A DNA stretch of 11,206 nucleotides, taken from NCBI GenBank assembly GCA_011772275.1, contig WVZU01000356.1, forward strand, positions 505-11,710, in the 5' to 3' direction. The translations under genes and the position numbers were made by a program. Position 1 is the first letter of the stretch; each line of letters begins with the position of its first letter. Positions 1-11,206 of this stretch are shown here, piece after piece. The notes beneath the pieces were generated by a model that was given only the letters and a program-made list of their open reading frames with translations, did not search any database and was not told the DNA's origin. The stretch is from Planctomycetales bacterium. GTDB taxonomy: Bacteria; Planctomycetota; Planctomycetia; Pirellulales; UBA7805.

Positions 1-3000
1 CCGCACAAGTACAGCTGGCCGTCCTCCGGATGAAACCGCCCCCGCATCACTCCGGTTGGAAAACGGGGAATGGGCAATTCGCACATGCCGCCCTGAACCT
101 GGCCGTCGATTTTTTCGTGGGGCACGACGTACACCATGCCGTATCCGTACGAAAGATTCAGCAGCTGCCCTTTCAGGGGCCCCCACTTCGGACTGTCGAC
201 CCACAACAGCTCGGCCGGCGAACGGTCAAAGGCATTGGTAATCCAGCACAACGGCTGCTCCATCGCTGTGTCCGATTCGTTGGTCACATCGTGGTAGCCG
301 AGCATATTGCCGTAAAATCCTCCCTGGCGAACGTAGTTGATCCGGTTCTTGGGATTCCAGTGCCCCTCCTGATCGGTAACGATAAAGGTGCCGTCGGGGT
401 TCACACAGACCCCGTTGGCCGCGCGAAAACCGGTGGCCACGATGTCGGTCCGCTGGCCGTCTTTGCTGACCCGCAACAGCGTGCCATGGTGCGGCACGAC
501 GGCCGCGCGGCCGTGCCGAGCGGACTTGGCGTAGTAAAAATTACCCTCGTCATCCACCTGCAGCCCCATGGCAAACTCGTGAAAATGTTCGGTCACCTGG
601 TGATCGTTGTTCCAGTTCTGGAAGTAGTCGATCTCGCCGTCGCCGTTCAGGTCGTGGAGGATACACAGCTGGTCACGGCAGAGGACGTGGATCTTGCCGT
701 CCACGATTTTGACTCCCAGCGGCTGGAACAGCCCCGAGGCGATCCGTCGCCAGGTGAGCGGTATGGTTTGCGGGCCGGCCGCCGACTGGGGCAGCTGGTC
801 CAGACCGTTGATTCGCCAGATACTCCCATCCCAGCTGCTGACCACCGCACTGCGGCCGTCGGGCGTAAAGTCGAAACCGGTCAGCCGCATCCGGCAGAAC
901 CAGGGATTTTCGGCGGGCAACGTCAAGACGTCGACCGCCAGCGGCCCGCGGTCCGAGCCGATCTGGGCCTGGCTGGTCAAAACTTCCGGCCAGCGGGGCG
1001 GTCCACCCCGCGTGTACTTCGCCAGGTGCTCATCCGGACGGTCCACCACCACGGCGTCCGCCAGGCTGCGCGCCTGCCCCTCCTCCGCCACCTCTGCGAA
1101 CCAGAGGGTGAAACGCCATGGTTGATCGCCGGCGGGAATCTTCAACCGCAGATCCTGGCCCTTGGCCTGCCACGTCAAGCCGCGGGTCTCGCCGCTCGTC
1201 CCGGCCACAATCACCGTGCCGGCAGGGTCCCGCTCTTGCACCCGGCGATGGGCCGTGACCCGAACCGCGTGATGCTGTTTGCCGATCCGGTTCGGAACGC
1301 GCCCCGCCCTGCCCGCGGTCAAGTCCCAGCGAGCCAGCTGTGAGTTGCCCGCCACAGGCTGGCCGTTTGACAGACCAGCAATCTGCTCGCCGCTCAACGC
1401 CGCCCGGAACAGGCAAACCTCCGCCAGCTGGCCCTGCAGGCCGGACGGCTGGGGAAAGTTATCCGACGTATGACCGATGCGAATGATCGGATCGTCCACG
1501 CCGTGCCGCGGCTTCAGCCGTCCCGGTCGGCCGTCCGGCCGGCCGTCGACGAAGAACTGAAATTCGCCCGACTGCTGGCGGTAGGCGATCGCCACCTGGT
1601 GCCATTGGCCATCGGCCACCTGCCGTTGTCCCTGATGGACACCCACCCAGCCGATGTCGAAGGCCAGCCGGCCATCACGCAGGAACCAGGTCATGCCGTT
1701 TGGGACCCAGCTCGGGCTGTTTTTGGTGAAAGCGAGCAGAGTTCCGTCGCGATTGGTTTTAAGTCGAGCGGTGATGGTGAAATCGGTTTGTTGCAGATCC
1801 AGGGCATCGGCCGCCGGCACCTGCAGCCAGGTATGGCCGTCAAAGCTGGATAAATCCGCCCCCTCGCCCTCCGGGGCGGCCTGCGGCGGCCGCGGTTTGT
1901 CCCGCCGTGCGGGACCAAAGACCGCGATCGGACCTTGCTGCACCAGTCGAGCAGCGGGGTGGTTGGCGTGGGCAACCTGCACGATCAGATCGTGGTCCCG
2001 CGGACCGACGTTCAGCGTTCGGGTGAAAACGGGCCGCGCCTCCGACAACAACAGGCCCGGCAGTTCCAACACCTCCGTGTCGCCGACCCGGTAGCGGATG
2101 ATGGTCTTGGCACCGTGAGCGTACATTCCCTGGTAGTGCGCCCACTCGCGGGGCAGCGGGCCGTAGCGGCGGCCATCGCGACCGACCAGCCGGAGATCCT
2201 GGAAGCTGCCATCGTCAGGCCGGCCCCAGCCGGGGCCGGTCGGATTGGCGACGTGCACCGTGCCGACCGGCCGCGGATGCACCCCGTGCCGGCCGTTGAA
2301 GTTGATGCCGTTGAAGTCGATGAACCCCTCGCCGCTCCACACCGCCGCCATCCGCATCGTGTCGTAATCGAAGACCATCCAGTAGCGGCCCTTGGCCACG
2401 CCACCGGGACCGGCATCCAGCCGCAGGGCGTTGCCCTTGTAAGCAAAATTCGTCGCGTCGCGGCCGATTTCCAGGGCCAGCACCAGGTTGGGACCGTAGT
2501 CCATCTGCTCCCACGGCTCGTATTCCGCCGGCGCCGGACCCCGCGTGTGGCCCTTGGGCAGACGATCCAGGTACGCCTGATCGAAGGCAATGTACTGCGT
2601 CGGATTGTACCGCTTCAGATACGCCTCGCGGACGTAATGGATCACGTCGTATTTCTGAGTGGGGACCATCCAGGTCTGCGGGGCCATCATGCCGAACCCG
2701 TGCGTCAAGGTGCGATACATGGCATACGGGTCGCTGCCGTTCTTGAACTTGCCGGAGGCAAACTTCAGCGACGTCGGTAGCGCCCCCGCTCGGTCCCGCG
2801 TTCCGTGACAATTGACACACAACCGCTCATAAATCTTCTGACCACGCGCAAAAGACTCCTCGTCCAGATCGGCCAGGATCCCGGCGTGATCAATGTGTTT
2901 TTCGTACTCGGGCAGGGGCCGCGCGGCGTAGAGGAAGGGGGCGGGTTCCAGCTGGTCCGCCCGGGCCGCACCCCCGTCACGAATCTCGATCAGGTACCGA

Positions 3001-3539
3001 ACCAGGTCCAGAAACTGCTGCCGGCCACTCAACATGTTGACCTGTCCGGCCGGCATCAACGAGGTCTGTGCCGGAACCACCTCGTCGATCGCGTCCCTGG
3101 CCAGTTCGATCCGCTTGAGGTTCTGGGCCGCGTCGCGCAAAACCAACCGCTGTTCTTCCTCCCTTTCCACAACCCCCGTGAACTGCTTGCCGTCGTCCAT
3201 GAAGACCGACACCGTTTCGAAACCCTTGCGGATCACCTTGGACGGTTCCAGGATCGCCTCGACCAGGTACGCGTCGCTGACCTGGTCGGCAAATTTCGTC
3301 AGGTTGGGGCCCAAGCGATGGCTCTGTTCGTCCGCCAGGTGGCAGCGTGTGCAGGCAAGTTGCTGCTGGTAAAACACAACCGCGCCCCGCGCGGCGTCCC
3401 CCGTCTGCCGCGCCGCGCGGGCCAGAGCCTGCGAACCCTCCGCCCGCAATCGCTCCTCCAGCGTCTGCCCCGTCGCGTCGTGCAACAGGCACAGCCAGCC
3501 GACCAGACTAAACAACATCAAGCGAACGGGCCTGAACAT
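1..3539 (-). CDS. Secreted multidomain c-type cytochrome / PVC-type dehydrogenase-like protein (C-terminus beyond the window)
   Basis: The frame is open from ATG at 3539 to the left edge, about 1179 codons with no stop, so the C-terminus is missing. Order seen: an N-terminal hydrophobic signal peptide (residues ~6-24); a first heme c site CTRCH (63-67) in a module that resembles the Pirellula/Verrucomicrobium putative heme-binding domain (TIGR02603-like, ~45-186, ending with an SLMP motif); a second cytochrome c module with CVNCH (241-245) and candidate axial methionines in a GFGMM segment near 290; a DUF6797-like region from ~345 (MDYGP, then KG, then a DYDTMRMAAVWSG stretch); a LamG/concanavalin-like domain (~562-735); and from ~880 a beta-propeller resembling glucose/sorbosone dehydrogenases, with an EF-hand-like DLNGDGEID loop near 960. 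Family knowledge suggests a periplasmic enzyme oxidising carbohydrate or polyol and passing electrons to heme c; the substrate is unknown. No strong Shine-Dalgarno is seen (GAAAGAAG lies just upstream). Gene presence is very secure; function is inferred. Confidence 0.9.
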   Translation of the reverse strand, partial: MFRPVRLMLFSLVGWLCLLHDATGQTLEERLRAEGSQALARAARQTGDAARGAVVFYQQQLACTRCHLADEQSHRLGPNLTKFADQVSDAYLVEAILEPSKVIRKGFETVSVFMDDGKQFTGVVEREEEQRLVLRDAAQNLKRIELARDAIDEVVPAQTSLMPAGQVNMLSGRQQFLDLVRYLIEIRDGGAARADQLEPAPFLYAARPLPEYEKHIDHAGILADLDEESFARGQKIYERLCVNCHGTRDRAGALPTSLKFASGKFKNGSDPYAMYRTLTHGFGMMAPQTWMVPTQKYDVIHYVREAYLKRYNPTQYIAFDQAYLDRLPKGHTRGPAPAEYEPWEQMDYGPNLVLALEIGRDATNFAYKGNALRLDAGPGGVAKGRYWMVFDYDTMRMAAVWSGEGFIDFNGINFNGRHGVHPRPVGTVHVANPTGPGWGRPDDGSFQDLRLVGRDGRRYGPLPREWAHYQGMYAHGAKTIIRYRVGDTEVLELPGLLLSEARPVFTRTLNVGPRDHDLIVQVAHANHPAARLVQQGPIAVFGPARRDKPRPPQAAPEGEGADLSSFDGHTWLQVPAADALDLQQTDFTITARLKTNRDGTLLAFTKNSPSWVPNGMTWFLRDGRLAFDIGWVGVHQGQRQVADGQWHQVAIAYRQQSGEFQFFVDGRPDGRPGRLKPRHGVDDPIIRIGHTSDNFPQPSGLQGQLAEVCLFRAALSGEQIAGLSNGQPVAGNSQLARWDLTAGRAGRVPNRIGKQHHAVRVTAHRRVQERDPAGTVIVAGTSGETRGLTWQAKGQDLRLKIPAGDQPWRFTLWFAEVAEEGQARSLADAVVVDRPDEHLAKYTRGGPPRWPEVLTSQAQIGSDRGPLAVDVLTLPAENPWFCRMRLTGFDFTPDGRSAVVSSWDGSIWRINGLDQLPQSAAGPQTIPLTWRRIASGLFQPLGVKIVDGKIHVLCRDQLCILHDLNGDGEIDYFQNWNNDHQVTEHFHEFAMGLQVDDEGNFYYAKSARHGRAAVVPHHGTLLRVSKDGQRTDIVATGFRAANGVCVNPDGTFIVTDQEGHWNPKNRINYVRQGGFYGNMLGYHDVTNESDTAMEQPLCWITNAFDRSPAELLWVDSPKWGPLKGQLLNLSYGYGMVYVVPHEKIDGQVQGGMCELPIPRFPTGVMRGRFHPEDGQLYLC

Positions 3540-3668
3540 CTTTGGTTCTTCTTTCGTCGCCCCTTCCGATGTCCGTCGCTTCTTAACCAGAGATTCCTCT
3601 AAAAAACCCCAAACACGGTGCGGAGGGGGGGCCAGCTTGCCCTTCAGCCCCTGCCGGCGGGCGGGTGC

Positions 3669-3685
3669 ATTACACGGATTGTAAT
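3669..3685 (-). promoter_or_regulatory. Inverted repeat overlapping a candidate -10 of the cytochrome-like gene
   Basis: ATTACA and TGTAAT form a perfect 6-5-6 inverted repeat. Read on the minus strand, TACAAT (3683-3678) matches five of six bases of the -10 consensus, but no good -35 sits 17 bases upstream. It would give a 5' UTR of about 130 bases before the ATG at 3539. A repressor or activator operator on this promoter is possible; the evidence is the symmetry and position alone. Confidence 0.3.
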
Positions 3686-3775
3686 TGTTTGGCAGCATGC
3701 GAGTATGCGTTGGAGCCGTTTCGACTCTCATATCACAGGGATTACATTTTAAAGAGTAGGCCACCCCAGCTCTGA

Positions 3776-4004
3776 GCCCCGGCATTTATGCCGGGGCGAT
3801 GATGTCCATCACCCCACCGGCGAGGCCCGTTTACGGGCCTTCTGGCCATGGCGGCTTCCGCCCTGGCGATCACGTGTGGTGCTGCTTGATTGAGTGTGGT
3901 TCCTCCGCGAGTCATCCCAGGCTAAAGCCAGACAACGGCAAGCCCCGTAAACGGGGCTCGACAGATTTTTTTACCCGATCTGAACCTCGTGCTAAAGCAC
4001 GAGG
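3776..4004. repeat. Cluster of REP-like palindromes with AA/TT centres
   Basis: Five perfect palindromes share one plan, a GC-rich arm around a two-base TT or AA centre: 3776-3797 (10-base arms, left arm GCCCCGGCAT), 3823-3840 (8-base arms, AGGCCCGT), 3920-3929 (4-base arms, GGCT), 3941-3958 (8-base arms, AGCCCCGT) and 3985-4004 (9-base arms, CCTCGTGCT). The first two have TTTA at the core and the last three TAAA, so the block reads as two groups in opposite orientation. A sixth, imperfect hairpin (one mismatch, 3-base loop) is at 3845-3867. Arm sequences differ while arm symmetry is kept, as expected for hairpins under structural selection. The site lies beyond the 3' end of one gene and upstream of another, as is usual for REP/BIME-type repeats. 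No RAYT transposase is in the window. Confidence 0.75.
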
Positions 4005-4110
4005 CTATTCGCATGAAGCCAGAAAAGCACGGGGCGGCTGACATGAAACCGGAAAGGCGCGTGTGTGCGACAACGACCAGTTGCTGCAATCGGTTAAGGG
4101 GTTACGCAAA

Positions 4111-4123
4111 GTGCAAAATGCAC
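4111..4123 (-). terminator. Weak hairpin just downstream of the four-cysteine protein gene
   Basis: GTGCA and TGCAC form a 5-bp stem with a 3-base loop, 13 bases after the stop codon of the minus-strand gene. On the minus strand it is followed by a short TTTG. The stem is short and the T-run minimal, so it may only be a weak terminator or a chance hairpin. Confidence 0.2.
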
Positions 4124-4136
4124 CCGCTGCCACCGT

Positions 4137-4445
4137 TCAGTTCTCACTGAAGTAGAGTTGCTTGCCCGTCTCGCGAGCCAACGGGCTTTGCAGAAATTTT
4201 CGGCGACAATCGGGACACAGATCAAATCGCAACTGCTGATAGATCTCTTCGCCCAGTCGATCGTTTTCCGCATCCTCGCCGCGTTCAATAATCTCCTGGA
4301 CTTCCATCAGGTAATCGCGATCGTCATCCCCGTCGTCGATTTCCGCCGTGTCCATCGCCGCGTAGATTTCCATTCGCACCACGTAACGCAAATCGTCCCT
4401 GGGATCGATTATCTGCTTGCAACCGTCACAGCAGTACTGGATCAT
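4137..4445 (-). CDS. Small four-cysteine, zinc-ribbon-like protein of unknown function
   Basis: A 102-residue protein. The start is set by AAGGAG at 4455-4460, nine bases before the ATG at 4445. An upstream in-frame extension to 4550 has no such signal and poor composition. Two cysteine pairs bracket the protein: C6-x2-C9 near the N-terminus (with an extra C5) and C77-x2-C80 near the C-terminus, a spacing that could bind one zinc ion. Between them lies a strongly acidic segment (~35-65, rich in D and E) predicted helical. No signal peptide or membrane segment is seen, so it is probably cytoplasmic. It resembles small conserved hypothetical proteins of planctomycetes as I recall them; no role is known to me. 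It is divergent from the HNH gene across a 273-base gap. Confidence 0.85.
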   Translation of the reverse strand: MIQYCCDGCKQIIDPRDDLRYVVRMEIYAAMDTAEIDDGDDDRDYLMEVQEIIERGEDAENDRLGEEIYQQLRFDLCPDCRRKFLQSPLARETGKQLYFSEN

Positions 4446-4515
4446 CGCACACGGCTCCTTCACGGTGTTATGGCTCGGTCTGCCCCGCTGCTGATAGATA
4501 GCGGCCAGAGAGTTT

Positions 4516-4545
4516 ATCCTAATGAGCTCCACACACAACTGGCAA
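4516..4545 (-). promoter_or_regulatory. Candidate sigma70-like promoter of the four-cysteine protein gene
   Basis: On the minus strand, TTGCCA (4545-4540, five of six matches to the -35 consensus) and TAGGAT (4521-4516, four of six to the -10) are 18 bases apart. Initiation would fall near 4509, about 64 bases before the ATG. Confidence 0.35.
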
Positions 4546-4718
4546 CCCAAATCGCGGAATTTCTCTCATCTTTTTTTGCAGCCCGCTGGGCAGTGCCGGC
4601 TGATGGAAAGTTTGCCGGATGGGCAAGTCCTGCCGGGCGCCGTGCCAGGTGACGGACTGGCCCCCGCCTGCCGGGGTGATTACAATCCATTTTATGGGTA
4701 TTTTTCGGGAGTTGGCTG

Positions 4719-5360
4719 ATGCAGTCGCTGGCACGACTTGATGCGCTGAGCCACAGTGTGCTCGTATTGAACCGCTTTTATATGGCAGTTCACGTGGTGA
4801 ACTTGCGGCGGGCGATCGGGCTGCTGTTCCGCGATTTGGCCGAAGTAATCCACGTGGAATCGGGTCAATACGTCAATTACGACTTTGTCTCGTGGCGGGA
4901 AATCAGCGAGTTGAAGCAGGCATTTGCAGAGCTTGAACCGGGTGCGGACTGGCTGCGGTCGGTCAACTTTCGGATCCAGATACCCCGCGTCATCCGGCTG
5001 CTATCTTACGACAAGGTGCCCAATCGCGGCCTGCGATTCAATCGCCGCAACGTTTTCGCTCGTGACGCCAATCGCTGCCAGTACTGCGGCGCTACTTTTC
5101 CGACCAGCGAATTGAGCCTGGATCACGTGACGCCGCGCAGTCAGGGTGGGCAGATGAGCTGGGAGAATATTGTTTGCTGTTGTGTCGACTGCAATGCCAG
5201 GAAAGGTGGCCGCACGCCGCGGGAGGCAGGCATGAAGCTGATCCGTTCCCCCAAGCGACCCAAGCACAATCCGCTGCTGTCTGGAAAGTTGAACAATCCC
5301 AAGTACGAAAGCTGGAAAACGTTCCTCAGCAACGCCTACTGGTCGATAGACCTTAAGTGA
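4719..5360 (+). CDS. HNH endonuclease family protein
   Basis: A 213-residue protein starting at ATG 4719, with GGGAG seven bases upstream. The N-terminal ~110 residues match the helical region of stand-alone HNH proteins common in planctomycetes, cyanobacteria and other environmental bacteria (VLVLN, then RRAIGLLF, then a YDFVSWRE stretch). The HNH/treble-clef fold follows: RDANRCQYCG with C120 and C123, LDHVTPRSQGG with D135 and the presumed general base H136, WEN with N150, and CVDCNARKGGRTPREAGM with C155, C158 and N159. Structural zinc ligands and the catalytic core are all present, so nuclease activity is plausible. No adjacent methylase, toxin partner, intron or transposon gene was found, so its biological target is unknown. 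Confidence 0.9.
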   Translation: MQSLARLDALSHSVLVLNRFYMAVHVVNLRRAIGLLFRDLAEVIHVESGQYVNYDFVSWREISELKQAFAELEPGADWLRSVNFRIQIPRVIRLLSYDKVPNRGLRFNRRNVFARDANRCQYCGATFPTSELSLDHVTPRSQGGQMSWENIVCCCVDCNARKGGRTPREAGMKLIRSPKRPKHNPLLSGKLNNPKYESWKTFLSNAYWSIDLK

Positions 5361-5439
5361 TCTCAGCCGGCGTGGGACGTGCGGCAGGCGTGGCCCGGCG
5401 ATGGGAATCGCTGAGCCAGGTGTGGCTGAACCGGCGGAA

Positions 5440-5721
5440 CTAGACCGGGTCGCCCAGCGGATCTTTCTTTTCCGTGATGACTTCGCACTGCGGCGCCATC
5501 TCGGCGTTCAGCTGGGTGAACTCTTTCCACTCGTCCGGGACATTATCCTCATGGAAGATCGCCTCGACCGGACATTCCGGCACACACGCCTCGCAGTCAA
5601 TACACTCGTCTGGGTGGATATAGAGGATCTTTTCCCCTTCGTAGAAACATTCCACCGGGCAAACAACTACACAATCGGTGTACTTGCAAGCAAAACAAGG
5701 CTCACAAACAACGTGCGTCAT
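5440..5721 (-). CDS. fdxA: 7Fe ferredoxin (one 3Fe-4S and one 4Fe-4S cluster)
   Basis: A 93-residue cytoplasmic electron carrier. The start is chosen at ATG 5721 because AGGAGAG (5730-5736) lies eight bases upstream and the protein then begins as in the family; a longer frame to 5892 is not supported. Cysteine spacing matches Azotobacter-type ferredoxin I with a one-residue offset: C9, C17 and C50 for the 3Fe-4S cluster; C21, C40, C43 and C46 for the 4Fe-4S cluster; and the free C25. CKYTDC, the [10 protein letters not shown] stretch, IHPDECIDC and an EKKDPL C-terminus are also family hallmarks. It is somewhat shorter than the ~106-residue Azotobacter protein at the C-terminus. Its redox partner is not identifiable here. 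It is divergent from the sigma factor gene and convergent with the HNH gene. Confidence 0.93.
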
Positions 5722-5883
5722 CAGATACTCTCTCCTGTACGCTCTGCTGGCCGAATGTAAACACTTATCACAGCAACGTTTGAGCGTCTTACGCCGCCGC
5801 TCGAATCGCCCGAATCTTACTGCCGCCGGCGCGTGCCTGTCAACCCGCTCGAATTCTAGGTTCGGCACAGTCGCCAGCTTCAC

Positions 5884-5912
5884 TTGCCCCAAAGTTTGGT
5901 CGAATTTAGAAT
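5884..5912 (+). promoter_or_regulatory. Candidate promoter of the sigma factor gene
   Basis: TTGCCC (5884-5889, four of six to the -35 consensus) and TAGAAT (5907-5912, five of six to the -10) have the ideal 17-base spacing. Initiation would fall near 5919, about 45 bases before the GTG at 5964. The promoter is embedded in the inverted repeat at 5886-5924. Confidence 0.45.
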
Positions 5913-5924
5913 CAAATTTGGGGC
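5886..5924. repeat. Long inverted repeat covering the sigma factor promoter
   Basis: GCCCCAAA at 5886-5893 is exactly complementary to TTTGGGGC at 5917-5924. The pairing continues inward with TTTG (5895-5898) against CAAA (5913-5916), leaving one bulged G (5894). This gives 12 paired bases around a 14-base loop. The arms cover the -35 element and the expected start site while the -10 lies in the loop, an arrangement expected for an operator. It may instead act as an RNA hairpin for a transcript crossing the region. Confidence 0.45.
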
Positions 5925-5963
5925 GACGGGGCTATCATCGCTGGGGATCGTTCGTCCGGCTGG

Positions 5964-6617
5964 GTGAACCCTTGTTTCCTTCAGCCGGGTACAGCCGGTT
6001 CCCATTCCCGGCGATCTGCTGAATTCGAGTTCGAGGACACTTTGGCACTCTCCGAAATTGACCGATCTCTTCTGGAACGCTGCGTGGCCCGCCAAACGGG
6101 TTCCTGGAACGAGTTTGTGGATCGTTTCATGGGGCTGGTGATCCACGTGATCCACCACGCCGTGCAAGCCCGCTCGCTGCAGATCACCGCTGCGGACGAG
6201 GAGGATCTGGCCGCTGAGGTCCTCTTGGAGATCATCGCCAACGATTTCGCCGTTTTACGGCAATTTCGTGGGCAGAGCAGTCTGGCGACTTATCTGGCCG
6301 TGATCGCTCGACGTGTCGTCATCCGCGAATTATTGCATCGGTTTGGCCGTGGCCGACCGACGGCCGGCGATGGGGAAATGGCCGAAGTCAGCGATCCCAG
6401 CCGGGCCGCGCAGGATGTGCTGAGCGACCGCGAGCAGGTCGAGCGGTTGTTGGAAGAGCTGGAAGGTGCCGAGGCCGATGTGGTCCGGCTGTACCACCTG
6501 GAAGGCAAGTCGTACTACGAGATCAGCATGGCCACCGGCATGCCGGAAAACAGCATTGGCCCGCTGCTGAGCCGCGCTCGCGAAAAACTACGGCGGTCGA
6601 TGGCCGAGAAGACTTGA
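5964..6617 (+). CDS. RNA polymerase sigma factor, ECF/sigma-70 family
   Basis: A 217-residue protein if read from the GTG at 5964. Region 2 (~51-125) contains FVDRFMGLVIHVI, an EEDLAAEVLLEI segment and the promoter-melting/-10 recognition stretch FRGQSSLATYLAVIARR. Region 4 (~157-213) carries a helix-turn-helix for the -35 element (YYEISMATGMPENSIGPLL) followed by SRAREKLRR. It would direct core RNA polymerase to a dedicated promoter set. The start is uncertain: a TTG at 6042, five bases after GAGG, would begin the protein at LALSEIDR, where I recall similarity to planctomycete relatives beginning; the first 26 residues from the GTG look non-conserved. No anti-sigma factor gene adjoins it, so control may be transcriptional (see the inverted repeat at its promoter). 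Its 3' end overlaps the convergent gene by 30 bases. Confidence 0.9.
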   Translation: MNPCFLQPGTAGSHSRRSAEFEFEDTLALSEIDRSLLERCVARQTGSWNEFVDRFMGLVIHVIHHAVQARSLQITAADEEDLAAEVLLEIIANDFAVLRQFRGQSSLATYLAVIARRVVIRELLHRFGRGRPTAGDGEMAEVSDPSRAAQDVLSDREQVERLLEELEGAEADVVRLYHLEGKSYYEISMATGMPENSIGPLLSRAREKLRRSMAEKT

Positions 6618-7610
6618 GCGTCCGGCGGCGGGCCAGGAGGCGGACGGCCCGGCGGCCGGCAGACCAGCGGACGGCCACGATCCGGCCGCCTGTCGCGGGG
6701 CAGGCAGCGGCGAGCCAAACGGGGGGGAATGCCCAGCGGTGGGGGGATAGGACGGTGGGGGACTGGCAGGACCCGCCCTTTGCGTCACATCGATGTTCGC
6801 ATAACCCGGATAGTCCGGCTTGACCCATAGCTCTTCGCCCAGCTGCGGGGGGTTGATCTGGACATCTTTCAACTCCAGGGTCAGTCTCATCTTTGCACCG
6901 GGCCAATGCATTTCGGTGCGTCGAGCAAGCGTGGCGCCGCTGACCGGATCCTGCTGATGATTGCGGTTGTAGGCGCTGGCGATCAGTTGCCCCTGCGAAC
7001 TGAAGAGGTGCTGTTCCAGGATCCAACCGCTGCGGGGATCGAGAACCAGGGTCTTGGTCAGATCGCCCTGAGCGGTCGCCAGGAGGGTACGAATTTCCAC
7101 GCGGCCATCGGCCCGCTGGAAGGGCCCCTGATGGCGCCCCGCCGGGTCGAGCCCGGTCATTCCGATCGCTTCGACCAGCCATTCCGGTTGGACTGGGAAG
7201 ACCTGGCCCGCCGGACTGGAGACGAACTGGTCGTGATAGCCGAAGTACAGGGCCGGCGGCTCGCTACGTTTGACCCAGATCCAGAACAGTTCCTGGTTGC
7301 TGCCCAAATCGAGTTCGGAACCGCCCACCCCCAACCCGGCTCGCAAACGGACGTGCCGCGGCGAAGCGATCGCCAGGCTGGCTTTTAAGGCCGGGAACCC
7401 GTTGCCGTTCAGCGTGGCCCGCGTCGAGTAGACGGCCTGGATCCGGGCACGATTCTGGTTGACCACCCGCATCACTTCCTCCAGGGTGGGTGGGGTCGCA
7501 AACGCGACCGGGGCCGGCTGTACGGTCTGAAAGGTCCGCGGACAACTCGTCCCGCTGGCAACGGTCAGGATCAGGAGGGTCGCCAGGCAGTAAGCAGCTC
7601 GACTGTGCAA
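6588..7610 (-). CDS. Exported LolA-like (outer-membrane lipoprotein-sorting-like) protein with proline-rich tail
   Basis: About 340 residues. The start preferred here is TTG 7610: AAGGA (7618-7622) sits seven bases upstream and the protein then opens with a compact signal peptide (residues 1-23, CLATLLILTVASGTSC). An in-frame GTG at 7700 would add 30 residues of poor composition. C23 could be lipidated, but the preceding GTS is not a canonical lipobox, so lipoprotein status is uncertain. The body (~40-275) has the look of LolA/LolB-fold proteins: a helical PTLEEVMRVVNQNRARIQ opening, then alternating beta strands with a LDLGSNQELFWIWVKR segment and LVLDPRSGWILEQH. The last ~64 residues (~277-340) are low complexity in P, A, S and G and may form an extracytoplasmic linker. 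It probably shares a transcript with the gene at 7736-8221. The exact role is unknown. Confidence 0.82.
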   Translation of the reverse strand: MHSRAAYCLATLLILTVASGTSCPRTFQTVQPAPVAFATPPTLEEVMRVVNQNRARIQAVYSTRATLNGNGFPALKASLAIASPRHVRLRAGLGVGGSELDLGSNQELFWIWVKRSEPPALYFGYHDQFVSSPAGQVFPVQPEWLVEAIGMTGLDPAGRHQGPFQRADGRVEIRTLLATAQGDLTKTLVLDPRSGWILEQHLFSSQGQLIASAYNRNHQQDPVSGATLARRTEMHWPGAKMRLTLELKDVQINPPQLGEELWVKPDYPGYANIDVTQRAGPASPPPSYPPTAGHSPPFGSPLPAPRQAAGSWPSAGLPAAGPSASWPAAGRSSLLGHRPP

Positions 7611-7643
7611 TTCAGCGTCCTTGCTGAAAGGATTCCAGCGTGA

Positions 7644-7669
7644 GGGCAGGCTTGCCGCCCAGTTTTTTT
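7644..7669 (+). terminator. Plus-strand intrinsic-terminator-like hairpin between two minus-strand genes
   Basis: GGGCAGG (7644-7650) and CCGCCC (7655-7660) form a 6-bp stem with one bulged A and a CTTG loop. AG and seven T (7663-7669) follow. It faces plus-strand transcription, although both flanking genes are on the minus strand. It could stop read-through from the sigma factor gene about 1 kb upstream or antisense transcription. It also argues that 7611-7735 is non-coding. Confidence 0.35.
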
Positions 7670-7735
7670 CAGCGTCGCCAACCCGGGCCAGGCAAAACAC
7701 GCATCCCTGCCCGCCCGTTTTCTTGCGTTCTGCTT

Positions 7736-8221
7736 TCAGGCCGCGTCGGCAAACAACAAGGCGGCCAGTTCTTCCTGGATTTCCTGCTGACGCTGCCGAT
7801 CCGGTTCGACCACCCCCAACTCATAGCTCTTCTCGCGCCGTGGGCAATACAGCGTCAGCTTCTGGCCACCCTCAGCGGTCTGTTCCTGCTCTTCCAATCG
7901 CAAGACGCGGCGGCGAATCATCAGCAGGGCCAGCACGTAGCGGACATCTTGTTTGTCCGGCTGATCCTGCAGCTCCTCAAAATACTCCAGCATGATATCG
8001 TTCGGGGCCCAGTGCAGCCGGTGGGCATGCCGCGCGGGCATTCTGGATTTCCACCATCCCAAGGCGTCGGGGGGTGGGCCTTGCCAGGCGGCCGTACTGT
8101 AGTCTTTGCGGACGACCTGCGCTTCCTCGACCAAAAGAACCGAAAAAAATTCCTGCTCGGCTTCGAATTCCTGGCCCGTGGCGGCACACTGGCGCGTACA
8201 GCGTTGAACTTCAAACTCCAT
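7736..8221 (-). CDS. Conserved-looking hypothetical protein, 161 residues
   Basis: Starts at ATG 8221 with only a weak GGGTGG-like purine stretch upstream, and ends with TGA at 7736. No signal peptide or membrane segment is visible, so it is probably cytoplasmic. C8 and C12 in CTRQCAATGQEF resemble half of a zinc-binding knuckle, and C126 (LYCPRR) could contribute. The central part has a tryptophan-rich stretch (AWQGPPPDALGWWKSRMP, ~45-62), then HWAPNDIMLEYFEEL and a basic-hydrophobic helix (VRYVLALLMIRRRVLRLEE, ~93-111). The C-terminus (~140-157) is a charged amphipathic helix. It resembles a planctomycete hypothetical family as I remember it, with no known function. It lies 125 bases upstream of the LolA-like gene on the same strand, suggesting co-transcription, and is divergent from the alcohol dehydrogenase gene. 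Confidence 0.85.
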   Translation of the reverse strand: MEFEVQRCTRQCAATGQEFEAEQEFFSVLLVEEAQVVRKDYSTAAWQGPPPDALGWWKSRMPARHAHRLHWAPNDIMLEYFEELQDQPDKQDVRYVLALLMIRRRVLRLEEQEQTAEGGQKLTLYCPRREKSYELGVVEPDRQRQQEIQEELAALLFADAA

Positions 8222-8402
8222 GATCCACCCGGCGGGGCTGGCTGACCCGGACGGCCAGGGCCAGGCCGCACCAGGCGGACCCGGCCGGCCCTTCCCGGGT
8301 CGATCTTAGGCAAATCATGCCGCTGACGAAACCCGTTTTCGCCGTGGGCAGGTCGGCCGTCCGGCACAACCAACCTGCTTGCTGTGCCCTCAACAGTATC
8401 GG

Positions 8403-8411
8403 TGATAGAAT
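8403..8411 (+). promoter_or_regulatory. Extended -10 promoter of the alcohol dehydrogenase gene
   Basis: TGATAGAAT is an extended -10 element (TG, one base, then TAGAAT with five of six matches). No good -35 lies at the right distance, as is usual for extended -10 promoters. The expected start at about 8418 is three bases before the ATG at 8421, implying a leaderless or nearly leaderless mRNA. This agrees with the absence of a Shine-Dalgarno sequence. Confidence 0.45.
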
Positions 8412-8420
8412 CCACACTTG

Positions 8421-9524
8421 ATGAAGATCCAGGCCGCGGTACTTTTTGGCGTCCGCGAACCGTTTCGTATCGAAACGGTCGAACTGGGCGAACCGCGGGC
8501 CGGGGAAGTGCTGGTCAAGATGGCCGCGGCCGGTATCTGCCGCAGCGACTGGCACCTGGTCACCGGTGCCACCCGACACCCCCTGCCGGTCGTACCGGGG
8601 CATGAGGGCGCGGGCCGCGTGGAGGGGACGGGCCCCGCGGTGGAGGGCCTGGCGGTCGGCGACCTGGTCACCTTGAATTGGGCCCCCGCCTGCGGAAGGT
8701 GTTATTACTGTCGAGCGGGCAAGCCCAATTTGTGTGCCACCTGCCTGGAACCGGTCTGGTCGGGAGGGCTGCTGGACGGCACCACGCGGCTCTCGCTGGC
8801 CGGCCAGCGGCTGTACCACTTCTGCGCCTTGGCGGCCATGGCCGAATACGCGGTCGTACCCGCGGCCTCCTGCGTGAAAATGGATTCCCGTCTACCCCCC
8901 ACCGTCGCGGCCCTGATTGGCTGCGCGGTCGCCACGGGCGTGGGTGCCGTGCTGAACACCGCGCACCTGCCTGCCGGCAGCCAGGTGGCCGTGTTTGGGG
9001 CGGGCGGCATCGGGCTGAACATCATCCAGGCGGCCCGCCTGGCGGGCGCGGCCAGCGTGATTGCGATCGAGCCTCAGTCAGCGCGACAGGCGCTGGCGGG
9101 GGAATGTGGGGCGTCCCACGTCCTGGCCCCGGGACCCCGCACCGTGGCTGCAATCAAAGACTTGTGCGACGGCCGCGGCGCGGATTACGTTTTCGAAGCG
9201 GTGGGGGACCCCCAAGTCCAGCAGGCCTGCGTGGAGGCCGCCCGGCCGGGCGGCACCATCATCCTGGCCGGTTTGGCCCCCATGGATTCCCGCACGGAAT
9301 TGGCCGCCGCCGCCCTGGCCCGCCAGGAAAAAACCATCAAAGGGTCCTACTACGGTTCGACTGTCCCGGCGCGTGACTTTCCACAGTACGGCAAATACTG
9401 CCTGGATGGCCAACTGGACCCGCAGCGATTGATTTCTCAGACGTACCCCTTGCAGCAAATCAACCAGGCCTATCAGGATATGCTGGCCACGCGAATCGCC
9501 CGCGGGATGATTCTGTTCGACTGA
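8421..9524 (+). CDS. Zinc-dependent alcohol dehydrogenase, medium-chain (class III-like) family
   Basis: A 367-residue cytoplasmic NAD(P)-dependent oxidoreductase. The start is ATG 8421; an adjacent TTG at 8418 would add one residue. Catalytic zinc ligands are visible: C40 (GICRSDWH), H61-E62 (PGHEGAGRV) and C168 (LIGCAVATGVGAV). Structural zinc ligands are C91, C94, C97 and C105 (ACGRCYYCRAGKPNLC). The Rossmann domain has GAGGIG (193-198), and acidic E217 ends the second strand, which favours NAD over NADP. The GCxVATG context and overall length place it with class III-type and related bacterial alcohol dehydrogenases. The substrate cannot be told; S-hydroxymethylglutathione is not supported specifically. 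It is divergent from 7736-8221 with a 199-base gap. No clear terminator follows. Confidence 0.92.
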   Translation: MKIQAAVLFGVREPFRIETVELGEPRAGEVLVKMAAAGICRSDWHLVTGATRHPLPVVPGHEGAGRVEGTGPAVEGLAVGDLVTLNWAPACGRCYYCRAGKPNLCATCLEPVWSGGLLDGTTRLSLAGQRLYHFCALAAMAEYAVVPAASCVKMDSRLPPTVAALIGCAVATGVGAVLNTAHLPAGSQVAVFGAGGIGLNIIQAARLAGAASVIAIEPQSARQALAGECGASHVLAPGPRTVAAIKDLCDGRGADYVFEAVGDPQVQQACVEAARPGGTIILAGLAPMDSRTELAAAALARQEKTIKGSYYGSTVPARDFPQYGKYCLDGQLDPQRLISQTYPLQQINQAYQDMLATRIARGMILFD

Positions 9525-9554
9525 ACCCGCGGGACCGTCCGCCCTCGCGTCTGC

Positions 9555-9583
9555 TTGACGCAATTGCCAACGACCGCTACGAT
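9555..9583 (+). promoter_or_regulatory. Sigma70-like promoter of the leuA leader
   Basis: TTGACG (9555-9560, five of six) and TACGAT (9578-9583, four of six to TATAAT) are separated by exactly 17 bases. The +1 position predicted from a -10 ending at 9583 is 9590, which is the A of the leader AUG, so the transcript is probably leaderless. Confidence 0.65.
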
Positions 9584-9589
9584 GCAACA

Positions 9590-9751
9590 ATGCCGCGCAG
9601 CGGTCGGGTAGCGGTCACAAGCACAAGCACCCCGGCAACAGAGCCAAGCACCCCGGCAAGCGAAGTGGATTTCCCCGTGTCCCGATGGAACCTGCCAGCC
9701 CTGCTCCTTCCGCTGCTCGCCGCTGGCGGGCTGTCTGGGCTGTACGTTTAA
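9590..9751 (+). CDS. Leucine-rich leader peptide upstream of leuA
   Basis: A 53-codon frame from ATG 9590 to TAA 9749-9751. The first half is S/T/P/A-rich with a seven-codon repeat. The second half contains eight leucine codons among the last 18 sense codons (9692-9745: CTG, CTG, CTC, CTT, CTG, CTC, CTG, CTG), five of them within 9701-9718. It ends 22 bases before an intrinsic terminator and lies about 250 bases upstream of leuA. I infer a cis-acting leader peptide whose translation senses charged tRNA-Leu. Translation may start leaderlessly at the AUG, or downstream at GTG 9665 or GTG 9677 in the same frame. Alternative: a real small membrane protein, since the leucine-rich end is hydrophobic. 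No recognised homolog. Confidence 0.5.
9624..9659 (+). repeat. In-frame 21-base tandem direct repeat in the leader frame
   Basis: The 15-base unit CAAGCACCCCGGCAA occurs at 9624-9638 and 9645-9659, a period of 21 bases or seven codons. It encodes STPATEP followed by STPASE, so the repeat keeps the leader frame open. Confidence 0.8.
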
Positions 9752-9786
9752 TTCGGTGTTGCTCGAAACAAACAGCCCTCAGGCCC
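9695..9786 (+). promoter_or_regulatory. Candidate leucine attenuator: competing 1:2 and 2:3 (antiterminator) structures
   Basis: Segment 1 is CCAGCCC (9695-9701), inside the leucine codon cluster. Segment 2 is a tandem GGGCTGT at 9728-9734 and 9737-9743, overlapping the last leader codons. Segment 3 is ACAGCCC (9772-9778) plus GCCC (9783-9786), the left arm of the terminator. CAGCCC of segment 1 pairs with GGGCTG of segment 2. Segment 2 pairs with segment 3 through 7 bp (9737-9743 with 9772-9778) plus 4 bp (9728-9731 with 9783-9786), which would block the terminator. A ribosome stalled on leucine codons in segment 1 would free segment 2 and allow leuA expression; one reaching the stop at 9749 would cover segment 2 and let the terminator form. 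The folding is read by eye, not computed. Confidence 0.55.
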
Positions 9787-9807
9787 TCCGGCCTTGGGGC
9801 TTTTTTT
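9774..9807 (+). terminator. Strong intrinsic terminator before leuA (attenuator segment 3:4)
   Basis: AGCCC (9774-9778) pairs with GGGCT (9797-9801) and AGGCC (9781-9785) with GGCCT (9790-9794), separated by a TC/TG internal loop that can hold one G-U pair. The loop is four bases (CTCC). Seven T (9801-9807) follow. Because leuA begins about 195 bases further on, on the same strand, it is best read as an attenuator. Confidence 0.88.
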
Positions 9808-10002
9808 GTGGAACCATCCTTATGCGACCCTTACACCTGCGGGCCCCCTGTCCCCAGAGGAGACGCAGACCCCATCCGGCCCACGACGACCTTTGCCCTG
9901 GCGACGATCCAAAAACAAACGGTACGGATCCCGGACCGATCGCCCCGCTGCCAGGGTCCTGGTTGGCCGGCGGCCGAGTCCGACGCAGGAGATAACGCCC
10001 CG

Positions 10003-11206
10003 ATGAACGAACCTGTCGACCCGAAACGGATGATCAAGATTTTCGACACGACCCTGCGCGACGGCGAACAGTCGCCTGGCGCCAGTATGAACCTTTTTGA
10101 AAAACTGGAAATTGCCCAATCGCTGGCCGACCTGGGGGTGGACATCATCGAAGCCGGTTTTCCGATCGCGTCGCCGGGCGATTTTGAAGCGGTCCGCGAA
10201 GTCGGCAAGATCATCCGGGGACCCACGATCTGCGGGCTGGCTCGCTGCAACGACGCAGACATCGATCGCGCCTGGGAGGCGCTCAAACATGCCGAAACCC
10301 CCAGGATCCACGTGTTTCTGGCGACCAGCGCCATTCACCGCCAGTTCAAACTGAAGATGGACAAGGACCAGATCATCCAGCGTGCGGTCGAGGGCGTACG
10401 TCGCGCGGTCGCTTATTGCGACGACGTCGAATTTTCGCCGGAGGATGCGGCACGGACCGAACCCGACTTCCTCTGCCAGGTCGTGGAGGCCGCGATCCAA
10501 GCCGGGGCCTCCACCGTCAACATCCCCGACACCGTCGGTTACGCCACCCCCGCTCACATGGGAGGCGTAATCCAGACGCTGGTCGATCGCGTGCCGAACA
10601 TCGATCAGGCGGTGATCAGCGTGCACTGCCACAACGACCTGGGCCTGGCGGTGGCCAACAGCCTGGCGGCGGTGGAAAACGGGGCGGGGCAGGTCGAATG
10701 CACCATCAACGGCATCGGGGAACGTGCGGGCAACTGTTCGCTGGAGGAAATCGTGATGGCCTTGCGGGTCCGTGCTGACTATTTCCACGCGGACACCCGT
10801 ATCGTCAGCCAGCGGCTGGTGCCCACCAGCCGCCAGGTCGCCAATATCACGGGGATCCAGGTCCAGCGCAACAAGGCGATTGTGGGCCGCAACGCCTTCG
10901 CCCATGAAGCGGGCATCCATCAAGACGGGATGCTGAAGGAAGCCCGCACCTACGAGATCATGCGGCCCGAGGACGTCGGCCTTGCTCAAACCGACCTGGT
11001 GCTGGGCAAACATAGTGGTCGAGCCGCTTTGGGGGACCGGGCCAGGCAGCTGGGTTACCGGTTGACCGCCGAGCAATTGCATGAGGTATTCGACAACTTC
11101 AAACAGCTGGCCGATCGCAAGAAAGAAATTTACGACAGCGATATCGCCGCGTTGATCGAAGAGATCATTCGCGTCGTCAGCGACCAGTGGACCTTTGGTT
11201 CCTACT
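10003..11206 (+). CDS. leuA: 2-isopropylmalate synthase (C-terminus beyond the window)
   Basis: First committed step of leucine synthesis: acetyl-CoA plus 2-ketoisovalerate gives 2-isopropylmalate and CoA, in the cytoplasm. The start is ATG 10003, with AGGAG at 9987-9991 eleven bases upstream. The 401 visible codons cover the catalytic TIM barrel and the following linker region: [13 protein letters not shown] with R19 and D20, EAGFP, the metal-binding HCHND (H208, H210, N211, D212), [15 protein letters not shown] (from G237), [11 protein letters not shown] and [10 protein letters not shown]. These identify LeuA rather than homocitrate or citramalate synthase, although citramalate synthase is a close relative. 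The C-terminal LeuA dimer/regulatory domain that binds leucine is cut off by the window edge, so feedback control cannot be judged. Upstream lies the leucine-rich leader and attenuator. The 9808-10002 stretch is untranslated leader with nothing else recognised. Confidence 0.96.

Follow-up and report, generated by a model that had tools for sequence, protein, structure and literature searches.

A probable leucine attenuator before leuA in a planctomycete, with counterparts before citramalate synthase and DAHP synthase genes

The leuA locus and its leader

The window, that is, the whole stretch of DNA analysed here (11,206 nucleotides of contig WVZU01000356.1, from a bacterium of the Planctomycetales), ends within a leuA gene and carries upstream of it a predicted promoter, a leucine-rich leader frame, competing RNA pairings and a terminator. 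The genes and features to which the text refers are the following:

3-3785, minus strand: long open reading frame with a TIGR02603 heme-binding domain
4719-5360, plus strand: gene whose product is probably an ordinary HNH endonuclease
5440-5892, minus strand: FdxA-like ferredoxin (NCBIfam, below cut-offs)
5964-6617, plus strand: ECF-type sigma factor (TIGR02937, over cut-off)
8418-9524, plus strand: zinc-type alcohol dehydrogenase-like protein (NCBIfam, below cut-offs)
9555-9583, plus strand: predicted sigma-70-type promoter TTGACG-17-TACGAT (-35 TTGACG at 9555-9560, 17 nucleotides, -10 TACGAT at 9578-9583)
9590-9751, plus strand: 53-codon frame from ATG 9590, probably longer than the true leader
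9677-9751, plus strand: leader peptide of 24 codons from its likely real start, GTG 9677; stop TAA at 9749-9751
9695-9701, plus strand: segment 1, the putative protector strand CCAGCCC, which can pair with segment 2 (from the sequence)
9728-9743, plus strand: segment 2, left strand of the predicted antiterminator, with GGGCTGT at 9728-9734 and again at 9737-9743
9772-9786, plus strand: segment 3, right strand of the predicted antiterminator and left arm of the terminator, with ACAGCCC at 9772-9778; the terminator covaries in the family
9774-9801, plus strand: terminator hairpin, -19.4 kcal/mol
9790-9801, plus strand: segment 4, right arm of the terminator (from folding)
9801-9807, plus strand: terminator tail of seven T, read from the sequence
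9732-9805, plus strand: 37.4-bit match to the RNA model R1, which runs from the end of the leader into the terminator; the window itself is among the 52 training sequences
10003-11206, plus strand: leuA, 2-isopropylmalate synthase, from ATG 10003; the window end cuts the product at 401 residues

The leuA product scores 656.8 bits against NF002086 (cut-off 532) and 619.5 bits against TIGR00973 (cut-off 598.7). The ferredoxin, sigma factor and dehydrogenase-like genes are ordinary neighbours; the protein of 4719-5360 has partial matches to the models of IscB and Cas9d that are weak and score far under the cut-offs, and a weak R1 match (16.5 bits) lies on the minus strand at 3601-3658, close to the 5' end of the frame with the heme-binding domain.

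A first-pass annotation, made from the letters of the window, had proposed a leucine attenuator at this place. Direct reading finds promoter, leucine-rich leader, competing pairings, terminator and leuA where that annotation had put them, and likewise reproduces the gap of 195 nucleotides between the T run and the ATG of leuA, which it had entered as a caveat. Its leader needs two corrections. The richness in leucine stands, the exact count of eight among the last 18 codons does not: there are seven in the last 18 and eight in the last 19. The further caveat, that 53 codons is long for a leader peptide, concerns a frame that is present as such but is probably not the real leader, for a start at GTG 9677 is more likely than one at ATG 9590, given that the 24-codon product aligns by eye with the relatives' MARLNLLPLELRLLALGKR and MAQLNLLGLLLQLLASGKR (its beginning resembling their MARLNLL.. 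and MAQLNLL.., again by eye) and that ATG 9590 coincides with the predicted start of transcription.

Taken by itself, the window's locus stands modestly above chance, which is suggestive and not compelling. The fold of 9590-9810, which the first-pass annotation had put forward as a check, is nothing special when compared to shuffles (z -0.31); the fold of 9685-9810 reaches z -2.46 (2 of 200 shuffles). The window's 2:3 duplex amounts to -14.0 kcal/mol, with p 0.09 against shuffled strand 2, and its 1:2 pairing, also a part of the original claim, is not significant alone (z -0.46). Significance comes from the relatives: leader and terminator occur together at 35 of their 57 loci, and not once in 570 shuffles or 57 reverse complements.

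Leader, terminator and pairings in relatives

The gene leuA was detected in 55 of 57 genomes drawn from the family and order to which the window belongs, yielding 57 upstream regions (L001-L057). Two of these regions, L014 and L056, are identical; they precede two leuA copies that lie inverted to each other in a single genome. The two copies (G012:C241:17184-20053) are divergent and of equal score, and this pair may be an assembly artefact. Eighty further loci were taken from named genomes, 34 of them planctomycete by title and 46 others, with enough upstream sequence in 33 and 45 cases, respectively; at least one of them, L092, duplicates L010. As a leader was counted any short open reading frame with at least six leucines in its last 18 codons and an end at most 600 nucleotides from leuA; the strict criterion for the terminator places it within 110 nucleotides of the leader.

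Conservation of the leucine codons before leuA, on which the original proposal had staked itself, is evident: leucine-rich leaders precede leuA at 42 of the 57 related loci (the window's leader with its seven leucines), at 14 of 33 loci from named planctomycetes and at 7 of 45 from other organisms. With the strict terminator added, the counts are 35 of 57, 11 of 33 and 1 of 45, and none is seen among 135 reverse complements and 1350 dinucleotide shuffles. The one match among the 45 non-planctomycete loci is L145, from a Verrucomicrobium, in which the leader tail NLGLSLALLALRFASETMG is followed by a terminator. The strict test of leader plus terminator is failed by 22 of the 57 related loci; under a looser folding criterion a hairpin and a T run follow all 42 leucine leaders of the 57 relatives, and three of the strict failures outside the R1 training set (L017, L022 and L053) yet have an R1 match upstream of leuA.

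In a sample of the whole phylum leuA was found in 47 of 118 genomes, and 29 loci were read in addition to that of the window. All seven from another order of the same class have at least six leucines in the leader tail and a terminator recognised by eye; in other classes at least six leucines and a terminator occur at 2 of 20 loci (L208 and L225), and L209 and L215 have six leucines without an evident terminator. At the leuA of a member of the Gemmataceae (L114), 12 of the last 18 leader codons specify leucine and a terminator follows.

The pairings were studied in 55 planctomycete loci with a leucine leader and a terminator by the looser criterion. All 55 are in the 2:3 duplex test; the 52-locus alignment omits L009, L092 and L117, and the 51-locus set used for own-versus-cross pairing, switch folding and promoter additionally omits L033. 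The covariation for which the first-pass annotation had proposed a test is there for the terminator (3:4): 91.4% of the cells in the 52 loci are paired, with 56 two-sided changes against 15.9 ± 3.5 after shuffling (0 of 500 shuffles).

As regards the predicted antiterminator, in many relatives the stop codon of the leader lies within GGCC.TAGGGTTCG, which is able to pair with the left terminator arm CGAACCCC.AGGCC, and in 34 of the 55 loci predicted strand 2 starts about 3-8 nucleotides before the leader stop and runs through it. The 2:3 duplex has a mean z of -1.8 over the 55 loci; 25 of them reach p ≤ 0.05 and 13 reach p ≤ 0.01. When each strand is offered its own partner or that of another locus, in a test to whose signal shared ancestry adds, the 2:3 pairing scores -19.0 within and -16.6 ± 0.38 between loci, and the 1:2 pairing -27.1 within and -23.3 ± 0.48 between (51 loci; 0 of 5000 permutations in either case); a control segment gives no signal (mean z +0.17). 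The 1:2 pairing, with a mean z of -1.2 versus shuffles over the 51 loci, gives a signal in this manner for the family and not for the window alone.

For the 2:3 pairing the outcome is likewise divided, own partners being the better ones but pair-by-pair covariation failing to appear in fixed columns. There, the percentage of paired cells is not above shuffles (69.1% versus 68.1%; 51 of 500 shuffles), nor are the two-sided changes (24 versus 21.9; 169 of 500), while the percentage paired exceeds that of slid registers (23-55%). Since several loci have strand 2 in a displaced position, a fixed register cannot follow the antiterminator; the negative result stands nevertheless, and counts against the attenuator reading. 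The window itself has a variant of the three strands, CAGCCC, GGGCTGT and ACAGCCC in place of the usual GAACC, GGGTTCG and CGAACCC, and by eye all three change together.

A transcription start of leuA behind the terminator had been named beforehand as an observation that would speak against attenuation. A promoter motif, TTGAC-N16..18-TANNNT, sits upstream of the leader, 60-330 nucleotides before its stop, in 44 of 51 loci, compared to 0.8 expected from shuffles, and answers this concern at the level of sequence, the start site being predicted rather than measured. An extra internal start of leuA besides the upstream promoter may exist.

Sister operons and a second upstream frame

A covariance model of the RNA (R1) was built from 52 leuA leaders and searched over the 57 genomes; it begins some four codons ahead of the stop of the leader, so that the leucine run lies outside it. 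Sixty R1 sites away from leuA were examined, apparently those down to E 1.3e-4, a set that omits opposite-strand twins of other matches as well as G005:C464 (L178, where a cimA gene lies). Thirty-three of them precede cimA, encoding citramalate synthase, 21 precede a DAHP synthase gene and six were assigned to neither; representative downstream genes score 672.5 bits (cimA, TIGR00977) and 489.3 bits (DAHP synthase, NF006421). In one of the six, L244, the leader ends in IIIREVRP, and what looks like a broken or truncated cimA start lies downstream of it.

The leaders before cimA contain on average 3.73 isoleucines versus 0.98 in shuffles (z 17.5; for example VVAIEIIIREVRP), valine (z 5.3) and glutamate (z 3.8) being likewise raised. 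Those before DAHP synthase genes contain 5.62 phenylalanines, tryptophans and tyrosines versus 1.82 (z 14.9; for example YWFWFYFTPMGRGAGGRI), and glycine is raised too (z 7.5), from a conserved tail. Judged by these codon contents, the matching of amino acids at cimA and DAHP synthase is an independent confirmation of the proposed sensor logic. The single leuA element of the first-pass annotation is real as an element but not alone, being one of a larger set with members at cimA and DAHP synthase too.

With residue thresholds chosen after inspection of the leaders of the 60 sites, and in genomes that overlap the R1-searched set, a gene-based count of short frames followed by a terminator (30 genomes for five genes, 57 loci for leuA) gives at least six leucines at 35 of 57 leuA loci, at least three isoleucines at 15 of 27 cimA loci and at least four phenylalanines, tryptophans or tyrosines at 12 of 27 aroF loci. 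The same detector, under any of its six residue rules, returns 0 of 29 for ilvB, 0 of 30 for trpE and 0 of 30 for hisG. Off-diagonal leaders number two aromatic and one valine at leuA, one aromatic and one tryptophan at cimA, and two valine at aroF, the two tryptophan matches of aroF being aromatic leaders; among the 15 isoleucine cases one or two, for example L389, look accidental. Leaders of leuA and cimA could have been copied along with the gene, as LeuA and CimA are related and score on each other's models; DAHP synthase has no family match in common with either of them.

In the window's own genome an R1 site with a terminator precedes cimA (L245, 401-483; G000:C87:9694-9776), and the tail of its leader, ITGRIGEQPRP, has only two isoleucines. 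By eye, an aromatic leader was not seen at the closest DAHP synthase gene of that genome (L287; G000:C368), in contrast to the 12 of 27 genes counted above.

A second element, here called B, lies between terminator and leuA in 24 of 88 planctomycete loci (22 distinct), 83-385 nucleotides before the leuA match (e.g. L010, L016, L020, L027 and L041), and consists of AGGGC.YGGTTGGYGTTGC, with at most five mismatches, and a GC hairpin. The frame that encodes R-A-[RWH]-L-[VAL]-L extends without a stop back to an upstream ATG in all 21 rows, the other two frames in 4 and 3 of 21, and mean entropies at codon positions 1, 2 and 3 are 0.58, 0.21 and 0.91 over the 21 rows (L045, L056 and L092 are omitted from the frame test; L056 and L092 from the alignment behind the model R2). 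A search of the 57 genomes with R2 gives 24 matches below E 1e-4, spread over 22 of them; to go by the coordinates, every one lies ahead of leuA, and most of the loci so matched belong to the R2 training set. Of five weaker matches (E 0.004-0.008), two are at leuA and three elsewhere. To judge from its frames and codon positions, element B looks like a translated open reading frame under strong sequence selection, and perhaps, speculatively, it encodes an arrest peptide. In the window the R2 search finds no element B. A look-alike near 9950-9985, weak and noted by eye, was dropped, and three near matches to the pattern away from leuA (L071, L072 and L078) were set aside, lying within apparent coding sequence.

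Proposed mechanism, rival readings and known systems

A ribosome halted in the leucine run was simulated by removing the nucleotides under it before folding. With strand 4 still absent, strand 3 then pairs with strand 2 at a mean probability of 0.74 versus 0.32 in shuffles (51 loci), and no more than 5% of shuffles equal this pairing at 33 of the 51; with the ribosome at the leader stop, the terminator forms at a mean probability of 0.93, and at 0.6 or more in 50 of 51 loci. For a ribosome stalled at codon 9713 the window's antiterminator has 0.79, and its terminator 0.77 with the ribosome at the stop; under the stall rule of the family the two values are 0.42 and 0.90. At full-length equilibrium the terminator prevails despite a stalled ribosome (family mean 0.77), and therefore a kinetic, co-transcriptional choice must be assumed. 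Such a choice is likewise assumed for other attenuators.

On comparative grounds only, the window very probably (with a probability of roughly 0.9) holds a leucine attenuator of the classical ribosome-mediated type, sensing leucyl-tRNA. From an anatomy, a conservation and an amino-acid matching in sister operons that are matters of observation, I infer that the leader is translated, that ribosomes stall in it and that read-through responds to leucine. RNA polymerase would initiate near 9590, and a ribosome would translate the leader from about 9677. With ample leucyl-tRNA, it would reach the stop at 9749 and cover segment 2 (9728-9743); segment 2 being hidden, segments 3 and 4 would pair, the terminator would form, and transcription would stop in the T run at 9801-9807. 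With scarce leucyl-tRNA, the ribosome would halt in the leucine run (codons 9701-9718) and leave segment 2 free to capture segment 3 before segment 4 exists, whereupon the polymerase would read into leuA. In an untranslated leader, segment 1 could pair with segment 2, and the terminator would form.

Other readings of the same parts deserve weighing. The hairpin and tail of 9774-9807 might merely end an upstream transcript, with the leuA promoter behind it and the leader frame a product of chance; an upstream frame does end at 9524, and 195 nucleotides leave room for a promoter, yet a sigma-70-type scan finds no promoter-like site between terminator and leuA, and the promoter motif of the family lies ahead of the leader in those 44 of 51 loci. 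As neither a chance leader agrees with the absence of leader plus terminator from all 1350 shuffles, nor a mere transcript end with amino acids that match at cimA and aroF and are missing at ilvB, trpE and hisG, this reading is very unlikely. That the leader is a functional hydrophobic small protein with a terminator of its own, and no sensor, agrees with its hydrophobic, membrane-segment-like peptide; it is scarcely credible in view of leucines that are retained while the remaining leader residues vary widely (by eye), of sister leaders rich in isoleucine (cimA) or in phenylalanine, tyrosine and tryptophan (DAHP synthase), and of an antiterminator strand 2 that overlaps the leader end.

A ligand- or tRNA-binding RNA (riboswitch or T-box), or an RNA-binding protein, could drive the terminator and make the leader incidental. 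In its favour, RNA sequence around the terminator is conserved, and for leucine-codon elements of actinobacteria a role as protein sites has been argued (PMC1262725); but Rfam has no family on the window's region and nothing beyond chance in 13 relatives, and it is the leader's codon content that follows the pathway, so that such control is most unlikely. A different kind of doubt concerns the window's copy, which might be decaying within a family that is real: its strand 2 now lies ahead of the stop, the usual TAGGGTTCG is missing, its own 2:3 duplex is at p 0.09, and all five leuA loci that were read from two genera of its family (g3 and g4; L015, L018, L021, L034 and L035) fail the leader test. 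Decay is nonetheless improbable, since the three strands of the window differ together from the usual ones (by eye), its folding switch still works (0.79 and 0.77), and its promoter, leucine run and terminator are intact.

A search of Rfam 15 (4227 families) gives two weak matches up to E 5 for the window, none within 9590-9810, and three up to E 1 for 13 relatives' loci, all in L020 and far below gathering scores; a mir-3170 match on the L020 attenuator, for instance, has 26.3 bits against a gathering score of 98. For the Rhodopirellula-1 motif a published table gives three columns, which I take to be RNA, cis-regulatory and riboswitch. In that table the motif, a candidate structured RNA of Planctomycetes and Proteobacteria, is marked '? 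y ?' (Weinberg 2010, PMC2864571); it is set beside the leuA element here from this table entry only, which carries no Rfam accession there (PMC2864571). Parts of another paper report peaks of leader-gene distance in groups that include the Planctomycetes, and those parts mention neither leuA nor leucine (PMC4833913); PMC2965389 contains neither of the terms planctomycet and leuA. Within openly licensed PubMed Central, a scope that leaves out the survey of Lopatovskaya 2010, no description of classical attenuation at planctomycete leuA, cimA or DAHP synthase was found among the titles and abstract openings returned.

Ribosome-mediated attenuation needs a leader that is translated during transcription, and therefore bears on the disputed question of coupling, Gemmata obscuriglobus having been reported, according to passages of two later papers, to segregate transcription from translation (Gottshall 2014, cited in PMC6212462 and PMC5394234). 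The chances seem even that one attenuator design recurs over leuA, citramalate synthase and DAHP synthase, with sensor codons swapped per pathway and often, behind the leuA attenuator, a second layer made of the translated RA[RWH]L[VAL]L frame and its hairpin, which may be a nascent-chain sensor; such a design would only work with the leading ribosome just behind the polymerase, and for this phylum a separation of transcription and translation has been claimed. The Gemmataceae locus L114, with its leucine-rich leader and terminator, bears on the same question. If the proposal is true, codon-based amino-acid sensing reaches another phylum, and the citramalate route has an isoleucine-sensing design. 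The interest of the system lies in the recurring set over three pathways and in what it implies for coupling in planctomycetes.

Among known systems, the proteobacterial leu, trp, thr and his attenuators likewise have a leader rich in the regulated residue, competing antiterminator and terminator, and the first gene of the pathway downstream. The planctomycete elements differ from them in phylum and in having no Rfam match, in a strand 2 that begins about 3-8 nucleotides before the leader stop (the 34 of 55 loci given above), and in the similar RNA layout shared by leuA, cimA and DAHP synthase. In actinobacteria, both attenuators and a LEU pseudoknot at leuA have been described (Seliverstov 2005, PMC1262725). 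Compared by description, the LEU element resembles the planctomycete one in its upstream frame of leucine codons before leuA; it forms, however, a pseudoknot in which leucine codons pair with the ribosome site of leuA, whereas the planctomycetes have an intrinsic terminator (PMC1262725). The leuS and trp attenuators of Streptomyces and Corynebacterium, which govern other genes in another phylum, are alike in showing the classical leader, antiterminator and terminator outside proteobacteria (PMC1262725).
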